64,000 bases of DNA, from contig NZ_JACHLZ010000001.1 of the NCBI RefSeq assembly GCF_014204755.1, positions 248,001 to 312,000 on the forward strand, in the 5' to 3' direction. Under the pieces are notes generated by a model. The model was not told the DNA's origin and ran no database searches. It worked only from the letters and a program-made list of their open reading frames with translations. Below, in pieces: positions 1 to 64,000 of this stretch; position 1 is the stretch's first letter, and each line of letters opens with the position of its first letter. The position numbers and the translations under genes are program-made. This DNA comes from Brachybacterium aquaticum (lineage in GTDB: Bacteria > Actinomycetota > Actinomycetes > Actinomycetales > Dermabacteraceae).

Positions 1-183
1 GAGCTCCCGGCGGCGGCCGGCGCGGGCGCCGACGAGGGTGATGTCCTCCCCCTCCGCCTCGAGGACCACGGCGCGCTCGCCGATTACCGGTCGCCACACC
101 GCGGCGGAGAAGGTCTGTTCCCAGAGAGTCGCGCGCGAGGCGTCGGCGATGTGTTGGAGAGCGAGGGGCTTCAGGGTCGCCAT
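1..183 (-). CDS. Partial CDS leaving left edge, unknown function
   Basis: Only the first 61 codons are present; the frame is open to the left edge. The ATG at 183 is preceded on the minus strand by a purine-rich GGAGAGAG ribosome site. The visible N-terminus starts MATLKPLALQHIADASRAT and shows no signal peptide, membrane segment or motif that I recognise. It is divergent from the SMC-like gene, with 241 bp between them. That gap holds a strong PHO-box candidate oriented toward this gene, so a role in the phosphate-starvation response is possible. Function is unknown and full length cannot be judged. Confidence 0.6.
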   Translation of the reverse strand, partial: MATLKPLALQHIADASRATLWEQTFSAAVWRPVIGERAVVLEAEGEDITLVGARAGRRREL

Positions 184-339
184 GGAGGATGCTCTCTCCT
201 CGAGCCGGGGCCGGGAGGCGCCTCCTGCATGGGCCCTCCTCCACGGTCGCGGCCGCCGCGCCCCGCTCGCGGCAGATCGTTGGACGGGGAAGAGTGCACG
301 ACCCCGCTCCGCCTCGGCGCCGCGGTTCGTCGTGGCGTG

Positions 340-369
340 ACTATATCAAGGTGAACGGAAGGTGAACGG
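340..369 (-). promoter_or_regulatory. Candidate PHO-box promoter for the left-edge gene
   Basis: Read on the minus strand, 369-348 contains two perfect adjacent 11-bp copies of CCGTTCACCTT. After two bases comes TATAGT (345-340), a good -10 box. Adjacent 11-bp GTTCACC repeats are the known PhoP operator pattern of actinomycetes, and here they occupy the -35 position. The implied leader to the ATG at 183 is about 150 nt. The same site lies about 55-75 bp upstream of the divergent gene at 425, so it could affect both. Confidence 0.6.
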
Positions 370-424
370 GGGGAGACGCGTCGCGCGAGTCGTGGGACCG
401 CCCGCTCCTTAGTACGCTTCCCGG

Positions 425-3400
425 GTGACCACCACGAGCGAGACCGCACAGGACGGACTGGACCTGCCCGGCATCACCGCCGACGTGCGGGAGACGGGCG
501 CGGCGACCGATCCCGACCATCCGCACCCCGGGCAGTGGCGCCTGAACCATGTGCAGGTCTCCAACTGGGGCACCTTCCACGGCACCCACGACCTGGCGAT
601 CTCGTCGAAGGGCTTCTTCCTCACCGGCGGGCCCGGCACCGGCAAGTCCACGCTCCTGGATGCGATCAGCGCCCTGCTCACCCCGCCGCGCACCCTGCAG
701 TTCAACGCCGCCGCGTCCGACGCCGGCCCGAACCGCTCCAAGTACCGCCGCACCGTGGCCAGCTACGTGCGCGGCGCCTGGGCCATGCACTACGACCAGG
801 CCACCGGTGAGTTCAGCCAGGAGGTGCTGCGCGAGAAGACCACCCTGTCGGTGCTCACCCTGCGCTACGGCGACGGCATGGGCGGCACCGTCCAACTCTC
901 GCGCCTGCTGCTGCTCCACGCCGGCCACTCCGCGGACAGCGACGTCAAGAGCCTCTACGTCATCGCGCGCAAGCCCCTGGACGTCACCGACCTGCGCCAG
1001 TTCGTCTCCACCCAGATCGAGGGCAAGGCGCTCGAGGCCGCCCACCCCGGCACCGAGACCTTCCGCCAGTTCCGGGAGTACCGCGCCGCCTTCTGCCAGA
1101 TCCTCGGGATCCCGGACGAGAAGGCGCTGGGCCTGCTGCACAAGATCCAGTCCGCCAAGGAGCTCGGTGACGTCAACGCCCTCCTGCGCGACTACATGCT
1201 CGACCAGCCGCGCACCTTCGAGCTGGCCGACCAGGCCCTCGCCAACTTCCACAACCTCTCCGAGGTGTACGAGGCGCTGGTGACCGCCCGCGAGCAGCGC
1301 GACCTGCTGCGCGGCCTGCGCACCAACCACGAGGACTGGTCCGCGATGCGCGAGCGCGGCGGGGAGCTCGTGGACCGCAGGGCCGACATCGACGTGTTCG
1401 CCGCCCAGCACCTGGTGCGCCTGCTCGGGGACGAGACCGGGCGCCTCCAGCTCGAGCGCGACTCCCTCACCGCCCAGCAGCGCCGCCTCACCCAGGACGT
1501 GGCCGAGGCCCGCGCCGACCTCGCCCAGCTCAAGGAGCAGCGCCGCCGTGCCGGCGGCGGCGAGATCGACGACTGGAAGCAGCAGATCGCCGGCCTCGAG
1601 GTCGAGCGGGAGCGGCGCCGCGAGCGCGGCACCGAGTTCGCCGCCCAGCTGGCCACCGTCGAGCTGCGCACCCCGGCGGGGGAGGACATGTTCCTGGCCC
1701 TGCAGCGCGAGGTCGCGCAGCTGCGCGAGTCGCTCGAGCAGGAGGAGAAGGGTGCCGACGCCGCCCGCTGGGAGGCCGAGGCCGCCGTGCGCGAGCTCGG
1801 CGCGGCCCTCCAGCGCACCCGCGAGGAGCTCGCCTCCCTCACCTCCCGCGCCTCCAACCTCCACTCCGAGGACGTGGCCCTGCGCGACCACATCGCCGCC
1901 GAGGTGGGCATCGCTCCCACCGAGCTGCCCTTCGCCGCGGAGCTGCTGCAGGTCCGCACCGGCGAGGAGGAGTGGACCGCCGCGGCCGAGCAGGCGCTGC
2001 GGGGCCTCGCCCGCTCGATCCTGGTGCCCGACCGCGTCTACCGCGAGGTCGCCGCCGTCATCGACCGCACCAAGCTGCGCCGCCGCATCTCCTACAACCG
2101 GGTCAACACCGACCTGCGCCGCCCGGCGAAGAACATCGACCCCCGCTCCCTCGCCGCGAAGCTCGACGTCAAGGACGGCGAGTTCCACGTGTGGCTGTCC
2201 CACGAGATCGCCGCCCGCATGGACTACACCTGCGCGGAGAGCCTCGAGGAGTTCACCCGTCTGAACCGGGCGGTGCTGCGCTCCGGCCAGATCAAGCACT
2301 CCTCCACCCGGCACGAGAAGAACGCCGACCGCCAGATCAACGACCGTTCCCAGTGGGTGCTCGGCTTCGACAACCGCGCCAAGCGTGCCGTGTTCGAGCA
2401 GGAGCGCACCCGCGCCGAGCAGGCCCTGTTCGAGGCGCAGGCGAAGCGCAAGGACGTCGAGACCGAGCGGGAGCGGCGCCGCGAACGGCTCTACGCCCTG
2501 CAGTCCATCAGCTCTGTCACCTGGGACGACATCGACGCCGCCTCCGTCGCACGGCGCGTGGCGAACCTGCGCGACATGGTCCGCGCCGCCGAGGACGGCT
2601 CCGCCGCGCTCACCGAGCTCGCCCGCCAGATCGACGACGTCGAGGCGTCCATCGCCGCCAGCGACGAGGAGCTGCTCGAGGTGGTGCGCAGCGCCGGCAA
2701 GATCGCCGAGCAGGCCGAGCGCGCCGACGAGCGCCTGGCCGAGGCGAAGGAGCGCATCGAGGGCTCGAGCCTCGACCCCGCGGTGGAGCAGGAGCTCGCC
2801 GAGCGCTTCGCCGCGATCGCGCCGACGCTCGTGCTGTCCACCATCGACCAGGTCACCAAGGACGCCTCGGCGACCCTGGACGCCGAGCTGATGGACCTCA
2901 CCCGCCGCACCTCCCGCGCCGAGGAGGACATGCGCACCGCCATGCGCGAGTTCTCCCGCCGCTGGCCCGCCCAGGCCGGGGACACCGCCCCCACCCTCGA
3001 GGGGGCCGAGGACTACCTCGCGATCCTCCAGCGGATCGAGGAGGAGAAGCTGCCCGAGGTCGAGGACCGCTTCTTCGAGTTCTTCACCGGCAACACCCTC
3101 GGCGACGTGCAGGCCCTCGCCACCGCGATCGCCCGCGAGCCCGCCGAGATCCGCAAGCGCCTCCAGCGCATCAACGCCCTGCTCGCCCAGGTCGAGTTCC
3201 ACTCCGGCCGCTACCTGCAGCTGTCCATGCGCCCCGTGCACCTCGCGGCGCTGGACGAGTTCAAGCGGGCGCTCGAGGAGGCGGTCGCGGACACCGCCCT
3301 GAACGACATCTCCCGCGACCGCGACCTCGCCGAGGAGCGGTTCCTCTCCCTGCGCCACCTCATGGACCTCATCGGCGCCGCCCGCACCCGCGACGACCAG

Positions 3401-3832
3401 GTCTCCCGCGTGATCCTGGACGTGCGACGCCACGTCCACTTCCACGCCGAGGAGGTCGACGCGAGCGGCACCGTGGTCCACGCCCACGAGTCCGGCGGCC
3501 CGCTCTCGGGCGGCCAGAACGAGCGCCTGGCCACCTTCTGCCTCGCCGCCGCGCTGCGCTACCAGCTGGCCGGCACCGGCCAGGAGGTGCCCCGATACGC
3601 GCCGATCATCATCGACGAGGCGTTCTCCAAGGGCGCGGGCAAGTTCATCACCGCCGCCATGGAGTCCTTCCGCCACTTCGGCTTCCAGGTCATCCTCGCC
3701 AACCCCGGCAAGAACCCGCAGGCCCTGGCCCCGTTCATCGGCGGCGTGGGCGTGGTCTCCATCCGCCAGGACCGCTACTCCTCCGTCGCCCCGGTCGAGT
3801 TCGTGCCGGTCGAAGAGGGTTCAGAGGGGTGA
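425..3832 (+). CDS. SMC/MukB-like ATPase of the JetC (COG4913) type, apparently orphan
   Basis: 1135 residues from a GTG with no clear Shine-Dalgarno. The N-terminal ATPase half has Walker A GGPGTGKS at 68-75 after a NWGTF strand typical of this family. Two long charged coiled-coil arms (roughly 290-480 and 680-950) flank a globular middle at about 500-680. The C-terminal half carries the ABC signature LSGGQ at about 1027 and Walker B IIIDEA with D1064/E1065. Size and layout match JetC, the SMC subunit of Wadjet plasmid-defence complexes, and MksB-like proteins. The usual JetA, JetB and JetD neighbours are absent: upstream is a divergent gene, downstream a small unknown gene. The active-site motifs look intact, so it is not an obvious pseudogene. 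It could be an orphan SMC-like factor, a remnant of Wadjet, or a subunit whose partners lie elsewhere. Confidence 0.85.
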   Translation: MTTTSETAQDGLDLPGITADVRETGAATDPDHPHPGQWRLNHVQVSNWGTFHGTHDLAISSKGFFLTGGPGTGKSTLLDAISALLTPPRTLQFNAAASDAGPNRSKYRRTVASYVRGAWAMHYDQATGEFSQEVLREKTTLSVLTLRYGDGMGGTVQLSRLLLLHAGHSADSDVKSLYVIARKPLDVTDLRQFVSTQIEGKALEAAHPGTETFRQFREYRAAFCQILGIPDEKALGLLHKIQSAKELGDVNALLRDYMLDQPRTFELADQALANFHNLSEVYEALVTAREQRDLLRGLRTNHEDWSAMRERGGELVDRRADIDVFAAQHLVRLLGDETGRLQLERDSLTAQQRRLTQDVAEARADLAQLKEQRRRAGGGEIDDWKQQIAGLEVERERRRERGTEFAAQLATVELRTPAGEDMFLALQREVAQLRESLEQEEKGADAARWEAEAAVRELGAALQRTREELASLTSRASNLHSEDVALRDHIAAEVGIAPTELPFAAELLQVRTGEEEWTAAAEQALRGLARSILVPDRVYREVAAVIDRTKLRRRISYNRVNTDLRRPAKNIDPRSLAAKLDVKDGEFHVWLSHEIAARMDYTCAESLEEFTRLNRAVLRSGQIKHSSTRHEKNADRQINDRSQWVLGFDNRAKRAVFEQERTRAEQALFEAQAKRKDVETERERRRERLYALQSISSVTWDDIDAASVARRVANLRDMVRAAEDGSAALTELARQIDDVEASIAASDEELLEVVRSAGKIAEQAERADERLAEAKERIEGSSLDPAVEQELAERFAAIAPTLVLSTIDQVTKDASATLDAELMDLTRRTSRAEEDMRTAMREFSRRWPAQAGDTAPTLEGAEDYLAILQRIEEEKLPEVEDRFFEFFTGNTLGDVQALATAIAREPAEIRKRLQRINALLAQVEFHSGRYLQLSMRPVHLAALDEFKRALEEAVADTALNDISRDRDLAEERFLSLRHLMDLIGAARTRDDQVSRVILDVRRHVHFHAEEVDASGTVVHAHESGGPLSGGQNERLATFCLAAALRYQLAGTGQEVPRYAPIIIDEAFSKGAGKFITAAMESFRHFGFQVILANPGKNPQALAPFIGGVGVVSIRQDRYSSVAPVEFVPVEEGSEG

Positions 3833-3890
3833 GCGGGCTGAGCGAGCCGGGTGTGCCCCACGAGGGTTACTGTCCGGTAGCCTGAGTGGG

Positions 3891-3910
3891 GATGGGGAGT
3901 TCTCCCCATC
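3891..3910 (+). terminator. Hairpin downstream of the SMC-like gene
   Basis: GATGGGGAG and CTCCCCATC form a 9-bp inverted repeat around TT, 58 bp after the stop at 3832. There is no T-run, so it could be an intrinsic-type terminator without a U-tract or an operator for the next gene. A TACCCT -10-like box follows at 3933-3938. Confidence 0.4.
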
Positions 3911-4077
3911 GGCAGAACCACCCCCGGTTCGGTACCCTGGCCGCGCCGACCACCGCGATGCGGACACCGCGATGCCGCGGCAGGGCAGGTCGGCGGAGCA
4001 GGGCAGGACGGCAGCACGGGCCGCCGGTGACGGCGGTCGGACGACAGCAGCGCAAGCAGCGGAAGAGGCGATCGAAG

Positions 4078-4587
4078 ATGTCAGCGCTTCCCCGCGAGCC
4101 CGAGGACCGCATCCCCGACCAGGACACCACCCACGGGCGAATCCGCTCCCTGCTCGCCTCGGTCACCGGTGCGCTCCTGGAGGAGCAGCCGGGACTGCTC
4201 TCCTTCCACGATCACCGCCCTGAGCGGGACCGCTCCTCGGGAGAGTCCTGGCGGGGTCTGCAGACCCTCTGCCATGTCAGCGCCCTCCTCGCCTCCGATG
4301 CCGCGCCGGATCCGCGCCCCGGCGCCGCGCACGCCCTGCTCCGCGCGGTCGAGGCGCGCGCGCTGGCCGCGGGCATGCACCGCCGCGCCGTCGAGGAGGG
4401 GCACGGCGGGATCACCGTCTCCTGGCGCGACGACCTCGGCGACCTGCTCGAGGTCGTGGTCGGCGTGCGGGTCGCGGTCCGGGCCATCAGCGCCCCCTTC
4501 CTGCCGGGCTCCCTGCACCCCGTGACCACGACCAGCCCGGTCACCGCGCTCAGTCCGCTGACGCCGCCGCCCCGCCGGGTGCGCTGA
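4078..4587 (+). CDS. Hypothetical protein, 169 aa
   Basis: The start chosen is the ATG at 4078, preceded by GGAAGAGG at about 9 bp; upstream in-frame codons lack a ribosome site. The protein is acidic at the N-terminus, has an alanine-rich helical middle, a WRDDLGDLLEVVVGVRVAV segment that may be a beta hairpin, and a Thr/Pro-rich tail. There is no signal peptide or clear membrane helix, and I do not recognise the family. The last 38 bp overlap the end of the convergent maltokinase gene. A possible promoter (TACCCT at 3933-3938) would give a leader of about 130 nt. Confidence 0.6.
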   Translation: MSALPREPEDRIPDQDTTHGRIRSLLASVTGALLEEQPGLLSFHDHRPERDRSSGESWRGLQTLCHVSALLASDAAPDPRPGAAHALLRAVEARALAAGMHRRAVEEGHGGITVSWRDDLGDLLEVVVGVRVAVRAISAPFLPGSLHPVTTTSPVTALSPLTPPPRRVR

Positions 4588-6031
4588 GGCCGGGTGCGCT
4601 GAGCCTCTCTAGCGCCCCGAGCGGGATCGGCAGCCAGCCCGGCCGGTTCCGCGCCTCGTACAGCGCCTCGTACACCGCCTTGTCCGCCTCGAAGGCGGCG
4701 AGCAGCACCGCGGTCGCCTCGGGCACCCCAGCCCCGTCGGCCGGAGTCCCCTCCGTCCCGGCCCCGCCGGACCACCCCTCGAGGAAGGCGGCCCGGACCG
4801 CGGCGGTCCACTGCGCGGCGTCGGCCCCGTGCTCGAGGGCGACGGCGCCCGCGACGTAGTCCAGGCTGCGCAGCATCCCCGCGACGTCCCGCAGGGGTGA
4901 GTCGGGCAGTGCCCGCTCGGCCAGCGGCCGCAGCGGCTCGCCCTCGAAGTCCAGCAGCACCCAGCCCCGCTCGGGCACCAGCAGCACCTGGCCCAGGTGG
5001 AGATCGCCGTGGATGCGCTGCATGGCGGGCCACGGCACCCCGGCCGCGGCGTCCAGCAGCGACTCCAGGTGCTCGCGATGGGCGGCGACCTGCGGCACCT
5101 CCGCTGCGACCTCCTCGACGCGGCGTCGCATCTGGGCGAGCATGCCGGAGACCATCTGCTCGTCGGCGGCGACGGTGCCGAGCGCGGCGGTGAGGTCGCG
5201 GTGCACCTCGGCGAGGGTGGAGCCCAGGTGCCGGGCCGCCTCGGTGAAGTCCTCCCCGGCCAGGGCCAGGCGCAGCGCCACCCGCCAGGCGTCCTCGACC
5301 CCGGGCAGGAACTCCTGGGCGAACAGGCCATGGGTGCGCAGCCCCGCGGTGCGCACGGTCGCCGAGCCCACCACGGCGGGCACGCGCGTCGAGCCCTGGC
5401 GCGTCAGCGCGCCCTGCAGCACCACATCGGGGTTCTCGCCGTCCTGCAGCACCCGGAACAGCTTCACGATCAGCGGCGATGCGCCCTCGGTCTCCACGAT
5501 CAGGGAGGTGTTGGACTGCTCCCCGGACAGGATCCTGGAGCGCATCGCCCGGCCCAGCGGCAGCGGTGCGTCGGGCGCGGTGCGGTGGGAGGCGAGGCTC
5601 AGGCCCGGCCCCGCGGCGCCGTCACCGGAGACCAGGGTCGCGATGAGCGCGGCGCGACCGTCGGCGTCGCGGGCCGCGTCGTCCACCCGCAGCGGCCCGC
5701 CGGGCACCGCGAGCACGCCCACCTCGGCGCCCTCCTCCCGTGCGGGGGAGGGAGCGTCGGGCCGACGCAGCACGAGCGGCACCTGGTACAGCGCCTCCGC
5801 GCCGTGCTCGAGGCGCACCGCGGCGACGACCAGCACGACCACGTGGTCCGGCGCGACGCGCAGGGTCGCCCAGCCGTCGATCGCGATCGTCGGGGTGCCG
5901 GCCCCCTTGTGGGCGTACCAGCGCTGGGCGGGCATCCAGGCGGCCAGGAGCTCCGGCAGCAGGTCCAGGACCTCGCCCAGCGGCGGCAGGGCGGTCACGT
6001 CGAGCAGGGCGGTGGGGCGCATCTCGTCCAT
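4550..6031 (-). CDS. mak: Maltokinase (maltose-1-phosphate forming)
   Basis: 493 residues. Maltokinase phosphorylates maltose with ATP to maltose 1-phosphate, the donor for GlgE in actinobacterial alpha-glucan synthesis. The N-terminal cap has the family motif QRWYAHKG (36-43). The kinase part is of the aminoglycoside-phosphotransferase type: SGEQSN phosphate loop (169-174), catalytic loop HGDLHLGQ (341-348) and metal-binding DFEGEP (361-366). Usual Mak length is about 450-480, so this is full length. TreS and GlgE, its usual partners, are not in the window, so the gene stands alone. The ATG at 6031 sits 6 nt after a TAGAGT box, suggesting a leaderless mRNA. Confidence 0.9.
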   Translation of the reverse strand: MDEMRPTALLDVTALPPLGEVLDLLPELLAAWMPAQRWYAHKGAGTPTIAIDGWATLRVAPDHVVVLVVAAVRLEHGAEALYQVPLVLRRPDAPSPAREEGAEVGVLAVPGGPLRVDDAARDADGRAALIATLVSGDGAAGPGLSLASHRTAPDAPLPLGRAMRSRILSGEQSNTSLIVETEGASPLIVKLFRVLQDGENPDVVLQGALTRQGSTRVPAVVGSATVRTAGLRTHGLFAQEFLPGVEDAWRVALRLALAGEDFTEAARHLGSTLAEVHRDLTAALGTVAADEQMVSGMLAQMRRRVEEVAAEVPQVAAHREHLESLLDAAAGVPWPAMQRIHGDLHLGQVLLVPERGWVLLDFEGEPLRPLAERALPDSPLRDVAGMLRSLDYVAGAVALEHGADAAQWTAAVRAAFLEGWSGGAGTEGTPADGAGVPEATAVLLAAFEADKAVYEALYEARNRPGWLPIPLGALERLSAPGLSAPGGAAASAD

Positions 6032-6037
6032 GTCGAC

Positions 6038-6043
6038 ACTCTA
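6038..6043 (-). promoter_or_regulatory. -10 box of maltokinase, leaderless start
   Basis: Minus strand TAGAGT, then GTCGAC, then ATG at 6031. The 6-nt spacing would place the transcription start at or beside the A of the start codon. No consensus -35 is visible. Confidence 0.55.
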
Positions 6044-6070
6044 CGGTCGGCCCCGCCGCGCCGTCGCGAC

Positions 6071-6143
6071 TCCGACATCATCACCTCCGACATCATCGCC
6101 TCCGACATCATCGCTCCCGACGTCATCGCCCGTCATCATCGCC
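6071..6143. repeat. 15-bp tandem repeat, four copies plus a partial
   Basis: Units start at 6071, 6086, 6101 and 6116, each a variant of TCCGACATCATCGCC (copy 4 begins CCCGACGTC), with a degenerate shorter copy at 6131-6143. The array lies between the divergent mak and CshA-repeat genes, just upstream of both -10 boxes. Confidence 0.9.
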
Positions 6144-6185
6144 CCGTCGGCGAGCCCGCCCCCGGGGCGTCCCGGGCGGCGTTGC

Positions 6186-6191
6186 TACCCT
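6186..6191 (+). promoter_or_regulatory. -10 box of CshA-repeat protein, leaderless start
   Basis: TACCCT followed by six bases (GGGGCG) and the GTG at 6198. This spacing fixes the GTG as the start, since upstream in-frame codons lie in or before the promoter. Confidence 0.55.
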
Positions 6192-6197
6192 GGGGCG

Positions 6198-8231
6198 GTG
6201 CCCGAGCCGTCGCCCCGCCCCGCGCCCGCGCGCCCGGGCGATCGCGCGCGTCGGGCGCTCCGCCCGCCGCTGAGTCGTCCGCCCCGTCGACCGCTGAGCA
6301 GCCTGCTGCACCGGCCCCTGGGCCGTGTCGCGGCCCTCGCCGCCGCCGGCGCGCTCGCCGCGGTGACCGCGCTGCCCGCCGCCGCGCTCGGCGAGGACGG
6401 CCCCTTCGACTTCCCGGCCGAGACACAGAGCCTCGAGATGATCCCCGGCTCGGTCACGCGCATCCCGCTGCGGGCGCTGGTGCAGGACGACGTCGAGGCC
6501 GAGGTGGACCTCGACGCCGCGCGACTGGCTGTCCCCGAGGACCTCGCGCCGGGTCTGGCGGAGAGGATGCAGCTCGGCACCGACTCCCGCAGCATCGTCG
6601 TCGAGGACGAGGGGACCTGGTCGCTGCTCGGTCAGGACCTCGTGTTCACGCCGCTGGTGGGTGTGGACGGGCCGACGCTCCCGATCTCGCTGACGGTGGG
6701 GAGCCTGCACGACAGCCGTTCGCTGCCGGTCGTGCTCACGCCGGAGCTGCTCGAGCTGGAGGAGATCTCTGTCCACGGCTCCGCTGGTGCCCCCACCGCG
6801 GTGGGCCTGCCGGGGGCAGTCCCGGCCGACGGGACCGTGCGGCTCGAGCTGGCAGGGCTGCCGGCGGGCTCCACGGTGGTCGAGGACGGCAGCCGGGCGA
6901 TCGTCCCCAGCCAGGGCACCTGGCAGCTCTCCGAGGACCGCACCGCCCTCACCCACACCCCGGCAGGTCCCGGGCTCGGCCGGCAGCTCGACCCCGTACG
7001 CCTGGTCGTCGAGGACGAGGAGGGCGCGGTGGAGCGCGCCGCGCGGGTGACCCTCACCGTCCCGATCATCTCCGACCTCGACTGGTCTGCGCCCTACGGG
7101 GAGGACATCGTCTTCGTGGTCGGGGAGGGCCAGCAGTACGTCGACCCCACCACCCTGCGCCTGCAACCCCTCGGCGACCAGGAGTCCTACGAGGCCTCGG
7201 CCGACGGGACGCGCGTGGTCGTCCCCGGGGAGGGCGTGTGGGTGCTGGACCGCACCGCCGCGACCGTCCGCTTCTCGCCGGAGAGCGCGGAGGTCCATCA
7301 GACCGCGCCGATGGGCATCAGCGGCGGGGACGGCGAGGGGGCGACGGCGGCGACGGCCCTGCTGAGCACCGCCTACCCGGTCCTCACCTCCCGCGCCGAG
7401 GCCTCCGCCCCGGGCGCGGAGACCACCTTCGACCTCTCCACCGGCATCCGCGACGTGCGCTCGGACTCCCTGCGCTTCGCCTCCGCCGCCCTGCCGGAGG
7501 GGGCGACCCTCACGGCCGACGACACGGTCCTTGCGGTGCCGGGGGAGGGCATCTGGCGCATCGACCTGGAGAACCGCGCGGTCGTCATGACGCCGCAGGA
7601 CGGCTTCTCCGGCGCGGCGACCCCCGTGCGCGTCACCGCGCGCGGCGTGTATGCGGACAACCCGGTCGAGGCGACGCTCGAGGCGGTCTACTCGCCCGTG
7701 ATCGCCACCCTGCGCGACGACGAGGCCCGCACCCCGCCGGAGCAGACCGTCACCGTGGACGTGCTGGCCAACGACACCGCCGGCAGCGCCGCACAGCCCC
7801 TGGACCCGGCCTCCCTGCGGATCGGGTCCCTCGCGGCGGTGAACGTGTCCGAGCTCGAGGACGGGCGCGGTCAGCGCTTGGTGATCCCGGGGGAGGGGGT
7901 GTTCACGGTGGACGGCAACGGCGCGGTGGCCTTCACCCCGGCTGAGGGCTTCACGGGCCGGACCAGCACCATCGCCTACGACGTCGTGGACAGCGCCGGG
8001 GTCCCCGCCCACGCGAGCCTGGTCGTGGACGTGGACCCGGGGATCACCGTCGGTGCCGAGCAGGGTGCGCAGGTCAGCGGCATCAACAGCCTGCTGGTGG
8101 GGCTCATGCCCTCCGCACCGAGCACCGCCTTCGTGTTCGGCACGATCGTCATGCTGCTGCTCTTCGGCGGGGTCGTCTCGCTGTGGACCGGGACCCGCAT
8201 GGAGGCCGACCGCCGCGACTGGGAGGACTGA
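6198..8231 (+). CDS. Secreted, membrane-anchored CshA-type repeat protein
   Basis: 677 residues from the GTG at 6198. A basic, proline-rich leader of about 42 residues precedes a hydrophobic signal segment (about 43-64) ending in AAALG. The mature part holds five tandem units of about 105 residues, each with a (V/I)xxxG(V/T/I)(W/F) turn (near 134, 235, 342, 447, 562). The last is a clear CshA fibril repeat: VLANDTAG, LDPASLRIG, IPGEGVFTVD, FTPAEGFTG. One membrane helix (about 638-663) and a short charged tail MEADRRDWED anchor it; there is no LPXTG. CshA repeats build adhesive fibrils in streptococci. The role here is probably surface exposure or adhesion, but no ligand can be inferred. It reads divergently from mak. 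Confidence 0.8.
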   Translation: MPEPSPRPAPARPGDRARRALRPPLSRPPRRPLSSLLHRPLGRVAALAAAGALAAVTALPAAALGEDGPFDFPAETQSLEMIPGSVTRIPLRALVQDDVEAEVDLDAARLAVPEDLAPGLAERMQLGTDSRSIVVEDEGTWSLLGQDLVFTPLVGVDGPTLPISLTVGSLHDSRSLPVVLTPELLELEEISVHGSAGAPTAVGLPGAVPADGTVRLELAGLPAGSTVVEDGSRAIVPSQGTWQLSEDRTALTHTPAGPGLGRQLDPVRLVVEDEEGAVERAARVTLTVPIISDLDWSAPYGEDIVFVVGEGQQYVDPTTLRLQPLGDQESYEASADGTRVVVPGEGVWVLDRTAATVRFSPESAEVHQTAPMGISGGDGEGATAATALLSTAYPVLTSRAEASAPGAETTFDLSTGIRDVRSDSLRFASAALPEGATLTADDTVLAVPGEGIWRIDLENRAVVMTPQDGFSGAATPVRVTARGVYADNPVEATLEAVYSPVIATLRDDEARTPPEQTVTVDVLANDTAGSAAQPLDPASLRIGSLAAVNVSELEDGRGQRLVIPGEGVFTVDGNGAVAFTPAEGFTGRTSTIAYDVVDSAGVPAHASLVVDVDPGITVGAEQGAQVSGINSLLVGLMPSAPSTAFVFGTIVMLLLFGGVVSLWTGTRMEADRRDWED

Positions 8232-8270
8232 CTCCCGCTCGCGGGGCGGGCCGCGGGGAGCAGCCCCGGG

Positions 8271-8894
8271 TCAGCAGCCCTCGGGGGTCTCCACCGGCTG
8301 CTGGAGAGCGGCCGACGCGGTGCCCTCCTCGTCCAGTCCCGTGAACCCGTCGCCCAGCAGCAGGTCCACCGCCCTGCCCTCCCGGTTCCCGTCCAGCCGC
8401 AGCTGTGCGCCCTGGACCTGGGCGCGCAGGGACTGCGCGGCGAGATAGCCGTCGGGGCCGTGGACGATCGTGGCCGGGCCGCTCGCCGCGCCCGTGTTGC
8501 CGGTGCCCTGCAGGTCGTAGCCGCGGGCGGCGAGGTCCTCACCCACCCGGCCGGCGAGACCGCTGCGGGTGGTGCCGTTGAGCACGGTGACCGGCACATC
8601 GCCCGGCGCCGCGGGCAGTGCACCCGGCTCCGGACAGGTCAGCACCGTCTCCTCGGGACCGAAGGACTTCGGGGCGATCACCCCCGGCTCGGCGGCGGGC
8701 CGGCGCAGCTCCCCGACCGCGAACACGCCGATCGCGATCAGGGCGACGGTGAGCAGGGAGAAGATGGCCAGCTGCGTCGCGCGCAGGCGACGGGTGCGGC
8801 GCAGCCGCTGGTCGCGACGGCGCACGTCGTCGGCCGAGCGCCCGTAGGGGTGGGCATCGCGGTGGGAGGAGGGCTCCCGGGGGGAGGAGGACAT
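8271..8894 (-). CDS. Single-pass membrane protein with LytR_C domain
   Basis: 207 residues. A basic cytoplasmic N-terminus (about 1-38) is followed by a membrane helix (about 40-61) and an extracytoplasmic region whose VPVTVLNGTTRSGLAGRVGEDLAARGY segment is the hallmark of the LytR C-terminal domain (about 100-190). This domain occurs alone or fused to LCP phosphotransferases that attach polymers to peptidoglycan; the catalytic LCP domain is absent here. The gene follows the GH20 gene on the same strand with a 48-bp gap, in a cluster of envelope genes. Ligand and precise role are unknown. Confidence 0.8.
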   Translation of the reverse strand: MSSSPREPSSHRDAHPYGRSADDVRRRDQRLRRTRRLRATQLAIFSLLTVALIAIGVFAVGELRRPAAEPGVIAPKSFGPEETVLTCPEPGALPAAPGDVPVTVLNGTTRSGLAGRVGEDLAARGYDLQGTGNTGAASGPATIVHGPDGYLAAQSLRAQVQGAQLRLDGNREGRAVDLLLGDGFTGLDEEGTASAALQQPVETPEGC

Positions 8895-8942
8895 GTGGTC
8901 GTCCGTCTCGGTGGTCGCAGCGGTGGCGGTGGCCGGGCGAGC

Positions 8943-10355
8943 TCAGTCGTCCAGCGGCCGGTAGCGGATGCCGAAGGCGTCCAGTCGCGGCAGGTGGGCG
9001 CGCAGGCGCTCCTCGAACTCGGCGTAGCTCTGCGCGGGCGAGCCCCAGGCGCGCTCGGCGAGAGCGCACAGACGCGGGAAGGCCATGTACTGGAACGCGG
9101 AGGCGTCGGGCAGGTACTCGGACCACAGCTGGGCCTGCAGTCCCAGGATCAGCCGCTCCTGGTCGCCGCCCAGCTTCTTGGGCAGCAGTCGGCCGGTGTA
9201 CACGTCCTCGAGGGTGGTGCGGCCGCCGATGGCGAGCGGCTCGTCCGCGGGGGCTGCCTGGTAGTGGTCCAAGTACAGCAGGTCCGAGGTCGCCACGATG
9301 GTCTGGAAGCCGCGGTCGGTGGCGGTGGTGACGCCGGCCGGGTCGCGCCAGTTCATGATGATCGTGTCGTCGGGCAGGTGGGTCTCGAGGACTTCGTCCC
9401 AGGCGATGACGCGCTTGCCGTGCTCGCGCAGGACCTCGGAGGCGTAGGTCGTGAAGCGCCCCTGGATCTCGGAGATCCGGGTGAGGCCCCACTCGTTCAG
9501 GCGGGCCCGCGCCGCGGTCGAGCGCTCCCACTCGCCGGTCGGGCACTCGTCGCCGCCGATGTGGATGTAGGGGGCGGGGAAGATCGCCGCCACCTGGGTG
9601 AGGACGTCGCGCAGGAAGTCGAAGACCTGGTCCGAGACGCCGAGGACGTGGTCGGAGATCCCCCAGACCTCGCGCACTCCCACCTTCTGCTCGGGGAAGT
9701 TGCCGAGCTCCGGGTAGGCGGCGACGGCGGCCTGCATGTGCCCGGGCAGGTCGATCTCGGGCACGATCATGATGCCGCGCTTGCGCGCGTACTCGACGAG
9801 GCCCTTCAGCTCCTCCTGCGAGTAGGAGCCGCCGTGGCGCACGCCGTCGAAGGTCCAGCTGTCCTCGTCGGCGTCCATGCGCCCCACGAGGGTCTGGTCG
9901 CGCCAGGCGCCCACCTCGGTCAGGCGCGGGTAGCCCTTGATCTCCACGCGCCAGCCCTGGTCGTCGGTGAGGTGCAGGTGCAGCACGTTCAGGCGGTGCA
10001 GCGCCATCGCGTCGAGGAAGGTCTCGATCTCCTCGACCGGCAGGAAGTGGCGGGCCACGTCCAGGTGCAGGCCGCGCCAGGCGTACTTCGGGCTGTCGGC
10101 GATGGTGACGCAGGGGATGGACCCGTTCGCGCCGGTGACGATCTGGGCGAAGGTGTTGCGGCCGTCGGCCAGCGCGGCCTCGCTGCCGGCGGTCAGCGCC
10201 GCGCCCTGCGGGGAGATGGACAGCGAGTACTCGGTCAGCGGCAGATCGCTGTTGAGGCCGACGGAGAGCCCCTCCCACGGGTCGGTCGTCTCCCAGGTGC
10301 CTTCCGACCAGACGACGGAGCGGGGCAGCGGGACGAGAGCGATGGGGTCGGGCAT
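8943..10355 (-). CDS. Beta-N-acetylhexosaminidase, GH20
   Basis: 470 residues, ATG preceded by CAGGAGATC. It cleaves terminal N-acetylglucosamine or N-acetylgalactosamine by substrate-assisted catalysis. An N-terminal GH20b-type domain (about 1-90) precedes the catalytic barrel starting GLHLDVARHF (95-104), with HLTDDQGW (128-135), the catalytic HIGGDE pair D269/E270, and the late LGLQAQLWSEY motif. There is no signal peptide, so it probably acts in the cytoplasm on imported chitobiose or recycled wall fragments. Upstream is an NlpC/P60 wall hydrolase gene on the same strand, separated by a terminator-like hairpin, so transcription is probably separate. Confidence 0.92.
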   Translation of the reverse strand: MPDPIALVPLPRSVVWSEGTWETTDPWEGLSVGLNSDLPLTEYSLSISPQGAALTAGSEAALADGRNTFAQIVTGANGSIPCVTIADSPKYAWRGLHLDVARHFLPVEEIETFLDAMALHRLNVLHLHLTDDQGWRVEIKGYPRLTEVGAWRDQTLVGRMDADEDSWTFDGVRHGGSYSQEELKGLVEYARKRGIMIVPEIDLPGHMQAAVAAYPELGNFPEQKVGVREVWGISDHVLGVSDQVFDFLRDVLTQVAAIFPAPYIHIGGDECPTGEWERSTAARARLNEWGLTRISEIQGRFTTYASEVLREHGKRVIAWDEVLETHLPDDTIIMNWRDPAGVTTATDRGFQTIVATSDLLYLDHYQAAPADEPLAIGGRTTLEDVYTGRLLPKKLGGDQERLILGLQAQLWSEYLPDASAFQYMAFPRLCALAERAWGSPAQSYAEFEERLRAHLPRLDAFGIRYRPLDD

Positions 10356-10693
10356 CCGGATCTCCTGGTGGTCGAGGGCGATCGTGACCGTGCCAGTCTG
10401 CCATGGGGCAGGGCGCCTTCGGGGCTGTACGCGGCACCTTCGCCGATCACGGGCACCGTCGAGCGCGGGCGCGGTGCCGGCGTCGCGGGCATGTCGCGCG
10501 CGGTGCGGACAGGACGGAGCCCGGTCGGCGAGGCCGACCGGGCTCCGGGGCGCTGTCCTGCTCCTTCCCGGTGACGCGTGCGCGTCGAGCAGGGCATGCG
10601 CCGCTGGGTCCGGATCCGTGGGATCTGCGGGGCCGGGGTCGACCTGGTGGTCGGTCCGGCGTCCGACGGGGACTCAGCGCACGTCCGCGGGAC
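10356..10693. other. Intergenic stretch between GH20 and NlpC/P60 genes
   Basis: Apart from the strong hairpin at 10516-10546 and the ribosome site of the GH20 gene (about 10360-10367), I see nothing coding here. A GH20 promoter should lie between the hairpin and 10356, but I cannot pick one convincingly. Confidence 0.6.
10516..10546 (-). terminator. Terminator-like hairpin after NlpC/P60 gene
   Basis: A perfect 14-bp stem, GGAGCCCGGTCGGC with its complement, around GAG. On the minus strand it lies about 150 bp after the NlpC stop. It has no U-tract, as is common for high-GC hairpin terminators. Confidence 0.6.
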
Positions 10694-11821
10694 TCAGCGG
10701 TAGGTCACGAAGACGTGCGGTGCGTTCCAGATGGAGCGCTCGACGACCTGCTGGCGAGAGCCGGAGGCGTCGATGATGCGGCCGTTCCCGACGTAGATGC
10801 CCATGTGGCCGTAGTCGTTGCCGGTGAAGGCGACGAGGTCGCCGGGCTGTGCCTCGGACTGGGAGATGATCCGGCCGCCGAAGGTGTAGCCCTTGGCCGT
10901 CTTGCGCGGCAGGTTGATCCCGGCCTGGTTGTACGCGTGGTACACGAGCCCCGAGCAGTCGAAGCCGGTGGACGGGGTCGAGCCGCCCCACGTGTAGCGC
11001 ACGCCGATCTGGGCGCGGGCCGCGGAGATCACCGCGGCACCGTCCACGGACGTGCCGGTGGAGGCGCTGGAGCCCCCGGCAGGAGCGGTGGAGGCGCCGC
11101 TGGTGCCGTCGGCGGGGATGCGCACGGAGCCGCCCAGGGCGTTCCAGGTCTTCGGGCCGACCACGCCGTCCACGCCGATGCCGGCCGCGGACTGCAGGGC
11201 GCGGACCGCGCTCGCGGTGCCGGCGCCGAACACGCCGTCGACCGTCAGCGAGGCGCCGGAGGCGTTCAGCAGGTTCTGGAGGGTGCGCACGGAATCTCCG
11301 CGCGCACCCTGGCGGAGCTTCGGCTGGTCGCTCGTGGAGGCGGTCGCCACCGAGGCGGCGGCGGAGGTGCCGGTGAGGGTGGCCCAGGTCTTGGGGCCGA
11401 CGACGCCGTCCACGGCGAGTCCCGCGGAGGCCTGCTGGGTGCGGACGGCCTTCAGGGTCGCGGCGCCGAAGACGCCGTCGGCGGAGAGGTCGGCACCCGA
11501 GGCGTTCAGCTGCTGCTGGAGGTAGGTCACCGCGCTGCCGCGGGCCCCGGGGCGGAGCTTCACGGAGGTGTACTGGGTGGTGGCGGGCAGGACGGTCGGC
11601 GCGGCGGGGGCGGGCACGACTCCGCGCACGGCCGAGGAGGTCGGGGCCGCGGGGGCCTGGGCCGAGGCGGACGCCGTGCCGGCGAGGGCGGCGGTCGCGG
11701 AGACGGCGCCGATGACGGCGACACCTCCCACGCCCTTGCCCACGGGGGCGGCGAGCCCTCGGTAGTCGATCACGGCACGGCCGGGAGCCCGGTGCGTGGC
11801 GTGCGCTGCGGTGCGGAACAT
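10694..11821 (-). CDS. Secreted NlpC/P60 endopeptidase with two peptidoglycan-binding domains
   Basis: 375 residues, ATG preceded by AGAAGGAGA. A long basic leader and hydrophobic segment (about 28-54, ending ASASAQA) form a signal peptide. Two PG_binding_1 domains follow (about 88-150 and 168-230), each ending DGVVGPKTW and very alike, so probably a recent duplication. After a Gly/Ser/Thr linker comes the NlpC/P60 domain (about 258-375) with catalytic C289 (FDCSGLV), H339 (YGHMGIYVG) and a polar third residue, probably D351 (IIDASG). Such enzymes cut D-gamma-Glu to diaminoacid bonds in stem peptides, acting at the wall in separation or remodelling. The upstream region is unusually long and AT-rich. 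Confidence 0.93.
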   Translation of the reverse strand: MFRTAAHATHRAPGRAVIDYRGLAAPVGKGVGGVAVIGAVSATAALAGTASASAQAPAAPTSSAVRGVVPAPAAPTVLPATTQYTSVKLRPGARGSAVTYLQQQLNASGADLSADGVFGAATLKAVRTQQASAGLAVDGVVGPKTWATLTGTSAAASVATASTSDQPKLRQGARGDSVRTLQNLLNASGASLTVDGVFGAGTASAVRALQSAAGIGVDGVVGPKTWNALGGSVRIPADGTSGASTAPAGGSSASTGTSVDGAAVISAARAQIGVRYTWGGSTPSTGFDCSGLVYHAYNQAGINLPRKTAKGYTFGGRIISQSEAQPGDLVAFTGNDYGHMGIYVGNGRIIDASGSRQQVVERSIWNAPHVFVTYR

Positions 11822-12405
11822 CGGCGGGGTCTCCTTCTCTGTCGCCGCGCAGGACGGCCACGTGGCGAGGAGCCGCGGGGACGAGGGGGGCTGCGCCCGT
11901 CACACGAGGGAAGAGGAGGAAGCGACCGGTCCGGTGACGGGAGGGCGACGGCTCGGTGGGCGCCGCTTGAGAAGGGCGACGCCGCTGGTCACTTTATGTG
12001 CAGGACTCATGAAGTCGACAAGGAGGTTTACGCCGAGAAAAGCGGGAGTTTGCCAAGTTTTTGCCATCCAAGACCCATTTTCCGCGTGTTGCGCTGGAAT
12101 GCAGAATTCCCGGGTAGTAACTACACCCCTGTGATTCGAGGTTCCGGCGTTTCCTCGGTGGGGTCCGGCGGGAGGGGGGTGGAGTCTGTGCAGGTGAGAC
12201 GGGGTGTCTCCGGGAGTGGTGGAAATGTCCGAATCATCCATGGCGTGGGTTGCACCCTTTGTCCGAATTGCCGTATCGGTGGGTAGTACCGGGGAGTAAA
12301 CGGCAGGTTTCCGAATCATGTCGACAACGGGAGCGTGTGGCGCGCGGAAGGGCCGCCGCAGAGGGTGGAGGGCGCAGAGGGCGGCGTGCACGGAGGGCGT
12401 AGAAA
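11822..12405. other. Long AT-rich regulatory region upstream of NlpC/P60 gene
   Basis: About 580 bp with no credible gene. From about 11990 to 12330 it is clearly richer in A+T than the surroundings. It holds three copies of TCCGAAT (12228, 12262, 12310; the outer two extend to TCCGAATCAT) and two copies of GGGTAGTA (near 12112 and 12281). On the minus strand this would be the promoter and 5' leader of the hydrolase gene, whose ribosome site is at about 11827-11835. I looked for the c-di-AMP (ydaO) riboswitch that often precedes such genes and could not recognise its core. Confidence 0.5.
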
Positions 12406-12447
12406 GCGAGGAGCGGCGGGATCCCTGAAGATCCCGCCGCTCCTCGC
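12406..12447 (-). terminator. Rho-independent terminator of tRNA-Pro
   Basis: Minus-strand hairpin with an almost perfect 18-bp stem GCGAGGAGCGGCGGGATC, a short loop and the complement, then CTTTCT. It starts a few bases after the tRNA 3' end and is the best terminator in the window. Confidence 0.85.
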
Positions 12448-12449
12448 GG

Positions 12450-12526
<77 letters not shown>

Positions 12527-12581
12527 GTGGACCTCGCCGGAGCGGGTCACCGAGGAGCAACTCTAGCAGGCCCTGGGCCGC

Positions 12582-13520
12582 TCAGGCCCCCGTCGAGGGC
12601 CTCGGCGAGCGCAACGTGAGCAAGGTCGCCTCGGGCGGGGTGAGCAGGCGGTAGTTCGAGTGAGGGCTCGCCCCCATCCCGGCGCTGACGTTCAGCGGCA
12701 CGCCCTGCCAGGTCGAGAGCCCGCGGGCCTGGCTGCGCGGCAGGTCGCAGTTCGTCACGAGGGCCCCGATGCCGGGCAGGCGCAGCTGGCCGCCGTGCGT
12801 GTGGCCGGCGAGGATCAGGTCGGAGCCGTCGGCCGCGAAGGCGTCCAGGACCCGCTGGTACGGGGCGTGGGCGACGCCGAGGCGCAGCACGTGCCCGTGC
12901 GCGGGAGCGGGGGTGCCGGGCGGGAGGGGCGCCGGCATCTCGTCGCGCTCGAGGTGGGGATCGTCCACCCCGGCCAGCCGCACCTCGAGACCGCCCAGCT
13001 CGATGCTGGCGCGGGTGTTGGTGAGGTCCTTCCAGCCGTGCGCGGAGAGCGCCGCGGCGAGCTCCTCCGTGGGCAGGTCCGGATCGGTGCGCTCGGTGAG
13101 CCCCTTGGGTCGGGCGTCCGGCAGCAGGTAGCGGGTGGGGTTCTTCGCGACGGGGGTGAACATGTCGTTCGAGCCCATCACGAAGGCGCCCGGGCGGCGC
13201 AGCAGCGGCTCCAGGGCCCGGGCGAGGACCGGCACCGCGGCGGCGGAGGCGATGTTGTCGCCGGTGTCGATCACCAGGTGCGGGCGCAGGCTCTCGAGGT
13301 GCTCGAGGAACTTGAGCTTGCGGTCCTGGTCCGGCAGGAGGTGGATGTCGCTGATGTGCAGGATCCGGATGGTGCGGGTTCCCGGGGGGAGGATCCGCAG
13401 CTCCGCCTCGCGCAGCGTGTACTGGTGGATCTCCACGTGCCGCGCCCAGACGTGCGCGGCTGCGGCGGTGCCGAGGCCGAGGGTCCCGAGGGCGCCGGCG
13501 GCGAGGACGGCCGGGCGCAT
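12582..13520 (-). CDS. Membrane-anchored metallophosphoesterase
   Basis: 312 residues. An N-terminal hydrophobic segment (about 4-24) is followed by a calcineurin-type phosphoesterase fold: HISDIHL (55-61), DTGDN (85-89), GSND (116-119), and GHTHGG near the C-terminus supply the two-metal site. Such proteins hydrolyse phosphate mono- or diesters; the natural substrate is unknown. The start codon overlaps the stop of the upstream penicillin-binding protein gene (TGATG), implying translational coupling. The PBP-phosphoesterase pair is the counterpart of M. tuberculosis ponA2-Rv3683. Confidence 0.88.
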   Translation of the reverse strand: MRPAVLAAGALGTLGLGTAAAAHVWARHVEIHQYTLREAELRILPPGTRTIRILHISDIHLLPDQDRKLKFLEHLESLRPHLVIDTGDNIASAAAVPVLARALEPLLRRPGAFVMGSNDMFTPVAKNPTRYLLPDARPKGLTERTDPDLPTEELAAALSAHGWKDLTNTRASIELGGLEVRLAGVDDPHLERDEMPAPLPPGTPAPAHGHVLRLGVAHAPYQRVLDAFAADGSDLILAGHTHGGQLRLPGIGALVTNCDLPRSQARGLSTWQGVPLNVSAGMGASPHSNYRLLTPPEATLLTLRSPRPSTGA

Positions 13521-15919
13521 CAGCCCTCGCCCTCGGACTGGCGGATCACGACGGTCTCGCCCTCCGGCAGGCGCGTGCCCGGCGCGGGCTCGGTGCCGAT
13601 GACGTACCACTGTCCGACGTCGCCGCTCGGCTCCCGGCGCACCTCGGTGGAGTATCCGGCGGCCTGCAGCGTGGACTCGGCCTCGCTGAGCACCATGCCG
13701 GACACGTCGGGCACCACGCCCGGCTGGACCGCGTCGGCGTCGGCCGTCGCGGTCGAGGCGGGGGCCGACGGGAAGGCCTCCGAGGGCAGGCCCTCGTGGA
13801 CGCGCGTCATGTACTCCTGCCAGGTGGGCAGGGAGACGGTGTTGCCCCACACGCTGCCGCGCTCGAGCATCTGGCCGTCCACGGAGAACCCGCCAGGGCG
13901 GATGTTGGACTGCGGGTGGCCGAACCACACGGCGGTGGACATCTGGCGGGTGAAGCCGACGTACCAGGTGTGGAACTGCGAGCCGGAGGTGCCGGTCTTG
14001 CCGCCGGCCGGGTGGCCGGGGATGGTGCGGCCCTTGCCGGTGGCGCGCGGGTCCTCGAGGTCCTGCTGGAGGACCCAGGTCATCGTGTCGGCGATGTCCT
14101 TCTCCACGGCCTGGTGGCACTCGGCGCCGGAGATCTCCATCGGGTCGCCGTTGCGGTCGACGACCTCGGTGATCGCCTGCGGCTTGCAGTAGGTGCCGCT
14201 CGCGGCGTAGGTCGCGTAGGCGGCGGCCATGTCCAGGGCGGAGATGCGCAGCTCGCCGAGGACCACCACGGAGGGGGCCAGCTCGGTGCCGTACAGGTCC
14301 TCGATGGGCATGTCCCACGTGGTCGGGTCGTACGGGTTGTAGGTCGCCGGGACCACGCCGATGTTCCGGGCGCTCTCCGCGATCTCGCACAGGTCCAGCT
14401 GGCGGGCCATGTTCGCGTACGAGGTGTTGATGGAGAACTTCGTCGAGTTCAGGACGGTCTCCATCGGGGCGATCGGGACGGAGACCGCGTTGTCCGGGTC
14501 GTAGCCGGGGTTCTCGCGCCAGGCGCCGCGGGAGAGGCACTCGGCGGGGAAGCTGGGCATCTCCTCGCGGACCGTGCTGACGCGGTCGTCGATGCTGCGG
14601 CCGCTCTCGAGCCACTCCTGGAGCACGAAGGGCTTGAAGGTCGAGCCGACGGGGAAGCCGCTGCCGCCGCCGAGGGCCTGGGGCACGTTGTAGTTGATCG
14701 CGGTCTCGCCGGGCTGGACCTGCTCGTGCGGGTTGAAGGAGCGGTTCTCGGCCATCGTGAGGATGTTGCCGGTGCCGGGCTCGACGGTGACGATCGAGTG
14801 GCCGAAGCCGTGCTCGGAGTCGCCGGGGACGCGGCGCTGGAGGATGTCCACGGCCGCGGCCTGGGTCTCGGGGTTCAGGGTGGTGCGGATCGTCAGGCCG
14901 CCGCCGTACAGCAGCTTGCGCCGCTCCTCGTAGGTGGGGGCGAAGGTCGGGTCGTTCAGCAGTGAGCGGGTCACGTAGTCGCAGAAGAAGCCGCTGGTGC
15001 CGGCGTCGGCGCAGCCCGCGGTGACGTTCTGGATCTTGAGCATCTCCTCGACGGGCTGCTCGGTGTACTGCGTGTACTCCTCCTCGGTGATGTAGCCGTC
15101 GCGGCGCATGTCGCCGAGCACGTCGTTGCGGCGCTTCTGGCCCGCTTCGGGGTGGGCGACGGGGTCGTACTGGTTGGGGCCGTTGGTGATGCCGGCCAGC
15201 AGCGCGGCCTCACCGGGGTTGAGGTCCTTGGCGCTCTTGGAGAAGTAGTGCCGGGCACCGGTCTCGACCCCGTACTGGGACGGACCGAACTGGGCCACGT
15301 TCAGGTAGGCGTTGAGGATCTCCTCCTTGGACCACTGCTTCTCCAGGGAGATGGCGAGCTTCGCCTCGCGCAGCTTGCGGCCGTAGGTCTGCTCGGTCGC
15401 GGCGAGCTGGTCCTCCTGGTCGCCGCGCTGGACCGCATCCATCAGCAGCGCGTTCTTCACGTACTGCTGGGTGAGGGTCGAGCCGCCCTGGGTGGCACCG
15501 CCGGCGGCGTTCGAGGCGAAGGCGCGGACCAGGCCGCGCGGGTCCACGCCGCCGTGCTCGTAGAATCGCCGGTCCTCGACCGCGACCACGGCGTGCTGCA
15601 TATGGGGCGAGATCTCCTCGATCGGCACCATGATGCGGTTCTCGGTGTAGAAGGTCGCCAGCAACGAGCCGTCGGCCGCCTCGATGCGGCTCGCCTCGTT
15701 CAGGGGCTCGACCTCGAGCTCGGTGGGGTAGGACTCGAACAGGTCCACCCCGTCCTTGGCGACCGCGGAGCTCGCCGAGACGGCCGGGAGGAAGAAGGCC
15801 GCCAGCAGCACGCCTGCGAGCGCGGAGACGGCGAGCAGCCCCAGCAGCAGGTAGACGGTCTGCGCGAGGGCGACGGGGAGGGAGCGACCGGAGCCGGACG
15901 ACGACGAGGAGCGGGCCAT
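13520..15919 (-). CDS. ponA: Class A penicillin-binding protein with PASTA domain (PonA2-like)
   Basis: 799 residues from the ATG at 15919. A short cytoplasmic Ser-rich tail and a membrane helix (about 18-45) lead to the glycosyltransferase domain with catalytic E115 in EDRRFYEHGG and a GGSTLTQQ motif. The transpeptidase domain follows, with the serine in GSTFKP (about 425), SxN-type FSINTSY and KTGTSG (about 641). A C-terminal PASTA domain (about 733-795; PDVSGMVLSEAE) may bind stem peptides or beta-lactams. It polymerises and crosslinks peptidoglycan outside the membrane. The divergent neighbour is a WhiB4-like gene and the next gene is a phosphoesterase, the same context as mycobacterial ponA2. 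Confidence 0.95.
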   Translation of the reverse strand: MARSSSSSGSGRSLPVALAQTVYLLLGLLAVSALAGVLLAAFFLPAVSASSAVAKDGVDLFESYPTELEVEPLNEASRIEAADGSLLATFYTENRIMVPIEEISPHMQHAVVAVEDRRFYEHGGVDPRGLVRAFASNAAGGATQGGSTLTQQYVKNALLMDAVQRGDQEDQLAATEQTYGRKLREAKLAISLEKQWSKEEILNAYLNVAQFGPSQYGVETGARHYFSKSAKDLNPGEAALLAGITNGPNQYDPVAHPEAGQKRRNDVLGDMRRDGYITEEEYTQYTEQPVEEMLKIQNVTAGCADAGTSGFFCDYVTRSLLNDPTFAPTYEERRKLLYGGGLTIRTTLNPETQAAAVDILQRRVPGDSEHGFGHSIVTVEPGTGNILTMAENRSFNPHEQVQPGETAINYNVPQALGGGSGFPVGSTFKPFVLQEWLESGRSIDDRVSTVREEMPSFPAECLSRGAWRENPGYDPDNAVSVPIAPMETVLNSTKFSINTSYANMARQLDLCEIAESARNIGVVPATYNPYDPTTWDMPIEDLYGTELAPSVVVLGELRISALDMAAAYATYAASGTYCKPQAITEVVDRNGDPMEISGAECHQAVEKDIADTMTWVLQQDLEDPRATGKGRTIPGHPAGGKTGTSGSQFHTWYVGFTRQMSTAVWFGHPQSNIRPGGFSVDGQMLERGSVWGNTVSLPTWQEYMTRVHEGLPSEAFPSAPASTATADADAVQPGVVPDVSGMVLSEAESTLQAAGYSTEVRREPSGDVGQWYVIGTEPAPGTRLPEGETVVIRQSEGEG

Positions 15920-15924
15920 GGAAC

Positions 15925-15930
15925 TACAGT
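15925..15930 (-). promoter_or_regulatory. -10 box of PBP gene, leaderless start
   Basis: Minus strand TACTGT, five bases (AGTTC), then ATG at 15919. It supports starting at MARSSSS rather than at the several in-frame upstream codons, which would lie beyond this promoter. Confidence 0.45.
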
Positions 15931-16080
15931 ACGGCGGCCCTCGCCGCGGAGGCGATGAGGCAGGCCGCGGGCGCGGGATCTTCACGGAACCGATGCCCGG
16001 CTGTGATCTGCCGGCGCACCCGCCCGAAACCCCCGCGTGATACCACCTCCGGCCCGAGATGCGCGGATTTCCGGTGCGTT

Positions 16081-16109
16081 TTGCCATGTGGCGACCGTCT
16101 CCATACAGT
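16081..16109 (+). promoter_or_regulatory. SigA-type promoter of whiB gene
   Basis: TTGCCA (16081-16086), a 17-bp spacer and TACAGT (16104-16109), about 50 bp before the whiB ATG. It is one of the two best -35/-10 pairs in the window. Confidence 0.6.
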
Positions 16110-16159
16110 AAGGGGACGAACGGATCAGAGCAGATCCGCGAGACGGGAAGGGGACGAGG

Positions 16160-16462
16160 ATGAGCATCGGGGGATCTTCCATCGCCGATGACAGCAGCTG
16201 GGCGACGCGCGGTGCCTGCGTGACCATGGACCCCGACGGGTTCTTCGTGCAGGGTGCCGAGCAGCATGCGGTGAAGTCCGCCTGCGGCGCCTGCCCGGTC
16301 CGCACCGAATGCCTCGTCGATGCGCTGAACAATCGCGTGGACTTCGGCGTGTGGGGAGGGATGACCGAGCGCGAGCGCCGTCGGCTGCTGCGCCGCCATC
16401 CCCAGGTGAGCGACTGGGGTGCCGTGCTGCGGCGCGCCGAGCAGGCGGTCGTCGGCGGCTGA
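16160..16462 (+). CDS. whiB: WhiB-family iron-sulfur regulator (WhiB4/WblA-like)
   Basis: 100 residues, ATG preceded by GGGAAGGGGACGAGG. Four cysteines C20, C42, C45 and C51 (C-X21-C-X2-C-X5-C) ligate a redox- or NO-sensitive 4Fe-4S cluster. The GVWGGMTERERR turn and a basic tail bind DNA or the SigA C-terminus. Assignment to the WhiB4/WblA branch rests on context: divergent from a PonA2-type PBP, as with Rv3681c/Rv3682. Homologues control oxidative-stress genes (mycobacteria) or development (Streptomyces). The ArsA-like ATPase pair usually beside whiB4 is absent. Confidence 0.92.
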   Translation: MSIGGSSIADDSSWATRGACVTMDPDGFFVQGAEQHAVKSACGACPVRTECLVDALNNRVDFGVWGGMTERERRRLLRRHPQVSDWGAVLRRAEQAVVGG

Positions 16463-16473
16463 GCCTCTCCGGG

Positions 16474-16479
16474 TAGGCT
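16474..16479 (+). promoter_or_regulatory. -10 box of small DUF4177-like gene, leaderless start
   Basis: TAGGCT, six bases, then ATG at 16486. It begins a transcription unit that probably continues through the Rid and MBL genes. Confidence 0.5.
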
Positions 16480-16485
16480 CGTGGC

Positions 16486-16656
16486 ATGAGCACACTCACC
16501 CGCTGGGAGTACCTGACCGTTCCGCTGCTGATCCACGCGACCAAGCAGATCCTGGACAACTACGGCGACGAGGGCTGGGAGCTCGTCCAGGTCGTGCCGG
16601 GTCCGAACCCGGAGAACCTGGTCGCCTACCTCAAGCGCCCCAAGGGCGAGGGCTGA
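16486..16656 (+). CDS. Small DUF4177-like protein, 56 aa
   Basis: 56 residues starting MSTLTRWEYLTVPLLIHA, with GDEGWELVQVVPGPNPENLVAYLKR toward the end. The WEY...GWELV pattern is typical of short DUF4177-like proteins. Function is unknown. It is soluble and probably a single alpha/beta unit. The next gene (Rid family) begins 4 bp after the stop, so the two are one operon. Confidence 0.8.
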   Translation: MSTLTRWEYLTVPLLIHATKQILDNYGDEGWELVQVVPGPNPENLVAYLKRPKGEG

Positions 16657-16660
16657 GCCG

Positions 16661-17194
16661 ATGACGACCCCTGCGACTACCGACGGCGGCGGCAGCGCGT
16701 CTGACAGCGGCAGCGCCCGCGTCCGCTCCCGCCTCGCCGAGCTCGGCCTCGAGCTTCCCGCCGTGGCGGCGCCCGTGGCCGCCTACGTCCCCGCCGTGCG
16801 GTCCGGCGCGCACGTGCACACCTCCGGCCAGCTGCCCTTCGTGGACGGCGCCCTGCCTGCCACCGGCAAGGTCGGCGCGGAGGTCGCCCCCGAGCGCGCC
16901 GCGGAGCTCGCGGCGACCTGCTGCCTGAACGCCCTGGCCGCCATCGAGGCGCTGATCGGCGATCTGGACCAGATCCAGCGCGTCGTGAAGCTCACCGGCT
17001 TCGTCGCCTCGGACCCGTCCTTCACCGGCCAGCCCGGCGTGATCAACGGCGCCAGCGAGTTGCTCGGCGAGGTCTTCGGCGAGGCCGGCGCGCACGCCCG
17101 TTCCGCCGTGGGTGTCGCGGTGCTGCCGCTGGACGCCCCGGTCGAGCTCGAGCTGATGGTCGAGCTGGCCTCGCCGCTCGCCCCCACCGCCTGA
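16661..17194 (+). CDS. Rid-family (RidA/YjgF-like) protein
   Basis: 177 residues. RidA proteins hydrolyse reactive enamine/imine intermediates released by PLP enzymes. The trimeric chorismate-mutase-like fold is suggested by HTSGQLPFVDG near the start and the alternating helix/strand pattern through VVKLTGFVASDPSF to VGVAVLPLDAPVELELMVE. Canonical RidA is about 125 residues; this one has about 40 extra N-terminal residues and lacks the exact catalytic-arginine context of true RidA, so enzymatic activity is uncertain. It matches the position of Rv3678c. Confidence 0.85.
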   Translation: MTTPATTDGGGSASDSGSARVRSRLAELGLELPAVAAPVAAYVPAVRSGAHVHTSGQLPFVDGALPATGKVGAEVAPERAAELAATCCLNALAAIEALIGDLDQIQRVVKLTGFVASDPSFTGQPGVINGASELLGEVFGEAGAHARSAVGVAVLPLDAPVELELMVELASPLAPTA

Positions 17195-17205
17195 GCGGCG
17201 CGGAC

Positions 17206-18027
17206 ATGGAGGAGCAGGGGCCGGACCGCGATCCGGACGCTCCCGCCGTCGAGCTGATCACGGTGCGGGCGGACAATCCCGGCCCGATGACCCTCACCGG
17301 CACCAACAGCCACGTGCTGCGCGACGGGGACCAGGTGTGGGTCGTGGACCCCGGCCCGAAGGACCCCGAGCACCTCGCCGAGCTGCTGCTCATCTGCGGT
17401 GACGGCGTGAGGCCGCAGGGCGTGCTGGTCACTCACCGCCACCTCGACCACTCGGCGGGCGCCGCCACCCTCGCCCGTCAGCTCGCCGCCCGCTCCGGGC
17501 GCGAGGTGCCGCTGTGGGCCGCGGACCAGGACGCCGTCCCCGGCTCCAGGTCGCTGCCAGCCGCGCTGATGGGCGCGCACGGGGTCGTGGGGCACGTGAT
17601 CCACCTGCCCGGGCACACCGCCGACTCCGTCGGCGTGCTCGTGGACGGCGGCCGACTGCTCAGCGGCGACACGCTCCTCGGCGGCTCCTCCTCCGTCATC
17701 GTCCCGGAGGACGGCGGCTCGCTCACCGACTACCTCCAGTCCCTCGCGATCCTGCGAGCGCTGGCGAAGGACGGCCGCATCGGCGCGATCCACCCTGGTC
17801 ACGGCCCCGCCTACGAGTCCCCGCTCGAGGCGCTCACCGCGATCGAGGAGACCATCGCGCACCGCGAGGAGCGGATCGAGCAGGTGCGCCGCGCCCGCAC
17901 CGCCGGGATCCTCACCCTGGACCGGTTGCTGCGCGTGGTCTACGGCGAGGACCTGCCCGCACCGCTGGAGAAGGCGGCGCGCTGGAACCTGCGCGCCACC
18001 CTCGACCACCTCTCGCGCGACCGCTGA
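17206..18027 (+). CDS. MBL-fold metallo-hydrolase
   Basis: 273 residues. Zinc-binding motif THRHLDHS (76-83), then LPGHTADS, SGDTLLGG and IHPGHGP complete a beta-lactamase-like binuclear site. After about 210, helices resembling the winged-helix extension of LACTB2-type hydrolases (RARTAGILTLDRLLRVVYG) follow. The substrate is unknown; relatives act on RNA or on small thioesters. It starts 11 bp after the Rid gene and corresponds to Rv3677c. A strong hairpin follows. Confidence 0.88.
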   Translation: MEEQGPDRDPDAPAVELITVRADNPGPMTLTGTNSHVLRDGDQVWVVDPGPKDPEHLAELLLICGDGVRPQGVLVTHRHLDHSAGAATLARQLAARSGREVPLWAADQDAVPGSRSLPAALMGAHGVVGHVIHLPGHTADSVGVLVDGGRLLSGDTLLGGSSSVIVPEDGGSLTDYLQSLAILRALAKDGRIGAIHPGHGPAYESPLEALTAIEETIAHREERIEQVRRARTAGILTLDRLLRVVYGEDLPAPLEKAARWNLRATLDHLSRDR

Positions 18028-18078
18028 GCGCGCCTGCGGGCGCGCCCGACCTCCCGGACGGTCGGACCGGACAGCCGG

Positions 18079-18110
18079 AAGCCCCTGTGCTCCGAGGAGC
18101 ACAGGGGCTT
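18079..18110. terminator. Bidirectional terminator between MBL and crp genes
   Basis: AAGCCCCTGTGCT pairs with AGCACAGGGGCTT around a 6-nt loop, followed on the plus strand by CTTCG. It separates the convergent MBL and crp genes. Confidence 0.75.
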
Positions 18111-18140
18111 CTTCGTGCCGGCCGACGGGGCCGGGCGGGG

Positions 18141-18818
18141 TCAGCGGGCGCGGCGGCGCAGGCGCTCGACGTCCAGGATGAGGACTGCGCGGGCCTCCAG
18201 CCGGATCCAGCCGCGCGAGGCGAAGTCGGCCAGGGCCTTGTTCACGGTCTCGCGGGAGGCGCCGACCAGCTGGGCCAGCTCCTCCTGGGTGAGGCCGTGG
18301 GCGACCATCACGCCGTCGTCCGTCTGACGGCCGAAGCGCTGGGCGAGGTCGAGCACGTTCTTGGCGACGCGGCCGGGCACGTCGGCGAAGACCAGGTCCG
18401 CGAGGGACTCGTTGGTCTTGCGCAGACGGCGCGCGAGCGAGGCGAGCAGGTGACGGCCCACCTCGGGGCGCTGGGCGAGGACCCGGTACAGGTCCTGCTG
18501 GGAGAGCGAGTACAGGGTCGACTCGGCCACCACCGTCGCGGTCGCGTTGCGCGGCGCCGGGTCGAACAGGGACAGCTCGCCGAGGGTCTCGCCCGGGCCG
18601 AGCACGGCGAGCAGGTTCTCGCGGCCGTCGCCCGAGGCGTGGCCGACCTTCACCTTGCCGGAGCCGATGATGAAGAGCCGATCACCGGGATCTCCCTCGC
18701 GGAAGATGATGGCGCTGCGGTGATAGTCCTCCTGCCTCATCGACGCCAGGACGGCCTGCTTGCCGTCCTCGTCGAGCGCGGCGAACAGCGGCGACGACCG
18801 TACGATGTTCTCGTCCAC
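18141..18818 (-). CDS. crp: Crp/Fnr-family cAMP-responsive regulator
   Basis: 225 residues from a GTG at 18818 placed 5 bp after AGGAGG; this choice gives the usual length. The N-terminal cyclic-nucleotide domain has the phosphate-binding cassette GELSLFDPAPRNATAT (80-95, R90). A dimer helix (about 112-140) leads to the winged helix-turn-helix (176-195, LTQEELAQLVGASRETVNKA). Orthologues (Rv3676, GlxR) bind TGTGA-N6-TCACA sites and regulate central metabolism. The gene is divergent from nth, as in M. tuberculosis. Confidence 0.95.
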   Translation of the reverse strand: MDENIVRSSPLFAALDEDGKQAVLASMRQEDYHRSAIIFREGDPGDRLFIIGSGKVKVGHASGDGRENLLAVLGPGETLGELSLFDPAPRNATATVVAESTLYSLSQQDLYRVLAQRPEVGRHLLASLARRLRKTNESLADLVFADVPGRVAKNVLDLAQRFGRQTDDGVMVAHGLTQEELAQLVGASRETVNKALADFASRGWIRLEARAVLILDVERLRRRAR

Positions 18819-18971
18819 GGAACCTCCTGGATGTGGGGCCCCGAACGTCGGGACCTGCTGTGCAACCCTGTGGCGGACGCCACTCTCGGCGGTGGCGGCT
18901 GTCACATGATGGTCAAACCCTATCGCGCCCGGACCGACGAGTCCCATCACCTCGCAAGGAGGAGCGCCCGC

Positions 18972-19739
18972 ATGTCGAGCCCGAGGCCCCGCTCCGCCCC
19001 CTCGCGGGAGGATCGCGGCCCTGCGGGCGCGGCCCTCGTCGCCTCCCGGCTGGAGGACCTCCACATCGGGGCGCGCACCGAGCTCGATCATCGCGACGCC
19101 TTCGAGCTGCTGGTCGCGACCGTGCTCTCCGCACAGACCACCGACGTGCGCGTGAACCAGGTGACCCCGGAGCTGTTCTCCCGCTGGCCGGGCCCCGCCG
19201 CCCTCGCCGGTGCCGACGAGGCGGAGGTGACCGAGGTGGTCCGGCCGCTCGGCATGGGACCCACCAGGGCCCGCCGGATCGTCGGCCTCGCCCGCGGGCT
19301 GCTCGAGCGCCATGGCGGGGAGGTCCCGGACGACCAGGCCGCGCTCGAGGCCCTGCCCGGGGTGGGGCGCAAGACCGCGCACGTGGTGCGCGGGGCCTGG
19401 TTCGGGCATTCGCTGCTGGCGGTGGACACCCACGTCGGCCGCCTCGCCCGCAGGCTCGGCTGGACCGCGCAGACCGACCCGCGCCGCATCGAGGAGGACG
19501 TGGTCGCCTGGGTCGAGGCCGACGGCACCGGCGCCGAGGCGGAGGACCTCACGATGCTCGGGCTGCGCCTGATCCTGCACGGCCGGCGCGTGTGCACCGC
19601 CCGCACGCCCCACTGCGATAGCTGCGTGCTCGCCGACCTCTGCCCGAGCGCGCCGGCCGCGCCCGGGGCCGGAGCGTCGTCTGCCCCGGGAGCCCCGTCG
19701 GCCGACGGAGCCCCGCCCGACTCCGGAGCGTCGTCATGA
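18972..19739 (+). CDS. nth: Endonuclease III (DNA glycosylase/AP lyase)
   Basis: 255 residues, ATG preceded by AAGGAGGAG. It removes oxidised pyrimidines and cleaves AP sites. The helix-hairpin-helix LPGVGRKTAHVV carries catalytic K134, D152 lies in VDTHVGR, and the 4Fe-4S cluster ligands are C208, C215, C218 and C224 (C-X6-C-X2-C-X5-C). A 30-residue Ala/Gly/Ser/Pro tail follows the cluster; it includes the 14-bp palindrome CCGTCGGCCGACGG. The stop overlaps the next start (ATGA). Confidence 0.96.
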   Translation: MSSPRPRSAPSREDRGPAGAALVASRLEDLHIGARTELDHRDAFELLVATVLSAQTTDVRVNQVTPELFSRWPGPAALAGADEAEVTEVVRPLGMGPTRARRIVGLARGLLERHGGEVPDDQAALEALPGVGRKTAHVVRGAWFGHSLLAVDTHVGRLARRLGWTAQTDPRRIEEDVVAWVEADGTGAEAEDLTMLGLRLILHGRRVCTARTPHCDSCVLADLCPSAPAAPGAGASSAPGAPSADGAPPDSGASS

Positions 19740-20458
19740 CCCGTCGCGGCCCCGAGTTTCGCGCCGAGCGCGCCCCGCGCGCCGGGCACCTTCCCGCGGA
19801 CGCCCGCTTCCTCGCGCCGCTCGCCGAGCGTGCGCGACGCGGCGATGTCCTGGTGCGCCGCGACCCCGACGGCCGCGCCCCCGCGATGCCGACCGACGGC
19901 GGGCGCCGCAGCGCCGTGCTGATCCACGTCGCCGGCACCGGGATCGACGACGCCCAGCTCGTCCTCGAGGAGCGCGGCCACCGTCTGCGCTCCCAGCCCG
20001 GCCAGTTCTCCCTGCCCGGCGGGCGTCGCGACCCCGGGGACCGCGACGACGTCCACACGGCCCTCCGCGAGGCGCAGGAGGAGACGGGGCTCGACCCGTC
20101 CGAGGCGCACGTGCTCGGCGCCTTCGCCCCGATCCCCATGCCCTGGCGCGGCCAGCGGGTCACCCCGGTGCTCAGCTGGTCGCCGGTCGTGCCGGTGCTC
20201 GGTGTGCAGGACCCGGTCGAGGTCGAGCGCGTGGTGTGGGCGCCGCTGACGGGGGAGGGGTCGCTCACCGATCCGTCGCTGCGCCGCCACGGCCGGCTGC
20301 GCGGCCTCGAGGTGGGGCCCGTGTTCGAGCTGCCCGAGGATGCGTTCGTCTGGGGGTTCACCGCGATGATCCTCGAGAAGGTGCTCACCGGGCTCGGACT
20401 CGAGGGCGTGCCGCGGGACGCCGGGATCCGCGAGATCCCGCCCGAGCGGCGTCGCTGA
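19736..20458 (+). CDS. Nudix hydrolase, CoA pyrophosphatase type
   Basis: 240 residues. The Nudix box runs GGRRDPGD...REAQEETGL (95-119), preceded by RGHRLRSQPGQFSLPGG, which resembles the UPF0035 signature of CoA diphosphatases (NudL/PCD1). It probably splits CoA or oxidised CoA to 4'-phosphopantetheine and 3',5'-ADP. It is translationally coupled to nth, the same pairing as Rv3674c-Rv3672c without the thioredoxin-like gene between them. Confidence 0.88.
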   Translation: MTRRGPEFRAERAPRAGHLPADARFLAPLAERARRGDVLVRRDPDGRAPAMPTDGGRRSAVLIHVAGTGIDDAQLVLEERGHRLRSQPGQFSLPGGRRDPGDRDDVHTALREAQEETGLDPSEAHVLGAFAPIPMPWRGQRVTPVLSWSPVVPVLGVQDPVEVERVVWAPLTGEGSLTDPSLRRHGRLRGLEVGPVFELPEDAFVWGFTAMILEKVLTGLGLEGVPRDAGIREIPPERRR

Positions 20459-20752
20459 GTTCCGGCCCCCGGCTTCTGCGTCCGCGCGGGGCTCCGGCGC
20501 CCGCGCGGGACCGGTGCGGCCGGCGCGCCGGTCGGGCCCGGCCGACGGGGCGGTGGTCGTGGTCACCCCGGGCATATCGGCTCGCCATGGCGCGTGCCCG
20601 GTCCGATAGCATGGACCGTTGCCGGACGGTCTCCGGCAGCCCCGCGGGATGTGTGTGGACGCCGTCATGGCCGTCCCTGCCGCGCCCCGGGAACCATGAA
20701 CCGCAGCATGAACCGCAGACCGACGGGCCAGCAGACAAGGAATGGGATCCAG

Positions 20753-21139
20753 GTGCCACGAGGCAAGGTGAAGTTCTACGACGCCGAGAAGGGCTTCGGC
20801 TTCATCCTCGACGACGAGGACGGGCAGAGCGTGTACGTGCACGCCACCAACCTCCCCGAGGGGGTCACGACCCTCCGCCCCGGCGCCCGGGTCGAGTTCG
20901 ACATGGTGGACGGCCGCCGCGGCCCGCAGGTGCTCTCGCTGCAGCTGCTCGAGCCCGCGCCGTCGGTCGCCCGCGCGCGCCGCGCCAAGCCCGAGGACAT
21001 GGCCGGCATGGTCGAGGACCTGATCCGGCTCCTCGACGACGCCTCGAACGGGCTGCGCCAGGGGCGCTACCCCGATCGCGGCCACTCCCAGAAGATCGCC
21101 ACCGTGCTGCGAGCCGTCGCCGACAACTTCGAGGCCTGA
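20753..21139 (+). CDS. Cold-shock-domain protein with C-terminal extension
   Basis: 128 residues from the GTG at 20753, preceded by AAGGAATGGG; in-frame ATGs at 20696 and 20708 would add a non-conserved leader. The CSD covers about 1-68 with RNP1 KGFGFI and RNP2 VYVHATNL. An extension of about 60 residues, mostly helical, ends in SQKIATVLRAVADNFEA, unlike short CspA. It likely acts as an RNA chaperone or transcription antiterminator. A TAGCAT box at 20607-20612 would give a leader of about 135 nt, reminiscent of cold-shock mRNAs. DUF3027 follows immediately. Confidence 0.85.
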   Translation: MPRGKVKFYDAEKGFGFILDDEDGQSVYVHATNLPEGVTTLRPGARVEFDMVDGRRGPQVLSLQLLEPAPSVARARRAKPEDMAGMVEDLIRLLDDASNGLRQGRYPDRGHSQKIATVLRAVADNFEA

Positions 21140-21140
21140 G

Positions 21141-22205
21141 ATGACGTCCCCGACCACCGCCCCCCGCCGCCGCACCGCCAAGCCCAAGCTGGACGCGGTC
21201 TCCGCCGCGGCCGTCGACCTCGCCCGCGAGGCGCTCGAGGAGGTCACCGAGCCCGGTCAGGTCGGTGAGCACCTCCGTGTCGAGGCGAGCGGGGAGCGGC
21301 TGGTCACGCACGTCTTCGAGTGCACCATGCCCGGTTACCGCGGCTGGTCGTGGGTCGTCGTGCTCACCCGCGCCTCCCGCGCGAAGGCACCGACGGTCGC
21401 CGAGTCCGCGCTGCTGCCCGGCGAGGAGGCGATCCTCGCCCCCGAGTGGGAGCCGTGGTCCGAGCGCCTGAAGCCGGAGGACGTCGGCGCCGACGACCTG
21501 CTTCCCTACCGCGAGCAGGACGAGCGCCTCGAGCAGGGCTACGAGTCCACCGGCGAGGAGGACGAGGACCGCGTCGCGCAGTGGGAGCTGGGCCTGGGCC
21601 GTGCGCGCGTGCTCTCCCCGGAGGGGCGTTCCGAGGCCGCCGAGCGCTGGCAGTCCGGCGAGTTCGGTCCCCGCCAGACCTCCGGCCGCGGCCGCAAGGG
21701 CACCGTCGCCGCGAACTGCACCAGCTGCGGCTTCCTGATGAAGCTCTCCGGCTCCCTGCGCGGCGAGTTCGGCGTGTGCACCAACGAGTGGTCCCCGGCC
21801 GACGGCCGCGTGGTCCACCTGAACTACGGCTGCGGCGCCCACTCCGAGACCGGCCAGGAGGACGGCGAGAAGGAGATCCCGCGCGCCACCGGCGTGATCG
21901 TCGACGAGCTCGACGTCGAGGTCGAGGCGAACGAGGCCCCCGAGGCCCCTGCCGAGGAGCAGCCGTCGGCCGAGGAGCATGCCGACGAGCCCGCCGAGGA
22001 GCAGGCGACCGAGCAGTCCGACGAGCCCGCCGAGGAGCAGGCGTCGGCCGACGAGCAGGTCGCCGAGGCGCCGGTCGCCGAGACCCCTGCGGAGGAGCCC
22101 GTGGCCGAGGCTCCGGCCGAGGACGCCGCGCCCATCCTCGAGATCCCCGAGGTCGAGCCGGCCGCGGAGTCCCCCTCCGACGAGGCCCCCACCGACCAGG
22201 CCTGA
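21141..22205 (+). CDS. DUF3027 protein with long acidic repetitive tail
   Basis: 354 residues. The conserved DUF3027 part spans about 15-250 and contains CTSCG...CTNEWSPADGRVVHLNYGCGAHS, a likely zinc-binding cluster. From about 255 to the end the protein is a low-complexity Glu/Ala/Pro tail with repeated AEEQ, DEPAEEQ and AETPAEEP units, predicted disordered. It begins 1 bp after the cold-shock stop. Function is unknown; the family is confined to actinobacteria and often paired with cold-shock genes. Confidence 0.85.
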   Translation: MTSPTTAPRRRTAKPKLDAVSAAAVDLAREALEEVTEPGQVGEHLRVEASGERLVTHVFECTMPGYRGWSWVVVLTRASRAKAPTVAESALLPGEEAILAPEWEPWSERLKPEDVGADDLLPYREQDERLEQGYESTGEEDEDRVAQWELGLGRARVLSPEGRSEAAERWQSGEFGPRQTSGRGRKGTVAANCTSCGFLMKLSGSLRGEFGVCTNEWSPADGRVVHLNYGCGAHSETGQEDGEKEIPRATGVIVDELDVEVEANEAPEAPAEEQPSAEEHADEPAEEQATEQSDEPAEEQASADEQVAEAPVAETPAEEPVAEAPAEDAAPILEIPEVEPAAESPSDEAPTDQA

Positions 22206-22280
22206 ACAGAGCTGAGACGGACGGCGGTCACCCTGCGGGGTGGCCGCCGCCCGTCGTCCGCGCCCCGTCGAGCCGCGCGT

Positions 22281-23483
22281 TCATAGCGCCGTCGCGACCC
22301 TCGCCAGCAGTGCCTCGATCGCGAGCAGCGGCGGCACGTTCCCGGCGATGCGGGTGCGGGCCTCCTGGACCGCGTCCAGCAGGCCGAGGGTGATCCGGCC
22401 GCTGCCCTGCGCGGCGACCTGGGCGATCTGGTCGGCCACGTCGATGTTCACCAGCTCCGCCCCGGTGCCCAGCTGGGTGCTGAGCATGTCGCGCAGCACC
22501 GAGTGCGCATCGAGGAGATAGCGGTCCAGCACGTCGCGGACCAGGCGGGTCTGGCGGCGCTTGGCGTCCTCCTCGAGCTGGCGCAGCTGGCCGCGCAGCG
22601 AGGGCGGGACCTTGCCGTCCTCGATCCCGGCCGAGCGCAGGAAGCGCTCCTTCTCCTCGAGAGCGACCTGGTCGGCGTGCTCCTTCGCCTCGGCGGTCGC
22701 CCGGTCCACGAGCGCCTGCGCGGCGAGGACGGCGTCCCCGGTGCGGCGCAGGGACAGCAGCGTGCGCGCGGACTCCTCGCGGGCCGCGAGCGCTCCCTCC
22801 TGCGTCGCGTAGCGCAGGGCGAGGCCGATGTGCCCCTGCGCGGCGCGGGCGGCGCGCAGCGCGAGCTGCTCATCCACCCCGTCGCGGCGGCGCAGCAGCT
22901 CGGCGACCACGTCGGAGCCCGGGAGCGTCAGGGTCACCAGGCGGCAGCGGGAGCGGATGGTCGCGGCGAGGTCCTCGGCCGACGGCGCGCACAGCATCCA
23001 CACCGTCGAGGGCGGCGGCTCCTCGATCGACTTCAGCAGCACGTTGAACGTGCCGGCGGTCATCCGGTCCGCGTCCTCGACGATCAGCACCCGGTGCCGA
23101 CCCGTGGCGGGGGCGCGCTGCGCGGTCATGACCAGCGCCCGCACCTCCTCCTTGGCGATCGAGAGCTTGTCGGTGGCGACGACCGTGACGTCGGGGTGCG
23201 TGTTCGCGAGGGTGGTGCGGCAGGCGCGGCACTGCCCGCAGCCCGTGCCCTGCTCGCACTGCAGGGTCGCGGCGAAGGCGCGGGCTGCGGTGGAGCGGCC
23301 GGAGCCGGGCGGGCCGGTGATCAGCCATGCCTGGGCGAGGGATCCCTCGGGCGAGGCGGCACGGCGGAACTGTGCGACCGCCGCGTCCTGGCCCACCACG
23401 TCGGCCCACACGCCCGGCGCGGGGGCACCGGACGGGGTGCCGGGGGCGCAGGCCGGGGCGTCGACGGCAGGGACGCTCGTCAC
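22281..23483 (-). CDS. holB: DNA polymerase III delta' subunit
   Basis: 400 residues from a GTG at 23483. Clamp-loader AAA+ fold: GPPGSGRS at 57-64 (arginine replaces the catalytic lysine, fitting the non-ATPase delta' subunit), zinc module C76, C82, C85, C88, VEDADRM sensor strand and SIEEPP. A Pro/Ala-rich N-terminal extension of about 24 residues precedes the domain. The start overlaps the tmk stop (GTGA), so holB follows tmk in the same transcript. Confidence 0.94.
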   Translation of the reverse strand: MTSVPAVDAPACAPGTPSGAPAPGVWADVVGQDAAVAQFRRAASPEGSLAQAWLITGPPGSGRSTAARAFAATLQCEQGTGCGQCRACRTTLANTHPDVTVVATDKLSIAKEEVRALVMTAQRAPATGRHRVLIVEDADRMTAGTFNVLLKSIEEPPPSTVWMLCAPSAEDLAATIRSRCRLVTLTLPGSDVVAELLRRRDGVDEQLALRAARAAQGHIGLALRYATQEGALAAREESARTLLSLRRTGDAVLAAQALVDRATAEAKEHADQVALEEKERFLRSAGIEDGKVPPSLRGQLRQLEEDAKRRQTRLVRDVLDRYLLDAHSVLRDMLSTQLGTGAELVNIDVADQIAQVAAQGSGRITLGLLDAVQEARTRIAGNVPPLLAIEALLARVATAL

Positions 23484-24211
23484 TGCTCGTCCCGGTGGCG
23501 CACGGGCGGGGCCGGCTCGAAGGTGGGGTCGAACAGGTTCAGCACCTCGGAGACGGCGGCGAGCACCTGCGCGTGGACCTCCTCGCGCGGGAGGGTCCCG
23601 TCGATCACCGCGTAGCGCTCGGGGTCGTCGCGGGCGAGGTCCAGGAACTCGTTGCGCACCGCCTCGTGGAACTCAAGACCTGCGCTCTCCAGACGGTCCT
23701 TGCCGACGGGGCCGCGGCGGTCGTCCAGGGTCGTGATAGGCACGTCCAGCAGGATCGTGCGATGGGGGAGCAGGCCGTCCACCGCCCACAGCGACAGGGA
23801 CGCGATCTCGGACGGCTCCAGCGCCCGGCCCGCGCCCTGGTAGGCGACCGAGGAGTCGAGGTAGCGGTCTCCGAGCACCAGACCGCCGCGGGCGAGATGG
23901 GGGCGCACCACGGTGGTGATGTGGTGGGCGCGGTCCGCCGCGTACAGCAGCGCCTCGGCGCGCGGGTCCACGTCCTCCCCGTGCAGCAGCAGGTCGCGGA
24001 TCTGCTCGCCGAGCGGTGTGCCGCCCGGCTCCCGGGTGGTGAGGATCAGGTCCTCGGCGACCGAGCGGTCGGTGATGAGGTGATCGCGCAGCATCCGCAT
24101 CTGGGTGGACTTTCCGGCGCCGTCACCGCCCTCGAAGGAGATGAACACGCCGCGGCGCGGCGGATGGGGGGCGGGCACGTGCAGTCCGTGCGCGGTGTCC
24201 AGGAAGCTCAT
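23480..24211 (-). CDS. tmk: Thymidylate kinase
   Basis: 243 residues; phosphorylates dTMP to dTDP. P-loop FEGGDGAGKST (27-37), the TREPGGTPLGEQIR dTMP-binding motif and DRYLDSSVAYQG are all present. The C-terminus is extended by about 30 Pro/charged residues. The ATG overlaps the stop of the upstream oxidoreductase (ATGA), and holB overlaps downstream, giving a three-gene operon. Confidence 0.95.
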   Translation of the reverse strand: MSFLDTAHGLHVPAPHPPRRGVFISFEGGDGAGKSTQMRMLRDHLITDRSVAEDLILTTREPGGTPLGEQIRDLLLHGEDVDPRAEALLYAADRAHHITTVVRPHLARGGLVLGDRYLDSSVAYQGAGRALEPSEIASLSLWAVDGLLPHRTILLDVPITTLDDRRGPVGKDRLESAGLEFHEAVRNEFLDLARDDPERYAVIDGTLPREEVHAQVLAAVSEVLNLFDPTFEPAPPVRHRDEQ

Positions 24212-25281
24212 GCGGACTCCTCACCGGGGTAGAGAACGCCGAGCTGCGCGCGCACGGCGTCCATGGTGGCCATGACGGACAGGGTGTCCGTCCAGCTCAT
24301 GACGGGAGACTCGAGCTCGCCCGCGGCGATGCGGCGGGCGGCTTCGGCGATCTCGTAGGCCATCCCGTCCCCGGGCGGGCCGTCGTGGGCGAACTGCGCG
24401 GAGCGGCCGTCCAGGAGCGTCACCGTGAGGGTGCTCGGCGCGAAGAACGGTCCGGACAGCCGGGCGGTGCCGAGGGTGCCGACCACCACCGCCTCGGTGG
24501 GCGTGCGGGCGCGCAGCGTGGTGGACAGGCGGGCCAGGCCCCCGCGCGCTCCGCGCGCCAGCAGGCCGACGCTCGCATCGACCCCCTGGTCGGTCAGGTC
24601 CCCGCGCACAGCGAGGTCGTCGAGGTCGCCGAGGACCATCTGCGCGAGGGACAGCGGGTACACGCCGAGGTCCAGCAGTGCGCCCCCGCCGAGGGCCGGG
24701 GCGAACAGGCGGTGCTCCGGGCCCGCGTCGAAGTGCTGGCCGTGATCGGCGGCGACCTCCACGATCTCGCCGAGCATCCCGGTGGCGACGACCTGGCGCA
24801 GCACGTCGTACTGTGGCAGGAAGCGCGCCCACATCGCCTCCATCGCGAACACGCTCTTCTCCCGGGCGAGATCGAGCAGGTCGCGGGCCTGGGCGGTGTT
24901 CAGCGTGAACGCCTTCTCGACCACGACCGGCAGGCCCGCCTCGAGCACGGGGCGGGCGAGCTCATGGTGCTGGGCGTGCGGGGAGGCGATGTACACCGCG
25001 TCGAGGCCGCCCGCGGCGAGCATCGCCTCGACCGAGTCGAAGGAGCGCTCGACACCGTGCTCGGCGGCGAAGGCGGCGGCCCGCTCGGCCGAGCGGGAGA
25101 CGACCGAGACGATCCGGGAGGCGGTCGCGCGATGCGCGGTGTCCGTGAACTGCGAGGCGATGTGCCCCGGGGAGATCACCCCCCAGCGCAGGCCCGCGGC
25201 ATCGGCGGGATCGGGGACGGTCGGGGCGGGGAGCACCAGGGTGCCGTCCCCGACCTCGCGTGACTCGTCGGGATCGCTCAT
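24208..25281 (-). CDS. Gfo/Idh/MocA-family oxidoreductase
   Basis: 357 residues from the ATG at 25281. The Rossmann start RWGVISPGHIASQF, YIASPHAQHHELA and the conserved VVEKAFTLN (EKP-like, with A for P) indicate an NAD(P)-dependent sugar or polyol dehydrogenase of the dihydrodiol-dehydrogenase-like branch. The substrate is not predictable. It is the first gene of the oxidoreductase-tmk-holB operon and is divergent from a sugar ABC importer, which may hint at a carbohydrate substrate. Confidence 0.88.
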   Translation of the reverse strand: MSDPDESREVGDGTLVLPAPTVPDPADAAGLRWGVISPGHIASQFTDTAHRATASRIVSVVSRSAERAAAFAAEHGVERSFDSVEAMLAAGGLDAVYIASPHAQHHELARPVLEAGLPVVVEKAFTLNTAQARDLLDLAREKSVFAMEAMWARFLPQYDVLRQVVATGMLGEIVEVAADHGQHFDAGPEHRLFAPALGGGALLDLGVYPLSLAQMVLGDLDDLAVRGDLTDQGVDASVGLLARGARGGLARLSTTLRARTPTEAVVVGTLGTARLSGPFFAPSTLTVTLLDGRSAQFAHDGPPGDGMAYEIAEAARRIAAGELESPVMSWTDTLSVMATMDAVRAQLGVLYPGEESA

Positions 25282-25288
25282 GGGGGCC

Positions 25289-25294
25289 AATCTA
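25289..25294 (-). promoter_or_regulatory. -10 box of oxidoreductase-tmk-holB operon, leaderless
   Basis: Minus strand TAGATT, seven bases, then ATG at 25281. It abuts the long inverted repeat at 25298-25333, which therefore covers the -35 position. Confidence 0.55.
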
Positions 25295-25297
25295 CCG

Positions 25298-25333
25298 AGC
25301 GTCCCCGACACCGCGCTCGGTGCAGGGGACGCT
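25298..25333. repeat. 36-bp interrupted palindrome at divergent promoters
   Basis: Outer arms AGCGTCCCC and GGGGACGCT (9 bp) enclose inner arms CACCG and CGGTG around CGCT, with only GA/CA unpaired. It lies between the oxidoreductase -10 box and the ABC-importer promoter, so a repressor operator is more likely than a terminator. Confidence 0.6.
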
Positions 25334-25438
25334 GTGGAGGAGGTTGCGCGGAGGGCTGAATCGGGGCACCGCGGGATCGGTCGCCCGAGCAGCAGCGGGA
25401 CGCGGACATCTCGAAGAGGTCACGGCCGATCCCTTCCG

Positions 25439-25468
25439 TTGTCGCCCGGAGGGGGCCGGACCTACTCT
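25439..25468 (+). promoter_or_regulatory. Candidate promoter of sugar ABC importer
   Basis: TTGTCG (25439-25444), 18 bp, TACTCT (25463-25468). The leader to the ATG at 25535 would be about 60 nt. Confidence 0.35.
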
Positions 25469-25534
25469 CCGAGGACCGGCAGGACACCAAGCGGCATCGG
25501 CGCCGCATCGGATCGACACGCCTTGGAGCAGACG

Positions 25535-26881
25535 ATGACCAGTTCGCCCCGTACCCACGACGCCTCCCTCACCTCCCGCCGCGCCGTGCTCGGCGCCGGC
25601 GCCCTCGGCACCTCCGCCCTCGCCCTCGCCGCCTGCGGCGGATCCGACGGCGGAGGGGGCAGCGACGGCGGCGGCGACGCCGCCGCGGGCCCGACGCTCG
25701 ACTTCGAGGAGCGCGGGCCGATCTCCCTCGCCCGCGGCAAGGACACCACCGGTCAGCTCGCCGAGTTCCTGGACCGCTGGAACAGCGACCACCCCGACGA
25801 GACCGTCACCCTCATCGAGCTGCCCGAGTCGGCCGACGAGCAGCGCGCGCAGATGATCAACAATGCTCAGGCGCAGTCCGACGCGTACACGATCGTCAGC
25901 CTCGACGTGGTGTGGACCGCGGAGTTCGCCGCGAACCAGTGGGTCGTCGAGCTGCCCGAGGACCGGTTCGACCTCGAGGGAATCCTGCCCGGCGCGCTCG
26001 AGACGGGGAAGTACTTCGACCGGCTGTACGCCGTCCCCTTCACCACCAACGCGCAGCTTCTGTTCTACCGCCAGGACCTCCTGGAGGAGGCGGGGCACAC
26101 CGAGCCGCCCGCCACCTTCGAGGAGATGTGGCAGATCGTCCAGGACGTCCAGGCGCAGGACTCCTCGATCCTCGGCTACGGCGCCCAGTTCTCGAAGTAC
26201 GAGGGACTGACCTGCCAGGCCTCGGCCGTGATCCGCTCCAACGGCGGCGACATCTTCGACGCCGAGGGCGCACCCCAGGCGGACTCCGCGGAGGCCGTGG
26301 AGGCGATCCAGACCATCCGCGACGGCTTCGACCAGGGCTTCATCCCTGAGGAGGCGCTGACCTACAAGGAGGAGGAGACCCGCCAGGCGTTCCAGGACGG
26401 GCGGCTCCTGTTCGAGACGAACTGGCCCTACGTCTGGGAGCTCGCCCAGGCCGAGGACGGCTCCTCGAAGGTCAACGGGAAGATCGGTGTGAGCCTCGTG
26501 CCGGGGGTGAAGGAGGCCGGGGCCTCGACGCTCGGCGGTGCGAACTACGCCATCAGCGCCTTCGCGAAGAACGCCGGGACCGCGGTGGACTTCATCGCCT
26601 TCATGAGCGAGTTCGAGCAGCAGAAGGACTGGATGCTCAACACCACCACGCCCACCGCGATGGCCGCGGTCTACGAGGACCCGGACATCGTCGCCGCCTT
26701 CGACTTCATCGAGGAGCTCAAGGCCTCCATCGAGGGCGGCGTCGTGCGCCCGAAGGTGGTGAAGTACGGCGACGTCACCCAGGCCATCCAGGACGCCGTG
26801 TACGGAGCGATCTCGGGCGAGTCCGAGGTGCAGGGGGCGATGGAGGGCCTGCAGGAGCGGCTCACCGAGCTCGGAGGCTGA
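25535..26881 (+). CDS. ABC importer sugar-binding lipoprotein
   Basis: 448 residues. The signal has twin arginines (TSRRAVLGAG, R15-R16) and a lipobox ending at C34 (LALAAC), suggesting Tat export and lipid anchoring. A Gly/Ser/Asp linker precedes a cluster-B solute-binding fold (ELPESADEQRAQMINN, VPFTTNAQLLFYRQDLLEEAG, FETNWPYVW) resembling LpqY/ThuE-type trehalose or maltose binders. It is followed 6 bp later by two permease genes. The specific sugar is unproven. Confidence 0.88.
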   Translation: MTSSPRTHDASLTSRRAVLGAGALGTSALALAACGGSDGGGGSDGGGDAAAGPTLDFEERGPISLARGKDTTGQLAEFLDRWNSDHPDETVTLIELPESADEQRAQMINNAQAQSDAYTIVSLDVVWTAEFAANQWVVELPEDRFDLEGILPGALETGKYFDRLYAVPFTTNAQLLFYRQDLLEEAGHTEPPATFEEMWQIVQDVQAQDSSILGYGAQFSKYEGLTCQASAVIRSNGGDIFDAEGAPQADSAEAVEAIQTIRDGFDQGFIPEEALTYKEEETRQAFQDGRLLFETNWPYVWELAQAEDGSSKVNGKIGVSLVPGVKEAGASTLGGANYAISAFAKNAGTAVDFIAFMSEFEQQKDWMLNTTTPTAMAAVYEDPDIVAAFDFIEELKASIEGGVVRPKVVKYGDVTQAIQDAVYGAISGESEVQGAMEGLQERLTELGG

Positions 26882-26887
26882 CCTGCG

Positions 26888-27913
26888 ATGGCAGCTCCCC
26901 GCACCGCGCCCCCTGACGCAGCGGTGCCACGCACCGCCGCACGGCGCAGCCCGGTGACCGGTGGACAGGGGGCGATGGCGAACCTGCTCCTCCTGCCCAC
27001 CATGATCCTGCTCGCCCTCGTGGTCGGCTTCCCGCTCGTGCTCTCCGCCTGGCAGTCCCTGCACAGCTCCGGCGGGGAGATCGACCCGACCACGGGGATC
27101 ATCCAGCAGGGCGATACGTTCGTGGGCCTGCAGAACTACGTCGACGCCTTCACCGGCGCCGGGGCGGGCGCAGGGTTCTGGAACGCCTTCTGGAACACCA
27201 CGATGTTCACCGTCGTCGGGGTGAGCGTCGAGACTGTCCTGGGCGTCGCGATGGCGCTGATCATGGCCCGGGCCCTGCGCGCGACGGGAATCGTCCGCGC
27301 CTCGATCCTCGTGCCCTGGGCGATCCCGACGGTCGTCTCGGCGCTGATGTGGCAGCTGATATTCGACGCCAACGGCATCGCGAACCGCCTCATCGGCACC
27401 CAGATCCTGTGGACCACGGAGGGGATCCAGGCGCAGGCCGCCGTGCTCATCGCCGACATCTGGAAGACCGCGCCGTTCATCGGCCTGCTCACCCTGGCGG
27501 GCCTGCAGACCATCGACCAGCAGGTCTACGAGGCGGCGAAGGTCGACGGCGCCGGACCGTGGCACACCTTCTGGCGGATCACCCTGCCGCTGGTGCGACC
27601 GGTCCTGGTGGTCGCGGTGCTGTTCCGCCTGCTGGACGCGATGCGGATGTTCGACCTGCCGTTCGTGCTCCTGGGCCGGCTGGCGAGCGGTCAGACCCTG
27701 TCGATGCTCGCCTCCGACGCGGCCTCCCGCACCGACTACGGCATGGCCTCGGCGTACTCGATGGTGCTGTTCGCCTACATCTGCCTGGTCGCCTACCTGT
27801 TCATCAAGATCCTCGGCGCCGACGTCATCGGGGAGCAGGGCCGCAGCGGGCCGGGCCGACGGGCGCGTCGCGCGGCACGACTGCGGACCACGAGCGAGGG
27901 GAGCCTGGCATGA
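26888..27913 (+). CDS. Sugar ABC transporter permease (MalF/SugA type)
   Basis: 341 residues. A Pro/Ala/Arg-rich cytoplasmic N-terminus of about 30 residues is followed by six predicted membrane helices. The EAA loop YEAAKVDGAGPWHTFWRITLP contacts the ATPase. The C-terminus is basic. It overlaps the next permease by ATGA. Confidence 0.9.
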   Translation: MAAPRTAPPDAAVPRTAARRSPVTGGQGAMANLLLLPTMILLALVVGFPLVLSAWQSLHSSGGEIDPTTGIIQQGDTFVGLQNYVDAFTGAGAGAGFWNAFWNTTMFTVVGVSVETVLGVAMALIMARALRATGIVRASILVPWAIPTVVSALMWQLIFDANGIANRLIGTQILWTTEGIQAQAAVLIADIWKTAPFIGLLTLAGLQTIDQQVYEAAKVDGAGPWHTFWRITLPLVRPVLVVAVLFRLLDAMRMFDLPFVLLGRLASGQTLSMLASDAASRTDYGMASAYSMVLFAYICLVAYLFIKILGADVIGEQGRSGPGRRARRAARLRTTSEGSLA

Positions 27914-28836
27914 GCACCACGACCGACGACAGCACCGTGCGCGGGGGCGTCGTCTCCCGCACCGGCGAGGTGCTCACCCCGAAGCGGCACCGGGGGCAGC
28001 TCGCCGCGAGGATCGTGGTGGGCGCCGGGATGGCGTTCATCCTCGCGTACTGCCTCGCACCCTTCTACTGGATGGTGGTCTCCTCGCTGCGCCGCCCCAG
28101 CGAGGGCCGCTCCACCCAGCTGATCCCGTGCCCGCTCAGCGTGGAGAACTACATCGCGGTGTTCGCCCCGGGCAACCACTTCACCCGCTCGCTGCTGAAC
28201 TCCCTGATCGTCGCCGGCGGCACCACGGCGCTGGTGGTCGCCCTCGGGGTGCTCGGTGCGTACGCGCTGGCGCGGCTCGATTTCCGCGGCAAGGTCGCGG
28301 TGATGTTCCTGATCGTGGCGACCTCGATGTTCCCGGTGATCACGCTCGTCGTGCCGCTGCTGAAGCTGTTCACCGGCGGCTACGACTGGTTCCCCTGGAA
28401 CTGGATCAACACCTACCAGGCGATGATCCTGCCCTCGATCTCCTTCGCCCTGCCGCTGGCGGTGTGGAACCTCAACGCCTACTTCCGCCAGCTCCCGGTG
28501 GAGCTCGAGCAGGCCGCGATGGTGGACGGCACCACGAGGATGGGCGCCTTCTTCCGCGTGATCCTCCCGCTCGCGGTGCCGGGCATCTTCACCACCGCGA
28601 TCATCACCTTCATCGCGGCGTGGAACGAGTTCCTCATCGCCCTGACGATGGTGAACGACCCGCTGATGCAGACGGCGAACGTCGCGATCTCGAAGTTCAC
28701 CGGCATCTCCGGCTACGACACCCCGTACGGCACGAAGATGGCCGCCGGCGTGATCGTGACGATCCCGCTGATCATCGTGGTGCTGCTCTTCCAGCGCCGG
28801 ATCATCGGCGGGCTCGCCGCCGGTTCGGTGAAGTGA
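27910..28836 (+). CDS. Sugar ABC transporter permease (MalG/SugB type)
   Basis: 308 residues, six predicted helices, EAA loop LEQAAMVDGTTRMGAFFRVILP. It forms the channel with the preceding permease. No ATPase gene follows: the next gene is topA on the other strand. Energy must come from an ATPase encoded elsewhere, as with the shared MsiK protein of actinomycetes. Confidence 0.9.
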   Translation: MSTTTDDSTVRGGVVSRTGEVLTPKRHRGQLAARIVVGAGMAFILAYCLAPFYWMVVSSLRRPSEGRSTQLIPCPLSVENYIAVFAPGNHFTRSLLNSLIVAGGTTALVVALGVLGAYALARLDFRGKVAVMFLIVATSMFPVITLVVPLLKLFTGGYDWFPWNWINTYQAMILPSISFALPLAVWNLNAYFRQLPVELEQAAMVDGTTRMGAFFRVILPLAVPGIFTTAIITFIAAWNEFLIALTMVNDPLMQTANVAISKFTGISGYDTPYGTKMAAGVIVTIPLIIVVLLFQRRIIGGLAAGSVK

Positions 28837-28919
28837 CGGCCCGGTGACAGGACAGCCCCGCCGCCTCCGACCGTCGGGCCGGGGGCCGCGGAGCCGTGCA
28901 GGGGCGGGGTCGCGTCCCG

Positions 28920-31655
28920 TCACTTCTTCGCGGTGCTCGACCTCTTCGTGGTCGTCGACTTCCGCGTGGTCGTGGTGCGACGGGTCGCGGGCTTCTTGGC
29001 AGGGCCCTTCGCGCGCTTCTCGGCGAGCTTCTCGATCGCGATCTTCTCGGTGATCTCCTCGACCTTCTCCGTGGCGCGCAGCGACACGTTCGTGGTCCCG
29101 TCGGTGATGTACGGGCCGAAGCGGCCGTCCTTGATCACGATCGGCTTCTCGGAGGTCGGGTCGGTGCCCAGCTCCTTCAGCGGAGGCTTCGCCGCGGCAC
29201 GGCCGCGGGTCTTGGGCTGGGCGTAGATCTTCTGCGCCTCCTCGAGGGTGATCGAGAAGATCTGCTCCTCGGACTCCAGCGAGCGGGAGTCGGTGCCCTT
29301 CTTGAGGTAGGGGCCGTAGCGGCCGTTCTGCGCCGTGATCTCGGTGCCGTCCTCGGCGGTGCCCACCACGCGCGGGAGGCTGATCAGCTTCAGGGCGTCC
29401 TCGAGGGTGACGGTGGAGAGGTCCATCGACTTCAGCAGCGAGCCGGTGCGGGGCTTGGGCTGCTTGGATTTGGGGACCTTCTTGCCGTCGACCTCGGCGG
29501 GCTCGGGCAGGACCTCGGTGACGTAGGGGCCGTAGCGGCCGTCCTTGGCGATGATCTCGTGGCCGGTCGCCGGGTCGGTGCCGAGCACGCGGCCGTCGTC
29601 CTTGGCGCGCTCGAGCATCTCGCGGGCCTTCTCGACGGTGAGCTCGTCGGGCGCGATGTCGTCGGAGACGTTCGCGCGGCGCGGGTCCGCGCCCTCGACG
29701 ACGTTGCCGTCGGCGTCGCGCACGAGCTCCTCGACGTAGGCACCGTAGCGGCCGACCCGCAGGGTGATCCCGTCGCCGATCTCGATGGAGTTGATGGCGC
29801 GGGCGTCGATCTCGCCGAGGTCGTCGACCATGGGCTTCAGGCCGATGGGGCCCCCGTCCCCGTCGGTCCCGTCCGAGAGGTAGAAGTCGCGCAGGTAGTC
29901 CGCGCGGCCCAGTTCGCCGCGGGCCATGCGGTCCAGCTGCGCCTCCATCTGGGCGGTGAAGTCGTAGTCGATGAACGGTCCGAAGTGCTCCTCGAGCAGG
30001 CGCACCACCGCGAACGCGGTCCACGAGGGTACCAGCGCCGTGCCGCGGCGCAGCACGTAGCCGCGGTCCTGGATGGTCGCGACGGTGGAGGCGTAGGTCG
30101 AGGGGCGGCCGATGCCGCGCTCCTCGAGGGCGCGCACCAGCGAGGCCTCCGTGTAGCGCGGGGGAGGGGTGGTGGTGTGGCCGTCGGGCACGAGCTCGCC
30201 GGTGGCGAGGGTCTGGCCCTCCTCCATCTGCGGCAGACGCTTGTCGTTGCCGGACTCGTTCTCGTCGCCGTAGCGGGCGGCGTCGCGGCCCTCCTCGTAG
30301 GCGGCGAGGAAGCCGCGGAAGGTGATCACGGTGCCGGCGGCGCGGAAGGTCGCGGTGCGGTCGTTCTGGGAGAGCTGCAGCTCGACGGTGGAGGTGGTGC
30401 CCTTCGCGTCGGCCATCTGCGAGGCGACGGTGCGCTTCCAGATCAGCTCGTAGAGGCGGAACTCGTCGCCGGAGAGCTGCCCGGCCACCTCCGCGGGGGT
30501 GCGGAAGTGGTCGCCGGCGGGGCGGATCGCCTCGTGCGCCTCCTGCGCGGACTGCGACTTGTTCTGGTAGTACCGCGGCTTGTCCGGCACGTACTGGGAG
30601 CCGTACAGCTCGGCGGCCTGTGCGCGGGAGGCGCGGATCGCCTCGCCGGACAGGGTCACCGAGTCGGTGCGCATGTAGGTGATGTAGCCGTTCTCGTACA
30701 GCGACTGCGCCACCCGCATCGCCTGGCGCGCGCCGAGGCGCAGCTTGCGGCTGGCCTCCTGCTGCAGCGAGGAGGTGGTGAAGGGGGCTGCGGGACGGCG
30801 CGTGTACGGCTTGGACTCCAGCGACGTCACCGTCGCCGGGGCGTCCGTGAGCGCGGTGACGAGCTCCGCGGCGGAGGCCTCGGTGAGCACGGCCGCGTTC
30901 TTCGAGCGGGGCTTCAGGGTGCCGTCGTCGGCGAAGTCGCTGCCGGTGGCGACGCGGTCGCCGTCCACGGTCGCGATCTTCGCGGTGAACTGGGTGGCGT
31001 CCCCGCCGGTCCCGGCGAAGGTGCCGGTGATGTCCCAGTAGTCGGAGGCGACGAAGGCCATCCGCTCGCGCTCCCGCTCGACGACGAGGCGTGTGGCGAC
31101 GGACTGCACACGACCCGCGGACAGCGACGGCTTGATCTTGCGCCACAGCACGGGGGAGAGTTCGAAGCCGACGAGGCGGTCGAGGATGCGGCGGGTCTCC
31201 TGCGCGTCCACGAGGTGCTCGTCGATGTCGCGGGTGTTCTGCAGCGCCGCCTGGATCGCGTCCTTGGTGATCTCGTGGAACACCATGCGCTTGACGGGCG
31301 TGGACTTCTTGGGCTTGAGGGTCTCCAGCAGGTGCCAGGCGATCGCCTCGCCCTCACGGTCCTCATCGGTGGCGAGGTAGAGGGTGTCGGCGTCCTTGAG
31401 GGACTTCTTCAGGTCCGCGACGGTCTTCTTCTTGTCGGGGCTGACGATGTAGTAGGGGTCGAAGTCGTTCTCGACGTCCACCCCGAACTTGCCGTACGGG
31501 CCCTTCTTCATGTCGGCCGGCAGGTCGCGGGGCACCGGGATGTCGCGGATGTGGCCCACCGAGGCCTTCACGTCGTAGTCCTCGCCGAGGTAGCGGCCGA
31601 TGGTCCGCGCCTTCGCCGGGGACTCGACGATCACCAGATGCCGTCCGCCAGTCAC
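28920..31655 (-). CDS. topA: DNA topoisomerase I
   Basis: 911 residues from a GTG at 31655 preceded by AAGGACA. The type IA enzyme relaxes negative supercoils. The TOPRIM domain starts LVIVESPAKARTI with DEDREGE metal acidic cluster. The active-site tyrosine is Y327 in YITYMRTDS. The C-terminal third carries several Topo_C repeats (GRYGPY or GRFGPY at intervals) instead of zinc fingers, and a Lys/Arg/Thr tail, both typical of actinobacterial TopA. The gene is convergent with the ABC importer. Confidence 0.97.
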   Translation of the reverse strand: MTGGRHLVIVESPAKARTIGRYLGEDYDVKASVGHIRDIPVPRDLPADMKKGPYGKFGVDVENDFDPYYIVSPDKKKTVADLKKSLKDADTLYLATDEDREGEAIAWHLLETLKPKKSTPVKRMVFHEITKDAIQAALQNTRDIDEHLVDAQETRRILDRLVGFELSPVLWRKIKPSLSAGRVQSVATRLVVERERERMAFVASDYWDITGTFAGTGGDATQFTAKIATVDGDRVATGSDFADDGTLKPRSKNAAVLTEASAAELVTALTDAPATVTSLESKPYTRRPAAPFTTSSLQQEASRKLRLGARQAMRVAQSLYENGYITYMRTDSVTLSGEAIRASRAQAAELYGSQYVPDKPRYYQNKSQSAQEAHEAIRPAGDHFRTPAEVAGQLSGDEFRLYELIWKRTVASQMADAKGTTSTVELQLSQNDRTATFRAAGTVITFRGFLAAYEEGRDAARYGDENESGNDKRLPQMEEGQTLATGELVPDGHTTTPPPRYTEASLVRALEERGIGRPSTYASTVATIQDRGYVLRRGTALVPSWTAFAVVRLLEEHFGPFIDYDFTAQMEAQLDRMARGELGRADYLRDFYLSDGTDGDGGPIGLKPMVDDLGEIDARAINSIEIGDGITLRVGRYGAYVEELVRDADGNVVEGADPRRANVSDDIAPDELTVEKAREMLERAKDDGRVLGTDPATGHEIIAKDGRYGPYVTEVLPEPAEVDGKKVPKSKQPKPRTGSLLKSMDLSTVTLEDALKLISLPRVVGTAEDGTEITAQNGRYGPYLKKGTDSRSLESEEQIFSITLEEAQKIYAQPKTRGRAAAKPPLKELGTDPTSEKPIVIKDGRFGPYITDGTTNVSLRATEKVEEITEKIAIEKLAEKRAKGPAKKPATRRTTTTRKSTTTKRSSTAKK

Positions 31656-31758
31656 GATGCAGTGTCCTTCCTCGCCGCGTCACGTCGCGGCCCGTCCGCC
31701 GGGGTCGCACGCCGTGACCCCGGATCCGCCCGGTGCTCTCCGAGCCCGTGGCGAAAGC

Positions 31759-32691
31759 TCACGGTACACGCTCAGGCATGGCGGTCTCGGGGACGCCCGG
31801 CGTGCGCAGCCCGAGCACGAGCGCCATCCATGCCGCCGTGCTGCCGCCGATCACGGCGGCGGTGGCGCGGAACGCCTCGAGCTGCTGGGCGGTGTCGGCG
31901 AGGTCCAGCGGCAGCCCCAGCCCGGCCAGCTGCATCGCGCCGTAGGCGAGGCCCGCCACCCCTGCGACGCCGAGGAGCAGGGCGACCACCAGGTCGGCGG
32001 CAGTGCGGGGAGAGCCGGGAGCGCGGCGCGCGAGAGAGCGGCGGCGTCCGGTGGCCGCCTCCCGGCGTGCGCGGTGGCGGGTGTGCAGCCCGTCGAGGGC
32101 CAGGACCAGGCAGGTCCAGGCTGCGGCCACCCCGATCGCCCCGACCACGTCGCTGGGCCGGTGCCAGCCGACCACCAGGGTCCCCACCCCTGCCGCGAGG
32201 GTCCACAGCACCCCGAGCGGCGCGAGCACCACCCGGGCCCGGCCGGTGGCCAGCACCAGGGCGACCATCGCGGTCGCGGCGAGGGTGGTGTGTCCGGAGG
32301 GGAAGGAGTTGGGGGTGATCTCGATGCCGGGCCCGAGCGCCTCGCGGGTGACCAGCACATGCTTGATCACCTGCGTGGTGAGGTTCGCGCCGAGCACGAG
32401 CACGCCGAGGGGGAACAGTGTCGTCGGCCGACGGCGCAGCAGCACCAGCATGACCGTGAGCGCGAGGATCCCCGCGATCACCGGGGTGCTCACCGAGCCG
32501 ACGGCCAGCTCGGCGTAGGTGGACAGCCGTCCCTGGTGCGCCTCCGCGCCCGAGAGGATCAGCTGGTCCAGCCGCTGTCCGCTCGCCGTGCCGACGGCGG
32601 CGCGGGCGAGCAGCCACACCGCGACCGCGCACACCGCGGCGGTCAGGAGGGACAGCAGAGGCCGGGCGAGGGACGGGACGGGCGCGCTCAC
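31759..32691 (-). CDS. PAP2-family membrane phosphatase
   Basis: 310 residues from the GTG at 32691, which overlaps the stop of the upstream methyltransferase (GTGA). Six or more predicted helices. The PAP2 signature is visible as KHVLVTRE (shortened first motif), SFPSGHTT with the catalytic-site histidine, and GWHRPSDVVGA. It probably dephosphorylates a lipid phosphate such as undecaprenyl pyrophosphate or phosphatidate at the outer face. Confidence 0.85.
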   Translation of the reverse strand: MSAPVPSLARPLLSLLTAAVCAVAVWLLARAAVGTASGQRLDQLILSGAEAHQGRLSTYAELAVGSVSTPVIAGILALTVMLVLLRRRPTTLFPLGVLVLGANLTTQVIKHVLVTREALGPGIEITPNSFPSGHTTLAATAMVALVLATGRARVVLAPLGVLWTLAAGVGTLVVGWHRPSDVVGAIGVAAAWTCLVLALDGLHTRHRARREAATGRRRSLARRAPGSPRTAADLVVALLLGVAGVAGLAYGAMQLAGLGLPLDLADTAQQLEAFRATAAVIGGSTAAWMALVLGLRTPGVPETAMPERVP

Positions 32692-34427
32692 AGGGTCACC
32701 ATCCCGGTGATCACCAGCTCGCGGACGATCGGCAGGAGCCGCTCGCGGGTCTCGTCGACGTCCGCGTCGGTCAGCGCGCACACGGCGGCGATCACCTGGC
32801 CGAGCGTGAGGGTGCCGTCCAGCGCGCCGACGGTCGCCGCGAGCGCCTGGTCGGCGCGGACCGCGCGCGCGAGCCCCCGACCCTGCACCAGCTCGATGAG
32901 GACGGGATCCCATTCCCCGGGCGTCAGATGGCGGCGCTCCATGACGTCGCTCGCACGGACGGGCCGCGCGGCCAGCAGCGCCTCGTCGTCCAGGTCTTCG
33001 AGCAGATTGATCGCCGCGAGCGAGGCGGCGAGGTGCTCGGCCAGGGTGCCGCTGCCGGTGCCGGTCGCGCTCTCGGTGCGCAGCACGCCGCGGCGGCGGC
33101 CTGCCTCGTCGGCCGGGCCCGACCCGTCGACAAGACTCGACCCGTCGGCCGCTCCTGCGGGCCGATGCAGGAGCACGTACCCGAAGCCGATCGCGGCCAC
33201 GTCCCGGCTCGCGAAGTCGTCCAGCCATGCCCCGACCAGGGCCGGCCACTCCGGGTCGCGGACGGTGATCCCGCCGTCGCGCGCCCAGGTCCCCGCGTAC
33301 TCGGCGGGGTCCTCCTGCTCGCGCTGGATCACCCAGGCGTCGACGCCGCCTGCCGACGCTGCCTCGAGCCAGGCGCGCGGGTGCGCGTCCCAGGCGCTCC
33401 TGTCCTCGGCGCTCCTGCCCTCGGTGCTCCCGGACCCGGGCGCGCCCTCCTGCGAGTCCTCTGCAACGGTCTCCGGCGCACCCGTGATCTCCCAGTTCCC
33501 GAGCATCACCGCGGTGCCGCCAGGGGCGAGGTGGGCGGGGAGATCGGCGAGCAGCTCGCCGAGCAGGGCGTCGCCCGCCCGGCCGCCGTCGCGGTAGGTC
33601 CAGGCGTCGCGGTCCTCGTCGGCGGCGCGGGGCGTGATGACGAACGGCGGGTTGGAGACGATGAGGTCGAAGGTCTCCCCGGCCGCTGGCTCGAGGAGGG
33701 AGCCCTGGCGCAGCTCGAGCTCGACCCCGTTCAGCGCCGCGTTGAAGGCGGCGAAGGCGAGGGCCCGCTCGGAGAGGTCGGTGGCGACCACGTGCGCGGC
33801 GTGCCGGGAGGCGTGCAGGGCCTGGATCCCGCCGCCGCAGCCGACGTCCAGCACCCGTCCCACCTCGGCGCGCGGGGTGATCCGGGCGAGGGTGAGGGAG
33901 GCCCCGCCCACGCCGAGCACGTGCGCGGGGTGCAGGGGCGCGTCGGTCGCGAGCTCGGAGAGGTCCGAGGCGATCCACCACGTCACGCTGCCGCGGTCGT
34001 CCTCGGCCGCGTAGGGCGCGAGGTCGATGAGGGCGCGCAGGCGCTGGGTGCCCCCGTCGGCCGCATCCCCGCAAGCCGCATCCCCGCCAGCCGCATCCCC
34101 GTCGGCCCGCTCGCCCGCGGGCCCGACGATCCCGAGCCGCTCCGCCCCTGCCGCGCCGAGCGTCGGCAGCACCTCGTCGAGGCGCTCCCGCGTCACGGTC
34201 GCGCCGAGGGTGAACACGCCCAGCAGCGTCCCGGCCGGATCCGTGATCGTCCGCAGCGCGCGGCGGGCGGGGACGGCGTCCTCGCGGCGCAGGGCCGCTG
34301 CGGCGACGGGGCCCAGCAGCTCCTCGACGTGCTCGCTGAGATAGCGGGCCGCGCGCAGGTCCGCGCGCAGGGCATCGACGTCCGCCGGCAGGACGGTCGG
34401 CGGCGCGACCGGGGTGTGGGGGGGCAT
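32688..34427 (-). CDS. Class I SAM methyltransferase (RsmC/HemK-like)
   Basis: 579 residues from the ATG at 34427. An N-terminal about 170-residue region without a known domain is followed by the methyltransferase core: VLDVGCGGGIQAL binds SAM, and VSNPPFV is the NPPF motif of amino-group methyltransferases acting on rRNA bases or glutamine. A C-terminal about 150-residue region resembles a winged helix. Inside the N-terminal part is a GDAA-rich stretch encoded by 15-bp tandem repeats. The substrate could be rRNA. Overlaps the PAP2 gene. Confidence 0.82.
   Translation of the reverse strand: MPPHTPVAPPTVLPADVDALRADLRAARYLSEHVEELLGPVAAAALRREDAVPARRALRTITDPAGTLLGVFTLGATVTRERLDEVLPTLGAAGAERLGIVGPAGERADGDAAGGDAACGDAADGGTQRLRALIDLAPYAAEDDRGSVTWWIASDLSELATDAPLHPAHVLGVGGASLTLARITPRAEVGRVLDVGCGGGIQALHASRHAAHVVATDLSERALAFAAFNAALNGVELELRQGSLLEPAAGETFDLIVSNPPFVITPRAADEDRDAWTYRDGGRAGDALLGELLADLPAHLAPGGTAVMLGNWEITGAPETVAEDSQEGAPGSGSTEGRSAEDRSAWDAHPRAWLEAASAGGVDAWVIQREQEDPAEYAGTWARDGGITVRDPEWPALVGAWLDDFASRDVAAIGFGYVLLHRPAGAADGSSLVDGSGPADEAGRRRGVLRTESATGTGSGTLAEHLAASLAAINLLEDLDDEALLAARPVRASDVMERRHLTPGEWDPVLIELVQGRGLARAVRADQALAATVGALDGTLTLGQVIAAVCALTDADVDETRERLLPIVRELVITGMVTL
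34061..34105. repeat. In-frame 15-bp tandem repeat in methyltransferase gene
   Basis: Three copies of CCGCATCCCCGCxxG (34061, 34076, 34091), encoding GDAAG/GDAAC/GDAAD on the minus strand. They are flanked on both sides by CCCCGTCGGCC. The period is a multiple of three, so copy-number change would keep the frame. Confidence 0.85.
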
Positions 34428-34434
34428 GGCTACG

Positions 34435-34440
34435 ATTGTG
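34435..34440 (-). promoter_or_regulatory. -10 box of methyltransferase operon, leaderless
   Basis: Minus strand CACAAT, seven bases, then ATG at 34427. First base differs from TANNNT consensus. It faces the divergent helicase gene 95 bp away. Confidence 0.35.
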
Positions 34441-34522
34441 CCCCAGCGTCCTGGTGCCGAACCGAGCACCGGGTGTGGGATGTGCGCAGACCCTGTGAGG
34501 GGCGCGAAGGGAGCGGTGACGG

Positions 34523-36997
34523 ATGCGGGCAGGCAGGGCATCCGAGCTCCTCGCTGATCTCAGCGCCCCGCTGATCAGGCGCGACTGCCTCACCCACATC
34601 GAGCGGCGGCCCGCGCGCGAGGGCCGCCGGGGCACGTTCGCCGAGTGGACCGACCCGCGCCTGCTCACCCATCTCGCGAGCCGCGGCATCACCGCCCCAT
34701 GGATCCACCAGGAGCAGGCCGCGCGTCTCGCCCACGACGGTCGCGACGTGGTCCTCGCCACGGCCACCGCCTCCGGCAAGTCCCTCGCCTACCTGCTGCC
34801 CGTCCTCACCGCGATCGGGGCCCGGGAGCTGGACATCGAGGCGCGACGGGCGACGACGCTCTACCTCTCGCCCACCAAGGCGCTCGCCGCGGACCAGCTC
34901 ACCAACATCACCGCCATGGCCGACGGCGCCGGGATCCGCGACGCCCGCGTGGCCGTGTACGACGGGGACACCCCCACCGAGCAGCGCCGCTGGGTGCGCC
35001 GCCACGGCACGATCGTGCTCACCAACCCCGACATGCTCCACTTCGGGATCCTGCCCGGCCACGAGCAGTGGGCCCACTTCTTCCGCGCCCTGCGCTACGT
35101 CGTCATCGACGAGTGCCACAGCTATCGCGGCGTGTTCGGCAGCCATGTCGCGATGGTGATCCGGCGCCTGCGCCGCATCGCCGCGCACTACAAGGCCGAC
35201 CCCACCTTCATCCTCGCCTCCGCCACCACCGCGAACCCGGAGCTGTCCGCCTCGCGGCTGATCGGCCGGGACGTCGAGGCGGTCACCGAGGACGGCTCCC
35301 CGCGCGCCGGTCTCACGATCGGCCTGTGGGAGCCGGGGACCCGCGCCCGGGTCGACGGGCGCGGCGACCCCGCGCATCGGGACGACAGCGTGCTCGCGTC
35401 GATCGACGAGGAGGCGGACGAGGAGGCCGATCAGGCCGGGGACCCGTCGGGCTCGGACTCGGGCGGGGGCGCCGCCCGGCGCGAGGACCCGCTGCGCCGC
35501 TCGGCGACCAGCGAGGCCGCGGCGCTGCTCGCCGACCTCGTCGAGCGCGAGGTGCAGACCCTCGTCTTCGCCCGCTCCCGCCGCGGCGCCGAGCTGATCT
35601 CCACCGGCGCCCAGCGCCTGCTCGGCCAGAAGGCGGAGAGGAGCGGCAACGGTGAGCTCGCGAGGCGTGCGCAGCAGGTCGCCGCCTACCGCGGCGGCTA
35701 CCTCGCCCGCGACCGACGCGCGCTCGAGGACTCCCTGCGCTCCGGGGAGCTGCGGGCGCTCGCCTCCACCAATGCCCTCGAGCTCGGCATCGACATCGCC
35801 GGGCTCGACGCGGTGCTGGTCGCCGGCTGGCCCGGCACCCGCGCGTCGCTGTGGCAGCAGTTCGGCCGGGCCGGGCGGCGCCAGGACACCGGCGGCGGGG
35901 CGCTGGCGATGTTCGTGGCCCGCGAGGACCCGTTGGACACGTACGTCGTCCACCACCCCGAGACCGTGTTCGGCGCCGAGGTCGAGGCGGCCGTGTTCGA
36001 CCCCGCGAACCCGTACGTGATGACCCCGCACCTGTGCGCCGCCGCGTCCGAGCTCGCCATCCGCGACGGCGAGGAGGAGATCTTCGGCCCCACCGCTCGG
36101 GACCTGCTGATGACCCTCGCCCGACGCGGCGTGCTCCGCTCCCGTCCCACCGGCTGGTACTGGACCCTCAGCGAATCCGCCCACGAACTCACCGACCTGC
36201 GCGGCAGCGGCGGGGAGCCGGTGCGGATCGTCGAGGAGAGCAGCGGCGTGCTGCTGGGCACCGTCGACTCCGCGAGCGCCCACACCCAGGTCCACGACGG
36301 CGCCGTGTACCTCCACCAGGGCACCAGCTACGTCGTCAACCACCTCGACGTCGACCAGGCCGTCGCCTTCGTGCACCGCGAGGACCCGCTGCACTCCACC
36401 CATCCCCTCGCCGCGTCCTCCCTGCGGATCCGCCAGGTGGACCGGGAGATCGACTGGGCGGACGGCGTGCGGCTCTGCTTCGGCACCGTGGACGTCACCG
36501 ACCAGGTCACCGGCTACCAGGTCCGCGACGTGTACACCCAGGCCTTCCTCGCCGAGCACCCCCTGGACCTGCCTCCGCGCACCCTGACCACCAAGGCGGT
36601 GTGGTGGGTGATCCCGCGGGCGCGCACCGACGCCGCCGGGATCCCGTCCGACGAGCTGCCCGGCGCCCTGCACGCCGCCGAGCACGCCGCTATCTCGATG
36701 CTGCCGCTGCTGGCCACCTGCGACCGCTGGGACATCGGCGGACTCTCCGCCCTCCAGCACGAGGACACCGGGGAGCCGTCGATCTTCGTGTACGACGGGG
36801 CGCCGGGCGGCGCCGGCTTCGCCGAGCGCGGGGCCGACGACGCGGCCGCCTGGGTGCGCGCCACGGCCGACATGATCGCCGAGTGCTCGTGCGAGGCGGG
36901 CTGCCCCGCCTGCGTGGTCTCCCCGAAGTGCGGCAACGGCAACGAGCCCCTGTCGAAGTCGCAGGCCGCCGCACTGCTGGAGCTGCTGCACGAGTGA
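34523..36997 (+). CDS. DEAD/DEAH helicase with DUF1998 zinc domain (MrfA/YprA type)
   Basis: 824 residues, ATG preceded by GAAGGGAG. RecA domain 1 has TATASGKSLAYLLP (Walker A), DECH at 196-199 and SATTAN; domain 2 has STNALELGIDIAGLDAV and QQFGRAGRR. The DUF1998 domain ends with CSCEAGCPACVVSPKCGNGN (about 788-807), four cysteines for zinc. In B. subtilis MrfA takes part in mitomycin-lesion repair, and Hrq1 is the fungal relative. A Glu/Asp/Gly-rich insertion (about 290-325) separates the RecA domains. Position matches Rv3649. Confidence 0.93.
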   Translation: MRAGRASELLADLSAPLIRRDCLTHIERRPAREGRRGTFAEWTDPRLLTHLASRGITAPWIHQEQAARLAHDGRDVVLATATASGKSLAYLLPVLTAIGARELDIEARRATTLYLSPTKALAADQLTNITAMADGAGIRDARVAVYDGDTPTEQRRWVRRHGTIVLTNPDMLHFGILPGHEQWAHFFRALRYVVIDECHSYRGVFGSHVAMVIRRLRRIAAHYKADPTFILASATTANPELSASRLIGRDVEAVTEDGSPRAGLTIGLWEPGTRARVDGRGDPAHRDDSVLASIDEEADEEADQAGDPSGSDSGGGAARREDPLRRSATSEAAALLADLVEREVQTLVFARSRRGAELISTGAQRLLGQKAERSGNGELARRAQQVAAYRGGYLARDRRALEDSLRSGELRALASTNALELGIDIAGLDAVLVAGWPGTRASLWQQFGRAGRRQDTGGGALAMFVAREDPLDTYVVHHPETVFGAEVEAAVFDPANPYVMTPHLCAAASELAIRDGEEEIFGPTARDLLMTLARRGVLRSRPTGWYWTLSESAHELTDLRGSGGEPVRIVEESSGVLLGTVDSASAHTQVHDGAVYLHQGTSYVVNHLDVDQAVAFVHREDPLHSTHPLAASSLRIRQVDREIDWADGVRLCFGTVDVTDQVTGYQVRDVYTQAFLAEHPLDLPPRTLTTKAVWWVIPRARTDAAGIPSDELPGALHAAEHAAISMLPLLATCDRWDIGGLSALQHEDTGEPSIFVYDGAPGGAGFAERGADDAAAWVRATADMIAECSCEAGCPACVVSPKCGNGNEPLSKSQAAALLELLHE

Positions 36998-37207
36998 GCC
37001 GCGGCCGGGCGCGCCGGGGCGTCGCCGCACCGGCTGCGCCGCCCGCACCGGCTGCCGCACCGCCCGCACGGGCGGCCGCTGCCGCACCGTGACCGAACCG
37101 TGACGGTGTCGGCGGGTCGGCGACGACCGCCGCACACGACAATCGGCATGTTCCCCGCACGCCGGGGCGGAGCGGCGGGGGAGCCGCCAGGGGTGGAGGA
37201 GCCACCG

Positions 37208-38968
37208 ATGAGCAGTGCCGTGCTGGACCGCCCGGAGCAGGCGGTCCCTGCCTCGCGCCCGACACCGCGCGAGCGGCTGCGCGCCCTCGTCTCCCCGCCC
37301 CGGATCACTGCGCTGGACGCGGCACGGGCCCTGGCGATCCTGGGGATGGTCGGGGCGCACGTGGGGAATATCCCGCCCTTCGAGCTGGGGAACCCCTTCA
37401 GCTGGCTGGTCGTGGTCAATGGCAACTCCGCCCTGCTCTTCGCCGTCCTCGCCGGGATTTCCATCGCCCTGCTCACCGGCAGGCAGCGGATCCCCGAGGT
37501 CGAGGAGCTTCCGCGCCTGCGGGCGGGGCTGCTCGGGCGGGCGCTGGTGATCTTCCTGATCGGCCTGGTGCTCGAGATGCTCGGCACCTCCATCTCGGTG
37601 ATCCTCACCTTCTACGGGGTCATGTACGTCCTGGCGCTGCCCGTGCTGCGCTGGCGGCCCGGCCGCCTGCTCCTGCTCGCCCTGCCGATCGCGCTGGTGG
37701 GGCCGCTGCTCTCCGCCGCCGTGGAGGTGTTCTCGCTGGGCGGGTACGGCGCCGGGACGAGCCTGGTGGTGACCGGCGTGTACGGCGTGACCACCTGGAC
37801 ACCGCTGATGCTGCTCGGCATGGCGCTGGGCCGGCTGCCGCTGGAGCGCAAGCGCGTGGCCGCCGCGCTCGCCGGGATCGGCGCGGTGCTCGCGATCGGC
37901 GCCACCGTGCTCGGCTCTGCCCTGTTCTTCCTGGTCATGCTCTTCTTCCCGGACTACGGCGGGGTGGTCTACAACCAGAGCTCCTCGTACAGTGCCGATT
38001 TCGGTGAGTCGGGGTCCTGGGTGTCGACGGAGTACGACCCGGGCACCGTGCCCGCGGACAGCATCGACTTCACCGACATGGTCTGCTATCCGCCGATGCC
38101 GGGCGATCCCACGGTGTTCTGCGAGCCCGCGGACTACTGGACGACGGGCGCCTGGGGGACGGAGTCCTCGGATGACCTGACGTACGTGGAGGTGGACGCC
38201 GAGACCGGCGAGATCCTCGCCGTCGACTCCGCAGGCGGGGCCGACGTCCAGGGGTGGGAGTCCTACGGGGACATGCTGTGGGAGATGGACCCCGCATGGA
38301 GGCTCGGCGACTCCGTGATCTCTCTCGAGCCGCACTCCGGCTCGACCCTGGAGATCTTCCGCTCCGGCGGGATCGCGCTGCTGGTGATCGGCGTGCTGCT
38401 GCTCGTGGCGCGGCCCCTGCGGTGGGTGCTGCTGCCGCTGTCGGCGCTGGGGTCGATGCCGCTGACGGCCTACTCCCTCCATATCGTCTCGGTGTTCCTG
38501 CTGGCCGGTCCCGGAGGCTGGATCGTCGACAACCGGGTGTGGGCGGTGACGGCGGTGGCGCTGCTGCTCGCCTGCACCCTCTGGTCGGCGCTGCGGGGAC
38601 GCGGCCCGCTCGAGGAGCTCACCGCACGCGTCTCGCGTCGCATCGCCCGGACCGTGCCGGCCCCGGCCGCTGTGACGGCGCCCGACGTCGGTCAGACGAC
38701 GGCGGACGCCGCCTCGACGACGGCGGACATCGGCGCGGCCCCTGCCCCTCAGCCGCCCCGCACCGATCAGCCCGGTGCCACGACCCCGGCCACAAGGGCC
38801 TGGGCGGCGACCACCTGGACTCCGAGCACCGCCTCGCCCAGTACCCCCTCGCAGGAGACGGCACCTCGGAGCGGGACGGCACCTCAGGGCGGGATGGCAC
38901 CGCAGCAAGGCACGACGCCCGAGGCGGGGACGACGCCGGCTGAGGGCGCGGGAACGCCGCCGCAGTGA
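37208..38968 (+). CDS. Polytopic DUF418/HGSNAT-like protein with large extracellular insert
   Basis: 586 residues from the ATG at 37208, preceded by GGAGGAG; an earlier in-frame start at 37100 lacks one. About ten membrane helices, beginning RITALDAARALAILGMVGAH, typical of the DUF418/DUF1624 acyltransferase-like family. Between two helices is a soluble insert of about 130 residues (about 248-381) with two cysteines (MVCYPP...VFCEP) and many acidic residues, presumably outside. The C-terminal about 90 residues are Thr/Pro/Ala-rich and repetitive. Transfer of acetyl or other acyl groups to an envelope sugar is possible but unproven. Confidence 0.75.
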   Translation: MSSAVLDRPEQAVPASRPTPRERLRALVSPPRITALDAARALAILGMVGAHVGNIPPFELGNPFSWLVVVNGNSALLFAVLAGISIALLTGRQRIPEVEELPRLRAGLLGRALVIFLIGLVLEMLGTSISVILTFYGVMYVLALPVLRWRPGRLLLLALPIALVGPLLSAAVEVFSLGGYGAGTSLVVTGVYGVTTWTPLMLLGMALGRLPLERKRVAAALAGIGAVLAIGATVLGSALFFLVMLFFPDYGGVVYNQSSSYSADFGESGSWVSTEYDPGTVPADSIDFTDMVCYPPMPGDPTVFCEPADYWTTGAWGTESSDDLTYVEVDAETGEILAVDSAGGADVQGWESYGDMLWEMDPAWRLGDSVISLEPHSGSTLEIFRSGGIALLVIGVLLLVARPLRWVLLPLSALGSMPLTAYSLHIVSVFLLAGPGGWIVDNRVWAVTAVALLLACTLWSALRGRGPLEELTARVSRRIARTVPAPAAVTAPDVGQTTADAASTTADIGAAPAPQPPRTDQPGATTPATRAWAATTWTPSTASPSTPSQETAPRSGTAPQGGMAPQQGTTPEAGTTPAEGAGTPPQ

Positions 38969-38994
38969 CTCTGCAGTGACCCCGCCGCCCGCCC

Positions 38995-39327
38995 TCACGG
39001 CAGCTCCGCGGGTCCGGGACCGGCTCGTGCCCGGGTCGTGGCGGGTGGCAGGGGTGACGCGTCCACCTCCACGCTGACCAGCACGTCCCACTCCCGCATC
39101 TCGCAGTGCGCGAGCCGGGCGCCGTTGCGCTCGGCGACCTCGGCGGCCACCTGGCAGGGGTAGGGGTGGGCGACAGCGAGGGCGTCAGCCCCGCCGAGGG
39201 CGGCCAGGTCCGCGGCGGTCCCCGCCCGGGCATGGGCGAGGGTCCCCGCGCCCAGCAGAGACAGCGCCGCGATCATCGCGGTGGTCGCACCGGTCCAGGC
39301 CAGCACGGAGGCGCCGCCGGTGCTCAT
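38995..39327 (-). CDS. Small TadE-like secretion-neighbourhood protein (Rv3654c type)
   Basis: 110 residues. Start MSTGGASVLAWTGATTAMIAA leads into a single helix (about 8-30), then ADLAALGGADALAV and a region with two cysteines (YPCQVAAEVAERNGARLAHC). This pattern matches the helicase/secretion-neighbourhood TadE-like family. Its ATG overlaps the stop of the TadE gene, and it is the last gene of the Tad operon. Confidence 0.78.
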   Translation of the reverse strand: MSTGGASVLAWTGATTAMIAALSLLGAGTLAHARAGTAADLAALGGADALAVAHPYPCQVAAEVAERNGARLAHCEMREWDVLVSVEVDASPLPPATTRARAGPGPAELP

Positions 39328-39719
39328 GGGGAGCCTCCCTCGATCAGATGAGGCTCCCGCCGGGCCTCCGCATCGGCGGTGAGGGTCCAGGACACTCCGG
39401 CGAGCAGGCCCGTCGGTGCGCGAAGGGTGCGGGACGTCTCCACCCGCACCCATTGGCCGTCCCCGGAGACGCTCACCGCAGTGCCCTCGCCCCCGATGCG
39501 CCGGGCCACGTCCGCGGCTGCCCCTGGATCCTCGCCGCGGGCCAGCTCCCGGGCGGCCCCGCGCGCCGCGCCCTCCAGGCGCACCTGGGCGCCGAGACCG
39601 GTGCCGGCCAGCAGCAGCACCACGACCATCGCCACCACCACGGGCAGCACGATCGCTGTCTCCGCGGTGGCGGACCCCCGGTCGTCCCGCAGACGGGACG
39701 ACCGGGCGGACCGCGGCAT
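39324..39719 (-). CDS. TadE-family pseudopilin-like protein
   Basis: 131 residues. DRGSATAETAIVLPVVVAMVVV is a type IV prepilin-like segment (Gly, then Glu at +5 region) followed by a hydrophobic helix and a polar domain ending EARREPHLIEGGSP. TadE-type proteins are minor pilins of the Flp system. The ATG overlaps the pilin stop (TGATG) and its own stop overlaps the next start (ATGA). Confidence 0.83.
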   Translation of the reverse strand: MPRSARSSRLRDDRGSATAETAIVLPVVVAMVVVLLLAGTGLGAQVRLEGAARGAARELARGEDPGAAADVARRIGGEGTAVSVSGDGQWVRVETSRTLRAPTGLLAGVSWTLTADAEARREPHLIEGGSP

Positions 39720-39949
39720 CACGACCCCATGGACAGGGCCGAGGTGATGATTCCCATCAGCAGCGTGCGAACCTCCCCGGACGCGAGCAGCGCGACCAGG
39801 ACGGCGGCGAAGCCGCAGGCCGCGAGCACCGTGATGGCGTACTCGGCGGTCGAGGCCCCGGTCTCGTCGCGCAGCCGGCGACCGAGCGAGCGGGGTGCGG
39901 CGGCGCCGAGGACGGCGACGCGCGCGAGACGGGTGCGGGTAGTGGACAT
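39719..39949 (-). CDS. Flp-type pilin-like protein (DUF4244)
   Basis: 76 residues, ATG preceded by GAAGGAGG, the strongest ribosome site in this operon. The N-terminal leader is basic; G31 followed by ASTAEY puts glutamate at +5, the class III prepilin cleavage pattern, then a hydrophobic helix (about 38-58) and a short tail. It is the probable major pilin, equivalent to Rv3656c. The start is separated from the TadB-C gene by 113 bp with two hairpins, while every other junction overlaps. Confidence 0.85.
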   Translation of the reverse strand: MSTTRTRLARVAVLGAAAPRSLGRRLRDETGASTAEYAITVLAACGFAAVLVALLASGEVRTLLMGIITSALSMGS

Positions 39950-39993
39950 GGTGCTCCTCCTTCGATCCGGGACAGCGCTCGCCGCCCCGCAGT

Positions 39994-40053
39994 GGCGGCC
40001 GAGGCCGCCGTGCCCGGCCCAAGTGGGCGGGGCGCACCGGGACTCTCCCGGTG
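39994..40053 (-). promoter_or_regulatory. Two intercistronic hairpins upstream of pilin gene
   Basis: Perfect inverted repeats GGCGGCC-GA-GGCCGCC (39994-40009) and CACCGGGA-CTC-TCCCGGTG (40035-40053) lie between the TadB-C stop and the pilin start. They could stop most read-through, stabilise a processed pilin mRNA, or mark a separate promoter. Confidence 0.5.
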
Positions 40054-40062
40054 GTCGGTGCC

Positions 40063-41211
40063 TCACATCCCGGTGGAGGTGAGGGAGAGGGTGCCGCCCA
40101 GCAGGGAGGCGACCGTGGGGACGATGCCGAGGGCCACGAAGGCCGGCAGCAGGGTCACGCCGGTGGGGAGCACGAGCCGCACCGCCAGCTCGGCGGCCCG
40201 CACCTCCGCGTCCCGGGCTCGGCCCCGGCGTGCATCCCGCGCTGCGGAGCGCAGCACCCGGGCGAGGTCGGCGCCGGTGCTCTCGGCGAGGACGGCGGAG
40301 CTGGACAGGGCCTCGAGCTCGCGAGGCAGGCCGGCGGTCGCGACCGGGGCGGGGATCCCCGCGGCCAGGGCCGCTGCGCTGCGGTGCAGCGACTCGGCGT
40401 CCGCCCCTGCGGGAAGCGCCTCGGCCACGTCGCGCACCGCCCGGGACAGCGGCAGTCCGGATTCCAGTGCCCCGGCCACGAGCTCGAGCACGACGGAGGG
40501 ATCCACTGCTGCGTCGCGGGGCGGATCGGCGCGCCGCATCAGGCGCCGCATCCACCACCAGCCCGCGACCGTGAGTGCCACTCCCACGGCGCCGAGCAGT
40601 CGTCCGGCGCCCGAGCCGAGCAGGAGCCGCAGCGGATCACCGCCCAGCAGCATCCCCAGCCCCAGCCCTGCCAGCGGCAGCACCAGGAGGATGCGCGCGG
40701 TCGAGCGGGGACCGGCGAAGGCGCTGCGCCGGGCCTGCGCGGCATCGTGGAGGTCGCGGAGCGCGTCCGCGAGGTGCTGGAGCATCTGCGAGGTGGGGGC
40801 GCCGGTGCGCTCGCAGACGGCGAGGGCCGCCCCGAGCGAGGTCAGCGTCGCCTCGTCCCGCTCCCGGCTCGCACCGCGGCCTGGGCCCGGTTGCGCCGCA
40901 CGGCGCGGATCGGCCCCGGCGGCGCAGGCACGGGCGAGATCGCGCAGCTGACCCTCCGGCAGGGTGCGGGCAAGGGCCGACCAGGCCTGACGGATGCTGG
41001 ACCCGGAGCTGATCACGGTCGCGAGCTGCTCGATCATCCGCGCCGCACCGAGGGCCGTCGAGGGAGTGCGCCGGCCGCGACCGGCAGGAGCAGGGCCCGC
41101 CGTCGCTCCCCCCGGAGGGGTGAGCACCCAGGCCAGCACCGCGCCGAGCGGCACGAGCAGCAGTCCGGGCAGCAGGATCCCTGGCAACGAGAAGGGCAGG
41201 TCCGCGCTCAT
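40063..41211 (-). CDS. Fused TadB-TadC type inner-membrane platform protein
   Basis: 382 residues with two type II secretion F domains in one chain. The first (about 58-160: MIEQLATVISSGSSIRQAW ... CERTGAPTSQMLQHLADAL) is TadB-like. The second (about 245-345: VVLELVAGALESGLPLSRAV ... ESTGADLARVLRSAARDARRGRARDAEVRAAEL) is TadC-like. Each is followed by helices, with a strongly hydrophobic centre (about 190-225) and C-terminal helix. Mycobacteria and most Tad systems encode these as separate genes (Rv3658c, Rv3657c). The ATG overlaps the tadA stop. Confidence 0.8.
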   Translation of the reverse strand: MSADLPFSLPGILLPGLLLVPLGAVLAWVLTPPGGATAGPAPAGRGRRTPSTALGAARMIEQLATVISSGSSIRQAWSALARTLPEGQLRDLARACAAGADPRRAAQPGPGRGASRERDEATLTSLGAALAVCERTGAPTSQMLQHLADALRDLHDAAQARRSAFAGPRSTARILLVLPLAGLGLGMLLGGDPLRLLLGSGAGRLLGAVGVALTVAGWWWMRRLMRRADPPRDAAVDPSVVLELVAGALESGLPLSRAVRDVAEALPAGADAESLHRSAAALAAGIPAPVATAGLPRELEALSSSAVLAESTGADLARVLRSAARDARRGRARDAEVRAAELAVRLVLPTGVTLLPAFVALGIVPTVASLLGGTLSLTSTGM

Positions 41212-42416
41212 GCCGACCGCCTCCCGCCGCGAGCCGGTGCCGCGGACGCTCCGTGCCCGTGCAGCCGGGCGGCGAACGCCCCGGCCGCGGGCCCCTCGCA
41301 CAGTTGTCCGTCGTCCACCCGCAGGGCGGTGACCGCCTCGAGCATCCCGTCCGTACCGCGGCGGAGCAGGGCGACCTCCTCCAGTGCTCGCACCCCCTGG
41401 CGCCTGCCCAGGTGCACGACCACCTCGAGGGCGCTGGCGACCTGGGCGGCGAGAGCCGCGCGGTCGAGGCCGCCGAGCGCTCCGAGCGCCTCGAGCCGGG
41501 CCGGGACGTCCGCAGCGGTGTTCGCGTGGACGGTGCCGCAGCCGCCCTCGTGCCCGGTGTTCAGGGCCTGGAGCAGCTCGCGGATCTCGCCGCCGCGGCA
41601 CTCGCCCAGCACGATCCGGTCCGGGCGCATGCGCAGGCTCTGCCGTACGAGGTCGGTGAGCTCCACCGCCCCGGCGCCCTCGCTGTTGGCGTGCCGGGAC
41701 TGCAGGTGGACGACATGGGGGTGGTCCACGGCGAGCTCCAGCACGTCCTCGACCACGACGATCCGCTCGGCGGGGGAGGCCTCGTGGAGCATCGCCGCGA
41801 GCAGGGTCGACTTGCCGGTGCCGGTGCCGCCGGTGACCAGGAACGGCACCCGGGAGGCGGTGATCGCGTGCAGCACCTCCCGGGCGTTCGCGCCCACGGC
41901 GCCCAGGCGCTCCAGGTCGTCCAGGTCCAGGCGGCGCTGGGCCGGCAGGCGCAGGGAGAGGATCGCGCCGCCGGGGGAGAGGGGAGGGAGCACGGCGTGG
42001 AAGCGGATCCCGGAGGGGAGGTGGGCATCCGCCCAGGGCACCGCGTCGTCGAGGCGTCGCCCGCCGGAGGTCGCCAGGCGCACCGCGAGATCCCGGGCCC
42101 GGGCGGGGGAGAGGCGCAGAGCGCTGCGATGCAGCCCGTCCGCGTCGTCGACCCACACGGAACCGTCGTCGTTGACCAGCAGATCGGTGACCCCGTCGGC
42201 GACCAGGTCCTGCAGCTCGCCGAGGCCGTCGACGTGGTCGCGCAGACGCCCGGTGAGCTCCAGGGTCGCCGAGGCGCCGAGTACCCGTCCCCGCTCGCGC
42301 AGCAGCCGCACCACGCGGGGCACGTCCACCTCGCCCGGGGACCGGGCGAGATCCTCGCGCACCAGCTCCAGCAGCGCCGGCAGCTCGTCGGCAGGCGCCA
42401 TCCCGCCCGTGCTCAT
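41208..42416 (-). CDS. tadA: TadA/CpaF-family secretion ATPase
   Basis: 402 residues. Walker A GGTGTGKS (196-203), an aspartate-box region VVVEDVLELAVDHPHVV, LVRQSLRMRPDRIVLGE (Walker B) and HEGGCGTVHANTAADVPARLEAL (His box) identify the hexameric ATPase that powers Flp pilus assembly. It overlaps both neighbours by ATGA. Homologue of Rv3659c. Confidence 0.93.
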   Translation of the reverse strand: MSTGGMAPADELPALLELVREDLARSPGEVDVPRVVRLLRERGRVLGASATLELTGRLRDHVDGLGELQDLVADGVTDLLVNDDGSVWVDDADGLHRSALRLSPARARDLAVRLATSGGRRLDDAVPWADAHLPSGIRFHAVLPPLSPGGAILSLRLPAQRRLDLDDLERLGAVGANAREVLHAITASRVPFLVTGGTGTGKSTLLAAMLHEASPAERIVVVEDVLELAVDHPHVVHLQSRHANSEGAGAVELTDLVRQSLRMRPDRIVLGECRGGEIRELLQALNTGHEGGCGTVHANTAADVPARLEALGALGGLDRAALAAQVASALEVVVHLGRRQGVRALEEVALLRRGTDGMLEAVTALRVDDGQLCEGPAAGAFAARLHGHGASAAPARGGRRSA

Positions 42417-43582
42417 GACCCCACCGCTCCCGTCTCCCCGGCCAGCAGCTCCCGCGCTGCCCGGTCCGCGCCTCGCCGGCGCACGTCCAGCAGGGGGACG
42501 GTGCCGCGAGGGCTGTCGCGGAAGGCGGCGGCGAGCGGGAGGGCGAGGTCCTCGGCGACCTCCGCCGGGGTCAGCGGTCCGCTGCGCCGCACCACCACCC
42601 GCACCGGGAGAGGAAGGGCGCCCCACGCGCGCAGCCGCCGTGCCGCCGCCCGCACGGCGTGATCCCCGGAGGGCACCACGACCAGCAGCTCGTCCAGGTG
42701 GTCGGCGATCTCCGGCACCGCCGGGGCGGCGAGGTCCACGACCACGGTGCCGCCGAGCGGGGCGAGGGCGGCGAGGACGCGGGCGACCGCGCCCTGCTCG
42801 GGGCCTGGCCGCTCCCCGGCGACCAGCACCCGCACCTCGTCCACGACGGGCAGGCCGTCGCGCAGCGCAGCCCCGTCGTCCGGTCCGAGCGTCGCCGTGC
42901 GCGACCAGTCCAGCCCGCCCGTCCCGGGCGCCTCGACGAGCAGGTCGAGGCCGCCGCCGAGCGGATCGGCATCGATCAGGATCACCGGGCCGCCGCGCCG
43001 GGCCGCGCCGGCCAGCCGCGCCGCGAAGCTCGAGGCGCCGGCCCCGCCGCAGCCGCCCACCACACCCAGCATCCGTGCTCCGGTGCGGGTGCGGGTGAGG
43101 GAGGTCAGGCGCGAGAGCAGCTCGGCGGAGGCGGCCGGCAGCGGCAGCACCGCCTGCGCACCGGCCGCGAGAGCCAGGGGCCAGAGCGAGGAAGGGACCT
43201 CGTCGGCCGCCGTCACCACGAGCAGCGGCACCCCGCCGGGAGCGGGGAGCGAGGTCCCGTCCGCGAGGGCCTCGGCCGCCCGCACCTCGCAGGCGACCCG
43301 CGCCGAGGGAGCGGCCGCGAGCTCCGCGCCGACGGCCGTGGCATGGTCCCGCACCAGCTCCCGCAGCGCCCCCTCCGGGCCCCGGTACAGGACCGCGCCG
43401 CGGGCCTCCGAGGGGGAGCCGGAAGCCTCCGGACCGCCGACCGGGAAGCGGCTGCGACGCCGCCGGGGCGACTCGCCGGAAGGGCCTGCGGAGGCGGCCG
43501 CCGACGTGCCTCCGGGCGGGGCGAGCAGGGCGTCGTCAGCGGTCTGCGCTGGGCGGACAGAAGGGGAGATCGTGCTGGTCAT
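42413..43582 (-). CDS. Ssd/CpaE-like P-loop protein (TadZ-like)
   Basis: 389 residues from the ATG at 43582 (an earlier TTG at 43642 is less likely). After a disordered N-terminus and a receiver-like region comes a deviant P-loop domain: GVVGGCGGAGASSFAARLA, ILIDADPLGGGLDLL, TVVVDLAAP. The lysine of a true ParA Walker A is absent, as in mycobacterial Ssd (Rv3660c), a septum-site determining protein encoded with Tad genes. Likely localises the pilus machine or affects division. First gene of the operon. Confidence 0.86.
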   Translation of the reverse strand: MTSTISPSVRPAQTADDALLAPPGGTSAAASAGPSGESPRRRRSRFPVGGPEASGSPSEARGAVLYRGPEGALRELVRDHATAVGAELAAAPSARVACEVRAAEALADGTSLPAPGGVPLLVVTAADEVPSSLWPLALAAGAQAVLPLPAASAELLSRLTSLTRTRTGARMLGVVGGCGGAGASSFAARLAGAARRGGPVILIDADPLGGGLDLLVEAPGTGGLDWSRTATLGPDDGAALRDGLPVVDEVRVLVAGERPGPEQGAVARVLAALAPLGGTVVVDLAAPAVPEIADHLDELLVVVPSGDHAVRAAARRLRAWGALPLPVRVVVRRSGPLTPAEVAEDLALPLAAAFRDSPRGTVPLLDVRRRGADRAARELLAGETGAVGS

Positions 43583-43681
43583 GCGGCCATCGTGGCCGCT
43601 GTGGAAGGGCCTGCCCAGGCCAGTCCCGTCGGCGGTGGACAACCCCCGTTTGTGGAGGAACGGTCACCGGGACCAGGGTCC

Positions 43682-43710
43682 TTGCACACCCCTCACGATG
43701 CGCGTAGTGT
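43682..43710 (+). promoter_or_regulatory. Strong SigA-type promoter with no obvious gene
   Basis: TTGCAC (43682-43687), 17-bp spacer, TAGTGT (43705-43710). Transcription would start near 43717 on the plus strand, where the next gene in that direction is 1.1 kb away behind the antisense xth gene. Confidence 0.6.
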
Positions 43711-43716
43711 GATCTG

Positions 43717-43880
43717 CACAACGACGAATACCGGCATCGGAACCCACGTACGACTGGTCCCCGCAACGGACCGGCTGTGAGACGTCGACAGCGTCACCGC
43801 AGCTGTTTCACGTGTACGCCTGATCCCGATGCAGACGGCTCGTCCGGAGCGGCGCTGGGACTAGATCGCAGCGCCGCTCC
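43717..43880 (+). ncRNA. Candidate structured small RNA
   Basis: About 165 nt from the predicted start to the end of a hairpin (GGAGCGGCGCTG, 11-nt loop, complement). Internal stems include GGTCC/GGACC (near 43757-43772) and GCTGT/ACAGC. There is no U-tract after the hairpin. The location, just divergent from ssd, matches where I recall the actinobacterial 6C RNA (M. tuberculosis B11), but six-C loops are not seen here, so it is not called 6C. Confidence 0.35.
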
Positions 43881-43934
43881 ACCATGTCCGGGCCCGTGCG
43901 GACCCGCCCCCGCGGACCCTCCCCGCGGAGCTCC

Positions 43935-44735
43935 TCAGAACTCGAGGTCCACGACCACCGGTGCGTGGTCCGAGGCGCCCTTGCCCTTGCGCTCCTCCCG
44001 GTCGATGAACGATCCGGTGACCGCCTTCTGCACCGCCGGGGAGCCGAGCACGAAGTCGATGCGCATGCCCTCCTTCTTCGGGAAGCGCAGCGCCTGGTAG
44101 TCCCAGTAGGTGTAGACGCCGGGGCCGGGATGCTCGGGACGGACCACGTCGGCGAAGCCCTCGTCGACGACCGCGCGGAAGGCGGCGCGCTCCGGCTCGG
44201 TCACGTGGGTCTTGCCCTCGAAGAAGTCCATGTCCCACACGTCCTCGTCGAAGGGGGCGACGTTGAAGTCGCCGACGAAGGCGACCTTCGCGTCGGCGTC
44301 CGCCGCGAGCTCGCGCGCGCCCTCGGCACGCAGCGCCTCGAGCCAGCGCAGCTTGTAGGGGTAGTGGGGGTGGTCGAGCTCGCGGCCGTTGGGGACGTAC
44401 AGCGACCAGATCCGCAGCCCGTCGCCGACCACGCCGCCGAGCGCCCGCGCCTCCACCACGCCCGTCTCGTCCTCGGGCCAGGTCGGTACGGCAGGCAGCT
44501 CGGTGCGCACGTCGGCGAGGCCCACGCGGGAGACGAGCGCGACGCCGTTCCACTGGTTCAGTCCGTGCGCGGCCACCTCGTACCCGGCCTCCTCCAGCAC
44601 GGTGAGATCCAGCTGCTGGGGCTTCGCCTTGATCTCCTGCAGGGCCAGGACGTCCACATCGTGGCGCTCGAGGAAGGCGGCCACCCGATCCATCCGGGCC
44701 CGCAGGGAGTTGATGTTCCAGGTCGCGATGCGCAT
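43935..44735 (-). CDS. xth: Exodeoxyribonuclease III
   Basis: 266 residues. AP endonuclease/3' exonuclease of base-excision repair. EEP-fold motifs: MRIATWNINSLRAR, LALQEIK (metal Glu), SLYVPNGR, VGDFNVAP and the terminal SDHAPVV. Full length for the family. Divergent from an SDR gene, 93 bp apart. The hairpin at 43846-43880 may terminate it. Confidence 0.96.
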   Translation of the reverse strand: MRIATWNINSLRARMDRVAAFLERHDVDVLALQEIKAKPQQLDLTVLEEAGYEVAAHGLNQWNGVALVSRVGLADVRTELPAVPTWPEDETGVVEARALGGVVGDGLRIWSLYVPNGRELDHPHYPYKLRWLEALRAEGARELAADADAKVAFVGDFNVAPFDEDVWDMDFFEGKTHVTEPERAAFRAVVDEGFADVVRPEHPGPGVYTYWDYQALRFPKKEGMRIDFVLGSPAVQKAVTGSFIDREERKGKGASDHAPVVVDLEF

Positions 44736-44742
44736 GGGCCCG

Positions 44743-44748
44743 ATCCTA
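44743..44748 (-). promoter_or_regulatory. -10 box of xth, leaderless start
   Basis: Minus strand TAGGAT, seven bases, then ATG at 44735. Confidence 0.5.
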
Positions 44749-44816
44749 CGGGGCCCGTCGCAGGCGGTGTCTCCTGGGCGGGATCGGAACGGTTCGTGGG
44801 ACCCTCCGGCCGATCG

Positions 44817-44822
44817 TAGAAT
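44817..44822 (+). promoter_or_regulatory. -10 box of SDR gene, leaderless start
   Basis: TAGAAT, six bases, then ATG at 44829. A possible -35, TTCGTG at 44793-44798, lies 18 bp upstream. Confidence 0.6.
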
Positions 44823-44828
44823 CTCGAC

Positions 44829-45680
44829 ATGGCGCGCGCACTGGTCACCGGATCGACCTCGGGACTGGGCCTGGAGTTCGCCTGGCAGCTGGCCGGGACC
44901 GGGCACCATCTCGTGCTGGTCTCGCGCGACGAGGATCGGCTGCGGGCCGTCGCCGAGCAGATCCGGGACGTCCACGACGTCACCGTCGAGGTGCTCCCCG
45001 CCGACCTCTCCGAGCGCCACGAGCTCGAACGGGTCGAGATCCGCCTGACCGACCCCGTGGACCCCGTCGACCTGCTGGTCAACAACGCCGGCTACGGGCT
45101 GCGCGGCGGCTTCCTCGAGGTGGGCGTCGAGGACCACGAGCGCCAGATGGACACCCTCATGCGCGCCGTGCTGGTCCTCTCCCACTCCGCCGCGCGCACC
45201 ATGGTCCAGCGCCGCCGCGGCGCGATCCTCAACGTCAGCTCCCTGGCCGGGTACACCACCGCCGGGCCGTACGCCGCCTCCAAGAGCTGGGTCACCGTGT
45301 TCACCGAGTCCCTCGCCATGGAGCTGAAGGGCACCGGCGTCTCCGCGACCGCGCTGCTGCCCGGCTTCGTGCAGACCGAGTTCCACGAGCGCGCCGCGAT
45401 GACGATGGACGGCCTGCCCCGCATCACCTGGCTGAAGGCCCCCTACGTCGTCGAGCAGGCGCTGAAGGACACCGCCAAGGGGACGGTGCTGTCGATCCCG
45501 TCGGTGAAGTACCGCACCGCGGGCGAGATGTCCCGGGTCGCGCCGCGGCCGCTGGTGCGGGCGATGACCTCCCCGAACTGGTACCACCGCCTGCAGGCCC
45601 GCTCCGTGGAGCGCTCGCGCCGCAAGGCCTCGCGCCGGAACCTCCACGCCCCCTGGCAGCGGGACGACGAGACCCCCTGA
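44829..45680 (+). CDS. Short-chain dehydrogenase/reductase
   Basis: 283 residues. TGSTSGLGLEFA (8-19) binds NAD(P), NNAGYG stabilises the sheet, and S..Y..K is seen in NVSSLAGYTTAGPYAASK. The C-terminal extension of about 60 residues (helical, ending RRKASRRNLHAPWQ) resembles the DltE/KAR-type acyl-substrate SDRs with a basic, possibly membrane-associating end. The substrate is unknown. Confidence 0.88.
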   Translation: MARALVTGSTSGLGLEFAWQLAGTGHHLVLVSRDEDRLRAVAEQIRDVHDVTVEVLPADLSERHELERVEIRLTDPVDPVDLLVNNAGYGLRGGFLEVGVEDHERQMDTLMRAVLVLSHSAARTMVQRRRGAILNVSSLAGYTTAGPYAASKSWVTVFTESLAMELKGTGVSATALLPGFVQTEFHERAAMTMDGLPRITWLKAPYVVEQALKDTAKGTVLSIPSVKYRTAGEMSRVAPRPLVRAMTSPNWYHRLQARSVERSRRKASRRNLHAPWQRDDETP

Positions 45681-45693
45681 ACGGCGCGGGCGC

Positions 45694-45699
45694 TACCCT
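45694..45699 (+). promoter_or_regulatory. -10 box of pyrE, leaderless start
   Basis: TACCCT, six bases, then ATG at 45706. It lies just after the SDR stop (45680), so pyrE probably has its own promoter. Confidence 0.55.
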
Positions 45700-45705
45700 G
45701 GCGCC

Positions 45706-46305
45706 ATGTCGACCACCAGCACTGATCCGAGCACTGTCCCGTCGATCGCGGAGGACCGCGAGCGCCTGCGCGTCCTCATCCGCGACCTCGCCGTGGTGCG
45801 CGGGCGCGTGATCCTCTCCTCCGGCGCGGAGGCGGACCACTACGTCGACCTGCGCCGCATCACCCTGCACCACGAGGCCGCGCCGCTCGTGGGCCGAGTG
45901 ATGCTGGACCTGCTGCGTCGCGAGGGCCTCGTGCCCGGCGTCGAGGCCGTGGGCGGGCTGACCCTCGGCGCGGATCCGGTCGCGACCTCGATCCTCCATG
46001 CCTCCGCGGCCGACGGGGAGCTGGAGCCGCTGGACGCGTTCGTGGTGCGCAAGGCGAACAAGGCACACGGCCTGCAGCGACGCATCGAGGGCCCGGACGT
46101 CACCGGCCGCCGCGTGGTCGCCGTGGAGGACACCTCCACCACGGGCGGCTCCGTCCTCACCGCGTGCGAGGCGCTCACCGAGGCGGGCGCGGACATCGCC
46201 GCGGTCGCCGTCATCGTCCACCGCGCGGACGCCTCCCGCGAGGCCGTGGAGAAGGCCGGCTACCGCTACCTCTCCGCCTTCGACATCTCCGAGCTCGAGA
46301 TCTGA
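45706..46305 (+). CDS. pyrE: Orotate phosphoribosyltransferase
   Basis: 199 residues. Transfers orotate to PRPP to form OMP in pyrimidine synthesis. The PRPP-binding motif VVAVEDTSTTGGSV and the flexible-loop segment VRKANKAHGLQRRIEG are clear, as is the N-terminal GxxxDHYVDLRR. It is alone, not in a pyr operon, and followed by a strong terminator. Confidence 0.94.
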   Translation: MSTTSTDPSTVPSIAEDRERLRVLIRDLAVVRGRVILSSGAEADHYVDLRRITLHHEAAPLVGRVMLDLLRREGLVPGVEAVGGLTLGADPVATSILHASAADGELEPLDAFVVRKANKAHGLQRRIEGPDVTGRRVVAVEDTSTTGGSVLTACEALTEAGADIAAVAVIVHRADASREAVEKAGYRYLSAFDISELEI

Positions 46306-46347
46306 GCCCACCGGCCCCGCCGACGGAACAGCCGGAGTATCCGGAAT

Positions 46348-46387
46348 GCAGGAGGAGCCCCACCCGATCGGGTGGGGCTCCTCCTGC
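46348..46387. terminator. Perfect 18-bp stem terminator between pyrE and peptidase gene
   Basis: GCAGGAGGAGCCCCACCC and its exact complement around GATC. Serves the two convergent genes in both directions; no U-tract on either side. Confidence 0.8.
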
Positions 46388-46426
46388 GTCAGGCCTCGTA
46401 TGTCAGGCCTTCTGCGTCAGGCCAGC
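46385..46426. repeat. 14-bp tandem repeat, three copies
   Basis: TGCGTCAGGCCTCG (46385), TATGTCAGGCCTTC (46399), TGCGTCAGGCCAGC (46413). Lies between the terminator and the 3' end of the peptidase gene, outside both coding regions. Confidence 0.75.
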
Positions 46427-46441
46427 TCGTGACGGGCCGGC

Positions 46442-47374
46442 TCAGACCTGGTCGACCGAGAAGGTGTCGCAGGACTGGACGGTGCCCTGCTCGTACCCGG
46501 TGGTGAACCAGGCGCGGCGCTGCTCGGAGGAGCCGTGGGTCCAGGTCTCGGGCTGGACCTGGCCGCCGGCGACATCGCCCTGGATGTGATCGTCGCCCAC
46601 AGCGCTCGCGGCCGACAGGGCCGACTCGATGTCCTGGTCCGTCAGCGGCTCCATCATCGTGTTGCCCTCGTCGTCGACCGTGTTCGCCGCGTGGTGCGCC
46701 CACACCCCGGCGTAGCAGTCGGCCTGCAGCTCGAGCCGCACCCCGTCGGACTGCGGACCGGTCTGGCTGCGATCGGCCTGCGACATCACGCCGGTGAGGT
46801 ACTGGATGTGGTGGCCGTACTCGTGGGCGACCACGTAGGCCTTCGCCAGCTGGCCCCCGTCGGACCCGAACCGCGAGGACAGCTCCTCGAAGAAGGACAC
46901 GTCCACGTAGATGGTGGAGTCGGCGGGGCAGTAGAACGGGCCGACGTCGGCCGTGGCCGCGCCGCAACCGGTCTGGACCTGGCCGTTGAACACTCGTCCC
47001 TGCGGCTCGGCGAACCGGATGCCCGCGGCGGGGGCGAGCTGCGACCACAGCGAGTCCGCGGACTCGATGGTGGCCTGGACCAGGCAGTCGTCGCGCTCGT
47101 TGGCATCCGCGCCGGTCTGGCACTGGTCGAGTGCGCTGCCCTGCTGGGCGGTCGGCTGCTGGCCGGTGCCGCCGCCGAGGAGCTCCATCGGGTTCCCGCC
47201 CATCAGGGCGTAGATCAGCACGATCACGAGCAGCACGCAGCCGGCGCCGCCGCCGAGCTTGAGCCCGCCTCCGCCGCCCATCCCGCCACCTCGCGGGCTG
47301 AAGCCTCCGCCCCCGCCGCGACCAGCGGCGGAGACGTTGTCGGAGCGGATCTCCGCATTGGGGTTGAAGGTCAT
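46442..47374 (-). CDS. Neutral zinc metallopeptidase, YpfJ/KPN_02809 family
   Basis: 310 residues. A glycine-rich cytoplasmic N-terminus (about 15-45) precedes a single helix (CVLLVIVLIYALMG), then an extracytoplasmic domain with the zinc motif HEYGHH (about 184-189) and a downstream ELQADCYAG providing the third ligand. Two cysteine pairs (DQC...DDC, TGC...YC) may form disulfides. The physiological substrate is unknown. Convergent with pyrE. Confidence 0.9.
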   Translation of the reverse strand: MTFNPNAEIRSDNVSAAGRGGGGGFSPRGGGMGGGGGLKLGGGAGCVLLVIVLIYALMGGNPMELLGGGTGQQPTAQQGSALDQCQTGADANERDDCLVQATIESADSLWSQLAPAAGIRFAEPQGRVFNGQVQTGCGAATADVGPFYCPADSTIYVDVSFFEELSSRFGSDGGQLAKAYVVAHEYGHHIQYLTGVMSQADRSQTGPQSDGVRLELQADCYAGVWAHHAANTVDDEGNTMMEPLTDQDIESALSAASAVGDDHIQGDVAGGQVQPETWTHGSSEQRRAWFTTGYEQGTVQSCDTFSVDQV

Positions 47375-47380
47375 GCGCAC

Positions 47381-47386
47381 AGAGTA
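47381..47386 (-). promoter_or_regulatory. -10 box of zinc peptidase gene, leaderless start
   Basis: Minus strand TACTCT, six bases, then ATG at 47374. Confidence 0.5.
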
Positions 47387-47628
47387 GACCGGGAGAACGC
47401 TGGGAACGGTCACAATCGGGCGGCACCTCCCGGGCCGGTGCCGCCCCGGCGCAGTATCGCCCCGACGCGGCGCGGTAGCGCCGCGGTGAGCGCGCGGTGA
47501 AGGTTCCGGGCAGGTGACCGAGGGGTCGACGGTGCGTCGAGGCGGAGGCCCTAGCATGGTCCGCGGGCCGCACCCGGCCCCGCGCCGTCCCATGGCCGCG
47601 CCTTCCCACGACCGACCAGGAGCACCGC

Positions 47629-48324
47629 GTGAACATCGTCGACTGGGCCGTCTCGACCATGAACAGCCTCGGCCCCCTCGGCGTCTTCCTGCTGATCTTC
47701 CTCGAGAACGTCTTCCCGCCGATCCCCTCCGAGGTGATCCTGCCGCTGGCGGGCGTGACCGCCGCCGGTCCGGACCAGTCCTACGTCGTGATGCTGCTGG
47801 CCTCGATCGCCGGCTCCGTGGTCGGCGCCTGGCTGCTGTACGGCATCGGGCGCCTGCTCGGCCCCGAGCGGCTGCGGGTCATCTTCATCAAGCTGCCGCT
47901 GATCCACGTGGAGGACTACGACAAGACCGTCGCCTTCATGGACAAGCACGGCAACAAGGCGATCTTCTTCGGCCGCATGGTGCCGGGCATCCGCTCCCTG
48001 ATCTCCATCCCGGCGGGCCTGTACGCGATGCCGCTGGGGAAGTTCACCCTCCTCACCGCGCTCGGCAGCGGCATCTGGAACACGGTCTTCGTGACCATCG
48101 GCTACTTCATGGGCGCGAACTGGACGGTCATCGAGCCCTACACCGACATCTTCTCCAAGGTCGTCTACGTCATCATCATCCTCGTCGTGCTGTGGTTCGC
48201 GGTGAAGCTCGTGCTGCGCGAGAAGAAGCGCCGCGAGATGGGCCTGCCCGACCCCGACCAGGAGTACATCGAGGAGCTCGAGGACGAGAAGGCCCACGAC
48301 GAGAAGGCCGACGGGGACCGGTGA
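47629..48324 (+). CDS. DedA-family membrane protein
   Basis: 231 residues from a GTG preceded by CCAGGAG. SNARE-associated/DedA fold: ENVFPPIPSEVILPLAG, GRLLGPE and FFGRMVPGIRSLISIPAG with about five helices. DedA proteins recycle undecaprenyl phosphate or phospholipids across the membrane. A strongly charged, Glu/Asp/Lys C-terminal tail follows the last helix. The stop overlaps the next start (GTGA). Confidence 0.9.
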   Translation: MNIVDWAVSTMNSLGPLGVFLLIFLENVFPPIPSEVILPLAGVTAAGPDQSYVVMLLASIAGSVVGAWLLYGIGRLLGPERLRVIFIKLPLIHVEDYDKTVAFMDKHGNKAIFFGRMVPGIRSLISIPAGLYAMPLGKFTLLTALGSGIWNTVFVTIGYFMGANWTVIEPYTDIFSKVVYVIIILVVLWFAVKLVLREKKRREMGLPDPDQEYIEELEDEKAHDEKADGDR

Positions 48325-48953
48325 CCGCCCCCTACCGCGAGGTCGGCGTCGGCCCCCATCCTGAGCCCTGGCCGGAGGATCCCCGGCTCGACCCCGAGCT
48401 GCTCGCCCACGGCGACCGCCGCAACGTCGAGGACCGCTTCCGCTACTGGCGGCGCGAGGCGATCGTCGCCGAGCTCGACACCCGCCGCCACGACCTCCAC
48501 GTCGCCATCGAGAACCTCGAGCACGACGCGAACATCGGCTCCGTGGTGCGCACCGCCAACGCGTTCGCCGTCGGCGCGTTCCACGTCGTCGGCCGACGCC
48601 GCTGGAACCGGCGCGGCGCGATGGTCACCGACCGCTACCAGCACGAGATCCACCACCCCGACGCCGCCCACCTCATCGCCTGGGCCCGCGAGCAGGGGCG
48701 CCCGCTGGTCGTGATCGACCTGGTCGAGGGCGCGCTGCCGATCGAGCGCACCGCCCTGCCCGCGAACGCCCTGCTGGTGGTGGGGCAGGAGGGGCCCGGG
48801 GTGAGCCCCGAGATCCTCGAGGCCGCGGACCTCGTCGTCGGCATCACCCAGTTCGGCTCCACCCGCTCGATCAACGTCGCCGCGGCGGCCGCGATCGCGA
48901 TGCACACCTGGATCCTCCAGCACGCCGAGATCCCGGACGGCCCGCTGCGCTGA
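48321..48953 (+). CDS. TrmH/SpoU-family RNA 2'-O-methyltransferase
   Basis: 210 residues from the overlapping GTG. SPOUT motifs: NLEHDANIGSVVRTANAF (motif 1), VVGQEGPGVSPEIL (2) and STRSINVAAAAAIAM (3), the trefoil-knot SAM site. It methylates tRNA or rRNA ribose. An N-terminal extension of about 50 residues precedes the domain. Coupled to dedA. Confidence 0.9.
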   Translation: MTAPYREVGVGPHPEPWPEDPRLDPELLAHGDRRNVEDRFRYWRREAIVAELDTRRHDLHVAIENLEHDANIGSVVRTANAFAVGAFHVVGRRRWNRRGAMVTDRYQHEIHHPDAAHLIAWAREQGRPLVVIDLVEGALPIERTALPANALLVVGQEGPGVSPEILEAADLVVGITQFGSTRSINVAAAAAIAMHTWILQHAEIPDGPLR

Positions 48954-49100
48954 GCCCGCACATCGGGCCCCTGTCCACGGGGGACCTGCGGCCAGCTGGG
49001 GCCCGGGGCGCTGTGGAACAATGACGACGATCGGACGACGCTGAGCGGTGCCATCGCCCCGCCGGTCGTCACGGACTCCCATCGACGAAGGAGAATCCCC

Positions 49101-50129
<1,029 letters not shown>

Positions 50130-50215
50130 TCGACGTACTGCGAGGAACGAGCGGTAGGAGATCAGCCGATCGAGCACCGCTGATCGCAACGCACTGAGCG
50201 CGAAGAGCGCATAGA

Positions 50216-50254
50216 GAAGGGCCCCGGAGCAGCCGAACTGCTGCGGGGCCCTTC
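50216..50254 (+). terminator. Terminator of fba
   Basis: GAAGGGCCCCG pairs with CGGGGCCCTTC, with an inner AGCAG/CTGCT stem; 87 bp after the stop. Confidence 0.75.
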
Positions 50255-50310
50255 CCCGTTCCGCCGGGGAGGTCGCGGCCGACGGGGACGCGCGGTCCCT
50301 CAGCCCCGCG

Positions 50311-50628
50311 TCACCACCGGTTGCCCTGCGCCCGACCCATGACCCGCTTCAGCGCGGGCAGCACGTCGGCCAGGAAGATCCCGGCGATGATGACGCCGGC
50401 GAGCATGAACAGCATGTTGCTGCCGCGGCCGATCGGGTAGGGCAGCGACAGGAACCCCAGCAGCATCGCCACGCCGGTCAGCACGCTCCAGAACACCCTG
50501 GTGCGCTTGCCCGCGGCGACGTAGGCGTCCGCCCGGAAGCGCAGGGCGTTCACGAACGCCCAGATCTCGAGGGCGAACAGGGCCACGGCGAGCACGAGGA
50601 AGATCCAGGTCTGGATGGCGACGATCAT
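50311..50628 (-). CDS. DUF2516 small membrane protein
   Basis: 105 residues from the ATG at 50628. Three hydrophobic helices: IVAIQTWIFLVLAVALFALEIWAFV, FWSVLTGVAMLLGFLSL and MLFMLAGVIIAGIFLADVLPAL. Family of unknown function in actinobacteria. Confidence 0.85.
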   Translation of the reverse strand: MIVAIQTWIFLVLAVALFALEIWAFVNALRFRADAYVAAGKRTRVFWSVLTGVAMLLGFLSLPYPIGRGSNMLFMLAGVIIAGIFLADVLPALKRVMGRAQGNRW

Positions 50629-50634
50629 CGCCCC

Positions 50635-50640
50635 AGGATA
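50635..50640 (-). promoter_or_regulatory. -10 box of DUF2516 gene, leaderless start
   Basis: Minus strand TATCCT, six bases, then ATG at 50628; fixes the start and excludes the longer frame. Confidence 0.55.
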
Positions 50641-50730
50641 CGGGCGGCCCTGGAGGAGTCCCTGACGGCGCGAGCCGTCCTCGGTGACGAGGGGCAGCGA
50701 CGGGGTCAGGCCAGTGCCGGGGCAAGGCCC

Positions 50731-50768
50731 AGCACCTGCGGACGGGCTCAGCACCTGCGGACTGGCTC
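50731..50768. repeat. 19-bp tandem duplication at end of FUSC gene
   Basis: AGCACCTGCGGACGGGCTC (50731) and AGCACCTGCGGACTGGCTC (50750) differ at one base; the second reaches the FUSC stop codon. Confidence 0.85.
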
Positions 50769-52128
50769 AGCGCCGCCGGTCGGGATCGGAGCGGTCGGTG
50801 ATCAGCAGCTCGAGCGCCTCGGTGGTCGCAGGCGGCTCCACCGCTCGCATCTCCACCGTCATCGGGCGCGGGCCGATCGAGTCGCCGTCGGCCGCGATGA
50901 CGAGGCTGGGCAGGAAGCGCTTGGCCTCCGCGGCCGTGAGCCCGGTGGCCTGCAGCAGGTCGATCGCGAGCGAGCGCAGCTGGATGGTGAGGGTGACGCC
51001 CTCGAAATGGCCGGCGCGGCCGGGGCGCATCCCCTCGTCGTTGCGCAGCAGCAGCTCGGGGGAGAGGTAGGAGCAGAACAGGCGCAGCTCCCGCCGGGCG
51101 GCGGTGAAGTCCACGTCCTCGTCGGTGGAGACGGCGCTGCGCAGCTCCTGCACGGCGTCGCGCGCGGCCAGCAGCGAGTCGGCGAGGGTGGAGTGGGCGT
51201 CGCCGCGCACGGCATCGAGGAACTCGACCTCGCGCCGGGCGATCACGCGCATGTTCCGCATCGCCCGGTCGGAGCCGACCAGGAGGTGCTGGATCCGCTC
51301 GACGTCGTCGGCATGGCGCAGACCGGAGGGGGAGAAGGTCGCCATCTCGTTGGCGACGTCGTTGGCCAGCTGCCACTCGTCGGTGTACTTCTGGGAGACG
51401 TCGCGGAGGTTCTTCAGCGCCGCCTGCGCGACGCCGCGGTCCCCGGTGCGGGCCGCGAGGGCGAGGCTGACCAGCGCGTCCTCGAGCTCGAGGTAGAAGG
51501 AGTTCGCGGCCCGGCTCTGCAGGCGGCGCGGGTTGCCCGAGAGCAGCAGGTGGATCAGCAGCGCCACGGTCACGCCGGTGAGCGCGTCGAGCACCCTCCC
51601 GCCCGGGGTCATCCCGGGGGTCGTGGGCATGATCATGACCAGCAGCGACTGGATGGTGACCTGGAAGCCGAACAGGCTGCTGTTCTCCAGGAACCGCGCG
51701 ATCATCCCCGCGCAGAACACGACCACGAGGATCTGCCAGGCGCCGGAGCCGAGCAGCTGGCGGGTGAGTTCGCCGAGCAGCACCCCGACCATGACGCCGC
51801 CGGCCATCTCCACGACCTTGCGCATCTTCTTCTCGATGCCGAAGCCGATGATGATGAACGCGACGATGGAGGAGAAGAACGGGTGCTCGTGGCCCCAGAT
51901 CAGGCCGCTGAGCAGGTAGGCGAGCGAAGCGGCGATGGCGGCGCGGCCCACGGTCAGCGCGTCGGCGCGGCCGCGGGAGACGCCTCCGCTCAGCCAGGTG
52001 CGGAACCGGCCGCGGGCCCGCTCGACCACCGGCAGCGAGCCGGTGGTGGTGGTCGGGGGGATGTGGGCGGGTGCGGTGCGGGCGTCGCCGGTGCGCTGCT
52101 CGCCGCGATTCTTCCTCGAGGCGCTCAT
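50767..52128 (-). CDS. FUSC/aromatic-acid-exporter-like membrane protein
   Basis: 453 residues. After a disordered N-terminus, about six helices (62-205) include YLLSGLIWGHEHPFFSSIVAFIIIGFG and a Gly-rich helix MAGGVMVGVLLGE, the FUSC/ArAE_1 N-terminal module. The C-terminal 240 residues are a long cytoplasmic helical domain. Members export aromatic acids or small toxic compounds; the substrate is unknown. ATG overlaps the upstream gene stop. Confidence 0.8.
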   Translation of the reverse strand: MSASRKNRGEQRTGDARTAPAHIPPTTTTGSLPVVERARGRFRTWLSGGVSRGRADALTVGRAAIAASLAYLLSGLIWGHEHPFFSSIVAFIIIGFGIEKKMRKVVEMAGGVMVGVLLGELTRQLLGSGAWQILVVVFCAGMIARFLENSSLFGFQVTIQSLLVMIMPTTPGMTPGGRVLDALTGVTVALLIHLLLSGNPRRLQSRAANSFYLELEDALVSLALAARTGDRGVAQAALKNLRDVSQKYTDEWQLANDVANEMATFSPSGLRHADDVERIQHLLVGSDRAMRNMRVIARREVEFLDAVRGDAHSTLADSLLAARDAVQELRSAVSTDEDVDFTAARRELRLFCSYLSPELLLRNDEGMRPGRAGHFEGVTLTIQLRSLAIDLLQATGLTAAEAKRFLPSLVIAADGDSIGPRPMTVEMRAVEPPATTEALELLITDRSDPDRRR

Positions 52129-52571
52129 GCGGTGACCGGATCTGCGAGCCGCATCTCGAGCAGCTCCTCGAGGCGGAAGGTGTCCCCGTCCCGTGCGCCG
52201 CGCCCCACGATCAGCGGGGCGGGGCTGGGCTCCGGGGCGGCGCCGCGCAGGCGGGAGAGCAGGCCCCCGTCGACGCGCAGCACGTAGTAGCGGCCCTCGG
52301 CGTCCACGGCCAGGGAGCGGTCCTGCTTGAGGTACCAGCCCTCGAGGCCGGTGCGCACGGTGCCGGAGCCGCGGTAGGGGCGGGCGCGCAGGGGCACGGG
52401 CGCGATGCCGGCGGCGCGGTAGCGGTCCACGGCCGCACGGATCATGGCGGTCGCCTTCTCGTGCTCCTCGTCGCGGGCGGCGCGGAGCGCCTGCTCCTGG
52501 GCCTCGACCACCTCACGGCGGTGCCGGGTCCAGTCCTGCTGCTCGTCCTCCGGTGCGGCCTGACTGCTCAT
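52125..52571 (-). CDS. Hypothetical protein, 148 aa
   Basis: Started at the ATG at 52571 (MSSQAAPEDEQ), 7 nt after a GACAAT box; a second ATG three codons upstream (52580) lies inside that promoter. A charged helical N-terminal half (QEQALRAARDEEHEKATAMIRAAVDRYRAAG) is followed by a beta-rich half with YLKQDRSLAVDAEGRYYVLRV. Family not recognised. Stop overlaps the FUSC start (ATGA), so the two form an operon. Confidence 0.7.
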   Translation of the reverse strand: MSSQAAPEDEQQDWTRHRREVVEAQEQALRAARDEEHEKATAMIRAAVDRYRAAGIAPVPLRARPYRGSGTVRTGLEGWYLKQDRSLAVDAEGRYYVLRVDGGLLSRLRGAAPEPSPAPLIVGRGARDGDTFRLEELLEMRLADPVTA

Positions 52572-52578
52572 GTCCGCC

Positions 52579-52584
52579 ATTGTC
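52579..52584 (-). promoter_or_regulatory. -10 box of hypothetical-FUSC operon, leaderless
   Basis: Minus strand GACAAT, seven bases, then ATG at 52571. Weaker match than the others. Confidence 0.35.
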
Positions 52585-52664
52585 CCAGGTCCCCGGGCTC
52601 GGGACAGGGGGACGGCGCAGGAGAGCCGTGCAGGATCCGCGAAGGGGCTGTGGAGGGGCGGGTG

Positions 52665-53837
52665 TCAGAGCTTCGCGGTCGCGGGGCGCTCGCCGTGGTC
52701 GCGGGGCACCACGATCGGCTCCTGTGCGGCGTCGATCCACATCTCGCCCGCACCGCCGTCGGCCTCCGCGACGGGGACCTGCACGGTCAGCGGGGCGTCC
52801 AGCGGCACGGCGCGGCGCACCACGGCCAGGGCGATCGGGCCCAGATCGGCGTGAAGGGCGGCGGAGGTGACGGTGCCGACGACCTTCCCGTCCGCGCCGC
52901 CGAGGCGCACCTCGCCGCCGGGGACGACGGGCACGTCCTGCGAGCCGTCCAGGTGCAGCATCACCAGGCGCCGCGGGGGCTGGCCGAGGTTCAGCACCTT
53001 CGCGACCGTCTCCTGGCCGCGGTAGCAGCCCTTGGCGGTGTGCACGGTGGTGCGCAGCAGGTCCAGCTCGTGGGGGATGGAGCGCTCGTCGACCTCGCGG
53101 ACCTGGCGGGCGCGATGATCCGCGATGCGCAGCGCCTCCCAGGAGCTCATCCCCGCCAGGTGCCGCATCTCCCAGGGCAGCGCCTCGAGCGCCGCGCCGT
53201 CGAAGACGCTCAGCACCGCGCCGACGGGATCCTCGGGCGGGGGACCGTAGGCGACGCCGCCGGGGGCGATCGCGGGCCACGGCTCCGCCCACACCGCGAC
53301 GGGCTCGGGCAGGCCCAGGCCCGGCAGCACGGCCGGGGCGGGGGAGGGGGCGCCGAGCACCCGCAGGTCGTCGCGGTCGGTGAGCTCCACGCGCGCGGCG
53401 AAGCGCATCATCTCGAGGTAGCGGCGCAGCCCGGCGCGCGCGCCGGGGTCGAGGACCAGCAGCAGCGACTCCTCACCGGTGACCACGGAGGAGGCGAGGT
53501 GCTCGACCCGGCCCTGCGGGGACAGCACGGCGAGCGACGAGGAGGTGCCGACGGGGGTGCCGGTGAGGACCTGGCTCGTGATCGTGGTCATCCACGTGCG
53601 GGCGTCGGGACCTGCGACCTCGAGCAGCTCGAGGTGGCCGAGGTCCACCACGGCCGTGCCGTCCAGCAGATGGCGCTGCTCGCGCAGCGGCGCCCCGTAG
53701 TGGGCGGGCACCGCGGCATCCGGGCCGTCGCCGAGGACGGCGCCCGCGGTCAGCAGCGGCCGGATCGCGCGGGCGGGCGCGGCGCAGTCGGTGTCAGGGG
53801 CGTCAGCAGCGGGCTCGGACGGGGTGAGGTCAGGCAC
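52665..53837 (-). CDS. ygfZ: Folate-binding protein YgfZ (GcvT-like)
   Basis: 390 residues from a GTG at 53837. YgfZ uses tetrahydrofolate to help assemble or repair Fe-S clusters. The diagnostic motif KGCYRGQE, with its conserved cysteine, is present, and VEVAGPDARTW resembles the GcvT N-domain. An N-terminal extension of about 50 residues (Pro/Ala/Asp) is unusual. The start overlaps the stop of the upstream gene by 8 bp. Confidence 0.9.
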   Translation of the reverse strand: MPDLTPSEPAADAPDTDCAAPARAIRPLLTAGAVLGDGPDAAVPAHYGAPLREQRHLLDGTAVVDLGHLELLEVAGPDARTWMTTITSQVLTGTPVGTSSSLAVLSPQGRVEHLASSVVTGEESLLLVLDPGARAGLRRYLEMMRFAARVELTDRDDLRVLGAPSPAPAVLPGLGLPEPVAVWAEPWPAIAPGGVAYGPPPEDPVGAVLSVFDGAALEALPWEMRHLAGMSSWEALRIADHRARQVREVDERSIPHELDLLRTTVHTAKGCYRGQETVAKVLNLGQPPRRLVMLHLDGSQDVPVVPGGEVRLGGADGKVVGTVTSAALHADLGPIALAVVRRAVPLDAPLTVQVPVAEADGGAGEMWIDAAQEPIVVPRDHGERPATAKL

Positions 53838-54471
53838 GGTGGAGCTCCAGGGAGAGGTGCGGAGCGAGGACCGTCTCGCCGGGGGCGCCGCCCTCGACGG
53901 GGGCCGGCTGCTCCCACAGCCACATCAGCGTCCCGCGCACGTAGCCGAACATGCGGGTCGCGGCGACCTGCCCGTCGGCCCCGGGGAGGGCGAGCTGGAC
54001 GCGCGGGCCGCGCACCTCGCCCTGCCACTGCTCGGCCTGCTCACCGCGCCGCTCGAAGCGCGCGTCCAGGCGGTAGGAGAGGTGGCTGGCGGGGCTGCCG
54101 GGCGGGGCGGCCTCGGCGGCGGCGCGGTCCTGGCCGGGCAGCAGGTCTCCGACGGTCCAGACCCCGTCCTCGCGGTGCAGGAGGGAGCGCTCACCGGTCG
54201 CGGCGGGGTCCGCCGGCGGCGCCGACTCCTCGGCGTCGCGGGCGAAGGCGCTGGTGGGCGGCAGGGGTGCGGGGGCGTCGACCCGGTGGATCACCGAGCG
54301 CCAGGCGAGGGTGCCGTCCTCCTGGGCGGAGCAGATGAGGGTCTGCTCGACGCGGAGATCAGGGGAGGAGGCCGACGGGGTGGCGAGCGCACCGCTGCCC
54401 TCCCAGCGGCCGATCAGCCAGGCCAGCGGGTACAGCGAGGGCGGGAGCGAGGTGTCGAGCGTGATGGGCAT
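53830..54471 (-). CDS. Nitrobindin-like/FABP-family protein (DUF1794)
   Basis: 213 residues. LAWLIGRWEGSG near the start is the family signature; a ten-stranded lipocalin-like barrel follows with an inserted variable loop (about 75-115). Nitrobindins bind ferric haem through a C-terminal histidine; H206 (APHLSLELHRA) is a candidate. Function could be NO scavenging or peroxynitrite isomerisation. It lies 16 bp after the small membrane ORF and overlaps ygfZ. Confidence 0.85.
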   Translation of the reverse strand: MPITLDTSLPPSLYPLAWLIGRWEGSGALATPSASSPDLRVEQTLICSAQEDGTLAWRSVIHRVDAPAPLPPTSAFARDAEESAPPADPAATGERSLLHREDGVWTVGDLLPGQDRAAAEAAPPGSPASHLSYRLDARFERRGEQAEQWQGEVRGPRVQLALPGADGQVAATRMFGYVRGTLMWLWEQPAPVEGGAPGETVLAPHLSLELHRA

Positions 54472-54487
54472 CGGTGCCGGAGGCCGC

Positions 54488-54589
54488 TCAGCGGTCGAAC
54501 AGGCGGGAGATCACCAGCACGGCGAAGGCGAGGGTGCCGACACCCACCAGGACGACAAGGAGCAGGAAGAACAGCGACATCGCGGACAT
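54488..54589 (-). CDS. 33-residue single-pass membrane protein
   Basis: Small ORF starting MSAMSLFFLLLVVLVGVGT: a hydrophobic helix (about 4-29) and a positively charged end RLFDR. The ATG follows TAGACT by 6 nt, the leaderless pattern of this genome, which strongly supports expression. It lies 16 bp upstream of the nitrobindin-like gene in the same direction. Too short for automatic gene calling. Function unknown; such peptides often assist a larger membrane complex. Confidence 0.65.
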   Translation of the reverse strand: MSAMSLFFLLLVVLVGVGTLAFAVLVISRLFDR

Positions 54590-54595
54590 GGGGGA

Positions 54596-54601
54596 AGTCT
54601 A
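54596..54601 (-). promoter_or_regulatory. -10 box of small membrane protein/FABP/ygfZ unit
   Basis: Minus strand TAGACT, six bases, then ATG at 54589. Confidence 0.55.
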
Positions 54602-54657
54602 GCGTCCCGGTGCGGGCCCGGGCACGTCGGGCGGCAGGGTCGGAGTCGGAGTCCGTG

Positions 54658-55407
54658 TCAGAGCCCGAGTATGACGGCGAGGTGGGCGAGCACGCCCACG
54701 GTCGCCACCGGCACCGCGGCGACGGCGAGGGAGGGCAGGGGGTCGCGGGCCACGAGGGAGGAGTCCACGAGCAGCTGCGCGGCGCTCGCCCCGACGGCGG
54801 TCACCAGCCCCACCAGGACGGCGACGAGCGGGGCCATGCCGGCCAGGGTCGCGGCGAGGGCGGCCGTGACGGCGGCGCCGACGAGCACGGAGGCGGCGAA
54901 GCGCGCGAGCGCCCGCAGCGGGGTCGCGCCCAGCAGCAGGGTCGCGGCGAGGCCCGCGGCGATCGCGGTGACCACGGTCCCCGTGCCGAGATCTGCAGAC
55001 TCGTTCTGCGCGATCACCCAGCAGGCGCCGATGCCCGAGACGAACACGCCCGCGACGGTGCCGGTGAGCGACTCGGTGAGCCCTCGCCGCTCCGGGCGCA
55101 GCATCTGGTGGACGAAGGAGGCGAACACACCGGTCGCGCACACCATCACCACCCCGGAGACCGGGGTGAAGCGCTCGGGGGCGAGGACGGCGACGAGGGC
55201 GCCGACGATCCCGGTGGCGGCGACGACGATGCGGGTGCCGGTGGCCGAGGGGAGCTCGAGCAGGTCCGGCCAGCCGATCCCGACCAGGAGGGCGAGGACG
55301 CCGACGGCGACGGCCATCAGGGCGGGGGAGAGGGGGCCGGTGAGGGAGACCAGGGCCAGGAGCAGCGCGAGGGCGGCGCCGAGCGGGGCGCGCTCGGGAG
55401 CGGTCAC
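54658..55407 (-). CDS. Polytopic membrane protein, unknown
   Basis: 249 residues from a GTG preceded by GGGAGG; upstream in-frame codons lie in the mshD promoter region. About eight predicted helices, very Ala/Val/Leu-rich, with a conserved-looking FASFVHQMLRPERRGLTESLTGTVAG loop resembling CDP-archaeol/phosphatidate-handling proteins only vaguely. No assignment. Divergent from mshD. Confidence 0.7.
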   Translation of the reverse strand: MTAPERAPLGAALALLLALVSLTGPLSPALMAVAVGVLALLVGIGWPDLLELPSATGTRIVVAATGIVGALVAVLAPERFTPVSGVVMVCATGVFASFVHQMLRPERRGLTESLTGTVAGVFVSGIGACWVIAQNESADLGTGTVVTAIAAGLAATLLLGATPLRALARFAASVLVGAAVTAALAATLAGMAPLVAVLVGLVTAVGASAAQLLVDSSLVARDPLPSLAVAAVPVATVGVLAHLAVILGL

Positions 55408-55588
55408 TGGGCCTCCCTCGCTGTCCGTTCCGGTCGTCTCGACGCGCAGGCGGGCATCATCCCGCCGGGCGCTACAGTGGCAGTCTACGAGTGGCCGCAG
55501 GTGAAGGCATACTCGTGCCCCGAACCCGGCGCATCCCGCGCGCCGGCCGTCGCCGCACCGCCCGTCCGCCCCTCCCCGGAAGGACCTC

Positions 55589-56542
55589 ATGATCACCACG
55601 TCCGAGCTGTCCCCGGAGAGTCGGGACGGGGTCCGCGCCCTGCTCGATGCGGCGACCGCGCACGACGGCGTCGCTGCGCTCGACGAGGCGGCGCGGCTGG
55701 CCCTGGACGGCGCCGGCGCCCGGCACCTCCTGCTCGAGGAGGAGGGCACGGCGCTCGCCTATGCGAGCGTGCTCGCCGACGGCACGGTGCAGGGCATGGT
55801 CCATCCGGGACACCGACGACGCGGCCACGGCACCGCCCTGCTCGAGGCCGCGCTCGCCGAGCGCCCCGACGCGGGCGTGTGGGCGCACGGCGCGCTCGAG
55901 GGCTCCCTGGCCTTCCTCACGTCGGCCGGCCTCGGCGAGACCCGCCGTCTGCTGACCCTCCACCGCCCGCTCGGTCCGGATGCCGAGCCGCTGCCCGCGG
56001 CGCCGGGGTCGACCCTGCCGGGGCTGACCCTCGGCACCTTCGACCCCGAGCGCGACGCCGACGCATGGGTCGGCGTGAACGCCCGCGCCTTCGCCTCCCA
56101 TCCCGAGCAGGGCGCCCTGACCCGCGCCGACCTCGACCAGCGCATGGCCCAGTCCTGGTTCGACGCAGGCGACATGGTCGTCGGCCGACGGGGCGACGAG
56201 CTCGTCGGCTTCGTGTGGGCCAAGCGCGAGGACGCGGGGGAGGCGGCGACCGCGCCGTCCGACGCCGAGATCTACGTCGTCGCCACCGATCCCTCGGTGC
56301 AGGGCCACCGGGTGGGGACCGTGCTGCTGGCCGCCTCCCTCGAGCGCCTCGCGGCCGCCGGGGTGCCCGGGGTGGAGCTGTACGTCGAGGCGGACAACGC
56401 CCCGGCGCTGCGCCTCTACAAGGCCTGGGGCTTCACCGTCTCCGGCCGCGACGTCCAGATGCGCCGGCAGGACGCGGACGATCAGCGCGCGACCGACGGA
56501 GACGCGATCGACGGGGCCCCGTCGGCCGCGACCGAGGGCTGA
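55589..56542 (+). CDS. mshD: Mycothiol synthase (two GNAT domains)
   Basis: 317 residues, ATG preceded by GGAAGGA. Acetylates Cys-GlcN-Ins, the last step of mycothiol synthesis. The N-terminal GNAT (about 5-140; GMVHPGHRRRGHGTALLEAAL) is degenerate; the C-terminal GNAT (about 150-300) carries VATDPSVQGHRVGTVLLAASL for acetyl-CoA binding and VELYVEADNAPALRLYKAWGF. A marker for actinobacteria. Confidence 0.93.
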   Translation: MITTSELSPESRDGVRALLDAATAHDGVAALDEAARLALDGAGARHLLLEEEGTALAYASVLADGTVQGMVHPGHRRRGHGTALLEAALAERPDAGVWAHGALEGSLAFLTSAGLGETRRLLTLHRPLGPDAEPLPAAPGSTLPGLTLGTFDPERDADAWVGVNARAFASHPEQGALTRADLDQRMAQSWFDAGDMVVGRRGDELVGFVWAKREDAGEAATAPSDAEIYVVATDPSVQGHRVGTVLLAASLERLAAAGVPGVELYVEADNAPALRLYKAWGFTVSGRDVQMRRQDADDQRATDGDAIDGAPSAATEG

Positions 56543-56545
56543 GCC

Positions 56546-57490
56546 GTGAGCGTCGTCCCCGGCAAGCCGCCGCCCGTCCTCGCCGCCGGCGCCCTCGCCT
56601 GGCGCGAGAAGGGCGAGAGGATCCAGGTGCTGCTCGTCCACCGTCCGCGCTATGACGACTGGTCGATCCCCAAGGGGAAGCTCGAAAAGGGCGAGACCTT
56701 CCCCGCCGCCGCCGTGCGCGAGGTCGCCGAGGAGACTGGGTACCGGGTGCGGCTGCACCGGCCGTTGCCCGCCTCCGTCTACCTCCTGCCCGACGGGCGC
56801 ACCAAGATCGTCCAGTACTGGACCGGCACCGTCCGTGCGAAGGTCGCCCCCGGCCCGAAGGACGCCGGCGAGATCGACAAGGTGCGCTGGGTGGCGCTGG
56901 ACGAGGCCGAGGACCTGGTCGCCCGACAGGGCGACCTCGTGCCCCTCGCCGCGCTGCGCCGCTTCCTGGAGGCCGGCGAGCTCCAGACCGTGCCGATCAT
57001 CGTCCAGCGCCACGGCGCTGCGGTGTCCCGTGCCAAGTGGCGCAAGGGCGAGGGCACCAGGCCCCTGAACTCCAAGGGGAAGAAGCAGGCCAAGGCCCTG
57101 CCGCCGCTCCTGGACGCCTTCGACCCCGCGACCGTCGTCTCCAGCCCGTGGGAGCGCTGCCTGAGCACCGTCGAGCCGCTGGCGAAGATCGAGGGGCTCA
57201 AGGTGCGCACCAAGGACGAGCTCACCGAGGCGGGGCACAAGGACCATCCCTCGCGCACCGCCGCCGTCATGGACCGCGTGCTGCGCGAGGCGCGGCCGAC
57301 GGTGGTGTGCACGCACCGCCCCGTCCTGCCCACTCTCATCGAGGCCGTGCGCGCCGTGGCCCTGCCCGGCGCCGCGCTCGAGCTGCCGCGCGAGGACCCG
57401 TACCTCGCCGCGGGGGAGGCGCTGCTGCTGCACGCCACGCCCGGCGGCACGGTGGTCGCCGTGGAGCGCCACCTGCCCAACATCGGCTGA
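56546..57490 (+). CDS. Nudix plus histidine-phosphatase protein (MutT1-like)
   Basis: 314 residues from a GTG 3 bp after mshD. The Nudix domain (about 8-140) has KLEKGETFPAAAVREVAEETGY; the phosphoglycerate-mutase-like domain (about 150-310) starts IIVQRHGAA, with SSPWERCLSTVEPL and CTHRPVLP. Mycobacterial MutT1 has this same two-domain build and hydrolyses 8-oxo-dGTP and Ap4A-type nucleotides. Confidence 0.9.
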   Translation: MSVVPGKPPPVLAAGALAWREKGERIQVLLVHRPRYDDWSIPKGKLEKGETFPAAAVREVAEETGYRVRLHRPLPASVYLLPDGRTKIVQYWTGTVRAKVAPGPKDAGEIDKVRWVALDEAEDLVARQGDLVPLAALRRFLEAGELQTVPIIVQRHGAAVSRAKWRKGEGTRPLNSKGKKQAKALPPLLDAFDPATVVSSPWERCLSTVEPLAKIEGLKVRTKDELTEAGHKDHPSRTAAVMDRVLREARPTVVCTHRPVLPTLIEAVRAVALPGAALELPREDPYLAAGEALLLHATPGGTVVAVERHLPNIG

Positions 57491-57552
57491 CCGCACCACT
57501 GCCGACCCGCACCACTGTCACACCGCACCACTGCCACACCGCACCACCACGA
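57491..57552. repeat. 16-bp tandem repeat, four copies
   Basis: CCGCACCACTGCCGAC, CCGCACCACTGTCACA, CCGCACCACTGCCACA, then a partial CCGCACCACCACGA (starts 57491, 57507, 57523, 57539). Begins directly after the MutT1-like stop and ends just before the next ribosome site. Confidence 0.9.
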
Positions 57553-57568
57553 AGGGGACCCCACGACG

Positions 57569-58132
57569 ATGAGCGACGACCGAGGCGGCTACGGCGCGCA
57601 GGACCCGTACGGCAGCTCCGATCCCTACGGCCAGAACTCGTACGGCCAGGGCTCCTCCAGGCAGGACCCGTACGCCCAGGACCCCTACAGCTCTGCGACC
57701 TCCTACGGCTCTTCCACCCCCTACGGCTCGCCGGGCGCCCCGGGCGCCCACGACCCCTACGCTGCGCCGGCCCCCTCGGCCGACGGGTTCGGCCCGTCCT
57801 TCGGCTCCCCGTCGGCCGCTCCCGCCGGCGCCGGCGGATACGCCCCCGTGGGCTACGCGCCTCCGATGCCGACCTCCGGCAAGGGCGTCGCCGGCTTCAT
57901 CCTCGGCATCGCCTCGCTGCTCATGTGCGGTGGGCTCACCGCCCCCGTGGGCCTCGTGTTCTCGATCCTCGGCATGCGCGAGACGGGTCCGTCCGCCACC
58001 GCGCCGAAGTCCGGTCGGGGCCTCGCGATCGCGGGCCTGGTGCTCTCGATCCTGGGCTGCCTCGTGCTGCTCTTCCTCATCGCGTACTTCGTGCTGGTGA
58101 TCATCGTGGCCAGCACCGAGGGCGGCTACTGA
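57569..58132 (+). CDS. DUF4190 membrane protein with Tyr/Gly/Ser repeats
   Basis: 187 residues, ATG preceded by GAAGGGGA. The N-terminal about 95 residues are low complexity with recurrent DPYG, SYG and QDPY units. Two helices follow (KGVAGFILGIASLLMCGGL and LAIAGLVLSILGCLVLLFLIAYF) with a SGRGLAIAG turn typical of DUF4190. Function unknown. Confidence 0.82.
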   Translation: MSDDRGGYGAQDPYGSSDPYGQNSYGQGSSRQDPYAQDPYSSATSYGSSTPYGSPGAPGAHDPYAAPAPSADGFGPSFGSPSAAPAGAGGYAPVGYAPPMPTSGKGVAGFILGIASLLMCGGLTAPVGLVFSILGMRETGPSATAPKSGRGLAIAGLVLSILGCLVLLFLIAYFVLVIIVASTEGGY

Positions 58133-58275
58133 TCCCGCTGACAACCTCGCGCCGACCGCGCGCGGACGCGAGCGGGCGCCACGACGTGGCGCAGCGCACT
58201 CCCGGGCCTCGGATTCCAGAGTGTGACCCGTTCGTAATCTGGCGTGACCTGCGGAAACAGTCATCCGCAAGGGGT

Positions 58276-58330
58276 GTTCACCTGCTGTTCATCCAACGAC
58301 GTGCGGCGCGTCATCTGCTCTCCCTAGGTT
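58276..58330 (+). promoter_or_regulatory. PHO box and promoter of pstSCAB
   Basis: Two 11-bp repeats, GTTCACCTGCT (58276-58286) and GTTCATCCAAC (58287-58297), match the actinomycete PhoP operator. A TAGGTT box at 58325-58330 fits a -10, with the PHO box just above the -35 position; leader about 60 nt. Confidence 0.7.
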
Positions 58331-58394
58331 CACCGCCGACAGACCTCCCTCAGCAGTCGAACTCCTGGGCCGTCGGCCCTCGAAAGGACACGCA

Positions 58395-59546
58395 GTGAAC
58401 GTTCGTAAGAACAAGCTCGTCTCGCTCGCCGCGCTCGGCCTCGTCGGCGGCCTCGCCCTCACCGCGTGCGGTGGCGGCTCGGACAACGGTGGCGACTCCA
58501 CCGGCTCCGGCTCCTCGGACAACGGCGGCGCGGCCACGGCCGGCGGCTACGCCGAGCTGTCCGGCAACCTCGCGGGCTCCGGCGCGTCCTCGCAGCAGAA
58601 CGCCCAGACCGCATGGACCGAGTCCTTCATGGGCCTCGTGCAGGCCGAGGGCGGCGACCTCACGGTCACCTACGACCCCACCGGGTCCGGCACCGGCCGT
58701 GAGCAGTTCCTGAACGGCGAGGTCAAGTTCGCCGGCACCGACGCCGCCCTGGACGAGGAAGAGCTCGCCTCCTCCACCGAGGTGTGCAACGGCGAGCAGG
58801 CCTTCGACCTGCCGGTCTACATCTCCCCGATCGCGGTCGTCTTCAACCTCGAGGGCGTCGACTCCCTGAACCTCTCGGCCGAGGTCATCGGCGGCATCTT
58901 CGCCGGTGACATCACCACCTGGAACGACCCCAAGATCACCGAGCTCAACCCCGACGCCGAGCTCCCCGACACCGCCATCGTCCCGGTGCACCGCTCCGAC
59001 GACTCCGGCACCACCGAGAACTTCACCGAGTACCTCGACGCCAACGCTCCCGACGCGTGGACCCACGGCGCGGTCGAGACCTGGCCCATCGAGGGCGGCC
59101 AGTCCGGTGACGGCACCTCCGGCCTGATCTCCACCGTCGAGGGCGGCAACGGCACCATCGGCTACGCCGACGCCTCCCAGGCCGTCAACCTCGGCACCGC
59201 CGCCATCCAGGTCGGCGAGGAGTTCGTGCCCTACAGCTCCGAGGCCGCCGCCAAGTCCGTCGACGTCTCGCCGCGCGCCGAGGGCCGCGCCGAGAACGAC
59301 ATCGTCGTGGATCTCGACCGCACCACCACCGAGTCCGGCGTGTACCCGATCGTCCTGGTCTCCTACCTCGCACTGTGCGGCTCCTACGCCGACGCCGCCG
59401 AGGGCGAGGCCGTCAAGGCGTACGCGTCCTACATCATCTCCGAGGACGGCCAGAAGGTCGGCGAGGAGAACGCGGGCTCGGCCCCGATCTCCGAGGAGCT
59501 GCGCGCCGAGGCCCAGGCCGCGATCGACGCGATCACCGTCGGCTGA
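58395..59546 (+). CDS. pstS: Phosphate-binding lipoprotein PstS
   Basis: 383 residues from a GTG preceded by GAAAGGACA. Lipobox LTAC ends at C25, then a Gly/Ser/Asp linker. Phosphate-binding segments GSGASSQQNAQ, DPTGSGTGREQF, GTDAALDEEE and HRSDDSGTTENF are present. First gene of the high-affinity phosphate importer. Confidence 0.96.
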   Translation: MNVRKNKLVSLAALGLVGGLALTACGGGSDNGGDSTGSGSSDNGGAATAGGYAELSGNLAGSGASSQQNAQTAWTESFMGLVQAEGGDLTVTYDPTGSGTGREQFLNGEVKFAGTDAALDEEELASSTEVCNGEQAFDLPVYISPIAVVFNLEGVDSLNLSAEVIGGIFAGDITTWNDPKITELNPDAELPDTAIVPVHRSDDSGTTENFTEYLDANAPDAWTHGAVETWPIEGGQSGDGTSGLISTVEGGNGTIGYADASQAVNLGTAAIQVGEEFVPYSSEAAAKSVDVSPRAEGRAENDIVVDLDRTTTESGVYPIVLVSYLALCGSYADAAEGEAVKAYASYIISEDGQKVGEENAGSAPISEELRAEAQAAIDAITVG

Positions 59547-59666
59547 TCCCAGTCGCACAACGGGGTGCCGCCGGGTCATTTCTGACCCGGCGGCACAGCC
59601 GCGACAGCGGCGTCCCACACCTCACCCCCACCCCCGCAGTCCTGTGAGCTCTGAGGAAGGTCCCGC

Positions 59667-60767
59667 ATGAGCACCACCGACATCGAGCCGGACGCCCCGG
59701 CTGCGCCGCCGGCCTCGATGAAGTCCGGCAGCAAGCGCTACGGCGACTCCCTCTTCAGCGGTCTGAGCGTCGGCTCGGGCCTGCTGATCTTCCTCACCCT
59801 GGCGGCCGTCGCCATCTTCCTCACCTCGGAGTCGATGCCCGCCATCACCGAGAGCCGGGAGTTCGCCGGTGCTGATGCGGAGTTCTCGCTCATCGAGGAG
59901 AGCCTGCCGCTGGTCTTCGGCACGATCCTCGCCGCGACCATCGCGCTGCTGATCGCCGTGCCGATCTCGCTGGGCATCGCGCTGTTCATCTCGCACTTCG
60001 CCCCCCGCCGCATGGCCTCCGGCCTCGGCTACATGATCGACCTGCTGGCCGCCGTGCCCTCCGTGGTCTACGGCCTCTGGGGCGGCATCTGGCTCGTGCC
60101 CAGGCTCGATCCGCTGTACCAGTTCCTGCACAACACCTTCGGCGGCGGGAACGAGGACTCGATCTTCAACTTCCTGCGCTGGCCTGAGAACTTCTTCCTC
60201 GACGGCGTCACCTGGCCGCAGAGCTTCCCGCTGTACGACTGGGCGGGCACCCCGGTGTTCGGCTGGGGCGGCGAGCCGATCTTCGGCCTCTTCGCGGGCG
60301 ACCCGACCTCCCCGATGCGCAACATGGCCTCCGCCGGCGTCGTGCTGGCGGTCATGATCCTGCCGATCATCACCTCCGTCTCCCGCGAGATCTTCCTGCA
60401 GACCCCGCGGCTGCAGGAGGAGGCGGCCCTGGCGCTCGGCGCGACCCGCTGGGAGACCATCCGCACCGTCGTGCTGCCCTTCGGGCGCAGCGGCGTCGTG
60501 GCGGCCTCGATGCTGGGCCTCGGGCGCGCGCTCGGCGAGACCATGGCCGTGCTCATGATCCTCTCGCCCGGTGCCACCTTCAGCTTCCACATCCTGCAAG
60601 TGGGTCTGCACCAGTCGATCGCGGCCAACATCGCCGCCAAGCAGGCGGAGGCCTCCGGCGTCGATATGTCCCTTCTCATCTTCACGGGCCTGGTGCTGTT
60701 CGTCTTGACGTTCATCATCAACGCCATCGCCCGCTGGATCGTCGCCCGCAGCGGCGTCAAGAGCTGA
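59667..60767 (+). CDS. pstC: Phosphate ABC permease PstC
   Basis: 366 residues, six core helices and EAA-type loop EEAALALGATRWETIRTVVLP. Between PSVVYGLWGGIWLVP and the next helix is an extra segment of about 65 residues (about 152-218; rich in Trp, Phe, Gly, Pro), longer than in E. coli PstC, presumably outside. Confidence 0.94.
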   Translation: MSTTDIEPDAPAAPPASMKSGSKRYGDSLFSGLSVGSGLLIFLTLAAVAIFLTSESMPAITESREFAGADAEFSLIEESLPLVFGTILAATIALLIAVPISLGIALFISHFAPRRMASGLGYMIDLLAAVPSVVYGLWGGIWLVPRLDPLYQFLHNTFGGGNEDSIFNFLRWPENFFLDGVTWPQSFPLYDWAGTPVFGWGGEPIFGLFAGDPTSPMRNMASAGVVLAVMILPIITSVSREIFLQTPRLQEEAALALGATRWETIRTVVLPFGRSGVVAASMLGLGRALGETMAVLMILSPGATFSFHILQVGLHQSIAANIAAKQAEASGVDMSLLIFTGLVLFVLTFIINAIARWIVARSGVKS

Positions 60768-60774
60768 GGTCAGC

Positions 60775-61938
60775 ATGAGCACCACCACCCCCACCGAGAC
60801 CCGGCCGACGATGCGCACGACCGACGAGCGCCGTCTGCCCTGGTACCACCTCGTCTTCACGGGCCTGGCCGGCCTGTTGGTCGCCATCGCGATCCTCGCG
60901 ATCGCCGGTGCCCTGTCGATCCCCGGCGCGATCCTGCTGGGCTTCGTCCTCCACCTCCTCTTCGGCTACCTCTACTCGCGCGTCCGCGAGGGTCGCCGCT
61001 GGGCGATGGACCGCCTGGTGACCCTGGTCGTCATCGGCGCCTTCGCCATCGCGATGTTCCCGCTGATCTCCCTGATGTGGGAGGTCATCAGCCGCGGACT
61101 GGTCCGCGTGGTCAAGGCCGCGCCCACCCCGTTCGCGTTCTGGACCTCGGACATGTCGGGCGTGATCGGCGGCGCGGACGCCGGCGGTGTGCTCCACGCG
61201 ACCGTCGGCACCCTGCTGATCACCCTGTGGGCCTCGATCATCTCGATCCCGGTGGGCCTGTTCACCGCGATCTTCCTGGTCGAGTACGCCGGGGAGGGCT
61301 GGAAGAAGGTCCTCGGCAAGGGCGTCACCTTCCTCGTGGACGTCATGACCGGCATCCCCTCGATCGTCGCGGGTCTGTTCGGATTGAGCCTCTTCATCGC
61401 CTTGATGCCCGACCAGGGCACCCGCATGGGCATCATGGGCGCCGTCGCGCTGTCGGTCCTGATGATCCCCACCGTGGTCCGCTCCGCGGAGGAGATGCTG
61501 CGTCTGGTCCCGCTGGACCTGCGCGAGGCCTCCTACGCGCTGGGCGTGCCCAAGTGGCTCACGATCGTGAAGGTGGTGCTGCGCACCGCGATCGGCGGTC
61601 TGACCTCCGGCGTCACCCTGGCGATCGCCCGAGTGATCGGTGAGACGGCCCCGCTGCTGCTCACGGTCGGCATGGTCACGGGCCTGAACTGGAACATGTT
61701 CGACGGTCGCATGGCCACCCTGCCCACGTTCATCAACCAGCAGTACCGTGCCGGCAACGCGCAGTGCCGCACGGACACCGTCACCAACCCGATCAACCAG
61801 GAGGTGTACGCCTGCTCGATCTCGACCAACATCGACCGAGCCTGGGCCGCCGCCTTCACCCTGATCGTCATCGTGATGGTGCTGAACCTGATCGCCCGCC
61901 TGATCGCCTACTACTTCTCGCCGAAGCTCTCCCGCTGA
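60775..61938 (+). CDS. pstA: Phosphate ABC permease PstA
   Basis: 387 residues; the core six-helix permease has the EAA loop [21 protein letters not shown]. Two extra N-terminal helices (about 25-70) precede it and an external loop carries two cysteines (AQCRT...YACS), probably a disulfide. Begins 7 bp after pstC. Confidence 0.94.
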
Positions 61939-61967
61939 GCCCGGTCCCCACCGCGAAAGGACTCCTG

Positions 61968-62753
<786 letters not shown>

Positions 62754-62793
62754 GCCGCCCCGGGCCACCACGCGCCGGCCCTCTGCGCACCGG

Positions 62794-62843
62794 AGTCCGG
62801 TGCTGTCCCAGATCCCTCGGGATCCGGCACAGCACCGGACTTT
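62794..62843 (+). terminator. Terminator of pst operon
   Basis: AGTCCGGTGCTGT and ACAGCACCGGACT form a 13-bp stem with a GATCC/GGATC inner stem, ending in TTT. Confidence 0.8.
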
Positions 62844-62864
62844 CTCGTCGTCAGGGCCCGGCGC

Positions 62865-62938
62865 GGCCGACGGGGCTCTGCGCGGCCGACGGGGCTGAGT
62901 GTGGCCGACGGGTGTGATGGCCGTCGGCGGCCGACGGG
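62865..62938. repeat. Cluster of four GGCCGACGGG motifs
   Basis: Copies at 62865, 62884, 62903 and 62929, the first three exactly 19 bp apart, between the pst terminator and the ABC-exporter gene. The same motif recurs across the window. Confidence 0.8.
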
Positions 62939-63033
62939 CGCACCCGACCGTCCACCCACGGTCTGACCTGCACCGGGCAGGACCGCACCGCAGGCGGACG
63001 CGCCGCCCCGGCTCCGGGCGCGAGCCTGGAGCC

Positions 63034-63876
63034 ATGACCCACGCACCCGCTCCCGTCCCGTCGGCCGTCCCGGCGCACCCTGCCCCGTCGGCCGCCGCCC
63101 CGACGACCTACGCACCCCGCGTCGACATCCCGCCCGCCCCTCGCCCCGCCCCGGTCCTCGCCGCCCGCGGCCTGCGCAAGACCTACGGCGGCACCGGCGC
63201 CGCGACCCGCGCCCTGGACGGCGTGGACCTCGACATCGCCCCGGCCGACTCCCTGGCCGTGATGGGCCCCTCCGGCTGCGGCAAGACCACCCTGCTGCAC
63301 CTGCTGGCCGGGATCCTCACCCCCACCGCCGGCAGCGTCCTGCACGACGGCGCGGACCTCGCCGAGCTCGGCGACCGCCGCCGCACCCTCCTGCGCCGCA
63401 GCGCCTTCGGCTTCGTCTTCCAGGACGGCCAGCTGCTGCCTGAGCTCACCGCGCTCGAGAACGTCATCCTGCCGCGCATGCTCGGCGGCACCTCCCGCCG
63501 CGCCGCGACCGCCGAGGCCCGCGCCTGGCTCGAGCGGCTGGGCCTTGAGGGCATGGAGGACCGCCGCCCCACCCAGCTCTCCGGCGGGCAGGCCCAGCGC
63601 GTCGCCATCGCCCGCGCCCTCGACGGCCGCCCCTCGGTCGTCTTCGCCGACGAACCCACCGGCGCGCTCGACCAGGCCACCGGCCAGGCCGTGCTGCAGA
63701 TCCTCGTGGACTCCTGCCGCGACTCCGGCGCCGCCCTCGTCATGGTCACCCACGACGCCGCGGTCGCCGCCGCCTGCCGCCGCACCGTCGCCCTGCGCGA
63801 CGGCCGCATCGAGCGCGAGTTCGTGCGCCCCGCCGCGCAGAGAGAGGTCGTGCAGGGACAGGGGCAGTCCCGATGA
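63034..63876 (+). CDS. ABC exporter ATPase (MacB/LolD type)
   Basis: 280 residues, ATG preceded by a weak GGAG. A Pro/Ala-rich N-terminus of about 40 residues precedes the ATPase: GPSGCGKTT, VFQDGQLLPELTALENV, LSGGQAQRVAIARAL, VVFADEPTGALD, VTHD. The FADEPTGALD and LTALENV signatures are typical of FtsX-partner ATPases. Overlaps the next gene (ATGA). Confidence 0.92.
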   Translation: MTHAPAPVPSAVPAHPAPSAAAPTTYAPRVDIPPAPRPAPVLAARGLRKTYGGTGAATRALDGVDLDIAPADSLAVMGPSGCGKTTLLHLLAGILTPTAGSVLHDGADLAELGDRRRTLLRRSAFGFVFQDGQLLPELTALENVILPRMLGGTSRRAATAEARAWLERLGLEGMEDRRPTQLSGGQAQRVAIARALDGRPSVVFADEPTGALDQATGQAVLQILVDSCRDSGAALVMVTHDAAVAAACRRTVALRDGRIEREFVRPAAQREVVQGQGQSR

Positions 63877-64000
63877 CCGCGCTGCTCGCCTCCGCCCCGC
63901 TGCTGCTGCGCCGCCGCGGCGCCCTCGCCGACGTGCTGCCGGTGATCGCCTTCGCCGCCGCGACCGGCATCCTCGCCACCGTCCTCGGCGGTGCCGCCGC
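63873..64000 (+). CDS. Partial FtsX-like ABC exporter permease
   Basis: First 42 codons only, open at the right edge: MTALLASAPLLLRRRGALA, then a hydrophobic helix (VLPVIAFAAATGILATVLGG), as expected for the N-terminal helix of an FtsX-family permease. Context (overlapping its ATPase) supports the call. Confidence 0.7.
   Translation, partial: MTALLASAPLLLRRRGALADVLPVIAFAAATGILATVLGGAA

Follow-up and report, generated by a model that had tools for sequence, protein, structure and literature searches.

How should an SMC-type ATPase gene with no Wadjet genes at its side be understood? The question is raised by jetC (mksB) of Brachybacterium aquaticum (positions 425..3832, forward strand), which lies near the start of the window analysed here, a stretch of 64,000 nucleotides. 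The preliminary description of this DNA saw an orphan ATPase and offered three options: a stand-alone SMC-like system, a Wadjet whose other subunits had moved, or a repurposed chromosome factor. The last of these is the best supported of the three because SMC and ScpB are also missing, and the protein may act on the chromosome.

The gene has a GTG start and an open frame of 1135 amino acids; by sequence it encodes a type I JetC (MksB) ATPase of full length. The protein scores 1176 bits against PADLOC profile PDLC00518 (JetC1), with residues 29-1130 on profile positions 7-1103 of 1112, and is matched by solved JetC chains (8dk2_C, E 3.7e-75). All three ATPase motifs can be read from the sequence, on the forward strand: the Walker A motif GGPGTGKST (residues 68-76; 626..652), the ABC signature LSGGQ of LSGGQNER (residues 1027-1031; 3503..3517) and the Walker B motif with its catalytic glutamate, IIIDE of IIIDEAFSK (residues 1061-1065; 3605..3619). 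The identity and motifs reported in the preliminary description are thus borne out. In an eight-row alignment Walker A, LSGGQ, D1064 and E1065 are invariant. Walker A, signature and Walker B are present in 71, 70 and 70 of 72 JetC frames from Dermabacteraceae loci, which come from two overlapping locus sets with some genomes counted twice; the misses are L155 and L159, where the match stops at the locus end, and L162, where JetC lies in two frames. In contrast to the SMC of SMC-ScpAB, JetC reaches 28.8 bits on the SMC equivalog model TIGR02168 (cut-off 567). MukB-named families are absent from its NCBIfam and Pfam matches up to E 1 when JetC is searched alone.

The partners of JetC were not seen in the window because it begins at genome base 248001 (window base 1); both lie upstream of that point, on the contig and strand of jetC (genome 248425). 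The kleisin gene jetA is about 23 kb away (genome 224097-225674, forward strand, with a start codon of our choice), and jetB about 20 kb away (genome 228246-228917, forward strand). DUF3375 matches JetA with 454.9 bits (genome 224172-225650) and DUF4194 matches JetB with 142.5 bits (genome 228354-228824); the PADLOC scores are 502 bits for JetA (JetA1) and 189 bits for JetB (JetB1). JetA also matches a solved JetA at 4.8e-21, and JetB matched none of the solved JetB structures in sequence comparison. A virus-borne element was considered and rejected: 109 viral stretches fit the peptide patterns, and none encodes a relative.

The core JetC is found in 46 of 47 sampled Dermabacteraceae genomes at 68-94% identity, and a JetA match in all 47. 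In the same 46 genomes ScpB has no match, and none of the three best first-look candidates of each exceeds the SMC cut-off; the SMC match of G009, at 3.2e-12 only, is below it. The 47th genome, G040, does not contain this JetC and keeps both SMC and ScpB. In B. aquaticum the highest score among all 102 SMC_N candidates is 70.9 bits, versus 242 bits for the SMC of G040 on the same model. The gene order is ndk-ftsY-amtB-glnD in B. aquaticum versus ndk-smc-ftsY-amtB-glnD in G040; no SMC remnant is detected at E 0.01 in the ndk-ftsY slot. Searching the stretches next to recN, pyrG and thrS did not reveal the scpAB slot of B. aquaticum. Viewed at the chromosome ends, the contig record apparently does not start at dnaA. 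The family as a whole amounts to about one evolutionary event, the evidence being presence, absence and conservation.

Dispersal of the genes varies across the family. A contiguous jetA-jetB-jetC run is found in two family genomes (loci L098 and L099); among 36 genomes measured, only G039 and G043 have the genes contiguous. One genus has the three genes packed in a tight operon, and in other genera they extend over as much as 77 kb. Dispersal combined with constant order and strand, the latter seen in every genome that carries both genes on a single contig (36 of 36), resembles a resident gene set more than a defence operon spreading horizontally. Between B. aquaticum and the other four genera identity is 68-75% for JetC, 67-73% for JetA and 70-83% for JetB, compared with 76-87% for the tRNA enzyme Tgt, 36-44% for the neighbouring maltokinase-like protein and 31-36% for the CshA-repeat protein. 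Judged by these identities JetABC is slowly evolving, close to Tgt and above the two neighbours; eight crude pairwise estimates give dN/dS values of 0.12-0.39. Two strains count against a chromosome role of the core set: G032, where a transposase gene interrupts jetA, and G022, where jetC lies in two frames; each has a second JetABC with JetD.

Family JetC and JetA each form one clade among JetD-bearing Wadjets. The 22 family rows of a 63-row JetC tree, the 19 family rows of the JetA tree and the seven family rows of a mixture-model JetC tree are each united with SH-aLRT 100; the trees are midpoint-rooted, and the JetC and JetA trees carry long-branch warnings. In the 63-row tree, family JetC is nested in a clade with support 97 whose 19 further rows all come from loci that carry JetD. 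Support for the closest sister group of the core clade is weak in the JetA tree (24).

Section 7 of PMC10586767 describes an IFDR motif, N-terminal in JetB, that is contacted by JetD. An L[WF]xxDxG-like N-terminal motif occurs in 17 of 26 JetBs whose loci bear JetD and, outside the family, in 13 of 15 JetD-less JetBs (the two misses are misread frames), whereas none of the 19 core Dermabacteraceae JetBs has it, two of these having an unreadable N-terminus. Since JetD-less relatives keep this motif and some JetD-bearing loci are without it, it is not used as proof; nor is it equated with the IFDR motif.

Three other explanations have to be weighed. An orphan JetC, working alone or with neighbouring genes, would fit the window, where no Wadjet partner lies beside it: jetC is flanked by a GlfT2-like glycosyltransferase gene upstream (488 of 549 amino acids scanned) and a maltokinase-like gene downstream, and the preliminary description was right to call the direct neighbours unrelated to Wadjet. 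An orphan, and with it a stand-alone SMC-like system, is however ruled out by jetA and jetB upstream, which adjoin jetC in L098 and L099. Nor are the two suggested new partners supported by their distribution: within the limited locus flanks, the small gene at 4078 is matched in Brachybacterium loci only (38-69% identity) and never in loci from the other four genera, and the divergent GlfT2-like gene is matched in only part of the Brachybacterium loci. The probability left to this explanation is negligible. It is also improbable, though far less so, that the genes form a dispersed but working Wadjet, with circular plasmids recognised by JetABC and cut by a JetD, or by some unrelated nuclease, whose gene lies elsewhere. 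All three subunits needed for recognition are intact Wadjet-type proteins, and the genome search for the Wadjet domains proposed in the preliminary description recovered jetA and jetB; for JetD it gave a fragment and a weak match only, so that a dispersed complete Wadjet was found in part. The fragment, the single PF09983 (JetD_C) match in the B. aquaticum genome, is a 74-amino-acid frame far from jetC (genome 2651664) with 31 bits in Pfam. It covers only some third of the JetD_C profile, is rejected as an intact JetD and is probably a remnant; it resembles the JetD of second Wadjets in sister species (57-65% over 43-48 residues). DUF3322 (PF11795) has no match over the cut-off in this genome, and one 15-bit match with an internal stop. 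Across the family, 39 of the 46 genomes with core JetC have no JetD match. In five more JetD adjoins a second JetABC, whose JetC is about 33% identical, while B. aquaticum and G014 have JetD remnants and no second JetC. The home-made JetD profile was built from three seeds, one in the wrong frame, and still recovered the JetDs of L109-L112, L114, L131 and L132. The gene that follows jetC in the compact L098 operon encodes a surface protein with CshA repeats rather than a nuclease. Finally, second Wadjets in the same genus are patchy, unlike the core JetC with its 46 of 47 genomes.

JetABC might instead silence, compact or exclude plasmid or phage DNA uncut, with the chromosome running without an SMC-class condensin; this, too, is unlikely. 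In its favour, PMC11898615 reports that deletion of smc in Corynebacterium glutamicum has no growth phenotype; SMC can therefore be dispensable, which counts against replacement. According to PMC7083940, MksBEFG of the same species plays no part in organising the chromosome. Two genomes of the same order, G096 and G149, have no SMC, ScpB, JetC or JetA match; SMC can thus be lost where JetABC is not present. What a non-cutting silencer leaves unexplained is why JetC retention and the absence of SMC and ScpB coincide in the same 46 genomes, the sole genome without this JetC being one that keeps SMC and ScpB. JetD loss alone is no sign of replacement: outside the family 22 of 53 JetC-positive genomes have JetC without a JetD match, and 21 of these 22 have an SMC match.

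The likely explanation is that a nuclease-less JetABC derived from Wadjet took over from SMC-ScpAB in Dermabacteraceae. JetC would be the SMC subunit (MksB), JetA the kleisin (MksF) and JetB the KITE subunit (MksE) of a complex that presumably still assembles. This complex would descend from an anti-plasmid Wadjet of type I, having lost the nuclease JetD and joined the core genome of the family (Brachybacterium, Dermabacter, Helcobacillus and two more genera). SMC-ScpAB would then have been lost. Later the operon may have come apart at a fixed chromosomal place, opening first between jetA and jetB and afterwards between jetB and jetC. JetABC would most likely do the work of SMC-ScpAB, loading onto the chromosome and extruding loops with ATP; because there is no JetD, it would extrude without cutting. 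Loop extrusion of this kind would compact DNA and aid the separation of sister chromosomes. In enterobacteria MukBEF has apparently replaced Smc-ScpAB, as stated in PMC10586767. On balance, Dermabacteraceae would represent a second, independent bacterial replacement of SMC-ScpAB by a Wadjet-derived complex, with its steps preserved in living species.

The complex shares with type I Wadjet (JetABCD; also EptABCD and MksBEFG) full membership of JetA, JetB and JetC by PADLOC profile and a position in the JetC and JetA trees among JetD-bearing Wadjets. It differs in the absence of JetD, in the dispersal of its genes in most members, in family-wide rather than patchy occupancy and in a host without SMC and ScpB. 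The MksBEF gene set (MksB/JetC, MksE/JetB and MksF/JetA without MksG/JetD) is present in B. aquaticum. By published description, MksBEF of Pseudomonas aeruginosa is likewise a JetD-less condensin, probably derived from JetABCD (PMC10586767), and a chromosome role is reported for it in PMC7485682; it coexists with SMC-ScpAB, in contrast to the situation in Dermabacteraceae, where SMC and ScpB are absent and no SMC-type condensin other than JetABC was found. MukBEF, a complex of the Muk/Mks/Wadjet superfamily, is similar in apparently standing in place of Smc-ScpAB. It differs in lineage, Dermabacteraceae being Actinomycetota, and in that the nearest relatives of the Dermabacteraceae complex are still recognisable JetD-bearing Wadjets; the transition is therefore visible. 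Other families of the order also have jetA-jetB-jetC without JetD (for example L120, L121 and L125), JetD being absent from the genome or, by the home-made profile, from the 15 loci inspected. Unlike the Dermabacteraceae copy, these lie in a different part of the JetC tree, their JetBs keep the L[WF]xxDxG-like motif and their hosts keep SMC in 21 of 22 cases.

Section 7 of PMC10586767 calls the origin of Wadjet unresolved and a path from Wadjet to MukBEF and MksBEF a 'tempting speculation'. Dermabacteraceae would provide a recent example whose close relatives bear JetD, and in some strains a complete second Wadjet accompanies the core JetABC. With these one can test which changes make a plasmid-cutting extruder safe for a chromosome; the same genomes can test the need for any SMC-class condensin once SMC-ScpAB is gone. 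If the replacement is true, a defence machine can become an essential chromosome organiser, and JetABC would be the only SMC-class condensin of the family.

The window gene jetC (425-3832, forward strand, a frame of 1135 aa) encodes an ATPase of the JetC/MksB type. This identity, proposed in the preliminary description, is borne out by the top profile for the protein, PADLOC JetC1 (1176 bits), and by the match to solved JetC chains (E 3.7e-75). Its Pfam hits are restricted to the ends and are of a general SMC-like kind (AAA_29, SbcC_Walker_B); on the canonical SMC model it scores 28.8 bits, below the cut-off of 567. There is no other JetC match in the B. aquaticum genome, a single contig of 3,449,336 bases which includes the window as positions 248001-312000. 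The small gene at window 4078-4587 had been suggested as a partner that might co-occur with jetC in relatives. This did not hold; its matches are confined to Brachybacterium loci (38-69% identity), and no clear Pfam, NCBIfam or PADLOC family was found for it.

The gene had also been described as lacking Wadjet partners, which is true of JetD and incorrect for JetA and JetB. Profile matches place JetA (DUF3375; PADLOC JetA1) at genome positions 224172-225650 and JetB (DUF4194; PADLOC JetB1) at 228354-228824, both upstream of jetC and on its strand. Of JetD only a fragment is present: PF11795 gives 15.1 bits at best across the genome, with a stop within the match, while PF09983 (JetD_C) matches a 74-residue fragment at 2651664, in a remnant at 2651628-2651849 (L009:10628-10849). 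A JetD_C remnant is also found in the related genome G014 (L192:5205-5690); neither genome has a second JetC match, and the two remnants are probably leftovers of decayed second Wadjets. Since JetA and JetB are found upstream and JetD is missing, jetC belongs to a JetD-less JetABC whose genes stand apart.

Rough gene calls show jetA and jetB separated by genes for a DNA-binding protein of methyltransferase-like type and for a charged protein, and jetB and jetC by ABC-transport, glycan and IspD-like genes; the IspD, GlfT2 and DNA-binding domains were assigned by Pfam. The transport, glycan and IspD-like content of the jetB-jetC stretch (229-248 kb) is variable and differs among Brachybacterium loci. 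In this genus the site is fixed and the stretch is an island prone to insertions.

Dispersal varies across the Dermabacteraceae. The three genes are contiguous in G039 and G043; in five other genomes 3-5 kb separate jetA from jetC, with jetB close to jetC in four (G042, G045, G046, G038) and about 1.2 kb away in G041. All three are apart in the Brachybacterium loci examined (e.g. G031, G019, G034). In all 36 genomes that have both on one contig, jetA and jetC share a strand, with jetA 0.7 to 77 kb upstream; in the other 10 of 46 they are split over contigs. JetB is present at every examined locus spanning its place. Wherever the fetched stretch extends to them, the outer neighbours are constant: tgt lies upstream, and the downstream side has a GH20 gene and one for a CshA-repeat protein.

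SMC is really gone from the B. aquaticum genome. All 102 candidates in an SMC_N screen were scored, and two passed the cut-off (70.9 and 64.4 bits; frames of 426 and 923 aa); these are read as RecF and RecN, and the neighbours agree for RecN. The same model gives 242 bits for SMC from G040, a Dermabacteraceae genome; therefore, any genuine SMC would have been conspicuous. Where smc is expected, the gene order is ndk-smc-ftsY-amtB-glnD in G040 and ndk-ftsY-amtB-glnD in B. aquaticum, where about 520 bp separate ndk from ftsY; no SMC pieces were found in this stretch at E 0.01.

Related genomes (198, including 47 Dermabacteraceae) were surveyed for these genes. JetC and JetA matches each occur in 100, SMC matches in 148 (132 exceeding the cut-off), ScpB in 145 and JetD_C in 41. 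Within the family, 46/47 genomes carry a JetC ortholog (68-94% identity to that of B. aquaticum, itself counted as 100%), which is in pieces in G003, G006 and G022; JetA is matched in 47/47. G040 is the exception: its sole JetC match has 27% identity, and it alone has ScpB and an SMC over the cut-off (G009 has a weak match, 3.2e-12). JetD matches are absent from 39 of the 46 genomes with core JetC, the family-wide copy. Besides the G014 remnant and the B. aquaticum fragment, JetD_C is found in G040 and in G008, G009, G022, G026 and G032; in these five it adjoins a second JetC that is about 33% identical.

Core JetC falls into one clade in the trees. Its 22 rows form a single clade in a 63-row tree (SH-aLRT 100), the 7 core rows of a 32-row mixture-model JetC tree do likewise (support 100), and the 19 core JetA rows form one clade (support 100); the JetC and JetA trees are midpoint-rooted, with long branches flagged. 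In the 63-row tree a larger clade (support 97) encloses the core and adds 19 rows, all from JetD-bearing loci. Compared with four other genera, the B. aquaticum proteins are 68-75% (JetC), 67-73% (JetA) and 70-83% (JetB) identical; values for flanking genes are 76-87% (Tgt), 36-44% (maltokinase-like) and 31-36% (CshA-repeat protein). dN/dS is 0.12-0.39 over 8 pairs, a crude estimate given the GC content.

Several results weigh against the idea that JetABC has taken the place of SMC-ScpAB. Both ScpB and an SMC over the cut-off are missing from 51 genomes, of which 49 have Jet and two do not; JetC occurs in 51 of the remaining 147. The Dermabacteraceae pattern counts as about one event. Three genomes of another family (G081, G136, G162) also lack ScpB and SMC over the cut-off (G136 has a weak match, 2.7e-11) and carry divergent JetABC, with JetD in two; this lineage of the same order is a possible parallel case. 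Their JetABC (L114, L131, L113) is fast-evolving. The two Jet-negative genomes, G096 and G149, have no SMC, ScpB, JetC or JetA match, and perhaps either lack any SMC-class condensin or have an unrecognised one. Of the 53 JetC-positive genomes that lie outside the family, 22 lack a JetD match; SMC is matched in 21 of these 22, and 15 of the 22 loci showed no JetD nearby. In other families of the order, JetABC lacking a JetD match commonly occurs beside SMC (L120-L130, L135-L137); in L120 it follows an apparent leuS.

A further point against it is that core genes are, or seem to be, disrupted in two family genomes. In G032 (L134:3309-7415), jetA is split by a gene encoding an integrase-core domain and a Mu-type transposase C-terminal domain; in G022 (Brachybacterium sp. 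Z12; L133, L162), jetC lies in two overlapping frames, possibly a sequencing error (the assembly is 85% complete). Such disruption fits redundancy with a second JetABC with JetD, which both genomes have (G032's second Wadjet is complete), but it may also mean that the core genes are dispensable.

In the open-access literature, the only literature covered and no proof of novelty, nothing was found on SMC-less Dermabacteraceae, nor anything joining Brachybacterium to SMC and condensin or Dermabacter to Wadjet. Passages in two papers describe Wadjet JetABC as a motor that extrudes loops, senses the shape of DNA and, on circular DNA, switches on the nuclease JetD (PMC10586767, PMC10512200). Without JetD, JetABC would be a motor able to extrude and unable to cut. 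We infer that in Dermabacteraceae this complex would act on the chromosome, where it would work in place of SMC-ScpAB.
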